A program made the position numbers and the translations under genes. Shown here piece by piece: positions 1 through 64,000 of a DNA stretch of 64,000 nucleotides. The stretch spans positions 1 to 64,000 of the forward strand of contig NZ_FONV01000009.1 of assembly GCF_900113015.1 (NCBI RefSeq), in the 5' to 3' direction. The notes beneath the pieces are model-generated. The model did not search any database. It saw nothing but the letters and a program-made list of their open reading frames with translations, and was not told the origin of the DNA. Origin of the DNA: Actinoplanes philippinensis (lineage in GTDB: Bacteria; Actinomycetota; Actinomycetes; Mycobacteriales; Micromonosporaceae). Position 1 is the first letter of the stretch, and each line of letters begins with the position of its first letter.

Positions 1-1
1 C

Positions 2-70
2 GCCGCGATCTGGCACAACCGCGCCACCGGCCAGCCCTTGACCAGGTCCTTGATCGCCTACGACCACTGA
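2..70 (+). mobile_element. 3' end of an IS transposase gene (partial)
   Basis: The first 70 bases read in one frame as the last 22 codons of a protein ending in a tail resembling IWHNRATG...SLIAYDH and a TGA stop. This tail resembles the C-terminus of IS5-superfamily (DDE) transposases that I know from actinomycetes. The catalytic part lies outside the window, so intactness cannot be judged. No terminal inverted repeat could be identified downstream without the other end of the element. The family assignment rests on this short tail only. Confidence 0.5.
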
Positions 71-364
71 CCTGAGTTAGGACTTACTCGTCTAGGACGT
101 CTGCGACGAGGTGTACGCGCTGTCCGGGTGTCGCGGGTCGGCCCGCCACCTGGCGAGTGACATGGTGTTCCGTGACGACCTGGCCGCCACCCGGACCGCG
201 GTCATGACCGGTGACCCGGCACGGGGCCTGCGGGCCGCCCTGACCGTCGATGTGCGGCGCTGGTGGCTTCACTCGGTTGACGCTTGAACCTCTTGCGCGA
301 CCCGGTTCGCGAGTGCCGTACCTAATAGCTTTAGGTTTTCGCCTTATGCCTGTAGTTTGTTGGT
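71..364. other. Intergenic stretch with a possible gene remnant
   Basis: This stretch lies between the transposase tail and the TetR gene. A short plus-strand frame (about 96-287, possible GTG start at 111) encodes a protein-like peptide including SARHLASDMVFRDDLAATR, but it has no recognisable start region and no family I can name. It may be the 3' remnant of a gene cut by the insertion sequence. The last 45 bases hold the promoter and operator of the TetR gene. Confidence 0.3.
320..336. promoter_or_regulatory. Inverted repeat, likely operator of the TetR gene
   Basis: The perfect dyad ACCTAA-N5-TTAGGT lies 28 bp before the GTG start of the TetR gene, in a locally AT-rich pocket. Size and position fit an autoregulatory TetR-family operator overlapping the promoter. 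Binding is inferred from position and symmetry. Confidence 0.55.
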
Positions 365-967
365 GTGGCACGCGCGAACCTGACCTCGGCGGCCGTCATC
401 GCCGCGGCCGCCGACCTGGCCGACCGGGACGGCTTCGACACGATCACCCTGTCCGCCCTGGCTCGCGGTCTCGGAGTGCAGACCGCGAGCCTCTACTCCC
501 ACGTCCGTGACCGGTCGGCGCTCGTCGAGGGTGTGCACCGGCTGGCCCTCGGCGAGCTCGCCGATCGGATCGCCCTGGCGATCGGCGGCCGCGCCGGCCA
601 CGACGCGCTCACCGCCCTGGCCGGCGCGCACCGCGACTACGCCCGGGAGTTCCCCGGCCGCTGGACGGCCCTGCAACGGCCCGCCACCGAGGCGACCGTC
701 CGGTCCGAGGCGGCCGGCCGGGTGGCCGGGCTGACCCTGGCGGTGCTGCGCGGATACCCCCTGCCGGAGAGCGAGCTGGTCCACGCCGTGCGGCTGCTCG
801 CCGCGACCGTCAACGGGTTCCTCGCGCTGCAGGCCAACGGCAGTATCGCGCACCGCGAGCCCGACCCCGATCTCTCCTGGCGGCGGGCGCTCGACGCGCT
901 CGACGTCGCCTTCCGATCCTGGCCGGCGCCCGCCGCCGGATCGTCGCCCGCTGAAAGGAAATCCTGA
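365..967 (+). CDS. TetR/AcrR-family transcriptional regulator
   Basis: The 200-residue protein has a typical TetR N-terminal helix-turn-helix (about residues 8-52; recognition helix within the segment LGVQTASLYSHVRDR) and a C-terminal half resembling the WHG-type ligand domain (TetR_C_33). The GTG start is preceded by a dyad at 320-336. Its stop overlaps the ATG of the SGNH hydrolase gene (TGATG), so the two are co-translated. It probably represses this two-gene unit in response to an unknown small ligand. Confidence 0.85.
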   Translation: MARANLTSAAVIAAAADLADRDGFDTITLSALARGLGVQTASLYSHVRDRSALVEGVHRLALGELADRIALAIGGRAGHDALTALAGAHRDYAREFPGRWTALQRPATEATVRSEAAGRVAGLTLAVLRGYPLPESELVHAVRLLAATVNGFLALQANGSIAHREPDPDLSWRRALDALDVAFRSWPAPAAGSSPAERKS

Positions 968-2109
968 TGCCAGTCCCGTCCGAGCTGCTGCGCGGCGCCG
1001 CCGAGACCGAGGTCACCGCCCGCGGGTTGCGGCCGCACCGGCTGCCCGCGTGGGTGCGCGACCAGTTCCCGGACGGGCAGCTGCTGTCGATGCAGAGCCA
1101 GCCGTCCGGTGTCCGTCTCGTCTTCGCCACCACGGCGACCCGTATCGAGCTGGTCACCCACCCGACCCGCATCGCCTATCCCGGCGTGGAGCGGCCCCGC
1201 GGCCGCGTCGACGTCCGGATCGACGGTGACCTGGCCCTGCGTGACGAGCTGACCGGCGGCGACACCATCGAGGTCGACCTCGCCACCGGCGCGACCGCCT
1301 TCCACGCCGGCCCGTCGCACACCACCACCGTCGCCGGGCTGCCCGCCGGCCGCCGCCAGGTCGAGATCTGGCTGCCGCACAACGAGAGCATCGAGCTGGT
1401 CGACCTGCGTGCCGACGCCCCGATCGAGCCCGACACCACCGTGCGCCGGCTGTGGGTGCACCACGGCAGCTCGATCAGCCATGGTTCGAACGCGACGGCG
1501 CCCAGCGAGATCTGGCCGGCCGTCGCCGCCCGCCGTGCCGGGGTGGAGCTGCGCAACCTCGGCCTGGGCGGCAGCGCGCTCGTCGACGCGTTCCTGGCCC
1601 GGGTCATCCGCGACAGCCCCGCCGACCTGATCAGCCTCAAGCTCGGCATCAACGTGGTCAACCTGGACGGGATGCGGGTCCGCACGTTCGTCCCGGCCGT
1701 CCACGGTTTCCTCGACACCATCCGCGACGGCCACCCCGACGTGCCGCTGGTGCTGATCTCGCCACTGTTCTGCGGCATCCACGAGGACACGCCCGGCCCC
1801 GGCGCGATCGACCCCGCCTCGATCGGCAGCGGCCAGGTGCGGTTCCTGGCCACCGGGACGCCCGGCGACACCGCCGGCGGCCGCCTGACGCTGCAGGTCA
1901 TCCGGCGTGAGCTGCGTTCGCTGGCCGACCGCCGGGCCGCCGACAAGAACCTGCACTTCCTGGAGGGCACCTCGCTGTACGGTCCGGACGACGCCGCCGA
2001 CCTGCCGCTCCCCGACGGGCTGCACCCCGGCGCGGAGGCCCACCAGCTGATCGGCGCCCGCTTCGCCGATTACGCCTTCACCGGGGCGGGCCCGTTCGCC
2101 GGCGGTTGA
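967..2109 (+). CDS. SGNH/GDSL-family hydrolase with N-terminal beta-sandwich domain
   Basis: This 380-residue esterase-like protein has two parts. Residues 1 to about 155 look like the beta-rich domain that precedes SsfX3-type SGNH hydrolases. Residues about 160-375 carry the SGNH blocks: GSSISHG with the nucleophile Ser (block I), GLGGSA (block II), KLGINVVN (block III) and DGLHPG with the Asp/His pair (block V). No signal peptide is visible, so it is probably cytoplasmic. It starts inside the stop codon of the TetR gene, with GAAAGGAAAT as ribosome site. The substrate is unknown; SsfX3 relatives act on polyketide esters. Confidence 0.8.
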   Translation: MPVPSELLRGAAETEVTARGLRPHRLPAWVRDQFPDGQLLSMQSQPSGVRLVFATTATRIELVTHPTRIAYPGVERPRGRVDVRIDGDLALRDELTGGDTIEVDLATGATAFHAGPSHTTTVAGLPAGRRQVEIWLPHNESIELVDLRADAPIEPDTTVRRLWVHHGSSISHGSNATAPSEIWPAVAARRAGVELRNLGLGGSALVDAFLARVIRDSPADLISLKLGINVVNLDGMRVRTFVPAVHGFLDTIRDGHPDVPLVLISPLFCGIHEDTPGPGAIDPASIGSGQVRFLATGTPGDTAGGRLTLQVIRRELRSLADRRAADKNLHFLEGTSLYGPDDAADLPLPDGLHPGAEAHQLIGARFADYAFTGAGPFAGG

Positions 2110-2118
2110 TCCCGGCCG

Positions 2119-3168
2119 TCACAGCCAGCCCGCCCGGCGCAGCGAACGGTACAGGGCGGTGCCGCTGAGCAGCATGAACAGGGCAACCGTCGGGTATCCG
2201 TAGCGCCAGCCCAGCTCCGGCATGTGGGTGAAGTTCATGCCGTAGACGCCGGCGATCGTGGTGACCAGCGCGGCGATGGCGGCCCACGAGGCGATCCGGC
2301 GCATGTCGTTGTTCTGTTCCACGGTGACCTGGGTGAGGCGGGCCTGCAGCAGCACGTTGAGCACCTCGTCGAGGGCGACGACCTCCTCGACCGCCGCGGT
2401 GTGGTGGTCGGCGACGTCGCGCAGGTAGCGGTGGATCTCCTTCGGCAGGTCGGCGAACTGCTTGCCAGCCAGCGCCACCAGCGGGCGGTGCAGCGGCAGC
2501 ACCGCCGCCTTGAACTTCATCAGCTGACGCTTGAGCTGGTAGATCTGCTCGATCGCCACCGTCGAGCCGGGGGTGAAGACGGCCGCCTCGGTCAGGTCGA
2601 CGTCGGTCTGCATGGCGCCCGCGATGTCCACGTAGCCGTCGACGAGCCGGTCCAGGATCTCGTGCGCCACCGCCCACGGGCCGCCGGCCAGCCGCTCCGG
2701 GATGGCGGTCAGGTCCAGGCGCAGCGAGCCCAGCTCCACCACCGTGCCCTGACGGACGGCGATCACGAAGTGCGGGCCGACGAAGAGACGCACGAAACCG
2801 GTGCTGACGATCTCGCTGGTCGCGGTGAACCGCTCGTGCTCGGCGTAGTGGGCGGCCCGCACCACCAGGAACACCACGTCGTCGTACCGCTCGACCTTGA
2901 CCCGCTGCTCCCGCTGCAGGATGTCCTCGATCGCGAGCGGGTGCAGCCCGAACACCGTGGCGACCCGGGTGAGCGCCGCCTCGGTGGGCTCGTGCAGGTC
3001 GAGCCAGACGAACCCGCCGTCGCGCTCGCGCGCCCGCTCGTGCAGCAGCGCCAGGTCGGCGGCCGAGCCGGGGCTCTCCACCGCCACGCCGTCGAGGAAC
3101 AGGTCGCAACCCACGATCGCGGTGTGGTCGGCCCGCCGCACCGGCGGCCGGGAGCCTCGTATGTCCAC
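2119..3168 (-). CDS. corA: CorA-family divalent cation (Mg/Co) transporter
   Basis: The protein (about 349 residues from the GTG at 3168, or 357 from a TTG at 3192) has a long acidic, helical cytoplasmic domain. Near the C-terminus it has two membrane segments, the first followed by YGMNF, the GMN selectivity-filter signature of CorA channels. CorA forms pentamers that take up Mg2+. The GTG start is preferred because a GGGGGTG element lies about 8 bp upstream. The gene stands alone and converges on the SGNH gene with a 9-bp gap. Confidence 0.9.
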   Translation of the reverse strand: MDIRGSRPPVRRADHTAIVGCDLFLDGVAVESPGSAADLALLHERARERDGGFVWLDLHEPTEAALTRVATVFGLHPLAIEDILQREQRVKVERYDDVVFLVVRAAHYAEHERFTATSEIVSTGFVRLFVGPHFVIAVRQGTVVELGSLRLDLTAIPERLAGGPWAVAHEILDRLVDGYVDIAGAMQTDVDLTEAAVFTPGSTVAIEQIYQLKRQLMKFKAAVLPLHRPLVALAGKQFADLPKEIHRYLRDVADHHTAAVEEVVALDEVLNVLLQARLTQVTVEQNNDMRRIASWAAIAALVTTIAGVYGMNFTHMPELGWRYGYPTVALFMLLSGTALYRSLRRAGWL

Positions 3169-3197
3169 CGTCGTGTCACCCCCGAGGGGCAAGCCTA

Positions 3198-3228
3198 GAG
3201 GGGTGCCCCGGCGCCGCGGGCACCCCTC
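3198..3228. terminator. Hairpin terminator after the cellulase gene
   Basis: Two perfectly complementary 11-base arms (GAGGGGTGCCC at 3198-3208 and its complement at 3218-3228) flank a 9-base loop. The hairpin lies 10 bases past the cellulase stop on the minus strand. It lacks a clear U-tract, as is common in actinomycete terminators. Confidence 0.6.
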
Positions 3229-3237
3229 CGATCGCGG

Positions 3238-4815
3238 TCAGCCCGCCATGATGGCGTCGATGATGCCCTGCTGGGTCACCGTCGCGGAGTTCCTGTCGAA
3301 CAGCGCGAAACCGTACTGCCCGTTGTGGCCGTTGTCCCAGTACGCGGTGGCCGCACCGTACTTCTTGGCGGTGGACACCAGGGTTCGCGCGTAGTCGGCG
3401 CGGTACCTGTTGTTCGCCGGGTCGGCCGACGTCTTGTCGATCGAGCCGTACTCGCCGACGAAGACCGGGTAGCCCCGCACCACGAACGTGTCGTACATCT
3501 TCTTCAGCTGCGCGTCCATGAAGTCCTGCTGGCCCCACGTCGACTTCTTCGACGCGTCGGTCGCGTTCGGGCCCCACTGGGTGATGGCGCCGCTCTCGGT
3601 CCCGGTGAAGTCCCACGGGTCGTAGTAGTGGACCGAGATCATGATCCGCTGCTCGGCGGCCGGGATGGCGGACGACCGGTACTGGTCGGTGGGCAGGGCG
3701 AAGCCGTAGTTGCCGGCGGTGTAGTCGATGTTGGTGTTCCAGCCCGGCACCAGCAGCCACCGCGACGTGTTGTTGCCGCCGGTACGCCGGACGGTGTCCA
3801 CGAAGATCTGGTTGTAGGCGTTGATGTTGGAGTAGCACGGCTGGGTCGGGTTGCCGTACTGGCCGTCGAAGTTCTCGTTCATCGACTCGAAGATCAGGCG
3901 CCCGCTGTAGCTCTGGAACCTCGACGCCACCTGCTGCCAGACCTTCTGGTACTTCTCCCTGATCGCCGTCTGGGAGGCCGCGTCGCAGATCAGCCAGGCG
4001 CCGCCGATCGTCTTGTAGCCGTCGCCGTGCATGTTGATCAGCACGTAGAGGCCCCGGTTGTGGGCCAGGTCGACGACCTCCTGGATCCGGGTGAGCCAGG
4101 CGGCGTCGACGGTGTAGCCGGGCGCGGCCCCGATCTTGCCCAGGTAGGAGACCGGGATGCGGATCGTCTTGAAGCCGGCCGCCTTGACCCGGTCGATGAG
4201 CGCGCCGGTGATCACCGGGTTGCCCCAGGCGGTCTCACTGGGGATCCCGTTGCTGTTGGCCTCCAGCTGGTTGCCGAGGTTCCAGCCCTTGCCCATGTCG
4301 GCGATCAGCTGGGCGGCGTTGCCGGTCACCGGCCCGGTGCCCGGGCTGGTGCTGGGGCTCGGCGGCGTGCTGGGGGAGGCCGCCGGTGAGCTGCTCGGGG
4401 TCGTGACGCCGCCGGTGCAGGCGGCGCCGTTGAGGGTGAAGGCGCCGGGCACCGGGTTGCCGGTGGTGAACGCGCCGTTGAAGCCGAACGACGCCGTGCC
4501 GTTGGTGGCGATCGCCCCGTTGTAGGAGGCGTTGCGCACGGTGACGGCGGCGCCGGACTGGGTGAAGGAGCCGTTCCACAGCTGGGTGACGGTCTGGCCG
4601 GCGCCGAAGGAGAAGCCGAGGCTCCACTGGGTGATCGGGTCGCCCAGGTTGGTGATCTTCACGGCGGCGCCGAAGCCGCCCTGCCACTGGCTGGACACCG
4701 TGTAGTCGACCTGGCAGCCGGCGGCCGCGCTCGCTTGCAGCGCGACCGCGACCGAACCGCCGGCGGCGACCACGGCCATCGCAGCCATGGACAGCACTTT
4801 TCGGGTTCGAGACAT
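3238..4815 (-). CDS. Secreted cellulase: CBM2 - Pro/Ser linker - GH5 endoglucanase
   Basis: This 525-residue extracellular enzyme starts with a Sec signal peptide ending near ALQASAAAG. A cellulose-binding CBM2 follows (about 32-135; conserved Trp and paired Cys), then a Pro/Ser/Thr linker (about 136-165) and a GH5 catalytic barrel to the end. The acid/base Glu is in the ESMNENF segment and the nucleophile Glu in VFVGEYG. GH5 enzymes hydrolyse beta-1,4-glucan with retention of configuration. The minus-strand leader carries the 12-bp palindrome GGGAGCGCTCCC, matching the core of the CelR/CebR operator, so induction by cello-oligosaccharides is likely. The ATG at 4815 has GAGGAATT upstream. Confidence 0.92.
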   Translation of the reverse strand: MSRTRKVLSMAAMAVVAAGGSVAVALQASAAAGCQVDYTVSSQWQGGFGAAVKITNLGDPITQWSLGFSFGAGQTVTQLWNGSFTQSGAAVTVRNASYNGAIATNGTASFGFNGAFTTGNPVPGAFTLNGAACTGGVTTPSSSPAASPSTPPSPSTSPGTGPVTGNAAQLIADMGKGWNLGNQLEANSNGIPSETAWGNPVITGALIDRVKAAGFKTIRIPVSYLGKIGAAPGYTVDAAWLTRIQEVVDLAHNRGLYVLINMHGDGYKTIGGAWLICDAASQTAIREKYQKVWQQVASRFQSYSGRLIFESMNENFDGQYGNPTQPCYSNINAYNQIFVDTVRRTGGNNTSRWLLVPGWNTNIDYTAGNYGFALPTDQYRSSAIPAAEQRIMISVHYYDPWDFTGTESGAITQWGPNATDASKKSTWGQQDFMDAQLKKMYDTFVVRGYPVFVGEYGSIDKTSADPANNRYRADYARTLVSTAKKYGAATAYWDNGHNGQYGFALFDRNSATVTQQGIIDAIMAG

Positions 4816-4838
4816 GGGGATGAATTCCTCGAGGGGTC

Positions 4839-4850
4839 GGGAGCGCTCCC
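4839..4850. promoter_or_regulatory. CelR/CebR-type operator in the cellulase leader
   Basis: GGGAGCGCTCCC is a perfect 12-bp palindrome; with its flanks it matches 13 of 14 positions of the TGGGAGCGCTCCCA box known for the LacI-family cellulose regulators CelR (Thermobifida) and CebR (Streptomyces). It lies 24-35 bp upstream of the cellulase ATG. A possible promoter -10 (TAGTAT on the minus strand, near 4895-4900) would place the operator inside the transcribed leader. No LacI-family repressor with a DNA-binding domain is encoded in this window. Confidence 0.75.
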
Positions 4851-5043
4851 ATTTGGGGGATGGGTGGCGGCTCCGATAGGGATAGGGGTTGATGCATACT
4901 ATGCCGGATCCTGCCGGGCCGGGCGGGCGGCCACCGGCCGATCGGCCGGAGCCTCGCCGGAATCGCGTTACTTCCGTTCCGGGCCGGATAGCCTCATTCG
5001 AGCGGTCCGATCAGCCGAATGGGTGTCTGTGGCTTCGTTGACG

Positions 5044-7332
5044 ATGGTGCCGGCCCGTGGCCGATGGTGGCTGCGGGCCGCCTTCGGGCTCGGCACGGTG
5101 CTGTTGATCATCCAGTCCGCGGCGGTCTTCCCGGCGGGCCGGGCATGGCTGGAGGCCAACCTCGGCTTCCGCACCGTCGTGCAGGACGGGATCTATCTGC
5201 TGGCCGCCGGCCTCGTGCTGGCGCGGGCCCTGCTGGTGCGCCAGGACCGGGGCGCCTGGCTGCTGATGGCCGGCGGGCTGGCCTTCTACGCCGCCGGCAC
5301 CGTCTACTGGGTCGCCGTCCTGGCGCACATCAGCCCGACGCCGTATCCCTCGGTCTCCGACTTCATGTGGCTGGCGTACTACCCGTTCGCCTATGCCGCG
5401 GTGCTGCGGCTGCTGCGGGCCCGGGAGTCGCGGATCAGGCTGTCCTCGTGGCTGGACGGGGTCATCGCGGCCGCCTGCGCGGCGGCGTACGCCTCCGTGG
5501 TGTTCCTCGGCGGCGTCACCGTCGACTCGTTCGGGTCGGGGCTGACCATGCTGGTCAGCATCGCCTACCCGATGGCCGACATCGTGCTGGCCGGCGTCCT
5601 GCTCGGCTCGTGGGCGCTGAGCAACTGGCGCCTGGACCGGGTGTGGACGCTGCTGCTGACCGGCATGGGGATCAACACCACGGCCAACGGGCTGCGGATG
5701 CTGCAGACGACCAGCGGGGTCTACACGCCGAGCGGCTGGGTCGACGTGCTGTGGGCGGTCGCGCTGGCCCTGATCGCGGCCGCGGCCTGGCGGTGCCCGG
5801 GGGCCGGCGCCCAGCAGCGTCCGGCGCGGGCAATGGTCGGGATGCTGCTGCCCGCCGTGCTGGCCTGGGCGTCGATGCTGCTGCTCGTCAGCGACAGCTG
5901 GCGTCACCGCGGGCTGTCCGTGATCAGCGGCGGTCTCGCGGCCACCGCCATCACCGGCGCGATCGTGCGGATGCTGCTCACCGTGCGTACCGTCGAGAAG
6001 CTCTCCGACGCTCGCAGGCAGGCCCGCACCGACGACCTGACCGGGCTGCCCAACCGGCGCCGGTTCCTGGAGATCCTGCGCCGGGAGCTGCCCGAGGGCG
6101 ACGGCGGCGCGCCGATGGCCGTCGCGATCATCGACCTCGACCGGTTCAAGGAGATCAACGACAGCTTCGGCCACGACCTCGGCGACCGGCTGCTGCAGAT
6201 GGTCGCCGCGCGGCTGACCGAGGCGGTCGGCGACGACGGCGAGCTGGCCCGGCTCGGCGGCGACGAGTTCGGCGTGATCATGCGTGACGCCGACACCGCG
6301 GGCGCGCAGAAGATCGCCCTCGGGCTGCTCACGGCGCTGCGCCGGCCCTTCGACCTGGACCAGATCGAGCTGCACGTCGACGCCAGCATCGGCGTGGCGG
6401 TGCACCCCGATCACGGCGCCGACCACAGCATGCTGCTGCGTCAGGCGGGCAACGCCATGTACGCCGCGAAGAACGACCACCGCGGGGTGGCCCTGGCGAC
6501 CGGCGAGGCCGACGACGTCGCCGGCCGGCAGCGCCTGACCACCCTGGAGGAACTGCGGGTCGGCCTGGACCGGGGCGAGCTGACCCTGCACTACCAGCCG
6601 CAGATGCACCTCGCGTCCGGCACGGTGACCGGCGTGGAGGCGCTGGTCCGCTGGGAGCACCCGCGCCGGGGGCTGGTCTTCCCGGACGTGTTCCTGCCGC
6701 TGGCCGAGCACGCCGGGCTGATGGGCCGGCTCACCCTGCAGGTCCTCGACATCGCCCTGGCGCAGTGCCGCGACTGGCGTGCCGCCGGGCTGCACCTGGT
6801 CGTGGCGGTCAACCTGTCCGCGTCGAACCTGCAGGACACCACGCTGCCCGGGCACGTCGCCGACGCTCTGTCGCGCTACGACGTGCCGCCGGCCGCGCTG
6901 CATCTGGAGGTCACCGAGGAGATCCTGATGCGCGACGCGGCCCGGGCCACCGCCGTGCTCGCCGAGCTGCGCGCCATGGGTGTCCGGCTGGCCGTCGACG
7001 ACTACGGCACCGGTTACTCCAGCCTCGCCTACCTGCACGCGCTGCCGGTGGACGACCTGAAGCTCGACCGGGCGTTCGTCACGCACTGCGACTCCGACCC
7101 GCGCAGCGCGGCCATCGTGAAGAGCACCGTCGAGCTGGCCCACAACCTCGGGATGCGGATGATCGCCGAGGGTGTGGAGTCCGAGGCGGCGCTCGACCGC
7201 CTGCGCGAGTGGGGCTGCGACCTGGTCCAGGGTTACCACCTCAGCCGCCCGCAGTCCGCCGACCGGTTCACCGCCTGGCTCGACGAGCGGTATCCCCGGC
7301 GCGGCGCCGAGGCGGAGATCGCCCTGCACTGA
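5044..7332 (+). CDS. Membrane GGDEF-EAL cyclic-di-GMP enzyme
   Basis: From the ATG at 5044 (a GTG at 5023 is also possible) the protein has about 762 residues. The first 310 or so form about eight to ten membrane segments with no known sensor fold. A GGDEF domain follows (from RTDDLTGLPNRR, about residue 329) with an intact RLGGDEF motif. The usual inhibitory RxxD site just before it appears absent (the segment reads DDGELARL). The EAL domain has the catalytic EALVRWEHP and DDYGTGYSS motifs. Both synthesis and breakdown of c-di-GMP look possible, and sequence alone cannot say which dominates. The gene diverges from the cellulase across 228 bp. Confidence 0.9.
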   Translation: MVPARGRWWLRAAFGLGTVLLIIQSAAVFPAGRAWLEANLGFRTVVQDGIYLLAAGLVLARALLVRQDRGAWLLMAGGLAFYAAGTVYWVAVLAHISPTPYPSVSDFMWLAYYPFAYAAVLRLLRARESRIRLSSWLDGVIAAACAAAYASVVFLGGVTVDSFGSGLTMLVSIAYPMADIVLAGVLLGSWALSNWRLDRVWTLLLTGMGINTTANGLRMLQTTSGVYTPSGWVDVLWAVALALIAAAAWRCPGAGAQQRPARAMVGMLLPAVLAWASMLLLVSDSWRHRGLSVISGGLAATAITGAIVRMLLTVRTVEKLSDARRQARTDDLTGLPNRRRFLEILRRELPEGDGGAPMAVAIIDLDRFKEINDSFGHDLGDRLLQMVAARLTEAVGDDGELARLGGDEFGVIMRDADTAGAQKIALGLLTALRRPFDLDQIELHVDASIGVAVHPDHGADHSMLLRQAGNAMYAAKNDHRGVALATGEADDVAGRQRLTTLEELRVGLDRGELTLHYQPQMHLASGTVTGVEALVRWEHPRRGLVFPDVFLPLAEHAGLMGRLTLQVLDIALAQCRDWRAAGLHLVVAVNLSASNLQDTTLPGHVADALSRYDVPPAALHLEVTEEILMRDAARATAVLAELRAMGVRLAVDDYGTGYSSLAYLHALPVDDLKLDRAFVTHCDSDPRSAAIVKSTVELAHNLGMRMIAEGVESEAALDRLREWGCDLVQGYHLSRPQSADRFTAWLDERYPRRGAEAEIALH

Positions 7333-7336
7333 CGGC

Positions 7337-7906
7337 TCAGGCCGGGCGGCGGCGCAACCCGTCGAGCACCAGCGTGACCACGCCGTCGGCGTCAGCCCGG
7401 GAACCCGGCTCGCCGCAGACCGAGCAGATCCCCTGCAGCGCCATCAGCACGGCGCCGGGGCCCACGTCGTCGCGCACGACGCCCTGCTCGACGCCCGCGG
7501 TGAGCAGCTCCGCCACGGCCTGGCTCAGCTCCCGTCCGCCCTCCGCCAGCGTCCCGGCACGGGTGGCCATCAGGGTGGCGAGCGTCCGGGCCAGCCCCTC
7601 GTTGCTGTGCAGGTGGCTGACGAACCCGCGCAGGAACGCGGCCAGCGCCTCGCCCGCGGGCCGGCTCTCCCGCAGCCGCCGCGCGTCGGCGCAGATCGCG
7701 GCGAGCTCCTCGCGGTAGACCGCCTCGGCCAGCGCCTCCCGGGTGGGAAAGTGCCGGTAGAGGGTGCCGACGCCGACGCCGGCCAGCTTGGCGAAGTCGT
7801 CGAAGCGCAGGTCGAAACAGCCGCCGGCGAACAGCTCACGGGCCTTGGCGAGCAGCGCGTCCCGGTTGCGGCGGGCGTCGGCGCGCAGCGGTTTGGGGGT
7901 GGTCAC
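7337..7906 (-). CDS. TetR-family transcriptional regulator
   Basis: The protein has 189 residues from the GTG at 7904-7906. That start is chosen because AAAGGAGG sits 7 bp upstream, whereas longer reading frames run through the operator region. The N-terminal HTH includes FAKLAGVGVGTLYRHFPTR, typical of TetR. It is divergent from the ketopantoate-reductase-like gene. Two copies of a 15-bp dyad lie between them, so it very likely represses both promoters. The ligand is unknown. Confidence 0.87.
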   Translation of the reverse strand: MTTPKPLRADARRNRDALLAKARELFAGGCFDLRFDDFAKLAGVGVGTLYRHFPTREALAEAVYREELAAICADARRLRESRPAGEALAAFLRGFVSHLHSNEGLARTLATLMATRAGTLAEGGRELSQAVAELLTAGVEQGVVRDDVGPGAVLMALQGICSVCGEPGSRADADGVVTLVLDGLRRRPA

Positions 7907-7926
7907 CCAGCGCCTCCTTTGACAAA

Positions 7927-7966
7927 CGGAAACTGTCTCCATATTTTGAAGTGGAGACGATCTCCA
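7927..7966. promoter_or_regulatory. Two tandem TetR operators in the divergent promoter
   Basis: TGGAGA-CGA-TCTCCA at 7952-7966 is a perfect 15-bp dyad. A related box, CGGAAA-CTG-TCTCCA, lies at 7927-7941, exactly 25 bp away. Both fall between the TetR gene and the divergent oxidoreductase gene, so binding could shut both promoters. Confidence 0.65.
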
Positions 7967-7983
7967 GATTCTAGAGGGTGGAC

Positions 7984-8937
7984 ATGCGGATCCTGATGTT
8001 CGGCCGGGGCGTCATCGCCACGGCGTACGGGTGGGCGCTCGAGCGGGCCGGGCACGACGTCGAGTTCTACGTGCGCCCCGGGCGGGCCGCGGCGTACGGC
8101 GACACGATCGGCCTCGACCTGCTCGACGCGCGGCGCCGTCTGCGCGGGCGGCGCGTCACCGAGCAGTGGCCGGTGCGCTACCGCGAGACGCTGGAGCCCG
8201 GCCACGACTTCGACCTCATCGTGGTCAGCGTCCAGCACTACCACTTCGCCGAGGCCGTGGCCTGGCTGGCGCCGCGCGTGGGCAATGCGACGGTGCTCGT
8301 CTTCAACAATCTCTGGGTCGAGCCGCACGAGGCGGTCGCCGCCCTGCCGGCCGGTCAGGTGGCGTGGGGCTTCCCGGGCGCGGGCGGCGGCTTCGGCGAC
8401 GACGGTGTGCTGCACGCGGCCCTGCTGCCCATGCTGTTCCTCGGCACGCTCGGCGGCCCGCCGACCGAGCGCGAGCGGGCGGTCCGCGCGGTGTTCCGGG
8501 AGGCGGGGTTCCGGGTCCAGGAAAGCGACGACTTCCGGGGCTGGCTGATGATCCACTTCATTCAGAACGCCGGGCTGCACACCCAGACCCTGCGGCAGGA
8601 CTCCTTCGCCGCGCTGGCCGGGCAGCCCCGGGCCGTGCGCGAGGCGATCCTCGCCACCCGTGAGTTGCTGCCCCTCGTCCGAGCGCGGGGCGTCGACCTG
8701 CGCCGGCACCGTGGCTCGCTGCTGCCGTTCACCCTGCCGGTGTGGCTGACGGCGCCGCTGATGTCCTGGGCCTTCGGGCACTTCCCGCCGGTGCGTACCG
8801 TGATGGAGGCCCACGCCAACCCCGAGGAGCCCCGCGCGGTCTGCCGCGACACGCTCGCCGAGGCCCGCCGTCTCGGCGTGCCGGTCCCGCGGCTGGAGGC
8901 GGCCGAGCCCCATTTCGCGGCGGAGGTGATCGAATGA
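7984..8937 (+). CDS. Ketopantoate reductase-like (PanE/ApbA) oxidoreductase
   Basis: The 317-residue protein has an N-terminal Rossmann nucleotide site (MRILMFGRGVIATAYG) and the two-domain layout of the PanE/ApbA family, with the C-terminal helical domain starting near WLMIHFIQNAGL. Family members reduce 2-oxo acids with NADPH, but many such paralogues, especially beside a TetR gene, have other roles. The ATG at 7984 is preferred over the GTG at 7978 because AGAGGGTGG then sits at ribosome-site distance. It is followed after 4 bp by the M20 deacylase gene and is probably co-transcribed with it. Confidence 0.8.
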   Translation: MRILMFGRGVIATAYGWALERAGHDVEFYVRPGRAAAYGDTIGLDLLDARRRLRGRRVTEQWPVRYRETLEPGHDFDLIVVSVQHYHFAEAVAWLAPRVGNATVLVFNNLWVEPHEAVAALPAGQVAWGFPGAGGGFGDDGVLHAALLPMLFLGTLGGPPTERERAVRAVFREAGFRVQESDDFRGWLMIHFIQNAGLHTQTLRQDSFAALAGQPRAVREAILATRELLPLVRARGVDLRRHRGSLLPFTLPVWLTAPLMSWAFGHFPPVRTVMEAHANPEEPRAVCRDTLAEARRLGVPVPRLEAAEPHFAAEVIE

Positions 8938-8941
8938 GGCG

Positions 8942-10210
8942 GTGACCGTCACCTTCAGCGCCGCCGAGGCGGCCGCCCTCCAGGCGATCGACGAGCAGGC
9001 CGTCGCCCGCGATCTCCTGGAGATCCTCGCCGTCCCCAGCATCACCGGCAGTCCCGCCGAGAGCGAGCTGCAGCACCTGCTCGCGGCCCGCCTGGACCGC
9101 CTCGGCCTCGACGTCGACCTGTGGTCGATGGACCTGCCCGCCCTGCGCGCCGACCCCGGTTTTCCCGGCACCGAGGCCCCGCGCGAGGAGGCGTGGGGGC
9201 TGGTCGCGACGACCCCGGGCGACGGGGACGGGCCGACCGTCGTCCTGCAGGGGCACGTCGACGTCGTGCCGCCGGGCGATCGCGGGCAATGGGCGGGCGA
9301 CCCGTTCGTCCCGCGCGCCGACGGCGACGACATCCACGCCCGCGGCGCCTGTGACATGAAGGCCGGCGTGGTCGCCAACCTCGCGGCGATCGCCGCGATC
9401 CGGGCGTCCGGCGTCCGGCTGCACGGGCGCATCGCCGCCCACTGCGTGGTCAGCGAGGAGGACGGCGGGCTGGGCGCCTTCGGCACGCTGCGGCGCGGCC
9501 ACACCGGCGACGCCTGCGTCATCACCGAGCCCACCGGCGGCACGGTGATCACCGCCAACGGCGGGGCGCTCACCTTCCGCATCGAGGTGCCCGGCCGGGC
9601 CACCCACGCCAGCACCCGGTACGCCGGGGTCAGCGCCGTCGACGCCTACCTGCCCCTGCACGCGGCGCTGGCCCGGCTGGAGACCGAGCGCAACGCCGGC
9701 GCCGACCCGCTGATGAGCGAGTACCCGATTCCGTACCCGCTGGCCGTCGGCGTCGTCCGCGCCGGCGACTGGGCCAGCACCGTGCCCGACCTGCTGGTCG
9801 CCGAGGGCCGGCTCGGGGTGCGTCTCGGCGAGGACCCGGCCGCCGCCCGCGCCGACCTGGAGCGCTGTGTCGCCGAGGCGGCGGCGGCCGACCCGTGGCT
9901 GCGGGCGCACCCGCCGGTCGTGGCCTGGACCGGCGGCCAGTTCGCCAGCGGGCGCCTGCCGGCCGGGCACGCCCTGCGCGACCTGGTCCGCGACGCGCAC
10001 CAGGACGTCACCGGCGAGCCCGGCCTGCGGGAGCGCGGCGCGCCGTACGGCAGTGACCTGCGCCTGTATGCCGCGGCCGGGGTGCCGACCCTGCAGTACG
10101 GGCCGGGTGACGTACGCCTGGCGCACAGCCCGTTCGAGAAGGTGTCGGTGGCCGAGACCGTCCGGGTGGCCCGCACCCTGGTCCTCGCCACGCTGCGCAG
10201 CCTCGGATAG
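8942..10210 (+). CDS. M20 zinc deacylase/peptidase (ArgE/DapE family)
   Basis: The protein has 422 residues and all the M20 metal-site signatures. HVDVVPP supplies a His and the catalytic Asp, GACDMKAG the bridging Asp, SEEDGG the catalytic and ligand Glu, and AHSPFEKV the last His. The dimerisation (lid) domain lies about 190-310. It hydrolyses an amide bond of an N-acylated amino acid or dipeptide; the substrate cannot be set from sequence. The GTG start follows the PanE-like stop by 4 bp with GAGGCG close upstream, so the two enzymes are under the same TetR control. Confidence 0.85.
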   Translation: MTVTFSAAEAAALQAIDEQAVARDLLEILAVPSITGSPAESELQHLLAARLDRLGLDVDLWSMDLPALRADPGFPGTEAPREEAWGLVATTPGDGDGPTVVLQGHVDVVPPGDRGQWAGDPFVPRADGDDIHARGACDMKAGVVANLAAIAAIRASGVRLHGRIAAHCVVSEEDGGLGAFGTLRRGHTGDACVITEPTGGTVITANGGALTFRIEVPGRATHASTRYAGVSAVDAYLPLHAALARLETERNAGADPLMSEYPIPYPLAVGVVRAGDWASTVPDLLVAEGRLGVRLGEDPAAARADLERCVAEAAAADPWLRAHPPVVAWTGGQFASGRLPAGHALRDLVRDAHQDVTGEPGLRERGAPYGSDLRLYAAAGVPTLQYGPGDVRLAHSPFEKVSVAETVRVARTLVLATLRSLG

Positions 10211-10231
10211 CTGGCGGCACCCCGTACACAT

Positions 10232-10252
10232 TTATTAGGTTGGATTCCTTAT
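10232..10252. promoter_or_regulatory. Imperfect AT-rich inverted repeat before the glycosidase gene
   Basis: TATTAGG and CCTTATA flank a short centre just upstream of the glycosidase ribosome site, in the only AT-rich stretch between the genes. It is reminiscent of the TTAGGAAA..TTTCCTAA dyads seen before secreted hydrolase genes in streptomycetes, but the match is partial. Confidence 0.3.
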
Positions 10253-10273
10253 AGGTCTTTGAGGAGTCCGCCC

Positions 10274-12766
10274 ATGAGCCTGCGACTGCTGCTGGCCGCC
10301 GCGACCGCCGTCGTGCTCACCGCGGGGCCGGCCGCGGCCGCCGACCCGCCCGAGCCCCTGCCCACGGCCGGCCCCGGCACCGCCTTCCTCGACCGGGACG
10401 CCTTCGTCGGCGGGTTCGACGACCCCGCCTGGTACCGGGCCAACATCCCGTTCCTCGAGGTCCCCGACCGGCAGATCCAGGACGTCTACTACTACCGCTG
10501 GAAGACCTGGAAGGAGCACCTGGTCTACACCGGGCCGCAGTACGGCTGGATCTCCAGCGAGTTCCTCGACCCGGTCTCCTACGGCGCCCCCTACGGCGGC
10601 ATCTCGGCCGCAGCGGGACACCACATCAACGAGGGCCGGTGGGTACGCGACAACCGGTACCTCGACGACTACATCGACTACTGGCTCACCGGCCCCGGCG
10701 CCGGCCCCAAACCGGCGGAGGAGTCGGTCAACCCGAACACCACCGACTGGGGTCACGAGTACAGCTTCTGGGCGGCGTCCGCCGTGTGGAACCGGTACCT
10801 CGCCAACGGCGACCGGGCCTTCGTGACCGCCCGCCAGTCCGTCCTGCAACGGTTCTACGACCGGTGGAACGTGCAGTACGACGCCGCTCTCGGCCTGTAC
10901 TGGCAGGTGCCGGTCTGGGACGCCAGCGAACTGTCCGCCGCCTCCTACCAGTCCAGCGACCCCTACCACGGCGGCGCCGGATACCGGCCCAGCATCAACG
11001 CCTACCAGTACGGCGACGCCCGCGCGATCGCCGCCATCGCCGGCCTGCGCGGCGACACCGCCACCGCCGGCCTCTACAGCGGGCGGGCGGCGGCCCTCAA
11101 GACGGCCATGGACGCCCGGCTGTGGGACCCGCAGCGCGCCTTCTACTACCACGTCATGCGCGACCAGAACCCCGCACTGGCCAGACTCGACACCCGCGAG
11201 CACATCGGGTTCGTGCCGTGGATGTTCGACATGCCGGAGGCGAGCCGGTCGGTCGCGTGGGCACAGATCACCGACCCGCAAGGCTTCTTCTCGGCGTACG
11301 GGCCGACGACCGCCGAACGCCGCAGCCCGCAGTTCATGCGCGACGCGCTCACCGGATGCTGCCGCTGGAACGGGCCGTCCTGGCCGTACGCCACCTCGCA
11401 GGTCCTGTCCGGTCTGGCGAACCTGTTGCAGGACTACCCGGCGCAGCCGTACGCCGACGGCGCCGACTACCTGGACCTCCTGCGCAGATACGCGCTCACC
11501 CAGTACCGCGACGGCGTGCCCTACGTGGCCGAGGCGCACCACCCCGACGAGAACCGGTGGATCTACGACGGCGCCGGGCACAGCGAGGACTACAACCACT
11601 CCACCTACGTCGACAACGTCATCTCCGGCCTGATCGGCGTCGACGCGCGGGCCGACGACGCCGTCACGATCAAGCCGCTGGCCCCGGCGAGCTGGGACTA
11701 CTTCCTCCTGGAGAACGCGCCCTACCACGGCCACAACCTCACGGTTCTCTGGGACCGGACCGGTTCGCGGTACGGCCGGGGCGCCGGACTGCGGATCTTC
11801 GTGGACGGCGTACCGCAGGCGGCGCAGCCCGATCTGACGCCGTTGACCGTCGCCGTCGGGAGCCCGGTCGCCCCGCCGGCCGGGGAACGGGTGAACGTCG
11901 CCGCCAACCCGCAGCGCCACGGCAACGGCTCCACCAGCCCGTTCGCGTCGTACACGTTCACCGTCGACAACGCGTGGCGGGCCATCGACGGCGCCGTCTT
12001 CGACAGCGACGTCCCGCAGAACACCCGCTGGACCACCTACAGCTCACCGAACGCCACCGACCACCTCGGCATCGACCTCGGCCGCCCGGTGACCGTCGAC
12101 GACGTGCGGCTGTACTTCTACGACGACGGCGGGGGAGTACGGGTGCCCACCTCCTACGAGCTGCAGTACTGGACCGGCGCCCAGTGGCGCACCGTCGCGA
12201 CCGGCGCGTCACCGCTCGCCAACGGGCTCACCCGGCACACGTTCGCCCCGGTCGCCACGTCCCGCCTGCGGGTGCTGGCGCCCAACCGCGGCGGTGGCGT
12301 CGGCTGGGGCCTGAGCGAGCTGCAGGTGTGGACCCGCCCCACCTTCAAGATCTTCAACCGGCACAGCGGCAAGCTCCTCGCCGTCCGGAACGCCTCCACC
12401 GCCGACAGCGCACCGGTCCAGCAGTACAGCGACACCGGCACCCTCGACCACCGCTGGGAGCTCGTCGACAACGGCGACGGCTGGTTCCGGATCAGGAACC
12501 TGAACAGTGGCAAGGTCCTCGGCGTGGCCGGCATGTCGACCGCCGACAGCGCCCAGGTCGTCCAGTACGCCGACAACGGCACCGCCGACCACCTGTGGCT
12601 GCCGGTGGACGCCGGGGACGGCAACTACCAGCTGCTCAACCGGCACAGCGGCAAGCTCCTGGCCGTCGACGCGATGTCCACCGCCGACAGCGCCGCCGTC
12701 CAGCAGTACCGCGACAACCACACCGACGACCAGCAGTGGCAGCTGCGGCCCAGCGTCGGCCGTTAG
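10274..12766 (+). CDS. Secreted six-hairpin (MGH1-like) glycosidase with discoidin and ricin lectin domains
   Basis: The protein has 830 residues starting at ATG 10274, with GAGGAG about 8 bp upstream. A Sec signal peptide (cleavage near AAAADPP) is followed by a long (alpha/alpha)6-barrel-like domain to about residue 520, with segments such as NGPSWPYATSQV and AGHSEDYNHST typical of MGH1-like/GH63-type glycosidases. A discoidin-like (F5/8-C, CBM32-type) sandwich spans about 535-690. Three ricin-type repeats end the protein, each with a NxxSGKxL...STADSAxVxQY pattern and a trailing W. It probably acts on a plant or microbial glycan outside the cell; the bond is unknown. Confidence 0.8.
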   Translation: MSLRLLLAAATAVVLTAGPAAAADPPEPLPTAGPGTAFLDRDAFVGGFDDPAWYRANIPFLEVPDRQIQDVYYYRWKTWKEHLVYTGPQYGWISSEFLDPVSYGAPYGGISAAAGHHINEGRWVRDNRYLDDYIDYWLTGPGAGPKPAEESVNPNTTDWGHEYSFWAASAVWNRYLANGDRAFVTARQSVLQRFYDRWNVQYDAALGLYWQVPVWDASELSAASYQSSDPYHGGAGYRPSINAYQYGDARAIAAIAGLRGDTATAGLYSGRAAALKTAMDARLWDPQRAFYYHVMRDQNPALARLDTREHIGFVPWMFDMPEASRSVAWAQITDPQGFFSAYGPTTAERRSPQFMRDALTGCCRWNGPSWPYATSQVLSGLANLLQDYPAQPYADGADYLDLLRRYALTQYRDGVPYVAEAHHPDENRWIYDGAGHSEDYNHSTYVDNVISGLIGVDARADDAVTIKPLAPASWDYFLLENAPYHGHNLTVLWDRTGSRYGRGAGLRIFVDGVPQAAQPDLTPLTVAVGSPVAPPAGERVNVAANPQRHGNGSTSPFASYTFTVDNAWRAIDGAVFDSDVPQNTRWTTYSSPNATDHLGIDLGRPVTVDDVRLYFYDDGGGVRVPTSYELQYWTGAQWRTVATGASPLANGLTRHTFAPVATSRLRVLAPNRGGGVGWGLSELQVWTRPTFKIFNRHSGKLLAVRNASTADSAPVQQYSDTGTLDHRWELVDNGDGWFRIRNLNSGKVLGVAGMSTADSAQVVQYADNGTADHLWLPVDAGDGNYQLLNRHSGKLLAVDAMSTADSAAVQQYRDNHTDDQQWQLRPSVGR

Positions 12767-13353
12767 CGCACGCCTTCGGCGAGGATGAGCAGGCCGATGC
12801 CGATCAGCACGACCGGCAGCAGCACGTGGCCCCAGCGGCTGAGCGCCCGCGCGACGACCGGCCGGGTGGCGAAGAACCGGCCGGCGGCGACCCAGACGGC
12901 GACCAGCAGCAGGAAGACGGCCACGAACACGGTCATGCCGGCGGCTCCGGAGGTGGCGAAGACCGGCACGTAGACGCCGATGTTGTCGCCGCCGTTGGCG
13001 AACGTGACGGCGGCGACGGTCAGCACGCCGGGACCGCCGTCACCGCCCGGGCTGTCGTCGTCATCGTCGTCGTGCCGGCGCCGCCACGCCTGCACGGCGG
13101 CCTTGACACCCAGCGCCAGCGGCAGCAGGCCGAGCAGCGGGATCGCGCGGCCGGGCAGGAAGGTCGCGCCGACCGCGGCCGCCACGGCGACCGCGAGGAT
13201 GCCGGCGAACCCCAGATACTGCCCGGCGCCGATGGTCCGGGTCGTGTGCGGCTTTCCCGCGCCCTGCGCGAAGAACAGCGCCAGGATCACGATGTCGTCG
13301 ATGTTGGTGACGGCGAACAGGCCTGCCGCCTGCCCGATGAGGCCCGGATCCAT
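12763..13353 (-). CDS. CadD-family cadmium/heavy-metal exporter
   Basis: This 196-residue integral membrane protein has about six segments and two matching repeats centred on VTNIDDI and FANGGDNIGVYVP, the signatures of the CadD cadmium resistance transporter family. A His followed by six Asp in the central loop (about residues 93-99) could bind metal. Its stop overlaps the end of the convergent glycosidase gene by 4 bp. Metal specificity is not established by sequence. Confidence 0.82.
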   Translation of the reverse strand: MDPGLIGQAAGLFAVTNIDDIVILALFFAQGAGKPHTTRTIGAGQYLGFAGILAVAVAAAVGATFLPGRAIPLLGLLPLALGVKAAVQAWRRRHDDDDDDSPGGDGGPGVLTVAAVTFANGGDNIGVYVPVFATSGAAGMTVFVAVFLLLVAVWVAAGRFFATRPVVARALSRWGHVLLPVVLIGIGLLILAEGVR

Positions 13354-13397
13354 GCGCTCCCCGCCGTGCTCCGCCGTCCACGAGAGACCGGATCATC

Positions 13398-15515
13398 TCA
13401 TGCGGCGACCCGGCGGGCGTCCTTCGCCTGGTACATCGACCGGTCCGCCTCCTGCAGCAGGTGGTCCACGGTGGTCGTCGGGCCGCACTCGGCGGTGCCG
13501 ATGCTCACCCCGATGTGCACGGCCTCGTCACCGAGCTGGAACGGCGACCCGATGGCCGTCGCGATCCGCTCGACCACGTCCTCCAGCTCCGGGCCGGCGG
13601 CGATGTCATCGAGCAGGACCAGGAACTCGTCACCGCCGAACCGGCCGATCACGTCCTCCCGGCGCAGGCAGTGCCGCAGCCGCTCGGCGACACACACCAG
13701 CAGACGGTCACCGGTGTGATGCCCCAGCGAGTCGTTGACCCGCTTGAACCCGTCGAGGTCGAGGAAGAGCACGACAGCGGGCCGGCTCTCGGTACGGCGC
13801 CGCGCGATCGCCGACTCCAGCGACGCCACGAACGACGCCCGGTTCGGCAGCCCGGTCAGCCGGTCCGACTGGGCCTCCCGTTCGAGGCGCTGCTGCTGCT
13901 CCCGCAGGTCCAGCGCGATGGTCAGCAGCGCCGCGCACTGGTTGACCATCTCCCGGCCGTCCTCGACCCGGCTCTCCACCGCGTCGACCAGGGCGAGCCA
14001 CCCGCGGTCGCTGTCGCCGACCTTCGCCTTCACCACGAACACCGTCTCCCCGGGCTGCGCCGCCTCCAGCAGCTCCACCGGCGGGAACGCCGCGTCGGAG
14101 GTCGGGCCGGGCGGGATCATCGGGCCGGGCCGGCGCCGCCACCCCCGGGTCCTCGACAGCCTCCCGTCGGAGCGGCGCAACGCGATCGAACCGGCCGTCG
14201 CCGGCGTCAGCCCCAGCCACGACGGGTCCTGCGGCTCGACGTCACGGCGGTGCAGCAGCGCCCGGTTGAGCGTGTAGTTGACGCTGATCAGCGACCGCAG
14301 GTGCAGCTTGTCACCCAGCTGCGCGTGGGCGCCGGCCCGGCCCAGCGACAACACCAGCGCCTGCACCGCAGCGCCGGCCCGGGTGGCGGCCTCGGCATCG
14401 GCGGCGGGCATCTCGTCGGCGTACTCCTGGATCGCCCGGCACATCACCCGCAGCGCGTCCGGATCGGTGCTCCCGGTCAGCAGCGTCTGCAGCTCGGCCG
14501 CCGCCGCGCCGATCGCCGAGGTGTCCCCGGCCGCCGCCTGAGCCAGCGCGTGGGCGGTCAGCTCGGCGGCGCGTGCCCCCGGGCCCTCCGGCGTCACACC
14601 GGCCAGGCGCGCGCCCAGAAGCCGTACCCCGTCGTCGTCCGCCGCCGGGGTCGGCAGCTGCTCGGCGAAGTCGACGCACCCGCACGAGCTGCGCGGCACG
14701 AAACCGGTCGGCAGCACGTACGGCCCCGGCGCCACCTCCGCCCCGTCCAGCAGGCCCACCAGCAGATCCACCGCCCGCCGGCCCATCGCGTCCAGCGGCT
14801 GGCTGACACTGGCCAGCTCGGCCCGCAGCAGACGGGCCTCCTCGATGTCGTCGAACCCGGTCACCAGGATGTCGTCCGGGCAGTCCAGGCCGGCCGCCGC
14901 GAGCACCTGCAGCGCCGCGATCGCGTTCCGGTCGGTCGCCGCGACCAGGGCGTCCGGCCGGCCGTGCCGCAGCAGGTCGGCGGCGTCCCAGCCGACGCCG
15001 CTCTCCACGTTGTTGTGCGCCGGCAGGAACACGCCCGGCTCCAGGCCGTGCGCGGCCAGCACCTCCAGGTACGCGTCGTGGCGCTCACGGACGTCGCTCG
15101 CCCCGAGATGACCGGTGAACGCGAACCGGCGGCACCCGTGCTCCCGGATCAGGTGGGTGACCACGGCCCGGATGCCGGCGCCGTTGTCGGACAGCACCGC
15201 CGGCAGGTCCATTCCCGCGACCGTGTGCCCGACCAGCACCACCGGCTTGCCGGCCTGCGCCAGCCGGGCCAGATAGGCGGGGTGCACGGCGTCGGCGAGG
15301 GCGACGAACCCGCTGATGTGATCCCACGCGACCGGGTCGTCGAACCCCGGATCCCCGCCGGTGACCGCCAGGTCCGCCGCGGCGTCCAGCGTCTGGATCG
15401 CGATGAGCCGCCGCCCGTGGAGCTCGGCCGCCGCGGCGACACCGGCGACCAGACTGCCGTAGTACGTCCCACCGACGAACGGCGACAGCAGTCCCAGAGC
15501 CCCGGCATCAACCAT
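13398..15515 (-). CDS. Diguanylate cyclase with a LacI-type ligand-binding sensor
   Basis: The protein has 705 residues from the ATG at 15513-15515. Residues 1 to about 290 form a periplasmic-binding-protein-like fold of the LacI repressor class (GLLSPFVGGTYYG start, VTGFDDIEEARL, LASVSQPLDAMGRRAVDLL) but have no HTH. A helical/GAF-like middle follows. The GGDEF domain from about 550 has an intact GRFGGDEF and an RRED inhibitory site five residues earlier. It should make c-di-GMP in response to a small, possibly sugar-like, ligand. No signal peptide or membrane segment is seen, so it senses an intracellular ligand. Confidence 0.85.
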   Translation of the reverse strand: MVDAGALGLLSPFVGGTYYGSLVAGVAAAAELHGRRLIAIQTLDAAADLAVTGGDPGFDDPVAWDHISGFVALADAVHPAYLARLAQAGKPVVLVGHTVAGMDLPAVLSDNGAGIRAVVTHLIREHGCRRFAFTGHLGASDVRERHDAYLEVLAAHGLEPGVFLPAHNNVESGVGWDAADLLRHGRPDALVAATDRNAIAALQVLAAAGLDCPDDILVTGFDDIEEARLLRAELASVSQPLDAMGRRAVDLLVGLLDGAEVAPGPYVLPTGFVPRSSCGCVDFAEQLPTPAADDDGVRLLGARLAGVTPEGPGARAAELTAHALAQAAAGDTSAIGAAAAELQTLLTGSTDPDALRVMCRAIQEYADEMPAADAEAATRAGAAVQALVLSLGRAGAHAQLGDKLHLRSLISVNYTLNRALLHRRDVEPQDPSWLGLTPATAGSIALRRSDGRLSRTRGWRRRPGPMIPPGPTSDAAFPPVELLEAAQPGETVFVVKAKVGDSDRGWLALVDAVESRVEDGREMVNQCAALLTIALDLREQQQRLEREAQSDRLTGLPNRASFVASLESAIARRRTESRPAVVLFLDLDGFKRVNDSLGHHTGDRLLVCVAERLRHCLRREDVIGRFGGDEFLVLLDDIAAGPELEDVVERIATAIGSPFQLGDEAVHIGVSIGTAECGPTTTVDHLLQEADRSMYQAKDARRVAA

Positions 15516-15587
15516 GCCCGGGCTATCGGCCGCCCCCGGACCGACCTGAGCAGAAAGTTCACACGAGCGGTGCGCGAGAATGGGCCG

Positions 15588-15902
15588 GTGGCGAAGAGCG
15601 AATCCCGTACCGTGCTGCATCCGGACGTCGCCCAGGGCGACCTCGAAGGCTTCCTGCTGGTACGCCCGGACGCGTCCCTGACCGGCGAGGTCGAGCACGT
15701 GCAGTGGGAGGACAACCATCCGGCCGGCCCCGACACGCACGTGACAGTGTCGTTCGACGACGGCACGAACGTCGAGTTCCCCTTCGGCGTCCCGGTCGTG
15801 AAGGTCGCGGCGCGAGACGTGCCGTCGCTGACCCCGGCCCAGCTGACCGCTGCCGCGCCGGCGCGCTGGGGTCGCGACGCCGGCCGCTGGGACGACGCCT
15901 GA
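15588..15902 (+). CDS. Small conserved-looking protein of unknown function
   Basis: This 104-residue acidic protein starts at GTG 15588; an in-frame GTG at 15570 would add six residues. It is predicted beta-rich (VEHVQWEDN..HVTVSFDDGTNVEFPFGVPVV) with no Cys, membrane segment or signal peptide. I do not recognise the family. Codon use is like its neighbours, which supports it being a real gene. It is divergent from the LacI-GGDEF gene with 72 bp between the starts. Confidence 0.65.
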   Translation: MAKSESRTVLHPDVAQGDLEGFLLVRPDASLTGEVEHVQWEDNHPAGPDTHVTVSFDDGTNVEFPFGVPVVKVAARDVPSLTPAQLTAAAPARWGRDAGRWDDA

Positions 15903-15959
15903 CCGCGCCGGAGCACCAAACTCAGCGAGCGGGTGCTCCGGCGTACCGTCACCGGACGA

Positions 15960-16724
15960 TCACCCGGTGGTGCCGCGCCGCCTGGTCGTGACCACCGCCG
16001 CCACGCCCGCCAGCACGAGGATCAGGCCGGCGGCCGCGAACCAGATCGTGTTCGGGCCGGTGATGGGCAGCCCGCCCCCGCCGCCGGGCACCGGAGAGGC
16101 GGTCACCGACGGTGACACCGTGGCGGACGGTGACGCCGACCGCGAGGCCGACGGGGACGCGGACGCCGCAGTGGACGCCGACGGGGACGCCGACGCCGAC
16201 CGGGAGGGTGACGGCGACGCCGACGGGGGAGGGGCCGGCACGCACACGTTGACCAGGTGGAACGTCTCCGCCTCGGCCGCGTCGGCCTGGATCTGCAGGC
16301 CGCCGGCGATCAGGATCCAGTCCTCCGGGGCACGCAGCCACAGGCCACCGGGGCCGCCGTCGATCAGCGCGCCCGCCATGCCCTCGGGCAGTGGCGCGCC
16401 TTCCGGCTGCAGCCGCTGGACGCCCTCGGGGTTCACGCCGATCACCGCCTCCTCACCGGCGGGCGTCGCGAACCAGATGACGTACGCGACCCGGGCCGTG
16501 CCGCCCGCGGGCTGGTCGAACACCCAGCCCGCGGTGCCGGCGACCGCGCCGCCGGGGACCTTCGCGCAGCCGCGCAGCGACGCCGGCTGCTGCGCGGCGG
16601 TCTTGGCCGTCGGAGCCTCCTCCAGGTGCAGGATGACCGCGGCGTGGGCGGGCGGCGCGGTGAGAGCCACGAGCCCGGAGGCGAGCACGCCCGCGGTGAG
16701 CAGCCGGGCGCAAGGACGATTCAT
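15960..16724 (-). CDS. Sortase-anchored surface protein (LPITG), last gene of the MoxR operon
   Basis: The 254-residue exported protein has a signal peptide ending near PPAHA, then a folded domain of about 150 residues with two Cys. A low-complexity Ala/Ser/Pro stalk (about 175-210) follows. The C-terminus is a complete sorting signal: LPITG at about 219-223, a hydrophobic stretch and a TRRR tail. It should be cleaved and covalently fixed to the cell wall by a sortase, none of which is encoded in this window. Its ATG overlaps the stop of the transglutaminase-fold gene (ATGA), tying it to the MoxR operon. Confidence 0.82.
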   Translation of the reverse strand: MNRPCARLLTAGVLASGLVALTAPPAHAAVILHLEEAPTAKTAAQQPASLRGCAKVPGGAVAGTAGWVFDQPAGGTARVAYVIWFATPAGEEAVIGVNPEGVQRLQPEGAPLPEGMAGALIDGGPGGLWLRAPEDWILIAGGLQIQADAAEAETFHLVNVCVPAPPPSASPSPSRSASASPSASTAASASPSASRSASPSATVSPSVTASPVPGGGGGLPITGPNTIWFAAAGLILVLAGVAAVVTTRRRGTTG

Positions 16725-18769
16725 CTGTCTCTCCTGATTCGGTTGAACAGGCGGGTGGGACGGCGCTGCCGGGGCAGCAGGTCACGGATCCGGCCGGCGT
16801 GCCGCCAGGCGGTGGCGGCGTCGGCGGCGGTCGGCTGGTGGGCGGCGAACAGGCCACGGTCCAGAAGCCGGGTCAGCGCCGCCAGTTCGGTCAGCGCGGG
16901 TATCCAGCGGCGCGTCACGATCTCGGGGTCCGCGTGGGTGGACACCGCGGCGGCGCCGATGTGGACCGTGCGGTGGCTGTCGCCCGGCCCGGCCCGGTAA
17001 CCGGCCCGGGCCAGGGTGTCCAGGGTGTCGGCGAAGGCGCCCGCGAGGCTGTCGGCGGGCGGGCCGGCACGCCGCCGTCGCCGCCGGAGACGAATTGCCG
17101 CCGCGACGATGATCCATCGGCCGAGGAGCAGGGCGAGCACCACTGCCGGTACGAGCCACAGCAGGTCACGGCGGCCGTCGAGCACACCGGGGCTCGGCGC
17201 CGCCGCCGGCGGGATCGCGGTGGTGATGATGTCGGGAACGGGTTCCGCCGAGACGGCCGGCGCCGCCGACGGGGCGGGCATCGTCAGCGCCGGAGGTCCG
17301 GGCCGGGGCCCCGGGGCGGCGACGCCGAGCGGGTCGAGGGCCACCCAGCCCACGCCGTCGAAACGGACCTCCGGCCAGACCGCGACGTCTCCGGCCCGGA
17401 CCCGGCGGACACCGCCGGGATCCGCGGCGGGCGGGTCGAAACCGACCACGATCCGGGCCGGCAGGCCGAGCCGCCGGGCGGCGAGCACGAAGATCGGGAC
17501 GATCTGCTCGGCGCTTCCGGCCCCGCCGGTGAGCACCGCTGCCAGCCGTGCGGGGCTGTGCCCGGGTTCGCCGGACGGCCGGTTCGCCAGGGTCCGCAGG
17601 CGGGCGGCGAGCAGGGTGGCGCGCCGGCCGGGGCTCGGCTCGGCCGCGATCGGGCCGGTGAGGGCGAGGACCTCCGGCGGCGTTCCCGGTGGCAACCGCA
17701 GCGCCGGATCCGTCCCGTCGTCGACACCCACGGTGAGCGCGGCGATGTCCGCGGACGAGGTGACGGCGTCCGACGGCGGCGGGAACGAGGCGACCCGGTA
17801 GGTGAACCCGGCGTGCAGTGGGTCGGTGCTCAGGACCAGGCCGGTCGACGGGTCGGCGGCGAACACGTCACCGTCACCGGTGGCCAGCCGGGCGCCGGCG
17901 GGCGCGGGAAGGGCGTGACCGCGCAGGCCGTCCACGGTGATCACGGTGGTGACGGCGCCGGGCGGGACGGCCGGTCCGGTGCGCCGATAGCGGGCCGCGC
18001 TCGACCAGCGCAATCCGTCGTACGTGTCCAGGGCGGCCAGCCGCAGCCGTCCGCCGGCGGCCGGGCCGTCCACGTGGAACAGCGGTGTCTCCGGGGCGGC
18101 CAGCCAGCCCGCGACCTGGTCAAGAGGGCTGCGACCGCCGAGCGGCAGCCCCGCCTGGGTCAGGTGATCCCGCGGATCGATCCGGTCCCGGACGGGCAGC
18201 GGCACCGCGATCAGCGCCACGGCCACGACCGCCGCGCCCGAAGCCACGGCCGCGGGCCATCGGCCGTGTCCCCGCGCGGTGAACCTTGCCGTGATCAAGG
18301 CTGCGACCAGCAATATCGCGGGTCCCGGGCCGCCCGGCGTCAGCGTTCCGGTGCTCAGGGGCACGGCGGCCAGCAGCGGTACGACCGCGGGCAGCGCCGC
18401 CCACCAGCTGCCCGTTGCGCGTAGCGCGAGGGTCGTGGCGATCCAGACCAGCCCGAACGGCACGGCCATCGCCGCCGGATCCGGGTAGGCGGGCGGTGTC
18501 GTGGCCAGCAGCCGCCCCCAGCCGTCCCAGAACCCGGCCGGCACGGCTGTCAGCGCCTGCCGGCCGAGTGAGCCGCTGAGCGTCATCGCGCCGGCCGGCA
18601 CCAGCAGGGCCAGCGACAACGCCGTGCCGGCCACGGTGGCGACGAGCGGCACCGTGACTGCCACCAGGACCGGTGTCACCACGGCCGTGCCGAGCACCGG
18701 CACGAACGCCAGGCCGCTCGCGAAACACGCCACCGCGACCAGCACCCGCGCCACCACCAGCCGGATCAT
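16721..18769 (-). CDS. TgpA-like membrane protein with a catalytically degenerate transglutaminase fold
   Basis: This 682-residue protein has about six N-terminal membrane segments, an extracellular region with a transglutaminase-core-like domain (about residues 380-500), a Pro/Ala linker, another membrane segment and a basic cytoplasmic tail. The core is recognisable from LAARRLGLPARIVVGF and AVWPEVRFDGVGWVALDP. However, the usual catalytic Cys before EQ is Ala (GSAEQ), and the His of the HAW motif is also replaced (DVAVWPEV). The Asp is kept. It is therefore probably a binding scaffold rather than a peptidase or cross-linker. It overlaps both neighbours by 4 bp. Confidence 0.82.
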   Translation of the reverse strand: MIRLVVARVLVAVACFASGLAFVPVLGTAVVTPVLVAVTVPLVATVAGTALSLALLVPAGAMTLSGSLGRQALTAVPAGFWDGWGRLLATTPPAYPDPAAMAVPFGLVWIATTLALRATGSWWAALPAVVPLLAAVPLSTGTLTPGGPGPAILLVAALITARFTARGHGRWPAAVASGAAVVAVALIAVPLPVRDRIDPRDHLTQAGLPLGGRSPLDQVAGWLAAPETPLFHVDGPAAGGRLRLAALDTYDGLRWSSAARYRRTGPAVPPGAVTTVITVDGLRGHALPAPAGARLATGDGDVFAADPSTGLVLSTDPLHAGFTYRVASFPPPSDAVTSSADIAALTVGVDDGTDPALRLPPGTPPEVLALTGPIAAEPSPGRRATLLAARLRTLANRPSGEPGHSPARLAAVLTGGAGSAEQIVPIFVLAARRLGLPARIVVGFDPPAADPGGVRRVRAGDVAVWPEVRFDGVGWVALDPLGVAAPGPRPGPPALTMPAPSAAPAVSAEPVPDIITTAIPPAAAPSPGVLDGRRDLLWLVPAVVLALLLGRWIIVAAAIRLRRRRRRAGPPADSLAGAFADTLDTLARAGYRAGPGDSHRTVHIGAAAVSTHADPEIVTRRWIPALTELAALTRLLDRGLFAAHQPTAADAATAWRHAGRIRDLLPRQRRPTRLFNRIRRDR

Positions 18770-19968
18770 CGGCTGCTCCGGTGCCGCAGCGCGGCGTGCC
18801 AGCCGGCGGCGAGGTCGGCCGCGCTTCCGGCGGTGACGACCTGCCAGCGGGTGGCGGTGCCGGCCGCTCTTCCAGTGGTGACGGTCTGCGGGCCGGAGGC
18901 GGGGTCGGTCGGGTTTCCGGTGGTGGCGGGGTGCGGGCGGGCGATGAGGGGCGGGCCGGTGGTGGCGGGCGCCTCGGTCGTGCGTACCACCAAGGTCTGT
19001 TCGAAGCCCTGCGCCGCTCGGCTGAGCGCCCGCGTCCGTGGGTCGGCGTCGGAGATCACGGCGAGGATCGCGGCGCGTGTGGACGGCGGGCGTGCCGCCC
19101 ACAGACCGCCCGTGCCGGCAGCGTCGGGCCCGATCCGGGCGAGCGTGTCGAGGATCCGGGTCCGGTCCGCGGGCCGCCCGGCACCGGACAGCCGCAACCC
19201 GCCGGTGGTGAGCAGCCGGAACGCGACCCCGGACGCCGCGCAGGCGCACAGCAGGGTGGCGGCCAGGTCGAGGCGCGTCTCGAAGCCGTCGTCGTCCGGG
19301 CCGGTCGTGTCGAGCAGCACCACCAGCTCGCCGGTCTCGGTGCGGGCCGGTGGCCGGACCAGCAGCGTGCCCCGATGGGCGGACGGACGCCAGGCGATGT
19401 GCCGCACGTCGTCGCCGTGGTGGTAGTCGCGTAGCGCGTCGCCGGCCGTGATGGCGGTGGAACGGCGACGGCCCAGCGGATCGGTGAGGGCCGCCGCCAC
19501 CGGATGGACCAGAACGGTCACAGCCGTGCCGCCGGCGGGACCGTCGCGGCGGGCGAGGCCGAACGGGTCGGTGCGGTGGCAGCGGGCCGGGCCGACGGTG
19601 AGTTCCCCGCGCCGGGCGGTCGGCAGGGCGGCCCGCAGCGGGAGCTGTTCGCCGCCGGCGAGCCGGGGGATCACCGCGGGCGTGGCCGGGGCGAGGCCGA
19701 GCACCGCCGGGCGGGTGCGGCCGCCCCGCGCCGTCATCGTCGTCCCGACCGCCACGTCGGCGCCGCGGGGCACCCGCAGCGCGGTCGCCGACAGCGGGCC
19801 GGGGACCGGGAACCGCCCGGCGACCTGCAGGACCCCGGCGAGCGGCGCGCACACGGCGGCCGCGGCGAGCGGCACCAGCTCCGGATAGCCGAGCAGCCAC
19901 GCGCCGGCGCCGACCAGCGACCCGGCGCCGAGCAGGGCCCGGCCGGCGGCGGTGAGCACGCCGGTCAC
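18766..19968 (-). CDS. DUF58-domain protein of the MoxR operon
   Basis: The 400-residue protein starts at the GTG at 19968, which overlaps the MoxR stop (GTGA). Two hydrophobic segments near the N-terminus are followed by a beta-rich region. The DUF58 core has the hallmark GDDVRHIAWRPSAHRGTLLVRP-like stretch near residue 220, then a vWA-like fold (VVLLDTTGPDDDGF). DUF58 proteins are usual partners of MoxR ATPases and are thought to act as membrane-side clients or adaptors. Its end overlaps the next gene by ATGA, so co-translation is expected. Confidence 0.88.
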   Translation of the reverse strand: MTGVLTAAGRALLGAGSLVGAGAWLLGYPELVPLAAAAVCAPLAGVLQVAGRFPVPGPLSATALRVPRGADVAVGTTMTARGGRTRPAVLGLAPATPAVIPRLAGGEQLPLRAALPTARRGELTVGPARCHRTDPFGLARRDGPAGGTAVTVLVHPVAAALTDPLGRRRSTAITAGDALRDYHHGDDVRHIAWRPSAHRGTLLVRPPARTETGELVVLLDTTGPDDDGFETRLDLAATLLCACAASGVAFRLLTTGGLRLSGAGRPADRTRILDTLARIGPDAAGTGGLWAARPPSTRAAILAVISDADPRTRALSRAAQGFEQTLVVRTTEAPATTGPPLIARPHPATTGNPTDPASGPQTVTTGRAAGTATRWQVVTAGSAADLAAGWHAALRHRSSR

Positions 19969-20963
19969 CGGTCCGTGCGGTGGCGCGGCACCGGGACCGT
20001 CGCCAGCGCGTCGGTCACCACGTCGGCGGCGGTGCGCCCGTCCGCCTCCTCGGCGGGGCCGAGCAGGATCCGGTGGGTGAAGACGTACGGCGCCAGCCCA
20101 CGCACGTCGTCGGGATGCACGTGGTCGCGCCCGTCGACGGCCGCCCACACCTGCACGGCCCGCTGCAGGGCGACCGCGCCGCGCGGGCTGACGCCGAGCG
20201 AGTCCCCGGCGCGTTCCCGGGTCGCCGCGGCGAGCCGCACGACGTACCGGGCCAGTTCGGCGCCGACGTGCACCCGGCGGGCCGCGGCGGTCATCGCGGC
20301 GACCTGCTCGGCGGTGAGGACGGTGCCGGCCCGGCGCTCGGCGGGCCCGCGGCCCTCCCGGTCGGCGGCGAGGATGGCCAACTCGGACGCCTCGTCGGGG
20401 TAGCCCATGGCGATCCGCATCAGGAACCGGTCGAGCTGTGCCTCGGGCAGCGGGTAGGTGCCCTCCATGCCGATCGGGTTCTGGGTGGCCAGCACCATGA
20501 ACGGCCGGGCTGTCGGGCGGGCCGTGCCGTCGACCGTGACCTGCCGTTCGGCCATCACCTCCAGCAGCGCCGACTGTGTCTTGGGCGAGGCCCGGTTGAC
20601 CTCGTCGGCGATGACCAGGTTGGCGAAGACCGGGCCCTCGTGGAACTGGAACAGCCCGGTGCCGGGGTGGTAGACGGTGACGCCGGTGATGTCGGCGGGC
20701 ATCGAGTCCGACGTGAACTGGATCCGGGCGAGGGTTCCGTCGATCGAGTCGGCGAGCGCCCGGGCCAGCGACGTCTTGCCGACGCCCGGCACGTCCTCGA
20801 TGAGCAGGTGCCCCTCGGCGAGCAGGCAGGTCACGGCGAGCCGCACCTGCTCGTGTTTGCCGGCCACCACCTGTTCGACGTTGGCGGCCAGGGCCGCGGC
20901 GAGATCCCGGAACCGTTCGAACGGCATCTCCGGCGCGGTGGTGAGGATCGTGCTCTGGGCCAT
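19965..20963 (-). CDS. MoxR-family AAA+ ATPase
   Basis: This cytosolic AAA+ ATPase has 332 residues. Walker A is VPGVGKTS, Walker B IADEVNRA, sensor 1 lies in LATQNP, and the arginine finger region is in EAQLDRFLMRI. The C-terminal lid helix bundle is complete. MoxR proteins act as chaperone-like remodelers for vWA/DUF58 partners and associated membrane or secreted proteins. The ATG at 20963 is preferred because alignable MoxR sequence starts right after it. It is separated from the beta-propeller gene by 41 bp and overlaps the DUF58 gene. Confidence 0.93.
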   Translation of the reverse strand: MAQSTILTTAPEMPFERFRDLAAALAANVEQVVAGKHEQVRLAVTCLLAEGHLLIEDVPGVGKTSLARALADSIDGTLARIQFTSDSMPADITGVTVYHPGTGLFQFHEGPVFANLVIADEVNRASPKTQSALLEVMAERQVTVDGTARPTARPFMVLATQNPIGMEGTYPLPEAQLDRFLMRIAMGYPDEASELAILAADREGRGPAERRAGTVLTAEQVAAMTAAARRVHVGAELARYVVRLAAATRERAGDSLGVSPRGAVALQRAVQVWAAVDGRDHVHPDDVRGLAPYVFTHRILLGPAEEADGRTAADVVTDALATVPVPRHRTDR

Positions 20964-21004
20964 CGGTCCTGCCTCGTTGCTCGATGTGGACGTGCGGGTG
21001 TGGC

Positions 21005-22714
21005 CTACGACGCGGCCAGCGTGACGGTGGCGGTGAACCGGTTCACCACCAGCGAGTGGAACTTCTGCCCGTTGACCTCGGCCCACGTCTCGGACCGGGC
21101 GGTGTAGGTGAGCGTCATGACGTCGGGTTCGCCGAGCCGTACGGTCCCGGTGACCTCGAGGGTGTTGTGGGCGGTGTCCGGGATGTCGAACTCGGACGAG
21201 GCGGCCCAGGTGACCCGGGAACCGTTGACCCGGTAGCCGCCGGTGGCCGGGAGCAGGGTCGAGGCGATGCCGGGCGCCCGGAAGCCGATGCCGCCGCCCC
21301 GGGTCAGCCGCCAGGTGGCGCCGCTGAGCTTGGCCCGGTCGCGGGCCGCCGATCCGGGTCCTTCGAGGTGCTGCAGGGAGCGGATCGACGCGACCCGGTA
21401 GGTGACCGGCACGGTCAGCGCCGGCCCGGTCGGCGTGGGTTTCGGTCTCGGTCTCGTCGGCTCCGGTTTCGAAGGCGCCGGTTCCGGCCGGGAGGTGGGC
21501 GGCGAGCTACGGGACGGCCTGGGGCTGGACGTCCGTGACGGCCGTGGCGAGGCGCTCGGCGACGGCGAGGCGCTCGGTGTCGGAGAGGCGCTGGGCGACG
21601 CGCTCGGTGTCGGAGAGGGCGCCGGCCGCCGCGTGTACTTCAGGATCGGCCGGACCGTCTCCCCGTCGCTGACCAGGGCGTGCGGCCCGCCCGGCTCGTT
21701 GGCCCAGAGCAGCTCGTTGACGACGGAGACCTCGACGCCGGCCGGATACCCGGTGACCACCAGCGGCGGCAGCGGCTCGCCGGTGTCCAGGTCGTGACGC
21801 AGCACCCGGCCGGAGCCGGGCACGTACACGACGGAGCCGTACACCGCCGGCGGCCCGCGGTCGCCGGGCCCGCCGTCGAGCGGGACCTGCCGGACCGGCT
21901 GGTCGCGCCGCAGCAACAGCAGGACCCCGGCGTCCACGTCCACGATCGGCAGCACCGGCCCGGCCGTCGCGGGCGGTGTCGCGAGGTCCCCGGACGTGCC
22001 CGGGGGCAGCGCCGGCCACGACGTGACCGCCCCACCGGCGTCGACCTCGACGACCATCCGTTTCGTCCGGTCGACCAGGATCGCGCCGTCCCCGTGTCCG
22101 ACGAGCGCGACGTCGTCGCCGTAGAAGGCGGTGGCCACGGCCGGCCCGGCACGGCCGTCGCGGATCGGCACGACAGCGCCGAGCGGGATGCTGTACGCCC
22201 ACAGGCCGCCGTCCGGACGCCCGAGGACCGCGCCGATCGGCGGCAGCAGACCGACCGGCTCCCCGCGTGGCTCCAGCGTGTCCGGGTCGACCTCGGCGAC
22301 CGATCCGTCGCCCGGCGTGACGACGTAGCGCCGGTCACCGGCGACGGCGAGGAGCACCTCGGCCGGATAGTCCCGCTCGGCCGCGACGGTGAGGGTCCGG
22401 GCGCTGATCCGGCTGATCCGGCGGGCGTCGACGTCGGTGACGTACACGTCCGGGTCCGCGTGGTCCACCCGGAGGCGGTGGCCGGCGGATCCGGCCGGCT
22501 CGACGGTGGCGCCGACCCGCGCCGCGAGCCCGTTCACCTCCGACAGCACGCCGGGTACGGTGCTGGGCAGCCACGCGGTCGCGCCGGCCGGCTCCGGCTC
22601 CGGGCGGGCCGGGTCGCCGGTGCCGCTCACCACGACCGCGGCGGCCAGCGCGGCCGCCGTCGCGCCGGTGGCCACGCCGTTGCGGCGGGCCAGCCGCGCC
22701 AGGCGGGCGATCAC
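21005..22714 (-). CDS. Membrane-anchored beta-propeller protein with Pro/Ser stalk and C-terminal beta domain
   Basis: The 569-residue protein starts at GTG 22714, overlapping the metallopeptidase stop (GTGA). One N-terminal membrane segment follows a short basic cytoplasmic tail. An extracellular beta-propeller-like region (about 60-340) has repeated VYVTDVDARRISRIS and VAEVDPDTLEPRG type strands, as in PQQ/YVTN-like or fibronectin-associated repeats. A Ser/Pro/Arg linker (about 340-410) leads to a beta-sandwich C-terminal domain of about 140 residues. I do not know a name for the family. Its place among the MoxR genes suggests it is an envelope-side component of that system. Confidence 0.75.
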   Translation of the reverse strand: MIARLARLARRNGVATGATAAALAAAVVVSGTGDPARPEPEPAGATAWLPSTVPGVLSEVNGLAARVGATVEPAGSAGHRLRVDHADPDVYVTDVDARRISRISARTLTVAAERDYPAEVLLAVAGDRRYVVTPGDGSVAEVDPDTLEPRGEPVGLLPPIGAVLGRPDGGLWAYSIPLGAVVPIRDGRAGPAVATAFYGDDVALVGHGDGAILVDRTKRMVVEVDAGGAVTSWPALPPGTSGDLATPPATAGPVLPIVDVDAGVLLLLRRDQPVRQVPLDGGPGDRGPPAVYGSVVYVPGSGRVLRHDLDTGEPLPPLVVTGYPAGVEVSVVNELLWANEPGGPHALVSDGETVRPILKYTRRPAPSPTPSASPSASPTPSASPSPSASPRPSRTSSPRPSRSSPPTSRPEPAPSKPEPTRPRPKPTPTGPALTVPVTYRVASIRSLQHLEGPGSAARDRAKLSGATWRLTRGGGIGFRAPGIASTLLPATGGYRVNGSRVTWAASSEFDIPDTAHNTLEVTGTVRLGEPDVMTLTYTARSETWAEVNGQKFHSLVVNRFTATVTLAAS

Positions 22715-24384
22715 CGGCCGGCCTCGACCGCGAGGACCACCGTCGCCGACACGTCGCTGGCCGGGCCGGTGGCCGGTACGCGCGTCCACAGCAGCCGTCC
22801 CGACGGGGGAGCGCCGCCCAGGTCGGCGTGCAGTTCCGCGGAGCCGGTCCCGCCGCCGGGCAGCGCCTCGTGGACGACCACCCGATATCCGCCGGACGAC
22901 ACCTTCCAGCAGGTCCCGGAGACCTGCCGGCCGGTCCGCGGGAAAAGCCACGTGGCGGTGCCCCGCTCGGGCAGCGTCCAGACGGTGCCGATCACCGTCG
23001 CGCGGATCGTCCCGGCGCTGTCCGGTCCGGCGTGCACCGCCACGTCACGCGCGTCGACGACCCGGACCACGACCGGGTCGCGGCCCGTCCGGGACGGCAC
23101 GGCGGCGTCCGGCCCGGCGAACCGCTCGCCGGGCGTGAACGGATAGTCCGCACCCCAACCCTGGAGATCCGGCGCGGGACGCAGCGCCAGCAGCAGCGCG
23201 GCCGTCGTGATCATGGCCACCACGGGCGCGCCGGCCGTCGTACGGCGCGCCGGCGCCACCGTCCGGACGCCGGACCACGCGCGCGTCCACGACCTCGCGG
23301 CCAGGGGCCACACGATCAGCACCACCGCGCCGACGGCACAGATTGACGTCCCGGAGCGGATCAGCCAGCTGTAGGCGGGCCCGTACCAGTAGGCCACCCG
23401 CGGCCCGAACCCGTCCTCGGCCACCCAGGTCACGCCCGCGGCGACGGCGAGCAGCACGGCCTCCCCGGCGAGCACCACCGGGACGGCGACCGCCATGGCC
23501 GTGCCCGAGCCCGGCGCGAGAGTGCGCACCAGCCGCCGCAGCGCCTTCGGCGGGTGGGTCAGGAGATTGCGGGGGTACGATCGGCCGCTCCCGACAGCAC
23601 GACCCAGATCGGCCTCACCCGCGACCGCGACGGCGAACCGGTCGGCCGCCAGCTCCGCGGCCCACAGCACCGCGACGGGTGTCACGACCGCGCCGGGCGC
23701 CGCGGCCAGCGCGAGCGGCAGGAGCCGGTTGACCGGGACGAACACGCGCCAGTCCAGATCGAGCAGCGCGGGCGGGATCAGCACCAGGATCGTGTAGAGC
23801 GGCGCCCACGCCCTGGCCAGCAGCGGATACGGTCCGAGCATGCCGAGCAGCACGTGATCACCGGCGCGCAGGTGGCCGATCTCGTGCAGCAGCAGCGCCC
23901 TGGCCGCGCCGGGATCCTCACGCCAGAGCTTGTGGAACGGCCGCAGCACGATGATCACCGGCCGCCACCCGGCTCGGATGCACACCTTGGCCGTGCCGTG
24001 CGGTGGGCGCTCGTGGGTCACGACAGTGGCCCGTGGCACGTACCGCTGAACGTAGACGGTCATCTCGCCGACGACCCCGGACGGATCCCGGTCGTCGCGG
24101 CTTCCCCGCCGGTCGGCGCGCGTGCCACGCAGGCCGGGGAGCAGGGCGAGCGCGAGCGCGGCCGCCACCGACACGCCGGGCAGGATCGCGCCGAGATCCA
24201 GCGCCGCCACCGCCAGGGCGCTGTGCCAGTCACCGTCGCGGACCAGCGCGGACAGCACCGTGCCGATCTCCGGCTGCAGGCGCAGCACCGCGGGCAGCGA
24301 CCAGGCGGTGGCCGCCACGCCGGCGGCGCCGAAGATCCACGGCCACGGCGGATCGGCGTCGGGCAGCCGGTCAGCGGCGGTCAC
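22711..24384 (-). CDS. M48-like membrane zinc metallopeptidase
   Basis: This 557-residue multi-pass protein carries HEIGH at residues 167-171 (two zinc His and the catalytic Glu). The third ligand Glu is in ELAADRFAV at about 244, the pattern of M48 (HtpX/Ste24-like) peptidases. Hydrophobic segments flank the active site on both sides. The last 170 residues form a beta-rich domain probably outside the membrane. It starts at GTG 24384 inside the previous gene and overlaps the next one by 4 bp. It may process a membrane or envelope protein of the same operon; that is inference from context. Confidence 0.85.
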   Translation of the reverse strand: MTAADRLPDADPPWPWIFGAAGVAATAWSLPAVLRLQPEIGTVLSALVRDGDWHSALAVAALDLGAILPGVSVAAALALALLPGLRGTRADRRGSRDDRDPSGVVGEMTVYVQRYVPRATVVTHERPPHGTAKVCIRAGWRPVIIVLRPFHKLWREDPGAARALLLHEIGHLRAGDHVLLGMLGPYPLLARAWAPLYTILVLIPPALLDLDWRVFVPVNRLLPLALAAAPGAVVTPVAVLWAAELAADRFAVAVAGEADLGRAVGSGRSYPRNLLTHPPKALRRLVRTLAPGSGTAMAVAVPVVLAGEAVLLAVAAGVTWVAEDGFGPRVAYWYGPAYSWLIRSGTSICAVGAVVLIVWPLAARSWTRAWSGVRTVAPARRTTAGAPVVAMITTAALLLALRPAPDLQGWGADYPFTPGERFAGPDAAVPSRTGRDPVVVRVVDARDVAVHAGPDSAGTIRATVIGTVWTLPERGTATWLFPRTGRQVSGTCWKVSSGGYRVVVHEALPGGGTGSAELHADLGGAPPSGRLLWTRVPATGPASDVSATVVLAVEAGR

Positions 24385-24985
24385 GACGGAACCATCGGGT
24401 ACGCCGTGAGCCCTGCTCGGCAGCCGCGATCGCGGCGAGGAACCTGGCCGCCTCCTCCGGTGAGGACGCCAGGATGCGGACCGTCACCTCGACCCGGGCC
24501 GTCGCGATCTCCGGTGGCGTGTCCCGGCGGACCAGCTCCTGCTCCATCCGCTCGGCCCCGGCCAGCGCGTGCGCGGCCAGCTCCGGGTCGGCGCCGAGCG
24601 GCGGGCGGAACTGCTCGGCCGGCTTCGACCGCCGGTCCTGCAGGTACGCGGCGACCGAGGTGACCAGGCTCGCCACGGCCACGGTGTTGGCCAGCACCGC
24701 CGACTCGAGGAAGGCCCGCAGGTGCGGGCCGGCCGCCTCCAGCGCCTGCAGCAGCGCCACCATGTCGAGGACGGCGTCGACGCCGGACGCCCCGGTCCCC
24801 GAGGACGCGCGGCCGGTCAGCCCGGCACGCTGCGATCCGCCGGCCGCGAATCGTACGGCGACGCCGGGCGCGTCCACGGCCTCGTGCGGCAGCACCTCCG
24901 CCGCCAGCCGCGCCGCCCAGGCCTCCACCAGCTGCTGGTCGCCGGGCGTTTGGTGGGTCGTGTGTCGAGCGCTCAAAAGGGTCAC
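24371..24985 (-). CDS. Small protein of unknown function, first gene of the MoxR operon
   Basis: The protein has 204 residues if translated from the GTG at 24985; longer frames to 25204 exist but look like noncoding sequence. It is mostly helical, with one hydrophobic stretch near residues 105-125 (LANTVAVASLVTSVAAYL) and a C-terminal alpha/beta segment (ATARVEVTVRILASSPEEAARFLAAI). No family was recognised. Its last 14 bp overlap the metallopeptidase gene, so it is probably translated together with it. The ribosome site is weak (AAAG). Confidence 0.6.
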   Translation of the reverse strand: MTLLSARHTTHQTPGDQQLVEAWAARLAAEVLPHEAVDAPGVAVRFAAGGSQRAGLTGRASSGTGASGVDAVLDMVALLQALEAAGPHLRAFLESAVLANTVAVASLVTSVAAYLQDRRSKPAEQFRPPLGADPELAAHALAGAERMEQELVRRDTPPEIATARVEVTVRILASSPEEAARFLAAIAAAEQGSRRTRWFRRDRR

Positions 24986-25396
24986 CGCACTTTGTGATCG
25001 GTCGATTGCGGATAGGTGATACCACGGCCGAAATCGTGATCGGAACAACCCGCAACGGTGAACGGAACGAAGACTGGCCCACCGGTGCGGACCTCCCGCC
25101 GCCCGGACGATCGCCGATCGGATGATCGTCGGGAGGTGCCGGTCACCTACCCTCAACGACTGTCCGATGCGGTGGGTCACTCGCCGTCCCGGACGGAGTG
25201 ACACTCCATTGCGGACAGACCTGGAGCGCCGTCCGGTTGCCCTGGCGGACGCTTTCTATGCTGTCCGCGTGATCGACATCGTCCCGGACCGGCATCCGGT
25301 CGCCTGCCGGCGATGCCGGACGCAACCCGTGGGCGCACACGGGTTCCACGTCGACGCGACGACCAGGTCCTGACCGTCCGACCGAGAGGGATGCCC
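24986..25396. promoter_or_regulatory. 411-bp divergent promoter region before the MoxR operon
   Basis: This region separates the operon start from the divergent zinc-ribbon membrane protein gene. It holds a large imperfect dyad: ACCTCCCG at 25091-25098 pairs with CGGGAGGT at 25130-25137, and inside them GACGATC (25106-25112) pairs with GATCGTC (25124-25130). This could be a regulator site or a structured leader. A 34-codon frame from GTG 25269 with a CRRC motif is present but not convincing as a gene. Confidence 0.4.
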
Positions 25397-26233
25397 ATGT
25401 CGCGCCGTGCTTCCGGGATCCTGCTGTTCGTGCTGAGCGTCCCGCTGCTGCTGCTCGGCGTCACCGCCGGGAAGGACGCCGCCCGCGAGACCGATGTGCG
25501 TGCCTGGCAGCTGTCGCAGGCCGCCGGCACCACCGACGCCATGGAGCGCGAACGGTTCACCGAGTACGCCGAGAGCACGCAGCGGCGCATCGACGAGGCC
25601 GCCTACAACCGGACCATGCTGCTCGTGGCCGCCGCGGCCGGGATCGCCGGCGGGATCGTGGTGCTGGCCACCGGCCGGCGACGGCGGCAGACCGAGCCCG
25701 CCGATCCGGCGACCGCGCCGGTCTTCGTGGCCTGCGCGGCGTGCGGCTGGAGGATCTCGAACGCGGCGACCGCCTGCCCGCAGTGCGGCCACCCGCACCA
25801 GCTCGTCGCGCCCGCGGCGGACGCCCCGCCCACCCGCGCCGGCCAGGCGCTGCGGGTGTTCTACGCCGGCCTGATCGTCGCCGGTCTCGGCGCCGCCGTG
25901 GTGATCTACACGGTGCTGTTCGACAGCCTGTCCGAGACCACGCTGGTCCGCGTCTCGCCGTTCTGGATCTTCCCGGCCGTGTTCGGCTACTACGGCCTGG
26001 TCGCGCAGCGCATGGAGGCCCGGCTCCAGGCCACCCACCTGGACACCGTCTCCGACCAGTTGCTGCGGGTCATCCGGGAGACCGGCACGCTCGGCCAGAT
26101 CTTCTCGTTCCTGGTCCACGCCCCGTTCCTGCTGGTCAAGAGCCGCCAGCCGTGGGTGACCGCACTGGTCGGCTCACTGATCTGGGCGATCGCCCTGACC
26201 CTGTTCTTCAGCGTGGTCTTCCCGACGCTCTGA
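25397..26233 (+). CDS. Zinc-ribbon membrane protein of unknown function
   Basis: The 278-residue protein has an N-terminal membrane segment, an extracytoplasmic charged helix, a second segment (about 80-98) and a zinc ribbon with two CxxC knuckles (CAACG.. and CPQCG). Three or four more C-terminal hydrophobic segments follow. The ATG at 25397 is preferred over 25391 because GAGAGGG then has normal spacing. Its role is unknown; zinc ribbons of this kind often serve as small assembly or regulatory modules. Its 3' end overlaps the convergent ArsR-like gene by 60 bp. Confidence 0.75.
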   Translation: MSRRASGILLFVLSVPLLLLGVTAGKDAARETDVRAWQLSQAAGTTDAMERERFTEYAESTQRRIDEAAYNRTMLLVAAAAGIAGGIVVLATGRRRRQTEPADPATAPVFVACAACGWRISNAATACPQCGHPHQLVAPAADAPPTRAGQALRVFYAGLIVAGLGAAVVIYTVLFDSLSETTLVRVSPFWIFPAVFGYYGLVAQRMEARLQATHLDTVSDQLLRVIRETGTLGQIFSFLVHAPFLLVKSRQPWVTALVGSLIWAIALTLFFSVVFPTL

Positions 26234-27193
26234 GACGGCGGTCGCGGCGAGCGAGTCCCCGAGCGCGGTACGCCAGTAGAGCACCTCGCGCCCGGCCCGG
26301 CGGCGCAGCACCAGCCCGGCGTCGAGCAGCACCCGCAGATGGTTGCCGACCGCGCCGAGCGGCAGCCCGGAGAGCGCCGTGAGCTGGGTCGTCGACCGGG
26401 GATCGGCGAGCGCGTGCAGCAGGCCCGCCCGGTTCGCGCCGATCAGGCGGGCCAGCCCGGCGCCGCTCGCCGTGCCGGTCGGCGCCAGCACGCCGGTGAC
26501 CGGGTAGACGATGGCGTACCGGCGGGGCTCGTTCCAGGCCACCCACGAGCCGTTGCTGTGCACCGGCACGAACAGCAGCGACTCGGCGGCGGAGAGATCG
26601 CGTTCGGGTAGGTCGTACCGATTGATCTGCAGTAATCCGTCGCCGAGCCACCTGCGTGTCGCGCCCAGGGTGGGTATCACCCCGGACCAGCCGTGCGCGG
26701 CCAGCGTCGCCGTGCGGGACACGATGTCGGCGCGCAGCACCCGCTGCCGGCGCGGCCAGTCGGCGGCCACCGTCACCGTCCACACCCACCGCAGCAGCGC
26801 GAGCAGTTCGGCCCGCAGACCCGGTCCCCGCAGCCCGGCGGCCGGCGGGCCGGGCTGTGCCGACCGCAGCTCGGCGCGGATCGTGTCGTCGTCCCACTCG
26901 TCGCCGAGCTGGGCGAGCTCCTCGTCGAACGACATCCCGGCAACCGCGGGGACGGTGCCGAGGAAGTCGGCCATCCAGCCCGGCCGGTCACCGCGGCGCG
27001 GGCGCCAGGCATGGCGCACCAGCTCCCGGCGTACCGGATGACGCGCCAGCATCTCCTCGAAGGCGTCCCGGTTCGCCGCGTGGAATGCCTGCTGCCAGGG
27101 ACCCCGCGGCGCCTCCAGAAGGGTCAGCGCCGCCACCGTCTCCTGGATCGGTGACATCACGAACCGGCTCGACGCCAGCAGATCGGCCGACAC
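26174..27193 (-). CDS. ArsR-type winged-helix regulator (DUF5937-like), possibly clipped at the 5' end
   Basis: The protein has about 339 residues from GTG 27193. A long N-terminal alpha-helical region typical of DUF5937 regulators (FVMSPIQETVAALTLL...) precedes a C-terminal ArsR winged helix (about 250-320; TTQLTALSGLPLGAVGNHLRVLLDAGL). Related proteins I know start a few residues earlier, before the first VSADLL strand, so its original 5' end may be missing. It is divergent from the MFS gene, its probable target. No metal-binding Cys pairs are seen, so it probably does not sense a metal. Confidence 0.75.
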   Translation of the reverse strand: MSADLLASSRFVMSPIQETVAALTLLEAPRGPWQQAFHAANRDAFEEMLARHPVRRELVRHAWRPRRGDRPGWMADFLGTVPAVAGMSFDEELAQLGDEWDDDTIRAELRSAQPGPPAAGLRGPGLRAELLALLRWVWTVTVAADWPRRQRVLRADIVSRTATLAAHGWSGVIPTLGATRRWLGDGLLQINRYDLPERDLSAAESLLFVPVHSNGSWVAWNEPRRYAIVYPVTGVLAPTGTASGAGLARLIGANRAGLLHALADPRSTTQLTALSGLPLGAVGNHLRVLLDAGLVLRRRAGREVLYWRTALGDSLAATAVSERREDHAEEQGQGDRPDQ

Positions 27194-27244
27194 GGGGTCA
27201 CCACCTACGCCACCACCGGCTCCCCGGTCCTCACCGCGCTGTCG

Positions 27245-28303
27245 ATGTTCGGCGGGCCGCTGATCACCCTGCTCGGCTCGGCCACCGTGCTGAGCATGTC
27301 GGACTCGACGGGCCCGCGCCGGGCGGCGATGGTCATGCCGATCGCGTACGTCGCCGCATACGCGTTGCAGGCGCTGCCGCACCTGGCGTGGGGATGGCGC
27401 TTCGCGATCCTGGCGATCCCGTTTCTCGCCGGATCGGCCACCGGCGGGTCGACGATGCGGCTGCTGCACGACATCGTGCCGGCCGGCGGTTTCGTGCTCG
27501 GCCGGGCCACCCTCAACATCGCCACCGGGGTCATGCAGATCGCCGGGTACGGCCTCGGCGGCCTCCTGCTGGCCGGGTTCGCCACGCCCGCCCTGTTCCT
27601 GATCGCCGCGGCCGCCTCCGCGACGGCCGTGCTGATCCTGCGCTTCGGCATCGGCGAACGGCCGGGAGTGACAGCCGGCAAGGGCGTGGTCGAGCGGACC
27701 CGCGAGGTGAACCGCACCCTGCTGGGCTCCCCGGTCACCCGCCCGCTGTACCTGGCGATGTGGGTCCCCAACGGCCTCGTCGTCGGATGCGAGGCCCTGT
27801 ACGTCCCGTACGCCGGCCGGTCGGGCGCCGGATACCTGTTCGCCGCCGGCGCGGCCGGGATGCTGCTCGGCGACGTCGTCGTGGGCCGGTTCGTCGCGCC
27901 CCGGCGCCGCGACCGGATGATCGGGCCGTTGCGTCTGCTGCTGGCTCTGCCGTACCTCGGATTCTGGCTCTTCCCGCCGTTCGGGGTCGCCGTGGCGCTC
28001 GCCTTCGTCGCGGCGGCCGGGTTCGCCGCCTCGCTGCCGCTGACCGAGCGGCTCGCCACCACCATCGGGCCGGACATCCGCGGCCAGGCGTTCGGCCTCT
28101 ACTCGACCGGGCTGATGCTGGGGCAGGCGATCGGCGCGGTGATCGGTGGCGCGCTCGCGACCGGGCTCGGCGCCGCGCGGGCGATGGGCGTGCTGGCGGT
28201 GGTGTCACTGGCCGTCACCCTCGCCCTGAACCCGGGGCTGCGCCGGTCCGGGCCGGCCGCGGCTCCCGTCACGGCCGGTCCCCCCGCGCCGGCGCCGCGG
28301 TGA
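27245..28303 (+). pseudogene. MFS transporter lacking its first membrane helix (probable 5' truncation)
   Basis: The readable protein (352 residues from ATG 27245) matches an MFS exporter from the second transmembrane helix on; STGPRRAAM is the cytoplasmic loop 2-3 motif. The in-frame sequence upstream (VTTYATTGSPVLTALS) looks like MFS sequence but reaches a stop at 27152 with no ATG or GTG, and helix 1 is not encoded. The helix-1 sequence and the promoter seem to have been deleted together with the 5' tip of the divergent ArsR gene. It might still be translated from 27245, but a functional pump is doubtful. Confidence 0.6.
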
Positions 28304-28348
28304 GCCCCCGGACCGGTGCCGGAGAGCAGCCCGGCGTGGGCGGCCGGA

Positions 28349-29704
28349 CTACCGTCGTGTGTACCGGTGCTTGACGCCCTTGGGGAAGAACTCCGGATCG
28401 TCCGCCGCCCGCAACTCGACCCGCGGAGTCTGCGATCCCTCGGGCACATAATGGGCGAACTCGCTGTTGAGCCGCACCAGCTCCGACCGGATCGACGACG
28501 CCGCGATCCGCTCCCGCTCCGCGCTGGCGCCGGCCCCCGGCGCCAGCTCCACCACCACCGACAGATGCCGGTCGCGGTCCTCGTCCTCCACGGTGCTCAG
28601 CACGAACCGCCCGGTCGTCCAGGCGCTGATGTCCGCGCGTTCCAGCCCGACGGTCACGTTCTCCGGATAGACGTTGGCACCGAAGAACGACACCGTGAAC
28701 AGCGAACGCCCGAACACGTACACGAACGGCTGGTCCGGACCGTCGCCCGGATCGAACCCGTGCTCCCGGCAGAACCCGACCAGCTCCTCCTTCGGCAGCA
28801 CGCCACCCTCGTCGGCGATGTGGTACCGCACCAGCGGAACGGTGCCGTCGGCACTGAACACCAGCGTGCCGTCCGGCGCCGTCTCGAACAGCCGGGTCGC
28901 CGGGTCGTACTGCACGAGCGTCGGCAGGCGGGGCTCACCGAAGACGGCCGCGGCCAGGTCGGGCCGCCCGGCGAGAAAACGCCTCAGCCGTACGCTCAAA
29001 GGTGTCTCGTTGCCGAGCACCCCCGCATCGGCCGTCCCGTACAGCGACGCGACGCCCGTCTCGGGATCGGAGATCCCGGCCCGCGCGGCGACCAGGTCAC
29101 GCCACTGCTCGCTGAAGACCTCACCGGCCAGCACCAGCTTGACCCGCAGCGACGGCCAGTCCACCCCGCGGGCCACCCCGGCGTCGATCACGTTCTTGAC
29201 GAACGGCGGATAGCCCAGCAGCACCGTCTGCTCGAAGTGGCCGCCGAGTTCGCCGACGACGCGCAGGATCTCGTCGATGTCGTTGCCGGGCGCCGCCACG
29301 GTGACCGGCAGCCGGCGGCACGCCGCGACCGTGTACATGCCGCCGACCCAGTTGCCGAGCGCGAAACACACCACGGCGAGGGTGCTGCGCTCGCCGGCCC
29401 GGAACCCGTCGAGGAACACCTGCGCGAACCGGTCCGTCACCGGCGCCTCGTCGGCGATCGTTCGCGGCCAGACGGTGGGCCGCCCGGACGAGCCGGACGA
29501 CACCGCCACGGTCGCCGCCGCGTCCAGCCGCCCGCCCCGGCAGCGCTGCGGCAGGTCGAACCGCTGGTGATAGCCCTGCTTGGTCATCAGCGGGATCTGT
29601 GCCGGATCGGTCACCGACGCCGGGTCGACACCCTGCTCGCGAAGGAAGACCGGATAGGCGGGGACACTCTCGACCGCGTCGCGGAACAGCTCCAGCACCT
29701 GCAT
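28349..29704 (-). CDS. PaaK-like adenylate-forming enzyme (phenylacetate-CoA ligase / F390 synthetase family)
   Basis: This 451-residue member of the ANL superfamily has the P-loop SSGSSGRPT near residue 70-78, LYGTADAG as the adenine-binding motif and RYHIADEGG before the hinge. The C-terminal lid (about 340-451) ends with PKGVKHRYTRR, which contains a conserved Lys. Family members activate a carboxylic acid with ATP, often making a CoA thioester. It lacks clear homology to a specific substrate class and has no pathway partners nearby, so the acid is unknown. It is transcribed alone. Confidence 0.82.
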   Translation of the reverse strand: MQVLELFRDAVESVPAYPVFLREQGVDPASVTDPAQIPLMTKQGYHQRFDLPQRCRGGRLDAAATVAVSSGSSGRPTVWPRTIADEAPVTDRFAQVFLDGFRAGERSTLAVVCFALGNWVGGMYTVAACRRLPVTVAAPGNDIDEILRVVGELGGHFEQTVLLGYPPFVKNVIDAGVARGVDWPSLRVKLVLAGEVFSEQWRDLVAARAGISDPETGVASLYGTADAGVLGNETPLSVRLRRFLAGRPDLAAAVFGEPRLPTLVQYDPATRLFETAPDGTLVFSADGTVPLVRYHIADEGGVLPKEELVGFCREHGFDPGDGPDQPFVYVFGRSLFTVSFFGANVYPENVTVGLERADISAWTTGRFVLSTVEDEDRDRHLSVVVELAPGAGASAERERIAASSIRSELVRLNSEFAHYVPEGSQTPRVELRAADDPEFFPKGVKHRYTRR

Positions 29705-29843
29705 GCCCCCAGATTAGACGGGCCCGAGGGGTGGAGATCCCGGTCTGACAGCCTCTGTCACAACGAGCGCCCGCGTGGTGACATGGAGTCCGGAGACATC
29801 GACGAATACCGGTGTCCCGCGCTCCCGGGGAGGTGACGCGACC

Positions 29844-30131
29844 ATGGGCGCCGTGCTCGTCCTGTTCGCAGTGATCCTGCTGATGAAGGTGGTCGGCTTG
29901 ATCGCCCTGTCCTGGCTCGACCGCCCGGCCGCCACGCTCCCGCACCCCGATCCGTGCCTGGGCCCGCTGATGGACCTGCCGCTGCCCCCGCCCGACCCGG
30001 AGAGGTCACTGCTGACGAGCCTGGCCGCCGGCCGGATCACCCGGGCCGACTACCGGGCCGCCATGGCCGCGCTGGCCGCCCGTGAAGCCGCGACCCACCC
30101 CTTGCAGACCCCCGGCGGCCCGGATTCCTAG
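29844..30131 (+). CDS. Small membrane protein with SHOCT-like tail
   Basis: This 95-residue protein has one N-terminal membrane helix (about 3-25), a Pro-rich middle, and a C-terminal helix pair with LTSLAAGRITRADYRAAMAAL, matching the short C-terminal oligomerisation domain SHOCT. The start is the ATG at 29844 with GGGGAGG upstream. SHOCT modules often sit on membrane or secreted stress proteins. The next genes (CBS-BON, USP) are also stress-type, but are not in the same transcript as far as can be seen. Confidence 0.75.
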   Translation: MGAVLVLFAVILLMKVVGLIALSWLDRPAATLPHPDPCLGPLMDLPLPPPDPERSLLTSLAAGRITRADYRAAMAALAAREAATHPLQTPGGPDS

Positions 30132-30250
30132 GCCGCTGCCGGGCCGGCTCGACCTGCCGTCTGCGGCCGATGGTCCCGGGCAGGCGGGTCGTTGAGTCCT
30201 GCCGTACCGGCCCGGTCCGCGCCTAGCGTCGGTGTCGGGAGGGAACGAAG

Positions 30251-30937
30251 ATGAGGATCTGGCATGTCAGTGATGTGATGACCAGCGATGTCGTCACGGT
30301 CGGCCCGGCGACGCCCTACCGGGAGGTGGTGGCCTTGCTGGCGGCCTACCGGATCAACGCGGTGCCGGTGGTCGACGCCGACCGGCGGGTGCTCGGGGTG
30401 GTCTCCGAGTCGGACCTGCTCCGCAAGGTCGAGTATGCGGGCGCCGATCGCCCCCAGTGGTTCGAGATCCGTGGACGGGCCGCCCGCCGCAAGGCCGGCG
30501 CGCTGACCGCTGGCGAACTGATGTCCGCCCCCGCCGAGGTCGCCCTCGCCACGACCGGCATTCGCGCCGCCGCCCGCCGCATGGACGAGGCCCACGTCAA
30601 ACAGCTGCCGGTGGAGGACCTGCTGGGCCGGCTGGTGGGCATGGTCAGCCGCAGCGACCTGCTGAAGGAGCACCTGCGCCACGACGACGACATCCGCGTC
30701 GACGTGCAGGAGGCCGTCCGGGAGGCAACCCTCACCGAACGCGACGCCACCGTCGAGACGACTGTGGAACGCGGCCAGGTGACCCTGTCCGGCCACGTCG
30801 AACGCTGGTCCACCGCGGTCCTCGTCGAACGCCTGGTCCGTCTGGTGGCCGGCGTGGTCTTCGTGGACTCCCGGGTCGCCTTCGACATCGACGACCACGA
30901 CCTGGTGGATCCGGCCCCCGCCTATTTCGTGGCCTGA
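30251..30937 (+). CDS. CBS-pair and BON-domain protein
   Basis: The 228-residue cytosolic protein has two CBS motifs (about 8-60 and 92-142; VPVVDADRRVLGVVSESDLL and LPVEDLLGRLVGMVSRSDLL) that form an adenine-nucleotide-binding Bateman module. A C-terminal BON domain (about 152-215; TVERGQVTLSGHVERW) often binds membranes or partners. Such CBS-BON proteins occur with universal stress proteins in actinomycetes, and one lies convergently here. GGGAGGGAACGAAG precedes the ATG. The ligand and target are unknown. Confidence 0.9.
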   Translation: MRIWHVSDVMTSDVVTVGPATPYREVVALLAAYRINAVPVVDADRRVLGVVSESDLLRKVEYAGADRPQWFEIRGRAARRKAGALTAGELMSAPAEVALATTGIRAAARRMDEAHVKQLPVEDLLGRLVGMVSRSDLLKEHLRHDDDIRVDVQEAVREATLTERDATVETTVERGQVTLSGHVERWSTAVLVERLVRLVAGVVFVDSRVAFDIDDHDLVDPAPAYFVA

Positions 30938-30955
30938 CCGTACGTCGCCCGGGAC

Positions 30956-30982
30956 TTCGGGCCTCCGAACCGGAGGCCCGAA
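30956..30982. terminator. Bidirectional terminator between CBS-BON and USP genes
   Basis: A 12-base perfect stem (TTCGGGCCTCCG at 30956-30967 with its complement at 30971-30982) with a 3-base loop lies between two convergent stops (30937 and 30993), as expected for a shared terminator. Confidence 0.75.
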
Positions 30983-30992
30983 CCCGGCGGGC

Positions 30993-31814
30993 TCAGAAGA
31001 GCCCCACCAGCGCCGCGGCCCGCCGGATCGGCGCACTCCGGGAGGCGCGAACCACGAGCACCGGCCCGCGGGCATGATGCAGCAACGCTTGACTCACCGA
31101 TCCGAGCAATCCGTGGTACGGCAACTCGCCCCGCGCCCCCACGACCACCAGGGACGCCTCCCGTGACCGCTGCCGGAGCACCGCGGCCGGATCGCCGGCC
31201 ACCACGTCGAACCGGACGCCGACCCCGTAGGCGAGCGCCCGCGAGGTGATCACGTCCTCGAGCACCCGCACCCGCTGCGACACCTCGCCGACGTGCACGA
31301 CATCGAGGCCGACGGCCCGTCCGGCCGCCGCCTCGCACGCGCGCGCCAGCACCGCCCCCGACATGGTCGACCCGCTCACCCCGACCAGCACCGGCCCCTG
31401 TGGAGCCGCCGGCGCCCGCACGACCAGCACGGTGCTGAACGCCCGAGCCGCCACCTGCACGGTCGTGGCCTCCCGGGGCAGGCAGACCTGCTCGCCGAGA
31501 CTCCCGTCCCCGAGAACGGTCAGCGCGGCCTGCCGGGACAGGCGCAGCAGGCCCGTCACCGGATCGCCCTCGACCAGCTCGACGGTCGTCCACAGTCCCG
31601 GCGCGGTGGCGAGCGCGGTCTCTCGTGCCTGCCGCAACAGGTCACCGGCCTGCCGGGCCTGATCGATCACCCCGTGCCGATACTGCAGAGCGTGCACCAG
31701 CCGCAGCGGAAGCCCGCGAACCGCCGCTTCCCGAGCGGCCATCTCCACGGCGCGCGAGCCGGCCGCCGATCCACTCACGCCGGCGACGACCGGTGTCACT
31801 GCGGAACCGTTCAT
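30993..31814 (-). CDS. Tandem universal stress protein (UspA x2)
   Basis: The protein has 273 residues from the ATG at 31814 (GAGGTG upstream). It consists of two UspA folds: the first from about 7 to 135 (VVAGVSGSAAGSRAVEMAA) and the second from 140 to 273 (VLVGVSGSTMSGAVL, ending with GSVSQALLHHARGPVLVV). The second domain has the G-2x-G-9x-GS type ATP motif (VGARGELPYHGLLGSVS). It binds adenine nucleotides and is usually induced by hypoxia or stationary phase. Neighbourhood with a CBS-BON protein is typical. Confidence 0.88.
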   Translation of the reverse strand: MNGSAVTPVVAGVSGSAAGSRAVEMAAREAAVRGLPLRLVHALQYRHGVIDQARQAGDLLRQARETALATAPGLWTTVELVEGDPVTGLLRLSRQAALTVLGDGSLGEQVCLPREATTVQVAARAFSTVLVVRAPAAPQGPVLVGVSGSTMSGAVLARACEAAAGRAVGLDVVHVGEVSQRVRVLEDVITSRALAYGVGVRFDVVAGDPAAVLRQRSREASLVVVGARGELPYHGLLGSVSQALLHHARGPVLVVRASRSAPIRRAAALVGLF

Positions 31815-31961
31815 GCCTGCACCTCGGCGTTCCTGTCCCCATCGCCGGGCTCTCCCGGCGAGCTGTCCGGTTTGTCCAACCGTCAGGCTATGCCCGCGAA
31901 CCGGCGGCACGACAGGGCCGAAGGGCCCGCACGACGGGACACACCGGGCATCGGCCGGCGG

Positions 31962-32627
31962 TCAGTGGGGCTGGACCTGGCCGGTCAGTTCGCTGATGCG
32001 GCCCAGGTGGTCGAAGGAGACGCGCATGTGGGAGCCGTCGGAGTGCCGGCCGAGCACGCCGCCCTTGCCGTCGTCGACGCGCCACCCCTGCTGGCGCAGG
32101 AACGACACGACGACCGTCCGGTGGTCGACGGCGAACGCCTGCAGCACCTGGCCGAGGACGGTGAACGCCCGCTCCGGCGACACCGCCCCCTGGACCTTCG
32201 ACGGGAGGTTCTCCAGGTGGAAGAAGATCGCGCCGCCGTTGTAGGTGCCCCGGTAGTAGGGGCGCCCGGTCAGTCCCGAGGCGACCAGCGACAGCCGGTG
32301 GCCGTCGATGTGGTCGAGCCGCAGCGACGGCTCGTACAGCTCACGGATGCCCTCGCTGCGGCCGTGCTCGCGCAACCAGCCGGCCAGCTGCAGCAGGGCC
32401 GGGTCCAGGCTGCTGGCGCTGTTCGCCCACGCCCACAGCCAGGTGCGGTCGGCGTGACTCTCGGTGCCCAGTAGCTGCACGGGGTAGCGGAGGTCGTCGC
32501 CGAACGTGACCAGTCCGGCGTTCAGGTCGAGCTGCCAGCCGCGGTCGCCGAGCAGGTCGGCGAGCGCCAGCTGGCGGGCCATGCCGGTGGCGACATGGTG
32601 GGCGAACAGGTCTTCGAACGGGGACAC
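31962..32627 (-). CDS. DUF6882-like protein of unknown function
   Basis: The 221-residue soluble protein resembles the actinobacterial DUF6882 family: an N-terminal helix with LALADLLGDRGW, a strand pair LDLNAGLVTFGDDLRYPVQLLG, and a WLWAWANSASSLDPALLQLA stretch. It has no signal peptide, Cys or metal motif. Members are seen in several copies in actinomycete genomes and have no known function. The assignment is from memory of family features, so it is moderate. It is separated from the upstream peptidase gene by a strong hairpin. Confidence 0.65.
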   Translation of the reverse strand: MSPFEDLFAHHVATGMARQLALADLLGDRGWQLDLNAGLVTFGDDLRYPVQLLGTESHADRTWLWAWANSASSLDPALLQLAGWLREHGRSEGIRELYEPSLRLDHIDGHRLSLVASGLTGRPYYRGTYNGGAIFFHLENLPSKVQGAVSPERAFTVLGQVLQAFAVDHRTVVVSFLRQQGWRVDDGKGGVLGRHSDGSHMRVSFDHLGRISELTGQVQPH

Positions 32628-32677
32628 GGACCGGCCTTTCGATCAAGGGAGCCGGTGCAGTGTGACACGCCTTTGCG

Positions 32678-32706
32678 CCGGTGCCGACCCCGCGGGTCGG
32701 CACCGG
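32678..32706. terminator. Hairpin terminator after the S33 peptidase gene
   Basis: A 13-base perfect stem (CCGGTGCCGACCC at 32678-32690 with its complement at 32694-32706) and 3-base loop follow the stop at 32718 on the minus strand and precede the DUF6882-like gene. Confidence 0.65.
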
Positions 32707-32717
32707 CGGGTCGGACT

Positions 32718-34244
32718 TCAGACAGCGGGGAAGGGAGCGACGTCCTGCGAGCACCGCGTGCCGGCCGGGGGCAGCTCTCCGTTGATCAGATAGCGGGTGT
32801 ACCACCCGGTGACGCACGCGCTGTAGCGGCTCGTGTGGCCGAAGCCGTCCAGTGTCAGCAACCGTGCGTTACCGAGCTGGCGGGTCATCCGGACCGCGAA
32901 GTCGTACCGTGTCGCCGGGTCGAAGGTGGGGTTGACGACCAGGACCGTCTGCGCGGTACGGCGGTTCCACGGCCCGTCGTACGCCTCCTTGATGATCGGC
33001 CAGTTGGCGCAGCCGACCTCGCTGAACGCCTCGGACCGGCCGAAGGTCGGATGAGCCTTCTCGAAGGCCGCCGCGAACGCGGGGTACAGCGCCGGGTTGC
33101 GGGGCAGCGGCGCGTCCGCGCAGTTGACCGCGAAGAACGAGTCGTTGCCGTTGTACGAGTACGCGTCACCGAGCCAGCCGCGTGCGGGCGGCGCCTTCGG
33201 CAGTCCCGCGGCGGTCGAGCGCAGCGCCGCCGGGTCGCCGAAGACGGCGTCGTAGGCGTCCTGCAGGGTCTGTGCCGCGACCGGGAAGCTCGCCATGTTG
33301 TAGAGAGCCTGGCCGATGTATCCGGTCAGATCGTCGATGGTGACGGTGCCCTCGCCGGGGATCTCGGCCGGTCCCTGGCGCAGGCGGTCGCGCAGCCTGT
33401 CGAACTTGCCGCGCGCGTCACCGGAGAACGCGCACGCCGCCCCGGCCTTGTCGCACTCGGCGAGGAAGCCGGCGAGGGCGATCTCGAAGCCGCCGGCCCG
33501 GCCGAACTTGTTCGCGAGCCGGTGGTTGGTGCGCTGATCGGGGTCGACGTTGCCGTCGATGACGATCGCCCGGACCTTCGCCGGGAACAGGTTGGCGTAC
33601 GTGGCGCCGATCAGCGTGCCGTAGGAGTAGCCGATGTAGCTGAGCCGGGAGTCGCCGGCGCCCTGACGGAGCAGGTCGAGGTCCTTGGCGACGTTCAGTG
33701 TGCTCATGTGGGTCAGCAGCGGGCCCATGTTCTTCTTGCAGGCCTCGGTGTACTCCCGGTTCGCCGAGAGGGTGCTGCGGATCTCCTCCTTGGTGATCGG
33801 CACGCCCTTGATCCTGCTCAGCACGGCCTCCGCCTCCGCGTCGGTCGGGTAGCACTGCACGGGATCGCTGGCCCCGATGCCGCGCGGGTCGAAACCGACG
33901 AGGTCGAACCGGGCGAGCACCTCGGGCGAGGCGATCCGGGCCGACGAGCGCACCATGCCCCGTCCGGCGCCGCCGGGGCCGCCGGGGTTCACGAAGATCG
34001 TGCCGATCTTCTGGGCCGGGTTGTCGGCGGGACGCCGGGACAGGGCGATGGTCGTGGTCGGGCCGCCTGGTCTGTCGTGATCCAGGGGCACCTCGTAGGT
34101 GGCGCAGTCGAAACCCAGCAGCGCGGTCTCGGTGCACGCGGACCAGGAGATCGACGGGGCTGCCGCGGTTGCGGCGCCGGGTACGGCCAGTGCTGCTGCG
34201 GTGAGCGCGAGAGCGGCGCCCGCCCGAACGGCGAGTCGGCGCAT
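32718..34244 (-). CDS. Secreted S33 aminopeptidase (tripeptidyl aminopeptidase-like)
   Basis: The 508-residue exported alpha/beta hydrolase has a signal peptide (cleavage near PGAATAAAPS). Its nucleophile Ser is in GYSYGT, the acid Asp probably lies in the NPTFDPAT region, and the His is in DGFGHTSRY. The C-terminal part is the TAP-like domain (about 390-500) typical of Streptomyces tripeptidyl aminopeptidases and SlpD/SlpE. It removes short peptides from the N-terminus of extracellular proteins. The ATG at 34244 has AAGGAG at good distance. Confidence 0.88.
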   Translation of the reverse strand: MRRLAVRAGAALALTAAALAVPGAATAAAPSISWSACTETALLGFDCATYEVPLDHDRPGGPTTTIALSRRPADNPAQKIGTIFVNPGGPGGAGRGMVRSSARIASPEVLARFDLVGFDPRGIGASDPVQCYPTDAEAEAVLSRIKGVPITKEEIRSTLSANREYTEACKKNMGPLLTHMSTLNVAKDLDLLRQGAGDSRLSYIGYSYGTLIGATYANLFPAKVRAIVIDGNVDPDQRTNHRLANKFGRAGGFEIALAGFLAECDKAGAACAFSGDARGKFDRLRDRLRQGPAEIPGEGTVTIDDLTGYIGQALYNMASFPVAAQTLQDAYDAVFGDPAALRSTAAGLPKAPPARGWLGDAYSYNGNDSFFAVNCADAPLPRNPALYPAFAAAFEKAHPTFGRSEAFSEVGCANWPIIKEAYDGPWNRRTAQTVLVVNPTFDPATRYDFAVRMTRQLGNARLLTLDGFGHTSRYSACVTGWYTRYLINGELPPAGTRCSQDVAPFPAV

Positions 34245-34385
34245 GGACACTCCTTCCGGTGGGAAGCAGGAACCAGCGCATGCTCTCACGTATTCAGATG
34301 CGTCGCTGCCTCATGCCGGTCGCGGGCGGGGCCCGCGACCGGGTCCGGCAGCGGATGCGGCGGCGGCCGACGGCCGTGGCGGTGG

Positions 34386-34625
34386 CTACGGCCGGGCGTG
34401 TCCGGTGGCGCGGCGTCGTGCCCGGACGGCCGCCCGCAGGGCCGGCCACAGGCGCAGACGGCGTGAGCTGTCGCAGGCGGCGAGCAGGCGGGCCAGCCCG
34501 TCGCGTTCGTGCGGTGGGACGAACAGCAGGACGATCACCATCGGCAGCACCGCCGCGGCGATCTCGGTCAGCACCAGCAGAGCGATCGTGGTGGCCGCGG
34601 TGACGGCGAGGGCTTGCTCGAACAC
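34386..34625 (-). CDS. Small membrane protein
   Basis: The 79-residue protein has one or two hydrophobic helices (about 5-37) and a very basic C-terminal tail (RRRLRLWPALRAAVRARRR). The start is the GTG at 34625 with AGGAG 8 bp upstream, which supports translation. It is 28 bp after another tiny membrane protein gene on the same strand and is probably co-transcribed. Function is unknown. Confidence 0.65.
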   Translation of the reverse strand: MFEQALAVTAATTIALLVLTEIAAAVLPMVIVLLFVPPHERDGLARLLAACDSSRRLRLWPALRAAVRARRRATGHARP

Positions 34626-34653
34626 GGGCTTGCTCCTGTCTTCCGCGGCGGAT

Positions 34654-34866
34654 TCACGACGTGAACGCGACCACGGCGACCATCGCCAGGGCCGCCAGGG
34701 TGGTGAGGGTGACGACGACGGCAGCCGCTGTCGCGCGCAGCAGCGGCGCGAGCGGTGCCAGCGCCCGCTTGAGAGCCGCCAGCCCCACGAACAGGCAGGC
34801 GGCCGCGACGGCCAGGCAGACGACCGGCACGTCGGGAAGTGACATCAGAGAGGTGGAGAAAGACAT
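34654..34866 (-). CDS. Small membrane protein, partner of the next tiny gene
   Basis: The 70-residue protein has two predicted membrane helices (about 12-32 and 45-68) with a short basic loop between. It starts at the ATG at 34866 and has GGAGG 6 bp upstream, a strong ribosome site. With the 79-residue gene that follows it forms a two-gene unit of membrane miniproteins. A holin-like, toxin-like or regulatory role is possible; nothing in the sequence decides. Confidence 0.68.
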   Translation of the reverse strand: MSFSTSLMSLPDVPVVCLAVAAACLFVGLAALKRALAPLAPLLRATAAAVVVTLTTLAALAMVAVVAFTS

Positions 34867-35120
34867 GGTCGACCTCCATTCCAGCGATGCGCCGGATCCC
34901 GACGCATGTGCACCGGTGAGGGCCTGACCTCGATGTCAGAGGCCACGACGCCCCGTTGCCGTGACCTTTCCGTGACCCTCGCACTGAGAATGAGGCCTAA
35001 TCCCTACAAAAGGCAATATTCATCGCTAAGGTTGAATGGACAAAAATCGGTGGGAGGCCGGAAAAATGCTGTTTCACGCACCGGCAATCGCCCGCCGGGA
35101 GCCAGACGGGGACGTACCCC
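34867..35120. other. Intergenic region with an AT-rich pocket
   Basis: Between the tiny membrane genes and the HEAT-like gene, positions about 35000-35065 are markedly AT-rich for this genome (CAATATTCATC and GGACAAAAATC stretches). A frame from ATG 35036 exists but runs into antisense sequence of the next gene and is not convincing. The pocket may hold the promoter of the tiny membrane genes or be a small foreign insertion. Confidence 0.3.
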
Positions 35121-36023
35121 TCACAGGCCTGAACGGTGGAGGGCACGCATCACGAAGCCGCGTGTGGCGCGGGACCAGCCGGGGACGTCGCGGAGGGTTT
35201 CCCGGTCGGCGGCGTCGATCAGCAGGGACACGGCCGCGGGGTGGGTGTCCGGGCCGTTGCGGTACGCGCAGGCGACCGCGGCGGTGACGGCGACGAGTTC
35301 GCCGCCGGTCGGGGACGGCGTGTCCAGCATCTCCTGGAGAGCCGCGTCGACGGAGGCGCCCGGGGAGGGGCAGCAGGCGAGGGCCAGGTTCGCCGAGGCG
35401 CGTGGGCCCTCGCGGTCGCGGGGGACCGCCAGCCAGGCGGTGACGGCCGGCGGGTTCGGCGGGAGCCAGGCGGTGAGCGCGGCCGCCCCGGCTGCCACCT
35501 CGTCGTCCGGGTCGGCCAGCCAGCCGGTGATCGTCGGCGCCAGGGCCGCGGTCCGGTGGTAGCAGTCCGACGCCCAGCGGACCGCCACCGCGTCCAGGAG
35601 GCCGGCCTCCTCGTCGGTGTACTCGTCGCCCTCGCTGTGGAAACGGGCCACCAGCGCCGTCACGTCGGCGTGGTCGAGGATCCGGGCCGCCGCGAACGCC
35701 GTGTCCGGGTCGAGCGGCGGCTCGTCGTGGTTGCCGACGGTGATCGCCGTCAGCAGGCGGAGGATCCCGGCGCGGCCGGGAGTGCCGGGGGACTCGATCA
35801 GCGCGGCCAGGAACGGGATCACCTCCCGGCTCGCCTCCCACGTCGTCCCCTGGTGGCAGACACTTCCGGCGAGGGCGTTCAGCGCCTCGCCCCGGGCGCC
35901 GGGGTCCGGCGAGCGCAGCGCGGCCAGACGGCCGGGCACGTCGGCGGCGGGGCCGTACGCGTGATGCAGCTCGCCCCACCGGACCGTGTCGAGGCCGGCC
36001 AGCGGGTCGCCGGGCTCAGTCAT
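35121..36023 (-). CDS. HEAT-like repeat protein
   Basis: The 300-residue, acidic, all-helical protein has repeated segments of the form RLAALRSPDPGARGEALNALAG and ITGWLADPDDEVAAGAAALTAWL, characteristic of HEAT/armadillo-like repeats. Such proteins are protein-protein scaffolds; no enzyme motif is present. Its ATG overlaps the 3' end of the LysR gene by 8 bp. A second, larger HEAT-like gene lies at 38840-40054, with the transporter and kinase genes between them. Confidence 0.7.
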   Translation of the reverse strand: MTEPGDPLAGLDTVRWGELHHAYGPAADVPGRLAALRSPDPGARGEALNALAGSVCHQGTTWEASREVIPFLAALIESPGTPGRAGILRLLTAITVGNHDEPPLDPDTAFAAARILDHADVTALVARFHSEGDEYTDEEAGLLDAVAVRWASDCYHRTAALAPTITGWLADPDDEVAAGAAALTAWLPPNPPAVTAWLAVPRDREGPRASANLALACCPSPGASVDAALQEMLDTPSPTGGELVAVTAAVACAYRNGPDTHPAAVSLLIDAADRETLRDVPGWSRATRGFVMRALHRSGL

Positions 36024-36897
36024 GGCGATCCTCCTGCCCTTCGGGGACGCCGTACGCGGCGCGGCTCAGGCGCACCAGGTCCGGCAGATGCGCCGGTGGG
36101 TCGTCGCGCCACCAGGCCAGCCACACGTCGATGCGCGGGACCCGGCGCAGGGTGCGGTAGGCGACGCCGGGACGCGGGTTCTGGTTGGCGGTCGCCTCGG
36201 ACGTGACGCCGACGGCCTGGCCGGCCGCGATCAGCAGCAGCCACTCGTCGACGCCGGTGGTGTCGCGGACGTTCGACGGGCCGGGGCCGGGCGCCCACAG
36301 GTCGAGGGTGGTGGTGCCGGTACGGGCGTCGATGGCGACCGGGTAGCGGGCCAGATCGCTGACGTGCAGGGTGCGCCGGCGGGCGAGCGGGTTGTCGGTG
36401 GCGACGGCCGCGCACCGGGCCTCGGTGCCGATGTGCGCCGAGGCGAACCGCGGATCGTCGAGGGCGCGGCGCACCACCGCCACGTCGGCGGTCCCGTCGC
36501 TGAGCCCGGCGCTGGGGGTGTTGGTGTGCACGAACACGAGCGGCGTGCCCGGGTGCAGGGCCGCCCACGTGCGCTGCAGGCGGCGGGTGTGTTTGCCGAG
36601 GGCCGCCCACGCGTACCCGATGCGCAGCTCGCTGCGCTGCCGCTCGGCGAGACGGCCCAGGTGGGCGACCTCGTCGAGGATCCGGCGGGCGCCGGCCAGG
36701 ACCTGCGTACCGGTCCCGGTGAGCGTGACGTGGCGGGTGGTGCGTTGCAGCACGCGTACGCCGAGCGCCCCCTCCAGCGCCGCGATCGACCGGGACACCG
36801 CGGCCTGCGAGACGCCCAGCTCGGCGGCGGCGTCGGTGAACGTGCCCGTGTCGACGACGGCGACGAGCGCGCGCAGGTGACGCAGTTGCAGATCCAT
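36016..36897 (-). CDS. LysR-family transcriptional regulator
   Basis: The protein has 293 residues from the ATG at 36897. The N-terminal winged HTH (LRALVAVVDTGTFTDAAAELGVSQAAVSRSIAALE) is a clear LysR signature and is followed by a periplasmic-binding-type effector domain. It is divergent from the EamA transporter gene with 69 bp between, so it most likely activates or represses that exporter. The effector, probably an amino acid or metabolite exported by the transporter, is unknown. Confidence 0.9.
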   Translation of the reverse strand: MDLQLRHLRALVAVVDTGTFTDAAAELGVSQAAVSRSIAALEGALGVRVLQRTTRHVTLTGTGTQVLAGARRILDEVAHLGRLAERQRSELRIGYAWAALGKHTRRLQRTWAALHPGTPLVFVHTNTPSAGLSDGTADVAVVRRALDDPRFASAHIGTEARCAAVATDNPLARRRTLHVSDLARYPVAIDARTGTTTLDLWAPGPGPSNVRDTTGVDEWLLLIAAGQAVGVTSEATANQNPRPGVAYRTLRRVPRIDVWLAWWRDDPPAHLPDLVRLSRAAYGVPEGQEDRHD

Positions 36898-36966
36898 GCG
36901 CCCAGCGTATAGATCGCGCACGCCGCGTATTTCCCCCCACCCCGTCACGACGCCCACACTCGAGAC

Positions 36967-37869
36967 ATGACGGCTGTGGTCGAGGAGAGAACGGTGACGG
37001 GGCGCGGCTCGCGGCTCGCCGGGCTGGCGATGATGGCGGGCGGCGCGGCCAGCAACCAGACCGGCGCGGCGATCGGCGCGCACGCGTTCGGCCTGATCGG
37101 CCCGTCCGGTGTGGTCGCGGTACGGCAGCTGGTGGCCGCATCGGTGCTGCTGCCGGTGGTCCGGCCGAACCTGCGCCGGTTCACCTGGGCCCAGTGGTGG
37201 CCGACGATCCTGCTCGGGGTGGTGTTCGTCTCGATGAACCTCACTCTCTACACGGCCATCGACCGGATCGGGCTGGGCCTCGCGGTCACCCTGGAGTTCC
37301 TCGGCCCGCTCGCGGTCGCGCTCGCCGGCTCCCGTAGCCGCCTCGACCTGCTGTGCGCGGCCGGCGCGGGCGTGGGGGTGTATGTGCTGGTCCTGCCGTC
37401 CGGCGCCAGCGACTGGACCGGCATCGGCTGCGGCCTGGTCGCGGCGTGCTGCTGGGCGTCGTACATCCTGCTCAACCGGCTGCTCGGCCGCCGTCTGCCC
37501 GGCCTGCAGGCGACCGCGGCCGCCACCACCGTCGCCGCGGTGCTCACCCTCCCGATCGTGATCATGCTCGTCGTCCAGGGCCGGATGACACCCCTGGCGC
37601 TGGTGTACGGCCTGGCCGCCGGCCTGATGGCGTCGGTCGTCCCGTACGCGATCGACCTGCTCGCGCTGCGCCGCGTGCCGACCGCCTACTTCGGTGTGGT
37701 GATGAGTGTCCACCCGGTCTTCGCGGCGCTCGCCGGGTTGATCCTTCTCGGACAGGTCCTGGCGCTGCACGAGTGGATCGGGATCGCCGTCGTGGTGGCG
37801 GTCAACGTGGTGGCCGTCCGGCAGAATGCGGGGCGTGGCGGAGCAACTGGTTCACTCGACGGCCAATGA
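36967..37869 (+). CDS. EamA/DMT-family exporter (RhtA-like)
   Basis: The 300-residue protein has ten membrane helices in two EamA repeats (about 20-150 and 160-290). Helix-end motifs such as TLYTAIDRIGLGLAVTLEFLGPL and PVFAALAGLILLGQVLALHEWIGI match RhtA-type threonine/homoserine exporters. Direction is outward with proton exchange in that group; the substrate is unproven. The divergent LysR gene is its likely regulator. The kinase gene overlaps its 3' end by 44 bp. Confidence 0.87.
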   Translation: MTAVVEERTVTGRGSRLAGLAMMAGGAASNQTGAAIGAHAFGLIGPSGVVAVRQLVAASVLLPVVRPNLRRFTWAQWWPTILLGVVFVSMNLTLYTAIDRIGLGLAVTLEFLGPLAVALAGSRSRLDLLCAAGAGVGVYVLVLPSGASDWTGIGCGLVAACCWASYILLNRLLGRRLPGLQATAAATTVAAVLTLPIVIMLVVQGRMTPLALVYGLAAGLMASVVPYAIDLLALRRVPTAYFGVVMSVHPVFAALAGLILLGQVLALHEWIGIAVVVAVNVVAVRQNAGRGGATGSLDGQ

Positions 37870-38821
37870 GGTCACCGGCGGGGTGTGGCGGATCCGCCAC
37901 GGCGGCGGCACGGCGATCCGCAAGATCGTCAACGCGCGCCGGGACGGGGCCGCCGCCCACCTGGCCGCCAGCGACGATCCGGGGCATTTCAACTACTGGC
38001 GGCGCGAGCCCCTCGTCTACCAGACCGGGCTGGCGGCGTCGGCGTTCGCGGCCGGCGGGCTCCGGGGTCCGTCGCTGATCGCGCTGAACGAGCTCGGCGA
38101 CGGTGTGGCCGAGATGATCCTCGAGGACGTCCAGGGCACGGCCGGAATGTCCCTTGAGACCGGTGAGCTGGGCGACTGTGCGTACCGGCTGGGGGTGGCG
38201 CAGAGCGGATGGGCCGGGGACCCGCCGCGGACCGCCTGGCTGGCCCGCGATTTCCTCACCGACTACACGCTCGCCCAGCCGGTTCCGGACGATCTGCGCT
38301 GGGATCATCCGGCGGCCGAGGCCGCGCTCGCGGCGCCGCTGCGGGCCGGTCTGCTGCGGCTGTGGGAGCGGCGACGCGAGCTGATCGAGGCCTCGGCGGC
38401 GCTGCCGCGCACTCTCTGCCACCACGACGTCTGGCCGATGAATCTGATCGGTTCCGGTCGCGGACCTGTCCTTCTCGATTGGGCGTACGCGGGACCCGGC
38501 GCCCTGGGTGAGGACGCCGCCAACCTCGCGCTCGACACGTTCTGGGACGGCTACGCCGACGTGACCCGTCTGCCCGCCGTCGTCGACGCGGTGATCAGCG
38601 GATATGCGCGTGGCGTCGCGGACGTGCTGCCACCGGAGCAGGCGCGGCGGGCGATCATGGTGACCGGGGCGACGAAGTACTTCTGGCTGCTGCCGCGCAT
38701 GCTGGCGTCGGCATGGAGCAGCCCCCGCGGCAAGGGTTACGACACCCGCGACTGGGAGTCGATGTTCACCGGCCGCGCCCCGATGTTCCAGCTGATCGTG
38801 GACTGGTCCGAGGCCGTGTGA
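37826..38821 (+). CDS. APH/CHK-like phosphotransferase
   Basis: The 331-residue protein has a protein-kinase-like fold. HHDVWPMNLIG is the catalytic loop (Brenner motif, Asp and Asn conserved) and VLLDWAYAG the metal-binding loop (Asp). The N-terminal Lys of the ATP site is probably in AIRKIVNARR. It may phosphorylate a small hydroxylated compound. It starts inside the transporter gene (ATG 37826, alternative GTG 37835), so the two are co-translated. Resistance by kinase plus exporter is one possible theme. Confidence 0.75.
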   Translation: MRGVAEQLVHSTANEVTGGVWRIRHGGGTAIRKIVNARRDGAAAHLAASDDPGHFNYWRREPLVYQTGLAASAFAAGGLRGPSLIALNELGDGVAEMILEDVQGTAGMSLETGELGDCAYRLGVAQSGWAGDPPRTAWLARDFLTDYTLAQPVPDDLRWDHPAAEAALAAPLRAGLLRLWERRRELIEASAALPRTLCHHDVWPMNLIGSGRGPVLLDWAYAGPGALGEDAANLALDTFWDGYADVTRLPAVVDAVISGYARGVADVLPPEQARRAIMVTGATKYFWLLPRMLASAWSSPRGKGYDTRDWESMFTGRAPMFQLIVDWSEAV

Positions 38822-38839
38822 CCGGCTGCCGGGTGGAGG

Positions 38840-40054
38840 TCACCGGCCGGTGAGACGGCCGGTGGCGGCGGCGCGCACCTCGGCCGTCTCCATCGGGTCG
38901 TCGCGTAGGTACTCCAGGCGCCGGCGAAGGAGGTCGTCCATCGGTGTGTGCCGCACGGCCAGCAGACGGACGTCGGCCTCGCAGTCCCACAACCCCTCGA
39001 CGATCTTGCGCTGCGCGCCGTCGGCATCCAGGGTGACCAGGGCGTCCAGGTATCCGGCGCGTTCATAGGAGTGCGGACTGAACCACAGCTGATGCAGGCG
39101 GGACACCACTGCCACGGCTGCCGGACCGCCGACACGGGCCAGGCCGCGCGCCAGATCGTGGTAGCCGCATCGATCATTCGGCCGCGCGTCGAGCCACTCC
39201 AGCCCCGCGGCCAGCGCCGGCGCGTCACCGGCGTCGCCGTGCGCGGCCAGCACCCGCAGCGCCGTCCAGGTCAACGGATGATCGGCCACCGTGACCCAGC
39301 GCCGGGCGGCGGGTACGGCGACGTCACCCATCTCCTCGATCACACCGTGCAGTCGTCCCGCGCCCCGCTCGCCCGCGAGGTCCTCGGCGATCTCCAGCAC
39401 CGCCGGCTCGGGCGGGCGGCGACGCAACTCGCCCAGCGCCGCGGACCAGTCATCGGCCCGTTGGCCCTGCCGCAACAGATCCAGCAGCGTGGCCGCCGGT
39501 GTGTCGGCGAACGGGCGGCGCGGGCGTTCGTGCCTGTTGCTCGTGGCCTGGATCGCGGCGGCGATGCGCTCGTCCCGGTCTGCCCACACCGTCCACGGCG
39601 CCGCCGGCCACCAGGCGTCGTACTCGCCGATGCCGTCGATGCGGTCCGCGACCAGTGGATACAGATCTTCCCAGTACTCCGGAGGCCAGGTCCGGGCCAC
39701 CGTCTCCAGCGCGTCCACCCAGCGCACGCCTCGGCGGACGTGGTCGCGTACCCCGTCGACGGCCGCACCGATCCCGGCCCGGCCCAGCGCTTCGAGCACA
39801 CCGAGGGCGACCGGATACGACTTCTCACCGTCCAGCAGGCCGATGACCGGCGCGATCGGCATCCGCAGGTCACGGACGAGCCGCGCCAGATACACTTCGC
39901 GCTCGTCGACCTGCGTATCCCAGCGCCAGTCGTCCTCGAGGCAGGCGGTGACCGGGCCGGCCGCGCCGAGCGTCGACGCGGCCCCGTGGGCGCCGCGCCC
40001 GAGTCCGCGCTGCAGCGCACCGAGAACGGTGTTCGGGCTCGCGTAGTAATCCAT
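38840..40054 (-). CDS. Large HEAT-like repeat protein
   Basis: The 404-residue all-helical protein has Trp-rich and repeat-like segments (WVDALETVARTWPPEYWEDLYPLVADR; VPAARRWVTVADHPLTWTALRVLAAHGDAGDAPALA). It looks like an alpha-solenoid of the HEAT class. There is no enzyme motif or membrane segment. It converges on the kinase gene and is divergent from a methyltransferase gene, with only 27 bp between the starts. Its function is unknown. Confidence 0.65.
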   Translation of the reverse strand: MDYYASPNTVLGALQRGLGRGAHGAASTLGAAGPVTACLEDDWRWDTQVDEREVYLARLVRDLRMPIAPVIGLLDGEKSYPVALGVLEALGRAGIGAAVDGVRDHVRRGVRWVDALETVARTWPPEYWEDLYPLVADRIDGIGEYDAWWPAAPWTVWADRDERIAAAIQATSNRHERPRRPFADTPAATLLDLLRQGQRADDWSAALGELRRRPPEPAVLEIAEDLAGERGAGRLHGVIEEMGDVAVPAARRWVTVADHPLTWTALRVLAAHGDAGDAPALAAGLEWLDARPNDRCGYHDLARGLARVGGPAAVAVVSRLHQLWFSPHSYERAGYLDALVTLDADGAQRKIVEGLWDCEADVRLLAVRHTPMDDLLRRRLEYLRDDPMETAEVRAAATGRLTGR

Positions 40055-40081
40055 CGACGGACAGTGTGGCGGCTGATTTTA

Positions 40082-40744
40082 ATGATCACCATGAACATCC
40101 GGTATGACGACGTCCTCGATCCGCTGCGCCAGGCCTACGACAACCGTGCCGGCTGGCGCGACGGCCTCACCAAGGAACCGTGGAAGCTGGTGGAGCGGCA
40201 GGCCTTCCGCGACCGGCTGGCCCCCGGCGCCCGCCTGCTGGAGGTGGGGGCGGGCACCGGGCAGGACAGCCTGTTCTTCCAGGAGCAGGGCCTGACCGTG
40301 GTCGCCGCCGACCTGTCGCCGGTGATGGTGGAGCACTGCCGGGCCAAGGGCCTCGACGCGCACGTGATGGACTTCCTGCACCTGGACTTCCCGGCCGGCT
40401 CGTTCGACGCCGTCTTCGCGATGAACTGCCTGCTGCACGTGCCGAACCGGGATCTGCCGACAGTGCTGGCCGCGATCCGGTCCGTACTGCGGCCCGGGGG
40501 TCTGATGTTCGCCGGGGTCTACGGCGGTGACGGCGACAGCTGGGAGGGCACCGTCGACACCGACGAACACGTGCCGCCGCGGTTCTTCTCGTGGCGCAGC
40601 GACGAGCAGCTGATCGGATTCGCCACCGGCGCCGGGTTCGCGGTGGTCGACTTCCACCCGGTCGACACCGGCCGCGGGTTCCGGTTTCAGTCGCTGACCC
40701 TCACGGCCACGGCAGCGACTCCCACAGCCGAGGGTGACGGGTGA
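40082..40744 (+). CDS. Class I SAM-dependent methyltransferase
   Basis: The protein has 220 residues from ATG 40082; the ATG at 40091 is also possible. Motif I is LLEVGAGTGQDSLFF and the acidic loop is VVAADLSPVMVEHC. Motif IV is FDAVFAMNCLLHV and the post-motif VLRPGGLMFAGVYGG. This is a Methyltransf_11/25-type small-molecule enzyme; the acceptor is unknown. The last 44 bp overlap the convergent TetR gene. The 27-bp gap to the divergent HEAT gene leaves no room for a normal promoter with leader, so its mRNA may be leaderless. Confidence 0.85.
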   Translation: MITMNIRYDDVLDPLRQAYDNRAGWRDGLTKEPWKLVERQAFRDRLAPGARLLEVGAGTGQDSLFFQEQGLTVVAADLSPVMVEHCRAKGLDAHVMDFLHLDFPAGSFDAVFAMNCLLHVPNRDLPTVLAAIRSVLRPGGLMFAGVYGGDGDSWEGTVDTDEHVPPRFFSWRSDEQLIGFATGAGFAVVDFHPVDTGRGFRFQSLTLTATAATPTAEGDG

Positions 40745-41279
40745 GGTGGATCAGCCGGTCGGCGAGGCGACGGTGAGCGGGGCTCCCGGCTGAGCCGCCC
40801 CACAGCGGGGCGCTGCTCATGCCGTCGGCGGCGGCCACCACCAGGGCCAGCACGTCCTCCGGCAGACCGTCGGCGGCCAGGGCCGCGTCGATGCGCTCGG
40901 CGTCGGCCCGGGCCACCTCGGCGACCGCGGGCAGCGTCATCAGCTGGGTGATCAGGGCCAGCGACTCGCGGGCCTCGTCGTCGCCGCCGGACAGCACCGC
41001 CCGGATGTAGGCGCGGGTCAGCCGCCCGGGCGCGGCGTCGGCCGGGTCGAGCGCGGCGTCGACGGCGGCCTGGAACGCCGCCAGCTCGGTGCGGACCAGC
41101 TCCAGGATCAGCTCGTCCTTGCTGGCGAAGTGATAGATCAGCCCGCCCTTGGAGACACCGGCGAAGCGGGCGATCTCGTCCAGGGAGGCGTGGATGCCGC
41201 GCACCCGGATCGCCTCGGCGGCGGCTGCCAGCAGCGACCGCCTCGTCTCCTCCGGTGACCGGCCGGCTGTGCGTCCCAC
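40701..41279 (-). CDS. TetR-family repressor, likely of the DHA2 pump
   Basis: The protein has 192 residues from the GTG at 41279. The HTH is RFAGVSKGGLIYHFASKDELI, a TetR type common beside efflux pumps. It follows the DHA2 pump gene on the same strand after 127 bp, so it is probably co-transcribed. The 28-bp palindrome in front of the pump is its likely binding site, making a self-limiting drug-induced unit. Its end overlaps the convergent methyltransferase gene. Confidence 0.86.
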   Translation of the reverse strand: MGRTAGRSPEETRRSLLAAAAEAIRVRGIHASLDEIARFAGVSKGGLIYHFASKDELILELVRTELAAFQAAVDAALDPADAAPGRLTRAYIRAVLSGGDDEARESLALITQLMTLPAVAEVARADAERIDAALAADGLPEDVLALVVAAADGMSSAPLWGGSAGSPAHRRLADRLIHLTRHPRLWESLPWP

Positions 41280-41341
41280 GACCGACAACCTACCCACGGC
41301 CGGGCCGCGGACGGCGCCGGGGCCGGGTCGGGGTGGGCGAC

Positions 41342-41365
41342 GGGCCTACGGCTGGGCCTACGGCT
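41342..41365. repeat. Tandem 12-bp repeat between the pump and TetR genes
   Basis: GGGCCTACGGCT occurs twice in a row, in a G-rich spacer (41280-41406) with further partial copies (GGGTCTACGGCC near 41403). It is probably slippage-prone spacer DNA. Confidence 0.6.
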
Positions 41366-41406
41366 GGGCCGGGGTCGGCGATGGGCCTGCCGTGGGTCGG
41401 CTGGGT

Positions 41407-42909
41407 CTACGGCCGGGCCGGGGACGGTGACGGCGCCTGCTGCGGGCGCGACGGGATGAGGCGCCACGCCAGCAGGGCGGCCGCGAACGTCAGGGCCGCC
41501 GCGACCAGGGACGTGACCTGCATGCCGGCGATGAACGCGGCGCGGGCGGCGTCGGCGGCCGGGGACTGCGGGCCCAGCACCTGCAGGGCCGGGCCGAGCG
41601 AGTCCCGTACCGCCGCGGTGTCCTCGGCCGAAAGGCCGGAAGGGATCATCACGGTGCCGCGGTAGACGAACGACACCAGCGATCCCAGGACCGCGATGCC
41701 CAGCACGACGCCGAGCTCGTTGGCGGCCTCGGTGATCGCCGACACCGAGCCGGCCTTGCGCGGCGGCGCTGCGGAGACGATCGCGTCGCCGGTCAGCGTC
41801 ATCGCCAGCCCGATGCCGAGACCGATGGGGACAAGAGCAAAACCCATCCAGAGGTACGGGCCACGCGCGGCCGCCGCGACCAGCGTGAGCCCGGCCGCGG
41901 CCGTGGCGAGACCGAAAGCGATCGCCCGGCCCCGTCCCAGGCGCGTCACCGCGACGCCGATCAGCGCGACGACGGCGATCGAGGCGACCGTCGCCGGTAG
42001 CTCGGCCAGGCCGGCCCGCAGCGGGGTGAGCCCGCGGGCGAGCTGCAGGTACTGCGAGAAGAAGAACAGCAGCCCGGTCAGCGCGAAGATCGCGATCACG
42101 TTCGCGGCGACGGCCCCGGAGAACGCGGGGCTGCGGAACAGCCGCACGTCGAGCATCGGCTGGTCCAGGCGCCGCTGCCGGCGCACGAACAGCCACCCCG
42201 CGGTCACGCCGGCCAGCACGCACCCGGCCGTCACCGCGTCGGCGCCGTGCCCCGCGACGTGCTTGATCGCGAACACCAGCGGGACGATCGCGGCCATCGA
42301 CAGCGCCGCCGACAGCACGTCGAACCGGCCCGGCTGTGGATCACGCGACTCCGGCAGCAGCAGCCACCCGGAGACCAGCACCACGATCATCACCGGCACG
42401 TTGATCAGGAAGACCGACCCCCACCAGAAGTGCTCCAGCAGGAAACCGCCGGTCAGCGGGCCGATCGCGGAGCCGGCGCCGAACGCCGTCGACCAGATGG
42501 CGATGGCCCGGGCCCGCTCGGTGTCGTCGGGGAACAGGTTGCGGATCAGCGAGAGCGTCGACGGCATCAGCGTCGCCCCGGCCACCCCCAGCGCCAGCCG
42601 GGCGGCGATCAGCTGCCCCGGGCTCCCGGCGAACGCGGCCAGCAGTGACACCGCGCCGAACGTGGCCGCGCCGAGCAGCAGGACACGCTTGCGGCCGAAG
42701 CGGTCGGCCAGGTTGCCCATCAGCACCAGCAGACCGGCGAGCGCCAGGGAGTAGACGTCGCCGATCCACAGGACCTGCTCGGCGGTGGGGGAGAGGTCGG
42801 CCGTCAGGGCGGGCACGGCCAGGGCCAGCACGGTGTTGTCGATGGCGAGCAGGAGCACGGCCGCGGCCAGGACGGCGAGCGCCGCCCAGCGGTGCGGAGA
42901 AGGAAGCAT
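41407..42909 (-). CDS. DHA2-family (EmrB/QacA-like) drug:proton antiporter
   Basis: The 500-residue MFS protein has 14 predicted helices. LAIDNTVLALAVPAL is motif D1, GNLADRFGRKRVLLLG motif A and GPLTGGFLLEHFWWGSVFLINVP motif C of drug antiporters. It should pump lipophilic or cationic drugs out in exchange for protons. The ATG at 42909 lies only 4 bp from a 28-bp palindrome, so there is no room for a normal leader and Shine-Dalgarno site. The TetR gene downstream is the expected regulator. Confidence 0.9.
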   Translation of the reverse strand: MLPSPHRWAALAVLAAAVLLLAIDNTVLALAVPALTADLSPTAEQVLWIGDVYSLALAGLLVLMGNLADRFGRKRVLLLGAATFGAVSLLAAFAGSPGQLIAARLALGVAGATLMPSTLSLIRNLFPDDTERARAIAIWSTAFGAGSAIGPLTGGFLLEHFWWGSVFLINVPVMIVVLVSGWLLLPESRDPQPGRFDVLSAALSMAAIVPLVFAIKHVAGHGADAVTAGCVLAGVTAGWLFVRRQRRLDQPMLDVRLFRSPAFSGAVAANVIAIFALTGLLFFFSQYLQLARGLTPLRAGLAELPATVASIAVVALIGVAVTRLGRGRAIAFGLATAAAGLTLVAAAARGPYLWMGFALVPIGLGIGLAMTLTGDAIVSAAPPRKAGSVSAITEAANELGVVLGIAVLGSLVSFVYRGTVMIPSGLSAEDTAAVRDSLGPALQVLGPQSPAADAARAAFIAGMQVTSLVAAALTFAAALLAWRLIPSRPQQAPSPSPARP

Positions 42910-42913
42910 GCCA

Positions 42914-42941
42914 AAACTTTACCGACCAGTCGGTAAAGTTT
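42914..42941. promoter_or_regulatory. 28-bp TetR operator abutting the pump start codon
   Basis: AAACTTTACCGAC and its exact complement are separated by CA. The core TACCGAC..GTCGGTA is the pattern used by TetR repressors of multidrug pumps. The repeat ends 4 bp before the pump ATG. Confidence 0.8.
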
Positions 42942-42954
42942 GCCAGCCGGCTGT

Positions 42955-43359
42955 TCAGGCCAGGTCGAGCAGGGCCGTGCCGGCGTCCGGGACCAGCCAG
43001 TCGTCCCAGAAGCCGAGGCGTCCACACTCCACGCAGCGGCTCGTCACGGCCAGGGCGCGGACCGTGTCGCGGCGCTCGCCCAGCGCGAAACCGACCGCCA
43101 GGTTGAAGTCGTCGCTGCCGCAGTCGCAGCCCAGCAGCGTCACCTCGTCGTCCGGGAAGTGCCCGGCGCCGGCGGCGATGACGTGGGTGCCCGCACAGCC
43201 CCGGCAGTCGCGCCGTGCCGCCCGCCGGGCCAGGTCGCCGCGAAGCCCGAAGACCCGGCCACCGCAGCCGGCGCAGGCACACAGGCGTACCTCGTCGATG
43301 TCGTAGCCGGCGGCGCCCTGCTCACGTGCGTACCCGATCAGGTCCTCGATGGACGTCAT
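42955..43359 (-). CDS. Cys-rich zinc-binding protein of unknown function
   Basis: The protein has about 134 residues from the ATG at 43359 (other in-frame ATGs at 43368 and 43371). It has four paired-Cys knuckles: CACAGCG, CRGC, CDCG and CVECG. They probably bind two zinc ions. The middle segment RRDTVRALAVTSRC is followed by the last knuckle. No known family was recognised. It lies 45 bp upstream of the pump gene on the same strand, with the pump operator in the gap, so the two are probably separate units. Confidence 0.7.
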   Translation of the reverse strand: MTSIEDLIGYAREQGAAGYDIDEVRLCACAGCGGRVFGLRGDLARRAARRDCRGCAGTHVIAAGAGHFPDDEVTLLGCDCGSDDFNLAVGFALGERRDTVRALAVTSRCVECGRLGFWDDWLVPDAGTALLDLA

Positions 43360-43430
43360 GGGAGACATCATGGTGCCCGGCCGCCCGCAGCGTGGCCCCT
43401 CCGGGCCATGGCCGAGAAACCTGGCTGTCT

Positions 43431-43440
43431 TCCTAGGATG
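43431..43440. repeat. TCCTAGGATG motif, copy 1
   Basis: First of three TCCTAGGATG boxes in 2.4 kb, followed by ATTTAGGG. It contains TAGGAT, an actinobacterial -10-like element, and the rare AvrII sequence. It is upstream of the Cys-rich gene (minus strand) and beside the broken TPR gene. Confidence 0.5.
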
Positions 43441-43472
43441 ATTTAGGGAGTGTGGCGTCGGTCGGCCGGTAC

Positions 43473-43706
43473 TCACTCCGGCGAGTCGATGAGGTCGAGT
43501 GTCTCCAGATGGGCGCGGATCTCGGCGGCCGTGGGCATGCCGAGTTCGGTGTAGAGACCCAGGGCCACTTCGCACTGGCCCTGGGTCTCTACACCGTTAC
43601 TCCTCTGCCCGGCCATTCCCGCGTGTGCCGCGGCCTGCTCGTCCCGAGCGTTCATACCGAGCGTGATCGTCGAACGGCGGTCCAGCTTCGGCGTCTGCGG
43701 CAACAT
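43473..43706 (-). pseudogene. Truncated TPR-protein 3' end interrupted by an inverted repeat
   Basis: The readable C-terminus (segment CEVALGLYTELGMPTAAEIR and on to the stop at 43473) looks like the last TPR helix pair of larger AfsR-like or TPR regulators of actinomycetes. Upstream of it on the minus strand, the sequence is an inverted copy of part of the same coding region (hairpin 43547-43596), and no TPR sequence follows. The gene therefore appears broken, with only about 35 residues of homologous C-terminus left. Translation as a 77-residue protein is possible but not convincing. Confidence 0.5.
43547..43596. repeat. 21-bp perfect inverted repeat with 8-base loop
   Basis: Arm 43547-43567 (containing GTAGAGACCCAGGGCCA) is the exact complement of 43576-43596; the loop is CTTCGCAC. 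The stem is far longer than an ordinary terminator and lies inside the TPR remnant. It may be a scar of inverted duplication. Confidence 0.85.
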
Positions 43707-43784
43707 GGTCGGCGCCGGTTGGCAAGGAGCGCGCGTTGTCCGGAGAAGGGCGGCGCCCGGGGAGACACGCCGATCCCACTAGTA

Positions 43785-43794
43785 TCCTAGGATG
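43785..43794. repeat. TCCTAGGATG motif, copy 2
   Basis: Second box, preceded by ACTAGTA and followed by GCCTAGAG. TAGGAT could be the -10 of a promoter for the secreted protein gene at 43943, giving a leader of about 140 bases. Confidence 0.5.
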
Positions 43795-43942
43795 GCCTAG
43801 AGCACGTGGCCCTGAGAACCAGAACGACGGCTTCGCCGGCTGACCCCTGTCGAGTGGTCTGTGGGGGAGGGCCGGGAGCTGTCGGGCTTTGGTGGTTAGC
43901 GTCGCGGTGGGGTGGAACGATCGGCGACTCAGGAGAGTTCAC

Positions 43943-44434
43943 ATGCGATCGCCAGCGCGTCAGCTCCTGGCGGCGGTGTCGGCGGCCGCCGGTCTGGTCC
44001 TGGTTCCGGCGCCGGTCGCCGCTCACGACCGTGGTCCGGTGCGGGGCTTTCAGGTGCCGGGGCCCTCGCCGCGCCCGGATCTCAAGGGCAAGCGGCTGCG
44101 GTGTGACGGCGGGCCGGCGACGTTCCTGATCGATCCCGAGGGCTATCGGCGGGGCATCCCGACGGCGGCGGTGGGGACGAAGCTGTTCGCCGACACGGTC
44201 AAGGTCGAGTTCAAGGGGTGTGACTCGATTCCGCTGGCCGGGTATTTCAGCCAGGACGCGTACCTGGCCCGGTTGTCCGGGACGTTCGATCTGTTCCTGG
44301 TCACCAACGGGGTCAGGTACGCGATCGCGGACGCGGCCACCTTCGACGCGTTCCACTTCGACTGGGACAAGGTCATAGTGCTGTCGGTGGGCGAGCTGCG
44401 GCGGATACCGCTCGCGGCGACCTGGCGTATCTGA
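43943..44434 (+). CDS. Secreted protein with two internal beta repeats
   Basis: The protein has 163 residues from ATG 43943, chosen for AGGAGAG at 43931 and because a signal peptide starts right there (cleavage near APVAAHD). The mature part has two similar units: ATFLIDPEGYRRGIPTAAVGTKLF and DLFLVTNGVRYAIADAATFDAFHF. Each is a beta hairpin plus helix, a repeat seen in secreted actinomycete proteins of unknown role. There are two Cys and no catalytic motif. It ends with a convergent SRPBCC gene. Confidence 0.72.
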   Translation: MRSPARQLLAAVSAAAGLVLVPAPVAAHDRGPVRGFQVPGPSPRPDLKGKRLRCDGGPATFLIDPEGYRRGIPTAAVGTKLFADTVKVEFKGCDSIPLAGYFSQDAYLARLSGTFDLFLVTNGVRYAIADAATFDAFHFDWDKVIVLSVGELRRIPLAATWRI

Positions 44435-44467
44435 GCGCCGCATCAGGCATTGCTCACCCGGGACCGG

Positions 44468-44495
44468 CCCGGCCCGCGCGCTGTCGTGGGCCGGG
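44468..44495. terminator. Putative shared terminator
   Basis: CCCGGCCC (44468-44475) pairs with GGGCCGGG (44488-44495) between the convergent secreted-protein and SRPBCC genes. The stem is short and has no T-run. Confidence 0.4.
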
Positions 44496-44512
44496 TTCGG
44501 CCCTGTGACGCT

Positions 44513-44992
44513 TCAGGGCTGGGGCCGCAGCCGGCTGCCCGGGCGCAGCCGGCCCTGGTCGTCGAGGTCGTCGAGCAGGGTGGGCAGTCCCTTGGACAGC
44601 ATCGTGCGCCGGACCCGGGCGAGCAGCCGGGACATGACGAAGCCTTCGATGCCGCGGAAGCCGGTGTGCTGGTAGGTGAGACGGGTGCCGGTGGCGGTCT
44701 CGTCGAGGCGGCAGGTGACGAGGCTCGGGGTGTCGGTCTCCTTGTTGCGCCAGGTGAAGCGCAGCAGTGCCGGGCGGTCGGCGGTGAGGACCTCGCAGCG
44801 GACGATTCCGTCCCAGCCGGGGACCGGCTTGCCGACGAAGCGGAACCGGGTGCCGGCCACGGGCTCGAATCCTTCCGGCCGGCCGCCCTGTCCGGTCGAG
44901 GTCCACAGCGGCACCAGCGCCGGGTCGGTCAGCGCCTGCCACACCACCGGCCGTGGGCGGGGGTACTCGTTGACGATGGTGAACTCGCTCAT
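44513..44992 (-). CDS. SRPBCC (AHSA1/polyketide-cyclase-like) ligand-binding protein
   Basis: The 159-residue protein has the START-like helix-grip fold: strand-helix start EFTIVNEYPRPRPVVWQALTDPALVPLWT, central strands with RFRFVGKPVPGWDG, and the long C-terminal helix GFVMSRLLARVRRTMLSKGL. These proteins bind a hydrophobic ligand. Its ATG has GGGAGAG about 8 bp upstream. It is divergent from a TetR gene with a 17-bp operator between, so its expression is probably induced by the ligand of that TetR. Confidence 0.82.
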   Translation of the reverse strand: MSEFTIVNEYPRPRPVVWQALTDPALVPLWTSTGQGGRPEGFEPVAGTRFRFVGKPVPGWDGIVRCEVLTADRPALLRFTWRNKETDTPSLVTCRLDETATGTRLTYQHTGFRGIEGFVMSRLLARVRRTMLSKGLPTLLDDLDDQGRLRPGSRLRPQP

Positions 44993-45018
44993 GTGACCGT
45001 CTCTCCCTCAGGCAATTT

Positions 45019-45035
45019 TTTACAGTCACTGTAAA
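45019..45035. promoter_or_regulatory. 17-bp TetR operator
   Basis: TTTACAG-TCA-CTGTAAA is a perfect dyad in the 90-bp divergent region between the SRPBCC and TetR genes. This form (TTTACAG..CTGTAAA) is a common TetR-family operator. Confidence 0.75.
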
Positions 45036-45082
45036 CAAGTGGGTTGCTGTACGCCAGCTTCGGGAGCCGGTATCTTCGAGGC

Positions 45083-45769
45083 GTGCCCGATCTGCCTGCG
45101 CCCGCACGAACCTCGTCGCCGGGGCGCGACCACCTCGCCGGGAACGGGTCCGAGCCCCTGCGCGAGCGGCGCCGGCGGGAGCTGCGGCGGCAGCTGTCGG
45201 AGGTGGCGACCCGCATGTTTCTGGATCGTGGCTTCGACGCGGTGCGCGTGGCGGATGTCGCGCGGGCCTGCGGGGTGGCCGAGAAGACTGTCTTCAATCA
45301 TTTCCGTACCAAGGAATCCCTGCTGGTGGACCGTTGGGAGGAGCAGACCCGGGCACTGTGCGACGGCCTGGCCGACCCGGACACCGCGCCGGTGGACGCG
45401 GCGCTGGCGGTTCTGGACGGCGAGCTGGCCTTCCTCACCTCGCCGGCCAGTCAGCGGGCGGGTGGATTCGGCGTCGACGAGCTACGCCGCTTCAGCCGGC
45501 TCGTCGCCTCCACGCCGTCGCTCGTGGCACACAACCGGGAAGCTCTGGACCGGCTGACGGCGGCGGCCGCCGCGGCGCTCGCCGGCCGTACCCGGAGCGC
45601 TCCTGAGGATCCGGAGGCGTGGATCACGGCTGTCGCGCTGGCCGGGCTCTGGCAGGTCTACACGGTCAGCCTGCACCGGCACCTGGACGGTGACGACCCG
45701 GCCGCGATCGGCCGAGCCGTCACCGTCGACCTGCGGCGCGCCGCGGGCAAGCTGCGTGGTGGCATCTGA
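45083..45769 (+). CDS. TetR-family transcriptional regulator
   Basis: The protein has 228 residues from the GTG at 45083 (CGAGG upstream). The HTH (ARACGVAEKTVFNHFRTKESLL) is typical of TetR and starts about 40 residues into the protein, after a disordered Arg/Pro tail. The C-terminal helices form the ligand domain. It is divergent from the SRPBCC gene and very likely binds the 17-bp dyad at 45019-45035. Confidence 0.87.
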   Translation: MPDLPAPARTSSPGRDHLAGNGSEPLRERRRRELRRQLSEVATRMFLDRGFDAVRVADVARACGVAEKTVFNHFRTKESLLVDRWEEQTRALCDGLADPDTAPVDAALAVLDGELAFLTSPASQRAGGFGVDELRRFSRLVASTPSLVAHNREALDRLTAAAAAALAGRTRSAPEDPEAWITAVALAGLWQVYTVSLHRHLDGDDPAAIGRAVTVDLRRAAGKLRGGI

Positions 45770-45790
45770 CGACGAGGTCGCGTCGTTCCA

Positions 45791-45800
45791 TCCTAGGATG
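45791..45800. repeat. TCCTAGGATG motif, copy 3
   Basis: Here the box is part of a perfect 12-bp palindrome, CATCCTAGGATG, followed by CGTTAGAGG. Like copy 2 it precedes a GACGGCTTCGCCG element. Confidence 0.5.
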
Positions 45801-45810
45801 CGTTAGAGGT

Positions 45811-45828
45811 GGTGCGGCAAGCCGCACC
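45811..45828. terminator. Hairpin after the TetR gene
   Basis: GGTGCGGC and GCCGCACC form an 8-bp stem with a 2-base AA spacer, 42 bp past the TetR stop. It may end the TetR transcript or fold at the 5' end of a transcript starting at the TAGGAT box. Confidence 0.45.
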
Positions 45829-46095
45829 CGGTCAAAACCTATAAGGACGGCTTCGCCGACACGACAAGGGATTCGGTAAGGTGTCGTTCGTGACTGCCGG
45901 GTCGGCCTTGGGCCATTACCGAGTGGGGCACCCGGCTGACGCGTGATCGCCGGGCGGCCGCCACGGTCGCCTGTTGCCCGCGCTCGTTCGCCGCCTGATC
46001 GTTCGTCTTTCTCTGCGTGTGGCCGTCTGTGTGACGGCGGATTTCTGCTGCCCGCCGGTGTGCGGGTTTTCTGGGTGGACTACCGAAAGCTGAGA

Positions 46096-46932
46096 ATGTC
46101 GAACGATTTCAACTCTTCTGTCATCGCCGAGTTCCGGGCCAATCAGGGCCGGGTCGGTGGGATGTTCGAGGGTGGCCGGCTGTTGCTGTTGACGACGACC
46201 GGTGCCCGCAGTGGGCGGCCGCACACCGTGCCGCTGGGTTATCTGCCGGATCAGGATCGGGTTCTGGTGATCGGGTCGGCTGGTGGGTCCCGTCGTCATC
46301 CGGCGTGGTTCCACAATGTGCTCGCGGATCCGGTGGTCCGGGTCGAGGACGGTCCGTTCGTGTACGAGGCGACGGCGACCGTGCTGACCGGTGCGGAGCG
46401 GGACGAGGTGTTCGCGCGGGCTGTCGAGCAGGATTCCGGGTGGGCCGATTATGAGCGGCGTTCCGGGCGGGTGTTGCCGGTGGTGGCGTTGCGGGCGGTG
46501 CCGGTCGCGGGGCCGCCGCGGTCGAGTGGTGGGTCGCCGTCGTCGCCGGTGGAGGTGTTGCGGCTGGTGCACGGCGCGTTCCGGCGGGAGCTGGAGTTGA
46601 TCCGGCGCGAGGTGGTGGCGTCGGGTGCGGTGGTGGGGGCGCAGTTGCGGGTGAACTGCTTGACGTTGTGCGCGAATCTGCACGGCCACCATGTGAAGGA
46701 GGATCAGGGGCTGTTCGCGATGCTGGAGTATGCGCATCCGGAGCTGGCTTCGGCGGTCGGGGAGTTGCGGGCCGAGCACGGTGTGGTGGCTGTGTTGCTG
46801 GAGCGGTTGCGGTCGGTGCTGGGGGAGCCGGGTGTGAGCCGGGAGGCGTTGCTGGCCGAGGTGGATGCGTTGACCGGTGATCTGATCGCGCATCTGGATC
46901 GTGAGGAAGCGGTTCTGGCCGGGGTCCGGTAG
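46096..46932 (+). CDS. Deazaflavin-dependent reductase fused to a hemerythrin domain
   Basis: The protein has 278 residues from ATG 46096. Residues 1 to about 135 match the DDN/F420-dependent nitroreductase family split beta-barrel (LLLLTTTGARSGRPHTVPLGYLPDQDRVLVIGSAGGSRRHPAWFHNVLADP). Residues about 150-275 form a hemerythrin-type helical bundle with metal-ligand candidates HGAF, HGHHVKED, HPEL, EHGV and HLDREE. The fusion suggests a redox enzyme using F420H2 with an O2- or redox-sensing diiron partner. The start lacks a strong ribosome site. Confidence 0.85.
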   Translation: MSNDFNSSVIAEFRANQGRVGGMFEGGRLLLLTTTGARSGRPHTVPLGYLPDQDRVLVIGSAGGSRRHPAWFHNVLADPVVRVEDGPFVYEATATVLTGAERDEVFARAVEQDSGWADYERRSGRVLPVVALRAVPVAGPPRSSGGSPSSPVEVLRLVHGAFRRELELIRREVVASGAVVGAQLRVNCLTLCANLHGHHVKEDQGLFAMLEYAHPELASAVGELRAEHGVVAVLLERLRSVLGEPGVSREALLAEVDALTGDLIAHLDREEAVLAGVR

Positions 46933-46941
46933 GGGCTGGGG

Positions 46942-46979
46942 GCTGTCCCGGAGGTTTGCTGTCAGGTCTCCGGGACAGC
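46942..46979. terminator. Shared terminator hairpin
   Basis: A 12-base perfect stem (GCTGTCCCGGAG at 46942-46953 with its complement at 46968-46979) spans the space between convergent genes and includes the last codons of the FAD monooxygenase gene. Confidence 0.65.
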
Positions 46980-48494
46980 GTCGGCGAGGGTGCGTGCGGG
47001 TGCGCCGAAGTGGCGGGTGAGGGCGGCGCGGAGGGTGTCGTGGGTGCCGGCTGACCAGGCGGTGAAGCAGTCGGGGCGGACGAGGAGGGCGGTGGCGGTG
47101 GTGCCTTCGAGGTGGCCGGTGAAGATGTCGACGCGGTCGTTCCAGGGTGCGGCGGTGGGTGCGTAGGCGCCGGTGGAGTCGAGGAGCAGTGGCCGGGCGG
47201 TCCGGGTGAGCTCGGCGAGGGTGCGGGGGCCGTGGTCGGTGTGGATGGTGAGGTCGGGGGTGATGCGGCCGGCGAGGGGGTCGGTGGGGTCGCTGGGGTA
47301 GTGGGTGTCGGCGCCGGACATGAGGGCGGCGATGTGGGCGGTGACTTCGGGTTTGTGGAGTAGTTCGGTGAAGAGCTGGCGTAGGCCGGTGATGTCGTCG
47401 CCGGGGCTGATGAGTGCGGATTGGGCGCGGGTGGACATGACGACGCGTTCGGCGACGGGGCGGCGTTCGGTTTCGTAGGTGTCGAGCAGGTCGGGTGGTG
47501 CCCAGCCGTGGAGGGTGGCGGCGAGTTTCCAGCCGAGGTTGGCGGCGTCCTGGAGGCCGAGGTTGAGGCCGGGGCCGCCGATGGCGGGGTGGACGTGGGC
47601 GGCGTCGCCGAGCAGGAGGATGCGGCCGGTGCGGTATCGGGTGGCGATGCGGGTGTTGCCGGCGGTGAGTCGTCGGAGGAGTCCGGGGTGGTCGGGTGGG
47701 TTGATGGGGATTTCGGTGCCGAGGACGCGGGTGACGCTGGTGCGGAGTTCGTCGAGGGTCATGGGGGTGTCGTCGTCGGTGGTGGGGGTGTCGGGCCATT
47801 CGGTGGTGCCGAGGATGGCGGGGCGGCCGGGGAAGGGTGCCCAGACGATGAGGCCGTGGGGTGTGCGGGTGTGCTGGAAGGGTGGGACGGTGCCGTATCC
47901 GGGGGCGTTGATGGCGCCGGTGTGGGGGTCGAGGGCGCTGGTGGGGATGGTGACGTTTGCGGTGCGGGAGATGGTGCGGTCGTGGGTGACGCCGGGGAAG
48001 TCGATGCCGGCGAGGCGGCGTACGGTGCTGCGGCCGCCGTCGGCGCCGATGAGGTATCGGGTGGTGATCCGGGTGCCGTCGGCGAGGGTGGCTTCGATGC
48101 TGTCGGGGTGTTGGTGCAGGTCGGTGAGGTGGTGTCCGCGGCGGATGTCGGCGCCGAGTTCGAGGGCGCGGGTGGTGAGGGCGGCTTCGAGTTGGGCTTG
48201 GGGTATGCCGAGGCCGTAGTGGGGGTTGTCGTGGAGGGTGGTGAGGTCGAGGGGGAAGCCGCCGAAGGTGAAGGCGGGTTGGGGGGTGGGTGGGTCGGGG
48301 TTGCCGGTGAGTCGGCTGTGGAGGCCGCGGCGGTCGAGGAGTTTGACGACTTGGCCGATGAGGCCGTTGGCGCGGGGTTCGTGGGTGGGTGTGGGGTGGC
48401 GTTCGAGGATGACGGGGTGGATGCCGGCGAGGGCGAGTTCGCAGGCGAGCATGAGGCCGTTGGGTCCGGCGCCGATGATGAGGGCGTCGATCAT
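46962..48494 (-). CDS. FAD-dependent aromatic monooxygenase (PheA/TfdB family)
   Basis: The 510-residue enzyme has the FAD-binding GAGPNGLMLACELA fingerprint at the N-terminus. The DG motif is LIGADGGRSTVRRLAGI, the second FAD motif RILLLGDAAHVHPAIGGPGLNLGLQDAANLGWKLA, and the C-terminal domain is thioredoxin-like. These NAD(P)H-dependent enzymes hydroxylate aromatic polyketides, phenols or rifamycin-like drugs. The ATG at 48494 has AAAGGA upstream. The TetR gene 71 bp before it on the same strand probably senses its substrate and forms an operon with it. Confidence 0.88.
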   Translation of the reverse strand: MIDALIIGAGPNGLMLACELALAGIHPVILERHPTPTHEPRANGLIGQVVKLLDRRGLHSRLTGNPDPPTPQPAFTFGGFPLDLTTLHDNPHYGLGIPQAQLEAALTTRALELGADIRRGHHLTDLHQHPDSIEATLADGTRITTRYLIGADGGRSTVRRLAGIDFPGVTHDRTISRTANVTIPTSALDPHTGAINAPGYGTVPPFQHTRTPHGLIVWAPFPGRPAILGTTEWPDTPTTDDDTPMTLDELRTSVTRVLGTEIPINPPDHPGLLRRLTAGNTRIATRYRTGRILLLGDAAHVHPAIGGPGLNLGLQDAANLGWKLAATLHGWAPPDLLDTYETERRPVAERVVMSTRAQSALISPGDDITGLRQLFTELLHKPEVTAHIAALMSGADTHYPSDPTDPLAGRITPDLTIHTDHGPRTLAELTRTARPLLLDSTGAYAPTAAPWNDRVDIFTGHLEGTTATALLVRPDCFTAWSAGTHDTLRAALTRHFGAPARTLADAVPET

Positions 48495-48565
48495 GGTGTG
48501 GTCCTTTGTGGGCGTGGGTGATCGCCGCGGGGCCCGGTGGGGTCGCGGTGGTGGGTGGGTGTGGG

Positions 48566-49180
48566 TCAGGGGGTTGGGGTGGGGAGTCCGGCGGCGATCT
48601 GGGTGAAGGCGTCGGTGATGAGGTTTTGGATGGGGGTGGGTGTGGGGTTGTCGAGGTAGTGCTGCATGGCGACGGAGATGGCGGCGGTGGCGGCGGCGGC
48701 GACGAGCCGGGGGTACATGTCGGTGGGGTGGGTGCCGGTGCGGTCGGCGATGGCGGCGACGAGTTCGGTTTCGGCGATGGCGGTGGCGCGGAGTCGTTCG
48801 CCTTCGAGTGCGGGTTCGGCGAGCATGGCGCGGATGCCGGTGGCCCAGTGGGGGTGGGCGGGGGTGGGCATGGCGTCGACTTCGGGGCCGCGGGTGAATT
48901 GTTCGAGGGCGGCGGCGGTGAGGGCGGTCCAGAGGGGTTCGTCGGTGGGGCGTTGGCGGAGGGCGGTGGCGGTGCGGAGGCTGCGGTCGAGGTGGCGTGA
49001 GGCGATGGCTTCGGCTTTGCTGGAGAAGTAGTTGTTGAAGGTGCGGGGGGAGACGCCGGCTGCTTCGGCGATGTCTTCGACGCGGACGTTGTCGTAGCCG
49101 CGTTCGGCGGTGAGGTGGATGGCGGCCCAGCCGAGGGCTGCGCGGGTTTCGGCTTTTTTGCGTTCGCGGAGGCCGCTCAT
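48566..49180 (-). CDS. TetR-family regulator of the monooxygenase unit
   Basis: The protein has 204 residues from the ATG at 49180. The HTH (EAAGVSPRTFNNYFSSKAEAI) is of the MftR/AcrR-like TetR type. It is first in a two-gene unit with the FAD monooxygenase. A 36-bp double dyad lies 18 bp upstream of its start and should be its operator. The domain after the HTH is of unknown ligand preference. Confidence 0.87.
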   Translation of the reverse strand: MSGLRERKKAETRAALGWAAIHLTAERGYDNVRVEDIAEAAGVSPRTFNNYFSSKAEAIASRHLDRSLRTATALRQRPTDEPLWTALTAAALEQFTRGPEVDAMPTPAHPHWATGIRAMLAEPALEGERLRATAIAETELVAAIADRTGTHPTDMYPRLVAAAATAAISVAMQHYLDNPTPTPIQNLITDAFTQIAAGLPTPTP

Positions 49181-49197
49181 GTGTCCACCGTAGCTTG

Positions 49198-49233
49198 AAT
49201 TGCGTGGCACGCAAAGATGCGTGCCACGCAATT
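49198..49233. promoter_or_regulatory. Double dyad: two adjacent TetR operators
   Basis: Two near-identical 13-bp palindromes, TGCGTGGCACGCA and TGCGTGCCACGCA, flank AAGA. Together with outer AATT/AATT they give 16-base complementary arms (49198-49213 and 49218-49233). The element lies between the TetR start and the stop of the small secreted gene, so it may also terminate the latter. Confidence 0.75.
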
Positions 49234-49236
49234 TTC

Positions 49237-49464
49237 TTAGCCCCAGGGGTCCGTGAGGTCCATCCACGGGTCGGTGGGGCCGAGCGGGTCCGGCCACCGG
49301 TCGGGGCACGGGTCGTCGGGGTCCGGGTAGGGCCAGGTCAGGTAGTCGTACTCGGAGTAGTCGCCGACGATCGGCAGCGGTGGCGGGTCGGCGGCTCGGG
49401 CGGGGCCCGGGGTGAGCAGCAGGGCCCCGCCGGCGAGGCTGCCGATGAGGATCAGTGCGCGCAT
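49237..49464 (-). CDS. Small secreted Asp/Pro/Trp-rich peptide
   Basis: The 75-residue protein has a signal peptide (cleavage near GPARAADPP). The mature part is about 50 residues, rich in Asp, Pro, Tyr and Trp (YDYLTWPYPDPDDPCPD), with a single Cys. The ATG has AGGAGG 7 bp upstream, so translation is likely. It is acidic and probably unfolded or metal/peptide binding; function unknown. It is alone, with the TetR operator just downstream. Confidence 0.7.
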   Translation of the reverse strand: MRALILIGSLAGGALLLTPGPARAADPPPLPIVGDYSEYDYLTWPYPDPDDPCPDRWPDPLGPTDPWMDLTDPWG

Positions 49465-49693
49465 GAGATGCCTCCTGGTGATGGGTTGTCACCCAGAAGG
49501 GTGATCCGCTGTGCGTCCCGGTGTGGCGGGTTTCCGTAGCTGTCTCTGAACCGCTTCGCCGGTGAACCGCCGCCGGCCGGCGACCCACTCGAGCCCGCGT
49601 TGCAGTGCGGGCGCCTCATCGCTCGTTCACCCGGGCCGCGACGATCCGGGCGCGGCAGGCCTCTCAACTCGATCGTGAGGGAGGGGCGGGCGC
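49465..49693. other. Upstream region of the small secreted peptide gene
   Basis: Contains the small dyad TCACCC-AGAA-GGGTGA at 49489-49504, 24 bp upstream of the ATG at 49464. It may be an operator. Nothing else is recognised apart from unremarkable GC-rich sequence up to the GNAT stop. Confidence 0.4.
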
Positions 49694-50107
49694 TCAGGGG
49701 CGGACGAGGACGGTCCGGGTATGGGCGGGGCGGAATCCGGCGGCCTGGTAGAAGGCGGCGGCGGGGGTGTCGCGGCCGGTCAGCAGATACCAGTGGGTGA
49801 CGTCGGGCAGCTGCTGGGCGAGGTCGGTGAGCAGCCGGGCGCCGAGGCCCCGGCGCTGGTGGGCGGGGTGGACGCACATCTCCTGGAGCAGGAAGTGGTC
49901 GGTGGCGCCGTAGCGTTCGCGGTGGCCGATGGCGAACCCGGTGACGGCGCCGTCGTGGCCGGTGGTGTGGGTGGCGTGGGCGCGGGGTGTGGTGAGCATG
50001 TCGTGCAGGCGCTGGGTGGCGTCGGCCGGGTGCCAGGTCTCGTTCCACGGTGGGCGGGAGAACACGTCAACGTAGAGGCGGGCGTAGGCGTCGAGGTGGT
50101 CGAGCAT
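49694..50107 (-). CDS. GNAT-family acetyltransferase
   Basis: The 137-residue protein has the acetyl-CoA site QEMCVHPAHQRRGLGARLLTDLA (Q/RxxGxG/A) and the last beta strand FYQAAGFRPAHTR. GNAT enzymes transfer an acetyl group to an amine on a small molecule or protein. It is 3 bp after a second GNAT gene on the same strand, so the two form a unit. The acceptor is unknown. Confidence 0.85.
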   Translation of the reverse strand: MLDHLDAYARLYVDVFSRPPWNETWHPADATQRLHDMLTTPRAHATHTTGHDGAVTGFAIGHRERYGATDHFLLQEMCVHPAHQRRGLGARLLTDLAQQLPDVTHWYLLTGRDTPAAAFYQAAGFRPAHTRTVLVRP

Positions 50108-50110
50108 TCC

Positions 50111-50572
50111 TCAGAGGGTAAGGCTCAGGTGGACGCTGTTGGGGTCGGGGCGGTAGCCGGCGAACGGCGGGCACGGCTGGAACCCGAATCGCCGGTAGAG
50201 GGTGCGGGCGGGGTGGAAGAAGTCGCCGGCGCCGGTCTCCAGGTAGAGGTGCTGGTATCCGCGGTGGCGGGCCTCGGTGATGAGGTGGGTGAGCAGCGCG
50301 GCGGCGACACCGCGGCGCTGGGCGGTCGTGGCGGTGCGCATGGATTTGATCTCGGCGCCGGCCGGGTCGAGGTGTTTGAGGGCGGCGCAGCCGACGAGGT
50401 TGCCGTCGTCGTGGGCGGTCCAGACGGTGATGCCGGGGGCGCGGAGGCTGTCGAGGTCGAGGGCGTGTTTGCTCTCGGGTGGGGTGATGGCGCGCATCTG
50501 GTCGACGTGTTCGCGCAGGAGGGCGGCGATGGCGGGGCCGGTGAGGTCGTCGACGGTGATGTGCAGGGTCAC
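50111..50572 (-). CDS. GNAT-family acetyltransferase
   Basis: The 153-residue protein starts at GTG 50572. The acetyl-CoA motif is SMRTATTAQRRGVAAALLTHLI and the C-terminal strand LYRRFGFQPCPPF. It is similar in plan but not in sequence to the next GNAT gene, which begins 3 bp after its stop. Segments LDSLRAPGITVWTAHDDGNLVGCAALK resemble putative acetyltransferases of the YafP/PhnO-like group. The acceptor is unknown. Confidence 0.85.
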   Translation of the reverse strand: MTLHITVDDLTGPAIAALLREHVDQMRAITPPESKHALDLDSLRAPGITVWTAHDDGNLVGCAALKHLDPAGAEIKSMRTATTAQRRGVAAALLTHLITEARHRGYQHLYLETGAGDFFHPARTLYRRFGFQPCPPFAGYRPDPNSVHLSLTL

Positions 50573-50594
50573 GGCGGCTGATTTTACGGCGCCG

Positions 50595-51146
50595 TCACAG
50601 GTGCAGGGTCCATCCGCGGTGGTGGGTGAGGCGGATGACGGTGAGCGGGGCGACGGCGAGGCGGGGTGTGCCGGGTGGCAGGCCGAGGGCGGCGGCGACG
50701 ATCAGGCGGATCACCAGGGGGTGTGCTATGGCCGTACCTCTGGTGGTGGTTTGTCGTTGCAGCCAGCCGGTGAGGCGGCCGGACGCGGTGGTGAGGGATT
50801 CGCCGCCGTGGGGTGCCGCGGTGGGATCGGTGAGGAATCGCTGGAGGGCGGCCGGGTCGATCTGGTCGAGGGGGCGGCCGGTCCAGGCGCCGAAGCCGGG
50901 TTCGGCCAGGGCCGGGTCCTCGGTGGTGGCGGGGGCGTCGAGCAGGTGTGCGGTCTGGCGGGCGGCTCGGGTGGGTGCGATGAGCCAGGGCCGGTCGTCG
51001 GGGAACAAGCGTGGCAGCAGCGCCGGGGAGTCCTTGAGGGCGCGGGTGGCGGTGCGGCCGGCGTCGTCGAGGGGGTCGTCGCCGCCGAACACGGCCCGGC
51101 GCAGGGCGGGGGTGTGTCCGGCGGCGATCAGCCGTAGTGCGGTCAT
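50595..51146 (-). CDS. Histidine-phosphatase-fold protein with degenerate RHG motif
   Basis: The 183-residue protein has the CobC/phosphoglycerate-mutase-like fold (LDDAGRTATRAL, APHGGESLTTASGRLTGWL, AIAHPLVIRLIVAAALG). The usual RHG at the N-terminus is AAG (LIAAGHTPAL), so the catalytic His and its Arg seem lost, while a later His is kept. It starts inside the end of cbtA (ATG 51146 versus stop 51143). It is probably a non-enzymatic cobalt or cobalamin accessory. Confidence 0.7.
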   Translation of the reverse strand: MTALRLIAAGHTPALRRAVFGGDDPLDDAGRTATRALKDSPALLPRLFPDDRPWLIAPTRAARQTAHLLDAPATTEDPALAEPGFGAWTGRPLDQIDPAALQRFLTDPTAAPHGGESLTTASGRLTGWLQRQTTTRGTAIAHPLVIRLIVAAALGLPPGTPRLAVAPLTVIRLTHHRGWTLHL

Positions 51147-51874
51147 GCGGCGGTGACGGTGGCTTTCTGCCGGGCGGGGGTGATCAGTCCGGCGAAGCCG
51201 ATGCCGAGGGCGGTCCAGAGGATCGCCTGGGTGCCCAGTGACGAGATCCGGAAATCCCACAGCAGGGTGGCCGGGAAGTCGGCGGGGACCTCGTGGAAGG
51301 TCGGCAGCAGGGTGTAGGCGATGCCGACGACCACCAGGAACGCGGCCGTGCCGGCGGCCGCGCGGCGCCACTGGTGGCTCTGGGTGCGGGCGGCGAGGAC
51401 GGCGGCCCAGACGGCGACCAGGCCCAGGGCGAGCACTGCCAGGTAGGCGGCGGTGCGCTGGTCGATGGTGTCGGGGTTGCCGACCGCGGGCGGGTTCGGC
51501 GGGTATTTCAGGAACGGGACCACGACGATGCCGGTGAGAGCGGCGGCGGCCAGGCCGAGGGCGGCCTGGGTGTCGCTGCCGGTGCGCAGGTGCCGGCGCA
51601 GCAGGGTGTAGGCGGTGGCGAGGATCCCGCCGAGCGCGACGCCGTAGAGGCCGGTGGCCAGGAACAGCCCGACGGTGCTCTGGATGTCGCGCTCGACGAG
51701 GGGCGCCTCGCCACCGGCGCCGCCGGATGCGGCTTCCTCGATGGCGATGGCGGCGTTGATGTGCGGCTCACCGGCCAGGTAGGCGAAGCCGCCGGCGAGC
51801 AGGCCGGCGGCGAGGCCGGCCAGCAGGCCGCGCAGCAGCAGCGGCAGGTAGCCGGGCCGGTTGCTCAGTGGCAC
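51143..51874 (-). CDS. cbtA: Cobalt transporter subunit CbtA
   Basis: The 243-residue protein has five predicted helices: LPLLLRGLLAGLAAGLLAGGF (helix 1), the His/Glu segment EPHINAAIAIEEAAS typical of CbtA, and four more segments. CbtA with CbtB forms a predicted cobalt importer controlled by cobalamin. It starts at GTG 51874, inside the end of cbtB, and the phosphatase-like gene starts inside its end, so all three are coupled. The whole unit is under the B12 riboswitch upstream. Confidence 0.88.
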   Translation of the reverse strand: MPLSNRPGYLPLLLRGLLAGLAAGLLAGGFAYLAGEPHINAAIAIEEAASGGAGGEAPLVERDIQSTVGLFLATGLYGVALGGILATAYTLLRRHLRTGSDTQAALGLAAAALTGIVVVPFLKYPPNPPAVGNPDTIDQRTAAYLAVLALGLVAVWAAVLAARTQSHQWRRAAAGTAAFLVVVGIAYTLLPTFHEVPADFPATLLWDFRISSLGTQAILWTALGIGFAGLITPARQKATVTAA

Positions 51875-52059
51875 GGGACACCGAGCAGGTGGCGGCCGTC
51901 GTGCATCAGCTCGTGCAGGTACATGCCGCTCTGGGAGAGCGCGCCCTGGTCGAAGGCGACGAGGTAGGCCAGCAGGAGCATGAGCCCGGTGAAGCCGGCG
52001 GCGGTGGCCAGGAGCTTGCCGGAGACCGCGGGGGTGGTGAGGGCTTGTGCCTTGGGCAT
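51865..52059 (-). CDS. cbtB: Cobalt transporter subunit CbtB
   Basis: The 64-residue single-pass protein has the characteristic His-rich C-terminus HELMHDGRHLLGVPCH that would bind cobalt. Its ATG has AGGAGG 11 bp upstream, between the riboswitch and the gene. It overlaps cbtA by 10 bp. Confidence 0.9.
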   Translation of the reverse strand: MPKAQALTTPAVSGKLLATAAGFTGLMLLLAYLVAFDQGALSQSGMYLHELMHDGRHLLGVPCH

Positions 52060-52089
52060 GGTGGAGTGAACCTCCTACGGGATGACGCG

Positions 52090-52225
52090 TCCCGATCGAT
52101 GGGGCCTGCGGCGCATGAGCGTCCTGACTCACGGCCCTCTGGCTGAGGCCCGTTCACAGTGGCGCGACCGCACCGGACTTGCACCGGTTTCCCTCACACA
52201 CCGCAGAATTGGCTGGTCTCAACCT
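52090..52225 (-). ncRNA. Cobalamin (B12) riboswitch
   Basis: On the minus strand this leader has the conserved core in order: GGGAAACCGGTGCAAGTCCG-like helix (52171-52195), GCGCCACTG (box from 52157-52165) and the B12 box region GAGTCAGGACGCTCATGC (52113-52130). These match the known consensus order and sequence of cobalamin riboswitches. It lies immediately upstream of cbtBA. It should shut down cobalt uptake when adenosylcobalamin or related forms are abundant, probably by masking the AGGAGG ribosome site at 52071-52076. Confidence 0.93.
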
Positions 52226-52302
52226 AACGGCCGGGGTGGCCGTGGCACAACCGGGCACGGGTAGCATCCACGCCGGTCGCTGGGGTACGGGGGTGGGTCG
52301 CG

Positions 52303-53490
52303 GTGCGGGTGATGGCGGCGGTCGCGGCGGGTGTCGTGGCCGGTGGGCTGGTGGCGCCGGCGCTGCCCGCGGTGGCGGCGCAGTGTCTGGGCGCGGGCAC
52401 GGTGGCGGCCGGGGTGCCGGGGGAGCTGCGGGCGTATTCGCCGGAGCGGCTGGCCGGGCTGGCGACCGGCGCCGGGGTCAGGGTCGCGGTGATCGATTCG
52501 GGTGTGGATGTGCGTCATCCGCAGCTCACCGGCCGGGTGGCGGCGGGCCGGGACCTGTTGCACGGCGCCCCGGACGGGCGGCGTGACTGTGTCGGGCACG
52601 GCACGGCGGTGGCCGGGATCATCGCGGGCCTGCCGGACGGCGGGACCGGGGTGCGGGGGCTGGCGCCGGGGGCGACGATCATCCCGGTGCGGGTGACCGA
52701 GGACACCGACACCAGGGGCCAGCAGCAGATCCCGCGGTCCCGGTCGAGTGCCGACACGTTCGCCGAGGCGATCCGGTGGGCGGCCGGCCCGGCCGGCGCC
52801 GACGTGATCAACATCTCGCTGGTGATGGACGAGCCGGACCCGGCGGTGCGCGACGCGATCGCGGCGGCGGTGCGCACGGGTGCGGTGGTGGTCGCGGCGG
52901 CCGGCAACGGCGGCGCGGACGCGCCGGTGGCGTACCCGGCCGGGTTTCCCGGGGTCGTCGGCGTCGGCGCGGTCACCGCCGACGGGGTGCTGGCCGACTA
53001 CTCCCAGCCGGGCACGCAGGTCGACATCGCGGCGTTCGGTGACCAGGTGACCGTGCTGTCGCCGGTCCGCGGGCACCGGGCGGTGCAGGGCACGAGTTTC
53101 GCCGCGCCGTTCGTGTCGGCGACGGCCGCGCTGCTGCGGGAACGGTATCCGGCCGACAGCGCCGAGGAGATCGTCGACCGGCTGCTGCGGTCGGCCGACC
53201 CGGCCCCCGGCGGGGCCCGCAGCGCCCGGTACGGGGTGGGGCTGCTCAACCCGTACCGGGCGCTGACCGAAGCCGCCGGCCCCGTCGTCGCCGCCGTGCC
53301 CGAGGGTCCGGTGGCGCCGGTGGCCGCGCCCGGCCGGGACACCGCCTGGCAGCGGGCCGGGGTGTTCACGGCCGGCGGCGCCGCGCTCGCGGTGCTCGCC
53401 GGGCTGGTGGCCGTGGTGGTGTCGCGGGGACGCCGGCGGGGCTGGCGGGCTGCCGCCGACACCCATCGTCATGATCAAATGCCCGGATGA
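52303..53490 (+). CDS. Mycosin-type S8 serine protease
   Basis: This 395-residue subtilase has a signal peptide (cleavage near PAVAAQ). The catalytic Asp is in VIDSGVD, His in CVGHGTAVAG, the oxyanion Asn in AAGNGGA and the Ser in GTSFAAPFV. A C-terminal membrane helix is followed by a basic tail. This membrane-anchored layout is typical of MycP mycosins, which process substrates of type VII secretion. No ESX genes (EccB, EccC, EccD, WXG100) are in the window, so it is an orphan. It overlaps the SUFU-domain gene by ATGA. Confidence 0.9.
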   Translation: MRVMAAVAAGVVAGGLVAPALPAVAAQCLGAGTVAAGVPGELRAYSPERLAGLATGAGVRVAVIDSGVDVRHPQLTGRVAAGRDLLHGAPDGRRDCVGHGTAVAGIIAGLPDGGTGVRGLAPGATIIPVRVTEDTDTRGQQQIPRSRSSADTFAEAIRWAAGPAGADVINISLVMDEPDPAVRDAIAAAVRTGAVVVAAAGNGGADAPVAYPAGFPGVVGVGAVTADGVLADYSQPGTQVDIAAFGDQVTVLSPVRGHRAVQGTSFAAPFVSATAALLRERYPADSAEEIVDRLLRSADPAPGGARSARYGVGLLNPYRALTEAAGPVVAAVPEGPVAPVAAPGRDTAWQRAGVFTAGGAALAVLAGLVAVVVSRGRRRGWRAAADTHRHDQMPG

Positions 53491-53981
53491 AGTGGGACAC
53501 CGTCACCGAAGCCCTGAGCCGCCTCTACCCCCAGGCGCACCCGTGGCACGTGACATATCCGGCCGAGGGGTTCGCGTTACCGGCCGCGTCGGCGTATCCG
53601 GCCGACGGGCACTGGCACTACGTGTCGTACGGGCTCGGCGAACGGCACGGGTTCGAGCTGACGTTCCGGGTCGCCGGCGTCGGTGAGCAGCCGCCGCAGT
53701 GGCCGTTCCTGCTGCTCAACCAGGTCGCCGCGCTGGCCGCGCTGGCCGGTGAGGCGGGCGAGCCGTTCGAGGAGGGCCAGTGGGCCGACCTCGGCGCGCC
53801 GATCACCGGGCACCCGCACACCGACGGAGCGCCGACCGGGCTGACCGTGGTGATCCTGGCCGCCGACCCGCAGCTGGGCGGCTCGTTCCTGCAACTGGTC
53901 GGGGTGACCGCGGCCGAGGCGCAGGCCGGTGAGGTCGACAGCGACGATCCGCTGCTGGTCACCGACCCGGCCCGCGCGTGA
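53487..53981 (+). CDS. Suppressor-of-fused (SUFU) domain protein
   Basis: The 164-residue protein matches the bacterial SUFU domain: WHYVSYGLGERHGFELTFRVAG, QPPQWPFLLLNQVAALA and ITGHPHTDGAPTGLTVVIL. SUFU domains are immunity or adaptor modules in polymorphic toxin loci and unknown modules elsewhere. Its ATG overlaps the mycosin stop (ATGA), so it is translated with a secreted protease, an unusual pairing. It has no signal peptide and stays in the cytosol. Confidence 0.85.
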   Translation: MKWDTVTEALSRLYPQAHPWHVTYPAEGFALPAASAYPADGHWHYVSYGLGERHGFELTFRVAGVGEQPPQWPFLLLNQVAALAALAGEAGEPFEEGQWADLGAPITGHPHTDGAPTGLTVVILAADPQLGGSFLQLVGVTAAEAQAGEVDSDDPLLVTDPARA

Positions 53982-54099
53982 GCGGGGCTCGGCGGATGCC
54001 GGCGGCAAGCGATCTGCTCGGCCGTGCGGCGCCGCGGGACGGCGGCGCCGGGCAGCTGATTGCCGCGGCCGGCCGGGACCCGCGACGGCGGGCCGGCTG

Positions 54100-54864
54100 A
54101 TGCGGTTCCTGATCCTCGGTGGGACCGGCGGGCTCGGTGCGGAGCTGACCCGGCAGTGCGGTCCGTCGGCCACCGCTGCGGGCAGCCGCGACGCCGACCT
54201 TCGCGACCCCGCGGCGGTACGCGACCTCGTGCGCCGCGTGCGCCCGGACGTGATCGTCAACGCCGCCTACCGGCAGGACGACTGGGCGGTCACCGCCGAC
54301 GGCGCCGCTCACGTGGCCGTCGCCGCCCGCGCACACCGGGCCCGGCTGGTGCACGTGTCCAGCGACGCGGTGTTCTCCGGCCGGCCCGGCCGGTTCGACG
54401 AGACCTGCCCGCCGTGCCCGGCGACCATGTACGGGGCGGCGAAGGCAGCGGCCGAGACAGCTGTCCGGGCGATCGACCCGGCAGCTGTCGTCGCCCGGAC
54501 GTCGCTGATCGTCGGCGGCCCGCAGACCGTGATCGCCGCCCGCGTCCACGCCGGCGGCGTGTTCTTCACCGACGACGTGCGCTGCCCGGTCCACGTGGCC
54601 GACCTCGCGGCGGCGCTGCTCGAGCTCGCCGTGTCCCGGTATGCGGGGGTGCATCACGTCGCCGGCGCCGATGCGGTCAGCCGGTACGAGCTGGCGCTGC
54701 TGATCGCCGCCCGGGACGGCCTGGACCCGTCCGGGGTGGTCGCCGGGACGCGGGCGGCGGCCGGGCTCAGCGGCGCCGGGGACGTGCGGCTGGACAGTGC
54801 CGCCACCCAGGCCCGCCTCACGGTGACCCTGCGTGGCGCCCGCGACTTCCTCACCCCTGGCTGA
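54100..54864 (+). CDS. RmlD-like NAD(P)-dependent sugar reductase
   Basis: The protein has 254 residues from the ATG at 54100. The Rossmann site is LILGGTGGLGAEL. The SDR catalytic Ser/Thr is in VHVSSDAVFSG and the YxxxK in MYGAAKAAAE. The substrate domain resembles dTDP-4-dehydrorhamnose reductase, including FTDDVRCPVHVADLAAALLEL. It might reduce a nucleotide sugar or a similar ketone. No other sugar-nucleotide genes are near, so it may act on another small molecule. Confidence 0.8.
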   Translation: MRFLILGGTGGLGAELTRQCGPSATAAGSRDADLRDPAAVRDLVRRVRPDVIVNAAYRQDDWAVTADGAAHVAVAARAHRARLVHVSSDAVFSGRPGRFDETCPPCPATMYGAAKAAAETAVRAIDPAAVVARTSLIVGGPQTVIAARVHAGGVFFTDDVRCPVHVADLAAALLELAVSRYAGVHHVAGADAVSRYELALLIAARDGLDPSGVVAGTRAAAGLSGAGDVRLDSAATQARLTVTLRGARDFLTPG

Positions 54865-54906
54865 AGAACCTCCATGGCGGGGGCTTTGCCTGACGGAGAG
54901 GCTTTC

Positions 54907-54972
54907 CGTGGTGGATGGCGGCGGCCTTGTCGTGGATGGCGGCGGCTTTTCGTGGTGGAAGGCGGCAGGGGG
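54907..54972. repeat. Three tandem 22-bp repeats in an intergenic region
   Basis: Units begin CGTGGTGGATGGCGGCGG, GTCGTGGATGGCGGCGG and CGTGGTGGAAGGCGGC at 54907, 54929 and 54951. They lie between the RmlD-like gene and the AraC gene. They are probably slippage products; no function is evident. Confidence 0.7.
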
Positions 54973-55064
54973 CAGCGCCGACGGCGACCGGCCGGACGAC
55001 CGATTCCGGCGTGCCGGCCCACGCCGGAATCCTGAGGAGGGCAGCCGTGACCTGGGCCGGGAGG

Positions 55065-55931
55065 TCAGCCCGACGCCCGCCACTGTGCCGGTGTGACGCC
55101 GTGTTCGGCGCGGAACCGTTTGATGAAGTACGACGCGTCGGGATACCCGCAGTGCCGCGCCACCGTGGCGACCGGCAGATCCGTTTCGGTCAGCAGGCGG
55201 CGGCCCTCCTGCAGCCGCCGCAGGGTGATCCACTGCTGGACGGTGCGGCCGGTGCGGAGGCGTACCACCGTGGTGAGGTGACCCGGGGTGAGCGCGACCG
55301 CGGCAGCCACATCAGACAGTGACAACGCCTGCGGGAACCGGTCCTCGATGACGTCGAAGACCGCCGCCAGCAGCGGGTCGCCCGCCGACCGCGGCGACAG
55401 CCGGGCCACCGCCACCAGCAGCAACGTCAGGTGGGCGAGCGCCGCCTGCGGGTAGCCGTCGCGGCGGGCCGACAACTCGGCGTCCAGGTCGGCGAACCGG
55501 CGTACCCAGCCGTCACGGTCCGCGGCCGGAATGTGGAGACGCTGGGTGCGGTCACCGCCGCCGGCGAACGGGGACAGCAGCGGATGCGCCCGCCACGACG
55601 AGCCGTGCGCGCGGACCACCTCGGCCGGGAACCACACCGCCCACCCGTCGACCGGCGCCGCCTCGAACGCCACCACCTGCCCCGGCACGAGCACGAACAG
55701 ATCACCGTCGGACACCGTCCACGACCGGCCGTCGATCAGCGCCTGCGTGCCGGCGCGGTGGGCGTAGAACACCACCAGGAAGTCGTGGGCGTGGCTGCCG
55801 GCGTGGACCGGATGCCGCGGGAACCGGGCCACCTTGATCGACGGGTGGCCCGGCTGATGCGCAAACCCCACCACCGGAACCGAGGATCGTCGCATCATGC
55901 CCGAGGATCGACCATTGGACGGTGCTGCCAT
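55065..55931 (-). CDS. AraC-family transcriptional regulator
   Basis: The protein has 288 residues from the ATG at 55931 (an alternative ATG lies at 55898). The N-terminal cupin-like ligand domain includes HDFLVVFYAHRAGTQALIDGRSW. The C-terminal double HTH includes LSLSDVAAAVALTPGHLTTVVRLRTGRTVQQWI and DASYFIKRFRAEHGVTPAQWR. It activates or represses in response to a small ligand. It is divergent from a methyltransferase gene with only 18 bp between the starts, so the shared promoter must overlap coding sequence. Confidence 0.88.
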   Translation of the reverse strand: MAAPSNGRSSGMMRRSSVPVVGFAHQPGHPSIKVARFPRHPVHAGSHAHDFLVVFYAHRAGTQALIDGRSWTVSDGDLFVLVPGQVVAFEAAPVDGWAVWFPAEVVRAHGSSWRAHPLLSPFAGGGDRTQRLHIPAADRDGWVRRFADLDAELSARRDGYPQAALAHLTLLLVAVARLSPRSAGDPLLAAVFDVIEDRFPQALSLSDVAAAVALTPGHLTTVVRLRTGRTVQQWITLRRLQEGRRLLTETDLPVATVARHCGYPDASYFIKRFRAEHGVTPAQWRASG

Positions 55932-55949
55932 GGCGCTGATGCTAGAGGC

Positions 55950-56564
55950 ATGACCAAACTTCGTCATACCCCTGAGGGTGACTACCTGCCCGGCATGGGC
56001 CGGCAGTGGCTGATGCCGCTCTACGACCCGTTCAGCCTGCTGCTCGGCGCCCGGCGGCTGCACCGCGAGCTGCTCGACACCGCCGCGGTCCGGGCCGGCC
56101 AGCGGGTCCTGGAGATCGGCTGCGGCACCGGCAACCTGCTCACGGCGCTGGCACGGCGTACCCCCGGCATCGACGCCGTCGGCATCGACCCGGACCGGGC
56201 CGCCCTGCGCCGCGCCCACCGCAAAGCGCAGCGCGGCGGGCTGCAGATCCGCTACGAGCACGCGTTCGCCGCCGGCCTGCCCCTGCCGGACGGCCACGCC
56301 GACGTGGTGCTGTCGTCGCTGATGCTGCACCACCTCGACGAACCCGGCCGTGACCGGGCGTTGCGGGAGGCGTGGCGGGTGCTCGCGCCGGGCGGGCGGC
56401 TGCACGTGCTCGACTTCGAGACCCCCGGGCTGACCGGGGACGTCTTCACCGGCGCCGGCTTCGCCGCGGTCACCGAGACCGGCCGGGGCCGGCTGCACCG
56501 GCTGCGGTACGTCATCCTGCGAGCCGACCGCGATGGCCCCGCCGTGCCCGAGGGCCGTCCTTGA
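55950..56564 (+). CDS. Class I SAM-dependent methyltransferase
   Basis: The 204-residue protein has motif I LEIGCGTGNLLTALA, acidic loop GIDPDRAALRRA, motif IV LSSLMLHHL and post-motif VLAPGGRLHVLDF. It resembles Methyltransf_25 small-molecule enzymes. Its acceptor is unknown. The divergent AraC gene is the likely regulator. It starts at the ATG at 55950 with TAGAGGC shortly upstream, a weak ribosome site. Confidence 0.85.
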   Translation: MTKLRHTPEGDYLPGMGRQWLMPLYDPFSLLLGARRLHRELLDTAAVRAGQRVLEIGCGTGNLLTALARRTPGIDAVGIDPDRAALRRAHRKAQRGGLQIRYEHAFAAGLPLPDGHADVVLSSLMLHHLDEPGRDRALREAWRVLAPGGRLHVLDFETPGLTGDVFTGAGFAAVTETGRGRLHRLRYVILRADRDGPAVPEGRP

Positions 56565-56851
56565 CCACATCGCGCCCTGAACCGCGCGCGCCAATAGTGA
56601 TCACCGTCCGGAATGGATCGTCACGGCGCGGCCGGTGACTATCGCGGAACCGACAGCACGCTGACCGAAAGGGTGAGCGCGCCGAGCCCGGAAGTGCCAA
56701 CGGTGAATATTGATGAACACTTTGGCAAAGAGTTATGGTGGCCGCACTGAGCATTGACGGGGGCGGCGCGACACCATTTCACACCGATTAATCAAGATCG
56801 AGGCTGCGCAGAAAGTCCCGCCGCACTTATCGGTGAAGGGACGACAATGCC
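56565..56851. promoter_or_regulatory. AT-richer promoter region of the copper-radical oxidase gene
   Basis: This 287-bp region is less GC-rich than its surroundings. A possible promoter is TTGATG (56710-56715) with TATGGT (56734-56739), spaced by 18. TGCCAA (56695-56700) and TTGGCA (56722-56727) form an inverted repeat around the -35. AAGGGACG precedes the ATG at 56852. Confidence 0.4.
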
Positions 56852-58945
56852 ATGCGGATTCAACGTGCCTTGACAGCGGTTTGCCTTTTTTCGGCGTCAT
56901 TTCTGGTCGCCGTGTCCGGTCCGGCGGGACCGGCCGCCGGCAGCGCGCCGCCCCACGATCACAGCACCCACAGCCACGCCCCCGGCGCCGCGGACGACGA
57001 CGAGCACCGCGCGCAGGACCTCGTCGGCGTGCCGCTGCACGAGATCGAGAAGACCACCGCCGACAACGCCGCCCGCATCGAACGCCAGACCGGCCGGCGG
57101 CCCGGCCGGGCGCAGCTCAAGGCCAGCGCCGACGCCGACCCGGGCGTCTCCGGCCAGTGGAGTCCCGTGCTGGCCACCCCGGTCGTGCCGGTGTTCACCG
57201 CGGTCCTGCCCAACGGCAGGGTGCTGATCTGGGACTCCGTCGGCGACAACGCCGCCGAGACCTACCCCACCCACAACTTCACCCGCGCGATGGTGTGGAA
57301 CCCGGCCGACAACACCAGCAGACGCGTCGACCTGCAGGGCACCAACCTGTTCTGCGCCGGGTTCGCGCACCTGGCCAACGGCAACATTCTCGTCGCCGGC
57401 GGAAACGCCAACGCGCAACTGGCCGGCACGGTCCGCACGTACGTGTTCAACTGGCAGACCGAAACGTGGACCCGCGGCAACGACATGGCCGGCGCCCGCT
57501 GGTATCCGTCGGTCACGGAAATGGCCAACGGCGAAGAAGTGATCATCGGTGGCGGGCCTGCGACCGCCGAGGTGTACCAGACCAACGGTGCTATTCGCCC
57601 ATTGCCGAACTTCACCAAATACAACGCCCGGATCTACCCGTTCATGATTTCCCGGCCCGATACGCAACTGGGCCTTTTCGGACCCTACAATCCGGGATAC
57701 ACGATCACCACCATGGGCAACGCGGCCATCACGGGCACCGCCAACCGTGACACGATCAGCCGCGAATACGGCAGTTTCTCCACCTTCGACATCGGCCGGA
57801 CCCTGGTCGTCGGTGGTGGCAGCATCACCGAGGACGGCGTCGCCAAACGTCCCACCCGCACCGCGGTCATCCTCGACAGCAACAAGGGCCTCACCCCGAC
57901 GGTCACCACCACCGGATCGATGTCGGTCGGCCGCCGCCAGCACAACGCCACCATCCTGGCCGACGGTACGGTCCTGGTCACCGGCGGACTCAGCAGCACC
58001 GCCAAGAACGCCCTGGTCGACCTCGACAACGCGGTCACCACCGCCGAACTGTGGAACCCGGCCACCGGGCAGTGGACCGCCCTGTCGGCCGCCGACCGGG
58101 TCCGCCAATACCACTCCACCGCCGCGCTGCTGCCCGACGGACGGATCATGACCGGCGGCGGCGGCATCTGCGCGGCCTGCATGAGCGCCGGCTACCTGGA
58201 GAAGAACGTCGAATACTTCAGCCCGCCCTACCTGTTCAAGAAGGACGGCAGCGGTGAACTCGCCGACCGGCCCGTCATCAGCGCCGCCCCCGCCACTGTC
58301 GGCATCGGCACGGCGTTCACCCTCACCAGCCCGCAGGCCGCCACCATCGGCAAGGTCGGCCTGGTCGGCCTCGGCGACGTCACCCACAGCATCGACCAGG
58401 GGCAGCGCTACGTGCCGCTCAAGTACAGCGTCAACGGCACCACCCTGACCGTCACCGGCCCGCCGACCGGCGGCGTCGCCCCGCCCGGCTGGTACATGCT
58501 GTTCGTCACCGACAACGCCGGCGTCCCCTCGATCGCCAGGCTCGTCCAGGTCGCCAAAGCGCCGGCCCCGCTGATGAGCCCGCTGAGGAACAGCACCGGC
58601 AAATGCGTCGACATCCCCAGCTCGGCGCTGACCGCCCGCACCTACCTGCAGACCTACACCTGCAACAACACCAAGGCGCAGGCGCTGACCCGGTTCACCG
58701 ACGACACGCTGCGGGTGTTCGGCATGTGCGCCGACGTGCCCAGCAGCAACTTCACCAACGGCCAACGGATCTGGCAGTACGGCTGCAACGGCACCGGAGC
58801 CCAACGATGGCAGTTCCGTACCGACGGCACCGTCCGGCCGGTCAGCAACACCGCCCTGTGCCTGGCCGCGACCGCCAACACCAACGCCGCCCAGATCAAG
58901 ATAGTCACCTGCACCGGGGCGGCCCTGCAGAAGTGGACCTGGTGA
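56852..58945 (+). CDS. Secreted AA5 copper-radical oxidase with ricin lectin domain
   Basis: This 697-residue extracellular protein starts with a signal peptide and a His/Asp-rich stretch (HDHSTHSHAPG). A galactose-oxidase-like kelch domain follows. The radical-site residues are visible: Cys in LFCAGFAHL, Tyr in ARWYPSV, Tyr and His in RQYHSTA, and the last copper His in VTHSIDQGQRYVPL. The DUF1929 beta-sandwich (about 460-565) and a ricin-type lectin (about 575-697; GCNGTGAQRWQF and LQKWTW) complete it. It should oxidise a carbohydrate primary alcohol or an aldehyde with release of H2O2. It is related to GlxA, but no CslA gene is in the window. Confidence 0.9.
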   Translation: MRIQRALTAVCLFSASFLVAVSGPAGPAAGSAPPHDHSTHSHAPGAADDDEHRAQDLVGVPLHEIEKTTADNAARIERQTGRRPGRAQLKASADADPGVSGQWSPVLATPVVPVFTAVLPNGRVLIWDSVGDNAAETYPTHNFTRAMVWNPADNTSRRVDLQGTNLFCAGFAHLANGNILVAGGNANAQLAGTVRTYVFNWQTETWTRGNDMAGARWYPSVTEMANGEEVIIGGGPATAEVYQTNGAIRPLPNFTKYNARIYPFMISRPDTQLGLFGPYNPGYTITTMGNAAITGTANRDTISREYGSFSTFDIGRTLVVGGGSITEDGVAKRPTRTAVILDSNKGLTPTVTTTGSMSVGRRQHNATILADGTVLVTGGLSSTAKNALVDLDNAVTTAELWNPATGQWTALSAADRVRQYHSTAALLPDGRIMTGGGGICAACMSAGYLEKNVEYFSPPYLFKKDGSGELADRPVISAAPATVGIGTAFTLTSPQAATIGKVGLVGLGDVTHSIDQGQRYVPLKYSVNGTTLTVTGPPTGGVAPPGWYMLFVTDNAGVPSIARLVQVAKAPAPLMSPLRNSTGKCVDIPSSALTARTYLQTYTCNNTKAQALTRFTDDTLRVFGMCADVPSSNFTNGQRIWQYGCNGTGAQRWQFRTDGTVRPVSNTALCLAATANTNAAQIKIVTCTGAALQKWTW

Positions 58946-58961
58946 GCACCGGCCCGGCGAG

Positions 58962-59663
58962 TCAGGCGGTGAGGATCGGCGGCCGGGTGTGCCAGGTCGC
59001 CATCCGCACCACCTCGAAACCCAGCGACTCGTAGAGCGGCCGGCCCGCCTCCGTCGCGACCAGCGTGAACACCTGGTCCGGGCGGGCCGCGATCGCCGCC
59101 GACAACACCGCCCGGCCCAGCCCCCGCGACCGGTGCCCGGGCAGCGTCGCCAGCCAGTACAGTCCGGTGGCGTGCCCGTCGTCGTAGGTGTACGCCGCGG
59201 CGGCGGGCACCCCACCGTCATGGGCCAGCCACACCCGCCAGCCCGGCAGCTGCAGCACCCGCGGCGGCAGCGCCTGCGCCCGCACCCACGGCTGCAACTG
59301 CGGAAACGGGAACCCGTCGACCATCACCCGCTCCGCCGCGGCCAGCGTGTCCACGTCGCGGACCTCGACCACCGGCGCCCCGGCCGCCTTGAGACCACCC
59401 GGCGGCCGGTCCATCACCGGCATGCACACCGCCCGCGAATTCGGGAACACCGGCGGCGCGTCCGGACTGGTGAACACATCCTCCACCACCACCCGGCTCT
59501 GCAACGCCATCCCGGCGACCTCGGCCACCGTCGCCGTCGTCGGCGGCTCCCGCAGGATCACCCGGGTCGTGCCCGGCCGGTCCACCCGCAGCAGCCGCTC
59601 GTCCAGGCGCGCTGTCGGGAACAGGGCGGTCCACATGGCCGCGGCATTCCGCAGGTAGATCAC
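58962..59663 (-). CDS. GNAT-family acetyltransferase
   Basis: The 233-residue protein starts at GTG 59663. Only its C-terminal part is a clear GNAT domain: YWLATLPGHRSRGLGRAVLSAAI for acetyl-CoA and LYESLGFEVVRMATWH. The N-terminal 100 residues form an additional alpha/beta domain of unknown origin. The acceptor is unknown. It converges on the oxidase gene with a 16-bp gap. Confidence 0.8.
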   Translation of the reverse strand: MIYLRNAAAMWTALFPTARLDERLLRVDRPGTTRVILREPPTTATVAEVAGMALQSRVVVEDVFTSPDAPPVFPNSRAVCMPVMDRPPGGLKAAGAPVVEVRDVDTLAAAERVMVDGFPFPQLQPWVRAQALPPRVLQLPGWRVWLAHDGGVPAAAAYTYDDGHATGLYWLATLPGHRSRGLGRAVLSAAIAARPDQVFTLVATEAGRPLYESLGFEVVRMATWHTRPPILTA

Positions 59664-59913
59664 GACCGGCAGGGTAGCCGATCACCGGCCGGTCAGAAGC
59701 CCGATGATCCGGTCGACATACGATTGGCGCACCCGGGCGTCGCGCGGGCCGGCCGCGCAGCCCCCGGACGGGCTGCGGCCCGCGGGCCGCACGCGACGGG
59801 CCGCACGCCTCTTGCGCGACCGGGTGCAGGCCACGGCCGTACCATCCGATGATCTCCTGCCGCACGCCTGCCCGGCGCCGCGGCCACCGCGACGCCCCAC
59901 GCCTTCGCCGCGG
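59664..59913. other. Gap without a convincing gene
   Basis: Between the HAD-like and GNAT genes (both minus strand) is 250 bp of GC-rich sequence. On the minus strand a tail resembling RQSYVDRIIGLLTGR ends in a stop at 59682, which could be the last codons of a lost gene, but nothing upstream supports it. Confidence 0.3.
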
Positions 59914-60432
59914 TCACCGGCAGCCCGGATCGGGCGGATCCTGGCCGAGATCGGCGAGCCAGGCGCTGACCTCGGCGAAGTCGGCGGCGGTGAGCCCCGC
60001 GTGCGGATGCACCCGATGCACCAGCGCCGGCCGGGGATGGAAATCGCGCACCCACCGCCGGTCACGGCCGGTCACCTCGTCGTCGAGCCACACGAACGCA
60101 CGATCGGCGGCCCACGCCATCACCGCGAGCGTCTTCCAGTGCAGGCCACCGCCGGCGGGCCGGTCGTCGTCCGGGAACGCCACCACCGGCAGCGGCGGCA
60201 ACCCCAGACGCGGGCCGACCACCTCGTTCGCCGCCTGCATCCACGTCGTCGCCCACACCAGGTCACCGCCGAGCGCCAGCAGCCGCGGCCCGTCGGCAGG
60301 GTCGAGCCGGTGGATCAGCGGATGCCCCGACGGGTCCGCCGCCACCACCGGCGGCGTGCCCGGCCGCTCCCGCAACGGGATCAACGGCCCGTCGACGTCG
60401 ACGAAGATCAGTGGCCGTACCCGGGCGCTCAC
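59914..60432 (-). CDS. HAD-like hydrolase domain protein
   Basis: The protein has 172 residues from the GTG at 60432, which overlaps the methyltransferase stop (GTGA). The HAD nucleophile motif is IFVDVDGPLIP. WATTW is motif II-like, and FVWLDDEVTGRD supplies the acidic motif IV. It is small, with no cap domain. HAD proteins of this actinobacterial type are probable phosphatases, substrate unknown. It is translated together with the methyltransferase gene. Confidence 0.75.
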   Translation of the reverse strand: MSARVRPLIFVDVDGPLIPLRERPGTPPVVAADPSGHPLIHRLDPADGPRLLALGGDLVWATTWMQAANEVVGPRLGLPPLPVVAFPDDDRPAGGGLHWKTLAVMAWAADRAFVWLDDEVTGRDRRWVRDFHPRPALVHRVHPHAGLTAADFAEVSAWLADLGQDPPDPGCR

Positions 60433-61154
60433 GCCCAGCGGGCCCGCAGCCCGCACGTCACCATCGGCAGCACGAACTCACCGTCCGCGGTCTCCGGCCG
60501 CCCGGCCAGGAACCCGCCGATCCGCTCCAGCAGCTGATCACGCCGGGCCGCCGGCATCACCAGCACCCCGGCCCGCGTCGCCAGCGTCTGCACCAGCGAC
60601 TGCGCGGTCCGCACCTGACCGTGCGCGAACACGGCCCGCTCCACCCGCGGCCCGAGCAGCCCGGCGGTCGCCGCCCGCCACGCCGCCGGGGTGTCACGCG
60701 GCCCGACCACCTCCGGCCCGGCCACCCGCGCCAGATCGGCGACCCAGCCGACCCGGTCGTCGAGGGTGTTCCACAACCCGGCCAGCACCCCGCCCGGCGC
60801 CAGCACCCGCCGGATCTGCGGCCCCGCCACCGCCATGTCGAACCAGTGCAACGCGTTACCGGCCACCGCCGCATCCACCGCCGCGTCCGCCACCGGGATC
60901 GTCTCCGCGCTCCCGGCCAGCGCCGCCACCTGCGGGAACCGGTCGCGCAGCGCGGCCAGCATCGCCGGATCCGGCTCCACCGCCGTCACCGTCGCCCCGG
61001 CGTCCAGCAGCGCACCGGTCAGTTTGCCGGTGCCCGCACCCAGATCCAGCACCCGCGACCCGGGCGCCGTCTCGATCGCCCACCGCACCGCGGCCGCCGC
61101 ATAGCCGGGACGATGTCGCGCGTACGCGTGCGCCGCCGTTCCGAAGACCCGCAT
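60429..61154 (-). CDS. Class I SAM-dependent methyltransferase
   Basis: The protein has 241 residues from the ATG at 61154. Motif I is RVLDLGAGTGKLTGALL, acidic loop VTAVEPDPAM, and the motif IV region VAGNALHWFD is typical of the Methyltransf_11 trans-aconitate-like subgroup. The acceptor is unknown. It overlaps the HAD gene by 4 bp. It is divergent from the APH-like gene with 57 bp between, so both promoters must lie there. Confidence 0.87.
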   Translation of the reverse strand: MRVFGTAAHAYARHRPGYAAAAVRWAIETAPGSRVLDLGAGTGKLTGALLDAGATVTAVEPDPAMLAALRDRFPQVAALAGSAETIPVADAAVDAAVAGNALHWFDMAVAGPQIRRVLAPGGVLAGLWNTLDDRVGWVADLARVAGPEVVGPRDTPAAWRAATAGLLGPRVERAVFAHGQVRTAQSLVQTLATRAGVLVMPAARRDQLLERIGGFLAGRPETADGEFVLPMVTCGLRARWA

Positions 61155-61211
61155 CCGGGCACTGTACAACTCGGTGGACGAAAACCGGCGCCTGCGGCAG
61201 GCTGCCCTGTC

Positions 61212-62126
61212 GTGGCGGACACCGAGGTCAGCAAACTCCACGACGACGAGGTCGACATCGACACCCACCTGGTCCGGCGGCTGCTGGCCGACCAGTTCCC
61301 GCAGTGGGCGCACCGGCCCGTGCGGTACGTCACCGGCTCCGGGACCGACAACGCCACCTTCCGCGTCGGTGACGACCTGTCGGTGCGCCTGCCCCGCACC
61401 CCGCGAACCACCGGCCAGGTCGAGAAAGACCTCGCCTGGCTGCCCCGGCTCGCCTCGCACCTGCCGCTGGCCGTCCCCGAACCGGTGGCCGCCGGCGCAC
61501 CCACCGGCGACTACCCGTTCACCTGGGGCGTCTACCGGTGGCTCGACGGTGAGCCCTTCGACCTCGCCCACCTCGACGACCCGCGAACCGCCGCCCACCA
61601 GCTCGCCGGCTTCGTGCAGCGGCTGCAGCAGATCGACACCACCGGCGCGCCCACCCCACCGGACTCCCCGTACAGCCGCGGCACCCCGCTCGCCCCGCGC
61701 GACGCCCTGTTCCGCGACGCCGCCGGCCGGCTCCGCGCCGACCTCGACACCGGCCGGCTGCTCGCCGCCTGGGACCAGGCCCTGGCCGCCGACACGTGGA
61801 CCGGGCCGCCCCGCTGGATCCACGGCGACCTGATGGCCGGCAACATCCTGGTCACCGGCGGGCGGCTCACCGCGATCATCGACTTCGCCACCGCCTGCGC
61901 CGGCGACCCGGCCGCCGACATCATGCCCGCCTGGTGGCTGTTCGAAGGCCCCGCACGGCAGGCGTTCCGAGACGCCCTGCAACCCGACGACCATCTGTGG
62001 GTACGGGCCAGAGGCTGGGCGTTGTCACTCGCGGTGATCGCGCTGCCGTACTACCGGGCCCGGCGCAGCCCTGACGCCGTGCGTGACAGCCTCACCTACA
62101 TCGAGGCCCTGCTCGCCGACGTCTAG
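61212..62126 (+). CDS. APH-family phosphotransferase (antibiotic-kinase-like)
   Basis: The protein has 304 residues from the GTG at 61212. An N-terminal ATP site includes [20 protein letters not shown], with [12 protein letters not shown] as catalytic loop (Asp, Asn) and [24 protein letters not shown] as metal loop. It matches bacterial APH/macrolide-phosphotransferase-like enzymes, common as resistance or unknown-metabolite kinases. The substrate is not evident. It stands alone, divergent from the methyltransferase gene. Confidence 0.83.
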
Positions 62127-62143
62127 CACCTGTCCAGGAGCTC

Positions 62144-62174
62144 TTGACCTGGAGCGCGCTCCAGGTCGTAGCTT
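62144..62174 (+). promoter_or_regulatory. MerR-type promoter with a 22-bp operator, leaderless start
   Basis: TTGACC (-35, 62144-62149) and TAGCTT (-10, 62169-62174) are 19 bp apart, the elongated spacing of MerR-activated promoters. A perfect 22-bp palindrome (arm GACCTGGAGCG, 62146-62167) fills the spacer. Transcription would start about 62181-62183, at the ATG of the aldo/keto reductase, which lacks a Shine-Dalgarno site. The MerR regulator itself is not in this window. Confidence 0.8.
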
Positions 62175-62182
62175 TCGCCGGC

Positions 62183-63160
62183 ATGGAGCTCACCCGTCTG
62201 GGCCGCACCGGCCTCCAGGTCAGCCGGCTGTGCCTGGGAACCATGACGTTCGGCCGTGAGATCGACGAGCCGGACAGCCACCGGCTGCTGGACCGGTTCG
62301 CCGACGCCGGCGGCACCTTCGTCGACACCGCGGACGGCTACAGCGACGGCCGCTCGGAGCAGATCGTCGGCAGTTGGCTGGCCGGCCGCACCCGGCACGA
62401 CGTGGTGCTGGCGACGAAGGTCCGCTTCGGAGGCGGCCTGAGCCGCCGGCACCTGCTGCACGCCGTTGACGCGAGCCTGCGGCGCCTGCGCACCGACCAC
62501 ATCGACCTCTACCAGCTGCACATGTGGGATTACGGCACTCCGCTGGAGGAGACGCTCAGCGCCCTCGACGACATCGTCCGGGCCGGCAAGGTGCGCTACC
62601 TGGGCGTCAGCAACTTCGCCGGCGCGCAACTGCAACGGGCCGTCGACCTGAGCACGGAGCCGATCGTCGCGCTGCAGCCGCTCTACAACCTGCTCGACCG
62701 GGAAGCGGAGTGGGAGCTGATCCCGGTGTGCCTGGCCGAAGGGGTGGGTGTGCTGCCGTACAGCCCGCTGCGCGGCGGCTGGCTGACCGGCAAGTTCCGC
62801 CGCGGCTCGTCCCCGATCGGCGGCACCCGGCTGGCGGCGACGGACCGCGCGGGCGAGCCGACGTGGACGGAGGCGTGGGCCAACTACGACAACGACCACA
62901 CGTGGGCCGTCCTCGACGAGCTGACCGCCGTGGCCCGCGAGATCGGTCGCTCGCCGGCGCAGGTGGCACTGAACTGGCTGCTGCGACAGCCCGCCGTCAC
63001 CGCCCCGATCGTGGGCGCCCGCTCACCGGCCCAACTCGACGACAACCTCGGCGCGGCCGGCTTCACCCTCGATCCGGCGCTGACGGCCCGCCTCGACCGT
63101 GCGAGCGAACGCCCGAAGCCCTACCCGTACCAGCTGCTCGCCGACCTGCACGACGCCTGA
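62183..63160 (+). CDS. Aldo/keto reductase
   Basis: The protein has 325 residues from ATG 62183. The active-site tetrad is visible: Asp in [11 protein letters not shown], Tyr in ADGYSDG, Lys in [10 protein letters not shown] and His in YQLHMWDYG. The C-terminal NADPH site includes [15 protein letters not shown]-type residues ([16 protein letters not shown]). It reduces aldehydes or ketones with NADPH. The substrate is not known. The MerR-type promoter directly upstream suggests induction by an electrophile or redox agent. Confidence 0.88.
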
Positions 63161-63280
63161 CGCCGCCGCCGGCCGGTCGCCGGTTCTCGTGCGTCATATG
63201 CGCGGGACATCGACAGGGGTCGACATGTTGGGGCCGCTGAACCTAGGGTCGCGACGAGTGACGACACGGGGGGAAACAGA

Positions 63281-64000
63281 ATGGACAGCCATGACAAGAG
63301 GCCTTCCGCTGCGCGTTTCGCGCTGACGGCCCTGCTCGCGGCCGGGCTCGCGCTGACCGGATCCGCGCAGCCGGCCGCGGCCACGCCGGTGGATCCGGTG
63401 GTCGCCGACCGTACCGCCGCCATCGATCTGATGTGCACCGGCGGACCCGTCGTCGCCCGCGCCGCCCAGGCCGCCCTGCTCGAATCGGACGCCGCCGTGC
63501 GGCGCCTCCTGGAAACCGAACTGCCCGGCCTCACCGCCCTCGACAACCGCGTCAAGGTCGCCAACCTGATGGCCCTGTCCGGCCCGTCCATGACCGCGGC
63601 CGGGCAGAACGTGCTGTCCGGCTCCGACGCCGACATCGCCGCGTTCCTCGCCGGCGGGCAGAACGCCCCGATGCGCAACGACCTGCGCGTCCGGGTCGCC
63701 CGCCTGATGGCCGTCGGCGGTCAGGCCACCCGTACCGCCGCGCAGGCCGCCCTCAACGACGGCGACGACGCCATCGCACGGTTCCTGCTCGAAGGCCAGT
63801 ACAGCGCGGCACGGACCGACGACCGGATCGCGATCGCCCGGCTCATCGCCGTCGGGGGACCGGAGATGGTCCGTACCGGGCAGCTCGCCCTCAACGGCAC
63901 CGCCCAGGACATCACCGACTTCCTCGCCCAGGGCCAGCACGTCGCCCGGGCCCGCGACGCCGAGATCGCCACCGTCAGCCACCTCGCCGAACTGGCCCGG
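63281..64000 (+). CDS. Secreted ALF-repeat protein (5' part; runs off the window)
   Basis: The open frame from ATG 63281 (ACGGGGGGAAACAGA upstream) continues past 64000, so 240 codons are visible. A signal peptide (cleavage near PAAATPVDP) is followed by helical repeats of about 47 residues with the core ARLMAVGGQATRTAAQAALNDGDDAI and ARLIAVGGPEMVRTGQLAL. At least three full copies are present. They match ALF repeats (short repeats of unknown function) in secreted actinobacterial proteins, which often end in toxin, peptidase or binding modules beyond the visible part. Confidence 0.82.
   Translation, partial: MDSHDKRPSAARFALTALLAAGLALTGSAQPAAATPVDPVVADRTAAIDLMCTGGPVVARAAQAALLESDAAVRRLLETELPGLTALDNRVKVANLMALSGPSMTAAGQNVLSGSDADIAAFLAGGQNAPMRNDLRVRVARLMAVGGQATRTAAQAALNDGDDAIARFLLEGQYSAARTDDRIAIARLIAVGGPEMVRTGQLALNGTAQDITDFLAQGQHVARARDAEIATVSHLAELAR

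Follow-up and report, generated by a model that had tools for sequence, protein, structure and literature searches.

Polar Ter-like sites facing dif in Micromonosporaceae: probable parts of a replication fork trap with a GntR/UTRA protein as putative terminator

Introduction

Why should the same ten-base word, TCCTAGGATG, occur three times within 2.4 kb of an Actinoplanes chromosome? Could such boxes mark promoters, operators, the debris of a small element, or something that belongs to the replication of the chromosome itself? The window analysed here is a stretch of 64,000 nucleotides from Actinoplanes philippinensis (contig NZ_FONV01000009.1, positions 1 to 64,000 of the forward strand). An earlier note on this stretch had offered three readings of the boxes: promoters of a special sigma factor, binding sites of an unknown regulator, or the ends of a degraded small element. 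Only a small number of bacteria are known to possess replication fork traps, and the reason for their existence is still debated. We propose that the boxes are probably polar Ter-like terminus sites of a replication fork trap, for which a GntR/UTRA protein is the putative terminator.

Results

The repeated word is the core of a longer element

The three copies of TCCTAGGATG are confirmed at 43431, 43785 and 45791, all on the plus strand. The TAG elements described 3' of them are present in the sequence, as is the GACGGCTTCGCCG reported downstream of copies 2 and 3. The earlier note had judged such crowding improbable by chance, and this holds: allowing at most one mismatch, six matches were counted against 1.05 expected, and six were reached in none of 100 shuffles. 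At copy 3 TCCTAGGATG can be read on the minus strand too, since this copy forms the middle of a 12-bp palindrome. Across the whole genome (10.38 Mb, 58 contigs) 15 strand matches correspond to 13 distinct places, and the reversed word, used as a control on the same 10.38 Mb, gave no match. The window's contig holds six of the 13 places, in two clusters at 43.4–45.8 kb (plus strand) and 147.0–151.5 kb (minus strand); the second cluster, opposite in orientation and about 100 kb from the first, lies beyond the window. Examined for high frequency, random placement and lack of conservation in relatives, the observation withstood the check.

The real unit of repetition is longer than ten bases, at about 76 bp. 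Comparison of copies yields CATCCTAGGATGCnTTAGAGG and GTGCGGCAAGCCGCAC, then a spacer that varies in length, and lastly GACGGCTTCGCCGAC; the three boxes are the cores of this element, in which the core CTAnnnTCCTAGGAnGnnnTAnnGGnnGTG is followed by two hairpins (Table 1). The core is common to the copies, with TAG repeats surrounding a TCCTAGGA palindrome, and individual copies far from dif may miss one or another of its parts. We described the element by a covariance model, R1, built from 39 copies; 46 sequences had been gathered, and seven degenerate or truncated ones were excluded from the 39-row alignment.

Table 1. Elements and their parts in the window
Feature	Position	Strand	Basis and remarks
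Full terminus element (core, hairpin 1, A-rich spacer, hairpin 2), toward dif	45781..45860	+	R1, 83.9 bits; lies 57.8 kb to the left of dif
Core TCCTAGGATGCGTTAGAGGTGGTG of the full element, putative protein-binding site	45791..45814	+	Conserved alignment columns; elsewhere in genomes the core is mostly without hairpin 1
Hairpin 1 GTGCGGCAAGCCGCAC of the full element; the first GTG of the hairpin coincides with the core's end	45812..45827	+	Arms near-invariant in Actinoplanes; in other genera stem altered yet paired in most copies
Hairpin 2 CGGCTTCGCCG of the full element	45848..45858	+	Sequence, alignment, hairpins in other genera
Second element, retaining the core and hairpin 2 but no longer hairpin 1, toward dif	43775..43840	+	R1, 45.4 bits
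Hairpin 2 CGGCTTCGCCG of the second element	43828..43838	+	Sequence
Vestigial third element (copy 1), core only, weak match, same orientation	43421..43456	+	R1, 14.8 bits, E=0.21; recognisable mainly by core and position

The hairpin arms scarcely vary within Actinoplanes. In other genera the stems differ in sequence and pairing is kept in most copies, as judged with a model that itself rewards pairing. A further set of 78 copies was picked by a pattern that fixes parts of the core and of hairpin 1, and the conservation of those columns is a consequence of that choice. When only the core served to find copies, a hairpin-1 stem of at least 5 bp was present near dif in 17 of 22 (shuffled mean 1.3) and far from dif in 3 of 20 (shuffled mean 1.5). 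Hairpin 2 found no support at a stem of at least 5 bp, either near dif (5 of 22; shuffled mean 1.7, maximum 6) or far from it (0 of 20; shuffled mean 2.2), a threshold that the 4-bp hairpin-2 stem of Actinoplanes falls below. All 39 aligned Actinoplanes copies have a hairpin-2 loop that reads TNC on the top strand, which is GNA on the bottom strand, but among the 28 hairpins listed for other genera only 10 have TNC; in some genera T-rich tracts follow hairpin 2. GNA triloops form very stable DNA hairpins. The loop thus hints, speculatively, at a single-stranded DNA role for hairpin 2, and a transcription-insulating role for the hairpins is an equally possible speculation.

The sites point toward dif

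Are the two clusters peculiar to this genome? A DNA search of 60 relatives gave matches in 35 at E<=0.01, many of them short and covering the hairpin-2 part only; the long matches were in the same genus and repeatedly formed two facing clusters. This recurrence suggested a terminus system, in which dif should lie between the clusters. We searched with the Frankia-type dif motif, its sequence taken from a passage in PMC3025954. The 180 kb examined contain a single match and the whole genome no other; it is at C35:103666-103687 on the window's contig, between the clusters. The elements at 43.8 and 45.8 kb (plus) stand 58–60 kb to the left of this match, and those at 147.0, 151.0 and 151.5 kb (minus) 43–48 kb to the right. 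The dif match found in one relative genome is contained in the published dif of Actinoplanes sp. SE50/110, as given in a passage of PMC3364876. Among 80 family genomes the motif was found once in 74 and not in the other six, and the reversed control matched once, in one genome.

The best 150 element matches listed comprise 106 on the contig that bears dif, 33 on other contigs and 11 in genomes without a dif match. Among these listed matches, all from Micromonosporaceae, 106 of the 106 on a dif contig point toward dif, 103 of them within 250 kb of it (median about 49 kb), and in 19 genomes elements stand on both sides of dif on one contig.

Does this polarity extend to the chromosome as a whole? 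We placed the sites on 26 near-complete chromosomes, 12 searched with the strict core pattern and 14 with a looser one, some genome sizes being rounded to 0.1 Mb; the 12 are those near-complete genomes whose strict matches were listed completely. In all 26, dif lies at 0.48–0.53 of the chromosome from dnaA. The core, searched without the hairpins, has the oriC-to-dif orientation in 114 of 114 matches, so that the polarity is maintained over the rest of the chromosome where sites occur. None of the 114 falls outside the dif-proximal 60% of the arm, and 53 are no further from dif than 2% of the arm length; in these 26 chromosomes the 40% of each arm next to oriC yielded no core. A further 36 core matches, listed on dif contigs of 17 draft genomes, all point to dif as well; those listed on other contigs give no orientation. 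The termination point could not be placed by GC skew, which was too noisy in windows of 5 and 10 kb.

Orthologous copies are not independent of one another, and inversions symmetric about dif keep the polarity, so the figure of 114 overstates the number of independent events. The 42 copies for which flanks were in hand nevertheless fall into 29 flank clusters, which argues that the polarity is not owed to a few inherited sites.

Nor do the neighbouring genes account for it. According to crude gene calls, 8 of these 42 sites lie between convergent genes, 7 lie inside a called ORF, and the downstream gene is co-directional at 31 and opposite at 11. The convergent and opposite arrangements show that flanking genes do not explain the polarity; they also deprive the sites of the fixed orientation upstream of a gene that promoters would have. 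A special sigma factor, as the earlier note had suggested, is disfavoured on this ground and on another: of the 78 copies, only 69% end the supposed -10 box in T.

The element is restricted to one family in the samples taken

At E<=0.001, R1 had matches in 154 of the 220 family genomes, spread over 26 of the 42 genera. The core alone, as a strict pattern, was present in 73 of 80 element-bearing genomes, copies far from dif included, and absent from the other seven; the reversed control gave none in any. Copies number 0–12 per genome by the strict pattern (80 genomes) and 2–9 by the relaxed one (14 genomes). In a sample of 393 genomes of the class, the strict core occurred in four, which are all the Micromonosporaceae of that sample, and in none of the 389 sampled from outside the family. 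A search of an 84,980-species collection with the strict element pattern returned 48 stretches, all titled Actinoplanes, Amorphoplanes, Paractinoplanes, Winogradskya or Couchioplanes. In these samples, the element is restricted to Micromonosporaceae.

A GntR/UTRA protein is the likely binder

Which protein might act on the sites? A trans factor sought first beside dif and near the dif-proximal elements gave no lead. A conserved 18-codon ORF downstream of some elements and a conserved 239-codon ORF near dif likewise provided none. A candidate came to light through the far copies. In the genome of the window one of these is only 22 bp away from the start codon of a gene that runs divergently (contig C25, 482335-483123), the 263-residue product of which carries an N-terminal GntR winged helix (PF00392, 61.9 bits) and a C-terminal UTRA domain (PF07702, 75.0 bits), both above the Pfam cut-off. 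Scanned on its own, this protein had no other Pfam matches, and so neither a Tus (PF05472) nor an RTP (PF02334) domain. Among proteins of solved structure it is most similar in sequence to YvoA and other GntR proteins, and more weakly to DasR; the best E value is 2e-9, and the similarity is mostly in the DNA-binding domain.

At E<=1e-45 each of the 40 element-bearing genomes tested has an ortholog, always as a single copy. At that threshold it was present in 5 of 12 family genomes negative for R1, missing from the other seven, and found in none of 28 genomes outside the family. We examined 30 loci, from 30 of the 45 matched genomes, and at each of them TCCTAGGATG lies upstream of the GntR gene in divergent orientation, within 100 bp of the start in 26 and at 128–496 bp in four. 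The site there often lacks other parts of the core (for example TA in the genome of Actinoplanes philippinensis). The gene itself is not beside dif, lying 5–46% of the arm away. It occupies the left arm in 13 near-complete genomes and the right arm in 13, and is head-on to replication in all 26, the direction predicted if oriC-to-dif polarity has to be preserved for the site at its start. By this gene linkage, the GntR protein is the likely binder of the sites.

Discussion

An arrangement like that of known fork traps

How would such sites work? Forks travelling from oriC to dif would meet them in the permissive direction, and a fork that has passed dif would meet them from the other side and be stopped or slowed. 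The GntR/UTRA protein, of the HutC type with a winged helix, would bind the core, and the complex would arrest forks one way only. Some findings speak against this scheme: the palindromic centre alone would give no polarity, the GntR gene is not beside dif and its site often lacks parts of the core, seven of 80 element-bearing genomes have no strict core match, and seven of 12 R1-negative family genomes have no GntR ortholog at the threshold used. The hairpins of the dif-proximal copies may assist, either as transcription insulators or as single-strand hairpins. The arrangement resembles that of known fork traps, and both the sequence and the candidate protein are unrelated to theirs; from this we infer a fork trap with a GntR terminator.

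Passages in the literature permit a closer comparison. In known traps, ter sites point toward dif and, once bound, block forks that arrive from the dif side (passage in PMC6549158). The Tus/Ter system of E. coli and its relatives has asymmetric sites (23 bp in E. coli) in two opposed groups that flank dif and extend over a large part of the chromosome, according to passages of PMC8347550 and PMC13220808, the latter putting the spread at about 43% in E. coli. There, one site (terB) overlaps the tus promoter (passage in PMC8347550), which the TCCTAGGATG site upstream of the candidate GntR gene would parallel. The components differ: the core is unrelated, and two E. coli Ter core words have no match in the 180-kb terminus stretch; the Actinoplanes candidate combines GntR and UTRA without a Tus domain; E. 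coli belongs to a different phylum; and here the copies near dif bear hairpins. RTP of the RTP/ter system is, like the candidate, a winged-helix protein. In Bacillus subtilis, too, opposed groups of polar ter sites occupy the dif region, bound by DNA-binding dimers (passage in PMC13220808). The Actinoplanes system is set apart from this one by its candidate protein, a GntR/UTRA protein without an RTP domain match. HutC-type GntR regulators (YvoA/NagR, DasR) share the candidate's domain pair, but the similarity is weak, and here the set of sites is polar to replication and the protein is found in one family only in our sample.

The fork trap is thus probably separate from Tus/Ter and RTP/Ter, a third kind of replication 'stop sign'. 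What is new is the same apparent function achieved with unrelated parts. In the open-licence literature searched, we found no description of such sites, of a fork trap in Actinomycetes or of a GntR terminator. We consider it likely, with somewhat more reserve than for the trap as such, that this is a third, independently evolved fork trap, the first in Actinomycetes, in which a one-component GntR/UTRA regulator was recruited as terminator, with polar sites of about 30 bp over the terminus half, the innermost bearing hairpins, and a barrier that could be gated by a metabolite. Such gating is conceivable because UTRA domains usually bind small ligands.

Other readings of the sites

Could the sites simply be operators of a GntR regulon, their replication polarity merely following from the way genes are oriented and inherited? 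The likely binder has the GntR/UTRA architecture, which is typical of metabolic regulators; most sites have a co-directional downstream gene; and several far copies lie upstream of genes such as those for what appear by sequence to be an acetyl-CoA synthetase and a phosphatidyltransferase. The architecture and these metabolic neighbours make a regulatory role possible. An orientation without exception among 114 matches goes beyond mere bias, however, and no promoter is expected between convergent genes, where crude gene calls place 8 of the 42 sites. Neither the empty oriC-proximal 40% of the arms, nor a GntR gene that is head-on in 26 of 26 genomes on either arm, nor clusters that face each other around dif would follow from a regulon. 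We therefore regard a regulon as unlikely in place of a fork trap. The earlier note came closest with its binding sites of an unknown regulator: a regulator-type binder is retained, in the likely form of the GntR protein, and ordinary operators are given up, since the sites are polar to replication.

A reading that we rate slightly lower still, as improbable, keeps the terminus without the trap: the sites would organise or mark the terminus in the manner of matS, or orient a DNA translocase or condensin in the manner of KOPS, with no arrest of forks. Their terminus location and polarity suit it, and matS/MatP and KOPS/FtsK do involve terminus-related DNA motifs. The Actinoplanes sites differ from both in copy number, length and pattern of polarity. 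KOPS are very numerous. They are also octamers (passage in PMC6549158), and matS occurs 23 times in an 800-kb domain (PMC3330122). Here, by contrast, a site of about 30 bp is present in few copies spread over up to 60% of each arm; a short motif in very many copies along the whole arm, as for KOPS, is at odds with 0–12 strict matches per genome and with the empty origin-proximal part of 26 chromosomes.

It is very doubtful that each element is a small RNA gene, with TAGGAT as its -10 box and hairpins 1 and 2 as RNA structure and terminator. TAGGAT does resemble a -10 box, the stems stay paired through sequence change between genera, and T-rich tracts follow hairpin 2 in some; yet hairpin 1 is missing from most far copies, the final T of the box is as inconstant as noted above, the 78-copy alignment has no conserved -35 region, and no Rfam family exceeded its threshold at the sites. 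Remnants of a mobile repeat, which the multiple, partly palindromic copies might recall, are scarcely credible given strict dif polarity over many genera, few copies and differing flanks, and the 'ends of a degraded small element' of the earlier note give way likewise before sites kept across the family with fixed polarity to dif.

Implications

If the fork trap with a GntR/UTRA terminator is real, it would be a third unrelated system, on large circular actinobacterial chromosomes, and would point to repeated convergent evolution. The purpose of fork traps could then be tested independently, and polar arrest could be studied with a defined protein and site. For the Micromonosporaceae, a family that includes producers of antibiotics and acarbose, the sites are a potential marker of terminus position and of assembly errors.

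Terminus region around dif

GC skew was considered at the two clusters of the ~76-bp putative polar terminus element that flank dif. In this genome the left cluster has a strongly positive local skew and the right cluster a negative one; judged by eye, the signs at the clusters are the same in the six other genomes compared. About 0.24 kb separates the Xer-like recombinase gene from dif. In five of the compared genomes (G010, G023, G062, G121 and G237) the start of a similar gene is no further than ~1.7 kb from dif; the terminus-region comparison revealed none starting within ~1.7 kb of dif in G157. The 239-codon ORF, which has no match in Pfam or NCBIfam, is kept within ~8 kb of dif in all seven terminus regions compared.

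Coordinates of features and of the skew intervals (C35, contig NZ_FONV01000009.1)
Feature	Position	Strand	Remark
Left cluster, skew interval	window 45000-55000
Right cluster, skew interval	C35 140000-150000
Xer-like tyrosine recombinase gene	C35 102351-103440		outside the window
239-codon ORF	C35 111110-111827		outside the window
Inverted repeat CGGTGTAGAGACCCAGGGCCA	window 43547-43596		21 bp, perfect; loop 8 nt
Short ORF VTAGSALGHYRVGHPADA	window 45890-45946
AdoCbl (cobalamin) riboswitch	window 52068-52219	minus	55.8 bits

Sequences beside the elements

The inverted repeat CGGTGTAGAGACCCAGGGCCA sits between two of the window's elements and is enclosed by a possible minus-strand ORF of 77 codons. 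Directly downstream of the full element is the short ORF VTAGSALGHYRVGHPADA. Near-identical 18-codon ORFs were found downstream of the element at five further Actinoplanes loci, and one such ORF, in G121 (locus L220), occurs with no element discernible immediately upstream. The 18-codon ORF VTAGSALGHYRVGHPADA is possibly a leader peptide.
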